Source: Candidatus Desantisbacteria bacterium CG1_02_49_89
GTDB taxonomy: Bacteria > Desantisbacteria > UBA1551
NCBI GenBank assembly: GCA_001871075.1
Contig: MNUP01000025.1
Span: 1 to 5,929, forward strand
Length of the DNA stretch: 5,929 bases
Direction: 5' to 3'
Shown here: in pieces, positions 1-5,929 of the stretch
Layout: every line of letters starts with the position of its first letter
Numbering within the stretch: position 1 is the first letter of the stretch
Notes under the pieces: model-generated
The model's database searches: none
The model's input: only the letters and a program-made list of their open reading frames with translations
Told to the model about the DNA's origin: nothing
Translations under genes and position numbers: made by a program

Positions 1-300
1 CAGAACGCGCGTTATGTTTATCCCGCTCGCTTTTATAGCCGTCATTTCATTATCCGCCGAAAGCCTGCTGATGCTGAGCAGGCACGCCAGGAGCACCGCC
101 ATCGGGATGGTGAGCAGGAGCATTGACGGAAGGGAGAATATCAGCAGTTTAAAAACAGAGATCACGCCTACACCCTTATTAATCACCAGGTTGGTAAGGT
201 ATACCATCTTGCTTGCTATAAAAATGAACGTGAAAATGGCTATGCCGAAAAGAAACGGCGGCACGTATTCCCTAATAGTGTAATTTCTCAATATATTCAT
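1..300 (-). CDS. LptF/LptG family LPS export permease, N-terminal part (truncated by window edge)
   Basis: This is an inner-membrane subunit of the LptB2FG transporter, which extracts lipopolysaccharide from the inner membrane and feeds it to the Lpt bridge. Reading the minus strand from the ATG at 300-298 gives exactly 100 codons open to the window edge. An N-terminal segment of about 12 residues leads into a hydrophobic helix (about residues 13-36). A second long hydrophobic stretch (about 51-77) is followed by the family-typical motif RLSADNEMTAIKASGI (about 79-94), the region after TM2 conserved in the YjgP/YjgQ family. An in-frame stop at 330-328 leaves the ATG as the only reasonable start, although no clear Shine-Dalgarno precedes it. 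The gene diverges from the large gene at 457. LptF and LptG cannot be separated confidently from this fragment; the RLSADNE motif leans slightly to LptF. The rest of the gene lies outside the window. Confidence 0.9.
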   Translation of the reverse strand, partial: MNILRNYTIREYVPPFLFGIAIFTFIFIASKMVYLTNLVINKGVGVISVFKLLIFSLPSMLLLTIPMAVLLACLLSISRLSADNEMTAIKASGINITRVL

Positions 301-313
301 ATTTTTCGAAATT

Positions 314-350
314 TGATTACACCGATTTCAAAAAAGTGATTACACCGATT
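314..350 (-). repeat. Two direct copies of AATCGGTGTAATCA, period 23 nt
   Basis: Plus-strand positions 314-327 and 337-350 are identical 14-mers that read AATCGGTGTAATCA on the minus strand. Their starts are 23 nt apart, about two helical turns. They lie in the leader of the Lpt permease gene, with the nearer copy ending 13 nt before its ATG. The word fits a general form, AATC-NNN-GTAATC, that also occurs at 388-400, 5453-5465 and 5475-5487. Function is unknown; it could be an operator, an RNA element or a dispersed intergenic word. Confidence 0.85.
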
Positions 351-379
351 GTAAACAATGGTTATTATGGTAATAAATT

Positions 380-407
380 TTTACCTTAATCTGTGTAATC
401 ATATTAT
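380..407 (+). promoter_or_regulatory. Candidate promoter for the SprA-like gene
   Basis: TTTACC at 380-385 (4/6 to the -35 consensus) is separated by 16 nt from TATTAT at 402-407; TATACT at 405-410 is an alternative -10. The start would be near 414, about 43 nt before the ATG at 457. The -10 coincides with the opposite-strand -10 at 408-403, so the two divergent promoters would share the same bases. This is weaker than the minus-strand promoter. Confidence 0.3.
388..401 (+). repeat. Single AATCTGTGTAATCA word upstream of the SprA-like gene
   Basis: This has the same form as the words at 314-350 (AATC-NNN-GTAATC-A) but lies on the plus strand, in the sense orientation for the gene at 457. It abuts the candidate -10 at 402. 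Relative to the two minus-strand copies it is an inverted repeat, with 12 of 13 positions able to pair in a transcript. Confidence 0.7.
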
Positions 408-430
408 ACTCAGATTTGTTTTTTTTTCAA
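403..430 (-). promoter_or_regulatory. Sigma70-type promoter for the Lpt permease gene
   Basis: On the minus strand a TTGAAA (-35, 430-425; 5/6 to consensus) is followed after 16 nt by a perfect TATAAT (-10, 408-403). The predicted transcription start is near 396-397, giving a leader of roughly 97 nt before the ATG at 300. That leader contains both copies of the AATCGGTGTAATCA word. The match is good, but AT-rich intergenic DNA gives chance hits and there is no transcript evidence. Confidence 0.55.
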
Positions 431-444
431 GTAAATATGAAAAC

Positions 445-449
445 GGGGA
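445..449 (+). promoter_or_regulatory. Ribosome binding site that decides the start at 457
   Basis: GGGGA at 445-449 ends 7 nt before the ATG at 457. The in-frame ATG at 358 has no purine-rich site in front of it, lies upstream of the candidate promoter, and would add 33 residues ahead of the signal peptide. The site supports 457 but matches the Shine-Dalgarno consensus only moderately. Confidence 0.5.
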
Positions 450-456
450 TTGTTTC

Positions 457-3400
457 ATGAAATTTAAAGTGTTAATAATTTTTATCCTGTTTTTGCTGAT
501 CACTGTCCACTGTCCACTGTCCACTGTCTGTCGCGCCGCCGACACCCAGACCCCCGGCCTGGGGGACCAGATAGTCAGGGAAGTGCAGTCCCGCATAGCT
601 GCTTCCGGGAGGAAGATGTGGGAAGTGAAATACACGTGGTCTCACTACCTGGATCCCCGCATAAACAGCGATTTCGAGAACAGTTTCGCGATGTACCAGG
701 AGCTGCAGTTCCGCCTCAGCGGGAAGGTTGGTGACAGGATCACGGTGAATGTCGAATACGACGATACCCAGCAGAAGAAACAGAAAATATCGGTCATTTA
801 CACCGGAGAGGGAAGGGAAGCCACCGGGATACAGGAAGTAAACTTCGGCGACCAGGTCCTTTCGCTTCCGGGCACCGAGTTCGTCGCGTATAACAAGCAG
901 CTTTTTGGGTTGAGCGTGAAGGGCCAGTACGAGAAATTCAGGTATTATTTCGTCGGCAGTCAGACAAAAGGTTATTCGGAGACCAGGGAATTCAGGGGGA
1001 AGAGTGAGTTCAAGGTTGTGGACATAAGGGATATCTCTTACTACACGAGGAAGTATTACATACTCAGGCACATAAATCAGGGCAGGGAAAAGGTTTACAT
1101 AGACGACAGGAACGCCTCAAATAACACCGCCAACACATTCTATTTTCAGGGTTTAGACATGGTTACAAACCCGGTTTCACCTGACACAATTTCCGGTTAC
1201 TTCGACCCGGCTTTTTCCGGAGTCGACTATGTCATAGATTACGGAACAGCCGCATCCGACAGCACCGTGATATCATTTTCAAAGGGCATAGACCAGAATT
1301 TCGTCCTGCTTGTTTATGACATGGACCTTAACAATACGTTCGCCATAAAAGACGATCTCGGCACTGAGACAAGGACTTCCAGGTACGAACTGAAGAACTA
1401 CTATTACCTTGGGTACCGCAAGATCATACAGAACGACCCCAATTTCATCCTGGAGGTCTGGGATTCGGATAAGGCAAGGCATCCGGTTTACCTGTGGCCG
1501 AATACCGCTCCGGCAGGCGAATCATACACCGCGAAGATAGATTACGATTTCGGTATAATACATTTCGTGGATTCAACCGGAAGGGACGTTCGGCCGTTCG
1601 CCCCCGAAGTCTACCTGCCTTCAAACCCGGTGACGACCCGCGAGATACACGCGGAATTTAAATATTCCATACAGGCGCTGATACTGCGCCCCTACCTTGT
1701 TGAGGGAAGCGAGCGCGTGTACCTGAACGGCAGCCTTCTGAGGAAGGATTCGGATTACACGATAGACTACGATAGCGGCTGGCTTTCATTCCTGCGCGAG
1801 GAAATGATCACAGAGGACAGCGTTATCAAGGTGGACTACGAATACATGCCGTTCGGCGGCCAGTACGTGGAAACCCTTTTAGGTATGAGGGGCGAGTTGC
1901 CGCTTTCTCCGGATTTTTCCATCGGCACAACATACCTGTACAGCGGCACGCCTTCGCCCAACGAAATACCCAGCGTAAGGTCCACGCCTAAAAGCCACCA
2001 GGTAGTGGACGTTGACATGCAGCTTGACCCCAAATCGCTGATCTCAAGGATTATCCCGGGCCTGGAAAAGGTCCCGTTTTCCACAAGCATGAATTTTGAG
2101 GGCGCGTACAGCTGGAAAGACCCGAATACTTTCAAGAAGGCCATGGTGGACGACATGGAAGGCGCAAAACTGCAGGTCAGCGTGCCGATGACAGATACCA
2201 ACTCATGGAGGATCTCTTCGGCTCCAACAGGCGAATCACTCGGGCTGAGGGGACTTATAGGCGGGGGGGTGTTCAATCTCAGGGGAGCTGAAGAGGGCCA
2301 TGACCCTAACCTGACCACCCCGAAGTCCATAGTGCTGGATTATTCCCTTGCGGACAGCAACTGGGTCGCGATCTGCTACCCGATCTCAAAATATTCGCAG
2401 GACTACTCTCAGTATAACAATATTGAGTTCTGGGTCAAGGATCCCGTACCGAATGTGAAGGTCTTCTTTGAGCTGGGAATGATAAGCGAGGATGTTGACG
2501 GCAGGGGAGGTTTTGACACCGATGTCTATTCCGGTTCGGCAAAGCTGTGGAGCAAGGGCCAGCCCAAAACAGAGGATACCAAAATGGCGGACGGCAAGCT
2601 CAATCCGGATGAAGACGCCGGCTGGACGTTCTACAGTCCGGGCGGAAGCTCTGCCCAGATAGGGGCGAATAACGGCAGGCTGGACGGAGAGGACCTTGAC
2701 GGGGACGGGCAGCTCAACGCATTCAACCAGAAAATACACACGTTGGGAGGGTATTTTGCGGAATTCGATTTTTCCGGATATAAGATAGGCGAATCCGGCA
2801 GCTGGAAGCTTTACAGGATCCCGTTCTCGCGCCAGGTTTCCGGAGATACTGACTGGGCCATGGTGAAGAATATACGGATCTGGGTAAAGAACGAATCCGG
2901 CGGCGCGAAGTCCGGGTCGCTTCAGATGGACAGCCTTTCAGTGGTAGGCAGCAAGTGGACCAACGTTGCCGTGGGAGGGCTTGCCGGCATTAATACCTTT
3001 TCCGCTGAATCGAGGAACTCGGTTGACAATATCAGTGGGGACAGCCCGTCCTATTATAAAGACCCCAGGTATTACGTGCCGGATTCGTCCTACGACGAGG
3101 ATGAGGACGGCCTGAACGATTATTTCGAAGAGCTGCACCCCAACCTTGAGGAAGACCTGCGCCTGGTCGTCGCTTCCCAGATACCCAAGGAACAGTCAAT
3201 GGCGCTGGTCTACCGGTTCAGCGAGGAGTGCACGGGTTCCGTGACCCAGAAATTCACAACAGCGCTGAATTTTACCGACTACAAAAGGATGAAATTCTGG
3301 CTTTTCGTGACTTCCGGCAGTTCCGGCGGCACGTTCTTCATTAGGTTCGGCATGGACGACAACAACTACTACCAGCAGAATTTCGCCCTGTCTTCGGAAA

Positions 3401-5337
3401 AAGACTGGGAGATCAAATCAGTGGAGCTGGGTGACGTTACAACGCTGGTTAGGTCCGCGACAATGACCGTGACAGAGCCGCTGGACATACTGTATAATAT
3501 CAAACAGATAACGCTGGGTGTGTATGACACCAACACCTTCGGCAGGAAAAAGGAGATCTGGATAAACGAGCTGTATCTGGACGAGTCCGGGATAAAGGAG
3601 GGTTACGCCCTAAAGGCCGGGCTTAACGTGAATATTGACAACGGATTCGTGGGGTTGGGCGCAAGTTACAGGAAGCTCTCACACACGTTTGAAACCCTGG
3701 GCGTTGCGTCAGCCGCGGAGGACAACGAATCTTTCGGAGGCAGCTGGAGCGTTCTGCTATCAAGGCTTATACCGTCCGGCTGGGGGATCAGCCTGCCTTA
3801 TTCAGGCGCATGGTCACAGACGCGCACCCAGCTTGACCCCAATACCGCAAAGGATGTCCCGCGGTACAGGCTGGGCCTCAGGAATGTGATCGCGCAGAGC
3901 CATTTTCTTAATTTCGGGCAGACATATTTGCCTTCGATCACCGGCAGTTATACCCACGCGAAGATAGACAGCGATTTTAAAGGTTCTGAGGCAAAAGAAA
4001 TACAGCAGAGCTATTCGGCAAGCATGATTTACAGCTATGCCTTCCCGCGCTGGTTGTGGTACGCGCTTTCCGTTAAACCTTCCTATTCCTATTCGAGTTC
4101 TTTGCGCGAGGTAAGCATTGGCCCGGCTTTTGTGGATACGAACAATACATGCGATCATGCAAGCGATTTCCTTGTTTCAATGGGTTTTCAGCCTGTCGCG
4201 CAGGTAAACATCATACCGCAGTATAAGCTGCGAAACACGGGCCAGCAGGCAAGCGTCAACGCGCCACTGGGGGATATGAGGCCTTTGAGCAGGAACCAGA
4301 ACCTCGGTATTTCAACTTCCACGACGTATTTTAAGGGTGTAAGCCCGTCCGCGTCTCTCAGCGAGGTCATCGACGAGAATTATTTCATAAGCGTCACGGA
4401 TACTAAAAAGAACGCAAGCGGCAGCGCGACCGTTGATTTTAACGCAAGCGTTTCACCCAGAGAATGGTTCAGCGTAATGAAATTCGTTAATTTCTATTAC
4501 AGCTTCCGGATGAACGCGAACGTTTCGTATGAAAGCCTTGATAAAACAATAGAGCCCGGGGATATAAACATGGACATCTGGCAGGCCCTTGTGAACCTGA
4601 GAGACACGTTTACGTTCACCCTGATGCGGAAGGCGTCATCCAACCAGAAAAACCACACGCTCAGCGCTAATTTTTACCTGTGGGACCCGCTCAGCGCGAG
4701 CGCGAATATGTCTTTCGGCACGGACGAAAGCCAGAACCAGGGTTCTTTCAACACTGTCAATAACCTGGGTTACGGCGGCAGCGCCCGCCTGGACATTAAC
4801 CAGGCGTTCCCGGAACTGAAGAAATCCATGGAATCTTCGAACCTTATGGGCAGTTTCAACCACAGGATCTCGGAAACCCTGGGTTCGTCAAAAACCTCCA
4901 CCATGACACCCAACTTCAACTGGCAGGTAAGGTGGACCTCAGCCGTAAACCAGAATTATTCATTTAACTGGAACATGGAGACCACCCAGACCGGCGCATA
5001 CACCAGGTTCACAAACACCATGGCTCCTTCTGTGAGGACGGATTATACCGCCGATTTCCCGCTTGTCCTCGCTATACCGTTTTTCAAGGAATGGAAGCTT
5101 GCGAACCGCTTTGACCTCAACAATACCACGAGCCATGAATTCAGGAGCGTGGAAGAAGACGTATTAAAGCTGGAATCGACAAATAAGTTTTCGACCACCA
5201 CCGGGCTTTCGTATAACGCGGCTGAGAACCTCCGCCTTACGTTCGGCCACACTTTTATCTGGTACGCGAACGCCCAGGTCCCGACCCAGGATTATATTTC
5301 GCACAGCATAGCGTTCCGCGGCGAGATCCGCTTTTAG
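457..5337 (+). CDS. sprA: SprA/Sov-like giant outer-membrane beta-barrel protein (type IX translocon homolog)
   Basis: The product has 1626 residues from ATG 457. The start is chosen because it gives a signal peptide: a lysine at 2 and 4, a hydrophobic core at about 5-17, and likely cleavage after A27. In Bacteroidota, SprA/Sov is the outer-membrane pore through which type IX substrates leave. The N-terminal region resembles SprA: GDRITVNVEYD (92-102), YTGEGRE (115-121), a SLPG segment, LFG (149-151) and SQTKG (168-172), matching the family pattern of EYTG, VSLPL, LFGIK and SQ-K-G in the same order. Later come a VYLNG plus DYTIDYDSG module (421-441), DDMEGA (565-570), EFWVKDP (657-663) and ISED (676-679), also SprA-like. 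Two jelly-roll-like modules (about 624-831 and 913-1045) carry acidic DGD/DED loops. From about 1050 the sequence is alternating, aromatic-rich barrel strands ending in a C-terminal Phe. It is shorter than Bacteroidota SprA (roughly 2,300-2,500 residues). Secretion function is inferred; another large porin-like role is possible. No PorV or other type IX genes are in view. Confidence 0.75.
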   Translation: MKFKVLIIFILFLLITVHCPLSTVCRAADTQTPGLGDQIVREVQSRIAASGRKMWEVKYTWSHYLDPRINSDFENSFAMYQELQFRLSGKVGDRITVNVEYDDTQQKKQKISVIYTGEGREATGIQEVNFGDQVLSLPGTEFVAYNKQLFGLSVKGQYEKFRYYFVGSQTKGYSETREFRGKSEFKVVDIRDISYYTRKYYILRHINQGREKVYIDDRNASNNTANTFYFQGLDMVTNPVSPDTISGYFDPAFSGVDYVIDYGTAASDSTVISFSKGIDQNFVLLVYDMDLNNTFAIKDDLGTETRTSRYELKNYYYLGYRKIIQNDPNFILEVWDSDKARHPVYLWPNTAPAGESYTAKIDYDFGIIHFVDSTGRDVRPFAPEVYLPSNPVTTREIHAEFKYSIQALILRPYLVEGSERVYLNGSLLRKDSDYTIDYDSGWLSFLREEMITEDSVIKVDYEYMPFGGQYVETLLGMRGELPLSPDFSIGTTYLYSGTPSPNEIPSVRSTPKSHQVVDVDMQLDPKSLISRIIPGLEKVPFSTSMNFEGAYSWKDPNTFKKAMVDDMEGAKLQVSVPMTDTNSWRISSAPTGESLGLRGLIGGGVFNLRGAEEGHDPNLTTPKSIVLDYSLADSNWVAICYPISKYSQDYSQYNNIEFWVKDPVPNVKVFFELGMISEDVDGRGGFDTDVYSGSAKLWSKGQPKTEDTKMADGKLNPDEDAGWTFYSPGGSSAQIGANNGRLDGEDLDGDGQLNAFNQKIHTLGGYFAEFDFSGYKIGESGSWKLYRIPFSRQVSGDTDWAMVKNIRIWVKNESGGAKSGSLQMDSLSVVGSKWTNVAVGGLAGINTFSAESRNSVDNISGDSPSYYKDPRYYVPDSSYDEDEDGLNDYFEELHPNLEEDLRLVVASQIPKEQSMALVYRFSEECTGSVTQKFTTALNFTDYKRMKFWLFVTSGSSGGTFFIRFGMDDNNYYQQNFALSSEKDWEIKSVELGDVTTLVRSATMTVTEPLDILYNIKQITLGVYDTNTFGRKKEIWINELYLDESGIKEGYALKAGLNVNIDNGFVGLGASYRKLSHTFETLGVASAAEDNESFGGSWSVLLSRLIPSGWGISLPYSGAWSQTRTQLDPNTAKDVPRYRLGLRNVIAQSHFLNFGQTYLPSITGSYTHAKIDSDFKGSEAKEIQQSYSASMIYSYAFPRWLWYALSVKPSYSYSSSLREVSIGPAFVDTNNTCDHASDFLVSMGFQPVAQVNIIPQYKLRNTGQQASVNAPLGDMRPLSRNQNLGISTSTTYFKGVSPSASLSEVIDENYFISVTDTKKNASGSATVDFNASVSPREWFSVMKFVNFYYSFRMNANVSYESLDKTIEPGDINMDIWQALVNLRDTFTFTLMRKASSNQKNHTLSANFYLWDPLSASANMSFGTDESQNQGSFNTVNNLGYGGSARLDINQAFPELKKSMESSNLMGSFNHRISETLGSSKTSTMTPNFNWQVRWTSAVNQNYSFNWNMETTQTGAYTRFTNTMAPSVRTDYTADFPLVLAIPFFKEWKLANRFDLNNTTSHEFRSVEEDVLKLESTNKFSTTTGLSYNAAENLRLTFGHTFIWYANAQVPTQDYISHSIAFRGEIRF
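501..528 (+). repeat. Four perfect tandem copies of the heptamer CACTGTC inside the signal-peptide codons
   Basis: Units are at 501-507, 508-514, 515-521 and 522-528, all identical. They encode the end of the hydrophobic core and the region before the signal-peptidase site (about residues 16-24, TVHCPLSTV). Three units make seven codons, so the encoded peptide itself begins to repeat (TV at 16-17 and 23-24). Because 7 is not a multiple of 3, gain or loss of a single unit would shift the reading frame. Confidence 0.95.
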
Positions 5338-5342
5338 AGGCA

Positions 5343-5370
5343 GTCATGAGTCATGTGTCATGAGTCATGT
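5343..5370 (+). repeat. Four tandem heptamers GTCATG(A/T)
   Basis: Units are GTCATGA, GTCATGT, GTCATGA and GTCATGT, beginning 6 nt after the stop codon of the large gene. The last base alternates A/T/A/T, so the array is also two perfect 14-mers. It sits in non-coding DNA. No function is assignable. Confidence 0.9.
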
Positions 5371-5383
5371 GTTTAGCTCGTAA

Positions 5384-5410
5384 CATCGTGCATCGTTCAT
5401 CGTGCATCGT
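5384..5410 (+). repeat. Four tandem heptamers CATCGT(G/T)
   Basis: Units are CATCGTG, CATCGTT, CATCGTG and a final CATCGT followed by A. The layout is the same as the preceding array (7 nt, four copies, variable last base) but the sequence is unrelated. It lies 13 nt downstream of that array, in non-coding DNA. Confidence 0.9.
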
Positions 5411-5418
5411 AAATAATT

Positions 5419-5442
5419 CTCTGTGTCTCCGTGCCTCCGTGG
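5419..5442 (+). repeat. Three degenerate tandem octamers CTC(C/T)GTGN
   Basis: Units are CTCTGTGT, CTCCGTGC and CTCCGTGG. From memory, very similar CTCTGTGTCTCCGTG-type words recur between genes in many environmental genomes, so this is probably a dispersed intergenic element. That recollection was not checked. Confidence 0.7.
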
Positions 5443-5449
5443 TTAATTT

Positions 5450-5455
5450 TATAAT
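5450..5455 (+). promoter_or_regulatory. Possible -10 element for the isomerase gene
   Basis: A perfect TATAAT lies 43 nt before the GTG start at 5499 and overlaps the first AATCACCGTAATC copy. No recognisable -35 is found 16-18 nt upstream and there is no extended -10 TG. The gene may instead be reached by read-through, since no convincing terminator follows the large gene. Confidence 0.25.
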
Positions 5456-5487
5456 CACCGTAATCGCAGTTAAAAATCACCGTAATC
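5453..5487 (+). repeat. Two direct copies of AATCACCGTAATC, period 22 nt
   Basis: Copies are at 5453-5465 and 5475-5487, identical over 13 nt. The second copy directly abuts the Shine-Dalgarno AGGA of the isomerase gene and ends 11 nt before its GTG. Copy number, spacing, orientation and position relative to the start codon mirror the pair ahead of the Lpt permease gene; only the central three bases differ (ACC against GGT). Confidence 0.85.
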
Positions 5488-5491
5488 AGGA
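5488..5491 (+). promoter_or_regulatory. Ribosome binding site selecting the GTG start at 5499
   Basis: AGGA ends 7 nt before GTG 5499. Another in-frame GTG exists at 5439, but it lies inside the octamer repeat and would add 20 residues before the first beta strand of the barrel. The site and the protein family start both favour 5499. Confidence 0.6.
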
Positions 5492-5498
5492 TTTTATA

Positions 5499-5929
5499 GT
5501 GAAGTTCGGGATATGCAACGAAATTTTCAAGGGCTGGGAATGGGCCAGGGTGGCTGGATACGTTTCATCGCTGGGTTACGCCGGTATTGAGCTTGCCCCG
5601 TTTATTTTTGCCGGATCGGTTGAACAGGTAAGCGCCGGCAAAAGGAAAGAGATCGCGGATATTGCCGGTGCGAACGGCCTTGAAATAACCGGCCTTCACT
5701 GGCTGCTGGCGTCCCCGAAGGGCTTGAGCCTGAGTTCTCCGGATAGGTCGATCCGTGAAAGATCAACTGAATACCTTAAAGCCCTGGCGCGCTTCTGCGG
5801 CGATGTAGGCGGGAAAGTAATGGTGTTCGGCTCTCCGAAGGCAAGGGATATCCCTCCTTCATCCGGTTTTGGCGAAACATACGAACGCGTTAAGGATTGT
5901 TTCTTTTCAGTCCTTCCGGTCCTGAAAGA
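5499..5929 (+). CDS. Sugar phosphate isomerase/epimerase (xylose isomerase-like TIM barrel), N-terminal half
   Basis: 143 codons are open to the window edge; the family is usually about 270-290 residues, so about half is present. These are cytoplasmic, metal-dependent enzymes that isomerise or epimerise sugars or sugar derivatives. The product starts with a short first strand (KFGICNEIF, 2-10). It then has GYAGIELAPF (26-35), with Glu31 after the second strand, a third strand with LEITGLHWLLASPKG (61-75, His67), and KVMVFGSPKARD (106-117). The GLHWLL-SPKGL and GGKVMVFGSPK blocks are typical of one well-conserved subgroup of the AP_endonuc_2/xylose-isomerase-like superfamily. The metal-binding Glu, Asp and His residues of the second half lie beyond the window, so activity and substrate cannot be judged. 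The start is GTG with AGGA 7 nt upstream. It follows the large gene on the same strand after 161 nt of repeats, so operon membership is doubtful. Confidence 0.88.
   Translation, partial: MKFGICNEIFKGWEWARVAGYVSSLGYAGIELAPFIFAGSVEQVSAGKRKEIADIAGANGLEITGLHWLLASPKGLSLSSPDRSIRERSTEYLKALARFCGDVGGKVMVFGSPKARDIPPSSGFGETYERVKDCFFSVLPVLK

Follow-up and report, generated by a model that had tools for sequence, protein, structure and literature searches.

The type IX secretion system (T9SS) has been described as restricted to Bacteroidetes (PMC4793230) and as not occurring beyond the FCB phyla (PMC11285876), and its channel SprA has been called FCB-specific (PMC12611786). SprA is a single-chain barrel of 36 strands with a cap and a lateral opening. 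In Bacteroidota one PorV serves the type A cargo, while type B cargo often has a shuttle gene just downstream (PMC12618676), and the energy for releasing the carrier-cargo complex is thought to come from a motor that includes GldM (PMC10994853). Desantisbacteria are not among the FCB phyla named in PMC11285876, and our search of the T9SS literature for Desantisbacteria, Omnitrophota and Elusimicrobiota, with coverage that took in few subscription papers, found no report of SprA in these three groups. We describe here an SprA homolog of reduced size from Desantisbacteria, which we interpret as a T9SS-type translocon belonging to a variant system that has one pore and many dedicated carriers.

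A compact SprA homolog

The window, by which we mean the whole stretch of DNA analysed, is an entire contig (C60, 5929 b) of the source genome G000, a fragmented assembly of 2.48 Mb in 150 contigs that is 93.5% complete. The other Desantisbacteria genome in our collection, G001, is Candidatus Desantisbacteria bacterium CG1_02_38_46 (87% complete). Most of the window is filled by one open frame, 358-5337, with its first ATG at 358. The ATG at 457, which gives 1626 residues, is the likely start; it is favoured because a hydrophobic signal-like segment begins there and because it coincides with the start of the G001 ortholog. The features are as follows.

1 to 300, reverse strand: LptF/LptG LPS-export permease, N-terminal part, pointing away from sprA (PF03739, E 3.8e-25)
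301 to 456, no strand: intergenic stretch from which lptF/G and sprA diverge
457 to 5337, forward strand: putative SprA/Sov-type outer-membrane translocon protein, 1626 aa (TIGR04189, G001 ortholog, 6h3i profile match, hhalign)
457 to 540, forward strand: signal-peptide-like N-terminus (MKFKVLIIFILFLLITVHCPLSTVCRA), by eye from the sequence
670 to 1071, forward strand: conserved N-terminal block, profile 126-258, with QELQFRLSGKVG...LSLPGTEF...QLFG...GSQTKG (E 4.2e-12)
1696 to 2229, forward strand: conserved block, profile 604-789, with RVYLNGSLLRKDSDYTIDYDSG ... DDMEGA ... SWRISSAP (E 6.3e-20)
2308 to 2496, forward strand: conserved block, profile 882-950, with EFWVKDP and ISED (E 2e-6)
2665 to 3390, forward strand: conserved block, profile 1082-1330 (E 5.6e-8)
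3496 to 3828, forward strand: conserved block, profile 1401-1516 (E 3.6e-8)
3829 to 5334, forward strand: C-terminal third, presumed to be the remainder of the barrel, last residue Phe
5502 to 5929, forward strand: xylose-isomerase-like TIM-barrel protein, partial (PF01261, E 1.7e-11)

The sequence-only reading had proposed an SprA/Sov-like protein from motifs in the expected order, and all of these (YTGEGRE, LSLPGTEF, QLFG, GSQTKG, DDMEGA, EFWVKDP and ISED) are present. Against NCBIfam TIGR04189 (Sov/SprA) the protein scored 171.9 bits (E 1.3e-50) over five stretches; a six-frame search of G000 found these five blocks collinear with the model, at the only SprA locus in the genome, and 14 control genomes gave no match. 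With 200 bits as the curated cut-off for an equivalog, the score falls short, so by the NCBI rule the protein is not an SprA equivalog; one relative (L094) exceeds the cut-off with 210 bits. The Pfam SprA_N profile, proposed as a check, did not match; a Pfam search of the protein returned no SprA family at E <= 1. The sole row at that level, the DNAJC11 barrel (E 0.12), was rejected as a chance match, and a phage tail tube model (NF052337; residues 430-463, E 7e-4; L153, E 2e-6) was set aside as probably due to a small beta fold in common, or to chance.

Profile comparisons bore the homology out. A phmmer search of PDB with the window protein alone gave nothing related, but a profile built from the two Desantisbacteria proteins matched Flavobacterium johnsoniae SprA (6h3i/6h3j) at E 2e-18, and one from ten compact sequences matched 6h3i at E 1.7e-35. 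In an hhalign comparison of the compact clade with a long-SprA set of three sequences, headed by the GldM-positive G203, the probability was 100 (E 4.1e-67, 996 columns), and the aligned region takes in roughly the first two thirds of the protein. Members of the compact clade can be aligned with one another through the C-terminal third as far as the final residue; this third lies beyond the hhalign match to long SprA. AlphaFold models of two 1200-residue halves, from alignments of only three rows each, had pLDDT of 27 and 30 and were discarded. An uncalibrated strand count from amphipathicity, at thresholds of 0.45-0.55, gave 31-41 strands for the compact set and 37-47 for the long set.

Reduced size had been claimed against roughly 2,300-2,500 residues in Bacteroidota, and it stands: F. 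johnsoniae SprA has 2403. The difference from long SprA is spread across the N-terminus and many loops, with no single lost domain. In G001 sprA is split across two contigs with an exact 344-base overlap; joined, it encodes 1622 residues, about 52% identical to the window protein, at the same locus. A single-sequence scan of the collection contigs found no relative, and an alignment scan found the second Desantisbacteria genome only. Compact relatives of 1581-1769 residues do occur outside the phylum in several lineages (G284, G147, G253, G238, G367 and others); they align with the window protein over about 1,430-1,500 residues, nearly full-length, at 24-31% identity, and their neighbour genes vary. 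Judged on these sequences, compact size is not peculiar to G000 and is shared with a clade of relatives from other phyla. The SprA tree places the window protein on an arm of 20 sequences that is well supported and mostly compact, apart from the long forms, and its nearest neighbours are other members of the compact clade, not Bacteroidota; the tree is midpoint-rooted and therefore carries no information on ancestry, so that it speaks neither for nor against the ancestral relative proposed from the sequence alone.

Asp/Gly-rich repeats resembling calcium sites (DVDGRGGFDTD, NPDEDAGW, EDLDGDGQLNAF, DEDEDGLNDYFEE) lie at about 2490-2720 and 3090-3150 of the window (protein 680-755 and 879-898). 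This Asp/Gly-rich central stretch is kept in the compact-clade consensus (DADGDGxLDTED, LDTEDLDGDGIL).

Cargo, carriers, motor and sortase

The C-terminal sorting domain TIGR04183 was found 15 times in G000 and four times in G001, always above cut-off. Seventeen of these 19 domains were mapped one by one, and in every case the domain stops no more than about 14 residues short of the C-terminus. Some match the CHU_C model besides the type A model TIGR04183. The cargo types include beta-propeller, lectin-like and FG-GAP proteins, with a subtilase in G001. The PorV family gave 29 match stretches in G000 and seven in G001; in G000 these yield 16 genes above cut-off, after joining two pieces of one C78 gene. 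A representative carrier matched the PorV chain of the SprA complex in PDB (6h3i_F, E 3e-13) and Pfam PorV (E 7e-15). Cargo and carrier genes are paired: 10 of the 15 sorting-domain genes in G000, and one in G001, have a PorV gene downstream on the same strand within about 100-390 b (130-390 b for the ten in G000), for which a rough chance estimate (10 of 15) is about 1e-23. The genome holds two marks of type IX membership, TIGR04183 cargo domains at protein ends and PorV-type carriers.

Co-occurrence was counted in 386 genomes drawn outward from G000. TIGR04189 matched in 153 of them, and 132 had SprA together with PorV (E <= 1e-20) and two or more sorting domains, counts that pool FCB and non-FCB genomes. 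SprA and at least two sorting domains were both present in 140 genomes, SprA only in 13, the domains only in five and neither in 228 (p 3e-82); the corresponding counts for SprA and PorV were 136, 17, 8 and 225 (p 1e-73). Among G002-G152, which the numbering suggests to be single representatives of high-level groups, two or more sorting domains were found in 55 of 60 SprA-positive and 3 of 91 SprA-negative genomes (55/5/3/88, p 2e-31). The sampled genomes are related, so all three p-values overstate independence.

Of the components that the sequence-only reading had thought worth seeking elsewhere in the genome, PorV and the type IX C-terminal domains were found, as above, and GldM and the PorU peptidase domain (C25, PF01364) were detected in neither G000 nor G001. 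The GldM model was positive in G203, G334 and G062, and C25 was present in the Bacteroidota-like G203 and G334. In the whole sample GldM matched four genomes, only two of them SprA-positive. In G062 (L123) GldM scored strongly (362 bits) and a single sorting domain was present, with no SprA match. Four SprA-positive genomes without GldM (G272, G287, G240 and G069) have 12 to 27 matches each to peptidase C25 (gingipain/PorU-type).

These results bear on the possibility that Desantisbacteria have a complete canonical T9SS, with a motor (GldL/M) and sortase (PorU) either too diverged for detection or lying in the missing part of the MAG. The incompleteness of both genomes leaves some room for this. 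Three genomes with strong SprA and C25 (G229, G089 and G358) likewise lack a GldM match, so part of the GldM absence may reflect low sensitivity of a narrow model, and the search for motor and sortase parts covered GldM and PorU/C25. However, GldM and C25 are missing from both Desantisbacteria genomes, though C25 matched in 25 of 50 genomes in the very search that missed these two, and the PorU model NF033707 matched in Desantisbacteria with the sorting-domain end alone. We therefore consider a canonical system unlikely, if still to be reckoned with.

The locus and its neighbours

Flanking Lpt and sugar-isomerase genes had been noted from the sequence alone, and model matches (PF03739 and PF01261) agree. 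The lptF/lptG gene lies divergent from sprA in the window, in G001 and in six relatives (L150, L153, L163, L164, L166 and L167). Since the arrangement recurs in relatives, the Lpt neighbour is not incidental; the pairing may reflect shared regulation of outer-membrane building. As listed (window 1-456, L012 and the same six loci), it spans distant compact-SprA lineages. Elsewhere, L165 (G143) has ruvB divergently upstream of compact sprA. In G001 sprA is flanked by two divergent LptF/G genes, beyond which lies the subtilase with a type IX sorting domain; downstream are isomerase-like genes, and further downstream a protein similar to the xylose-isomerase-like one of the window, a neighbour that is probably outside the secretion system. 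Sorting-domain genes were found near sprA in G001, G367 and G311; in G001 and G367 a sorting-domain protease lies beyond lptF/lptG.

The recurrent Lpt neighbour is what would be expected if the window protein were an outer-membrane protein that derives from SprA but serves some other purpose, such as one linked to LPS or lipid, and were not a protein translocon; an LptE-like gene downstream of sprA in G253 points the same way. Against this, SprA co-occurs tightly with sorting domains and PorV across genomes, a cargo gene adjoins the lpt-sprA locus itself in G001 and G367, and one SprA copy faces many cargo-PorV pairs. We regard such a role as improbable. Another export role had also been suggested from the sequence, and it is unsupported because sorting-domain cargo and PorV carriers share the genome. 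That the contig is foreign DNA, from MAG contamination or recent transfer from a Bacteroidota relative, could be entertained because the window is one short contig in a fragmented MAG, but it is largely refuted by the G001 ortholog in an independent genome with the same kinds of flanking genes, by closest sequences that belong to the compact clade and not to Bacteroidota, and by cargo and PorV genes on many other contigs.

Short near-tandem repeats were seen at 500-530 of the window (CACTGTCCACTGTCCACTG, within signal-peptide codons) and in the intergenic stretch at 5341-5470 (ATGAGTCATGTGTCATG, CATCGTGCATCG and CTGTGTCTCCGTGCCTCCGTGG). The CTGTGTCTCCGTG-type motif is present on several further contigs of G000.

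Proposed system and comparison with described systems

The suggestion of a compact type IX-like translocon remains the best reading. The window protein is very probably the outer-membrane translocon of a type IX-like system with one SprA, many dedicated PorV carriers and lateral exit of cargo. Cargo bearing an Ig-like C-terminal sorting domain would reach the periplasm via Sec. Inside the SprA pore, the sorting domain would bind to loops of a carrier of the PorV family, itself docked at the side opening of the pore, and the carrier-cargo complex would then exit sideways to the cell surface. Many cargo genes have their own adjacent PorV-family carrier gene, and all would share the single SprA, whereas one PorV serves all type A cargo in Bacteroidota. 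The SprA homology, its single locus, the terminal position of the sorting domains, the PorV homologs, the pairing of genes and the co-occurrence across genomes are direct results; we infer the pore function, the pairing of carriers at the protein level and the lateral exit by homology to the F. johnsoniae translocon (PMC10994853).

SprA, PorV and sorting domains co-occur in Desantisbacteria, a phylum where T9SS has not been thought to occur, and the literature label "FCB-specific" looks too narrow. A route made of SprA, PorV-family carriers and sorting domains may, as a tentative generalization for which we would not yet claim the greater probability, be common across many phyla, some of them outside FCB, without the GldLM motor and the PorU sortase. 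If so, this route would draw its energy from a different source and rely on dedicated cargo-carrier pairs, and what Bacteroidota have would be a more elaborate version. GldM is almost never recognisable alongside this triad; its true absence would turn the power supply for release into a concrete question. For structural work, a compact SprA and its dedicated carriers would also offer a smaller target.

Compared with F. johnsoniae SprA (6h3i/6h3j), the window protein has collinear homology in its N-terminal and central two thirds, and G000 too has PorV carriers and cargo with C-terminal sorting domains. The window protein differs in its shorter N-terminus and loops, 1626 residues against 2403, and in scoring below the curated cut-off; the Bacteroidota system further differs from that of Desantisbacteria, where neither genome has a detected GldM or PorU and cargo genes are paired with their own PorV-family genes. 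The carriers are homologous to the PorV shuttle (PF19572, NF033709), and a representative matches PorV of the SprA complex (6h3i_F), but they are many paralogs beside cargo genes, whereas Bacteroidota rely on one PorV for all of their type A cargo (PMC12618676). In having the shuttle gene directly downstream of its cargo, the arrangement resembles type B cargo with an adjacent PorP/SprF shuttle (PMC12618676); unlike that system, Desantisbacteria have a PorV-family shuttle, and their sorting domains fit the type A model TIGR04183. The Desantisbacteria arrangement is the type B gene logic, applied to a PorV-family carrier with type-A-model domains.
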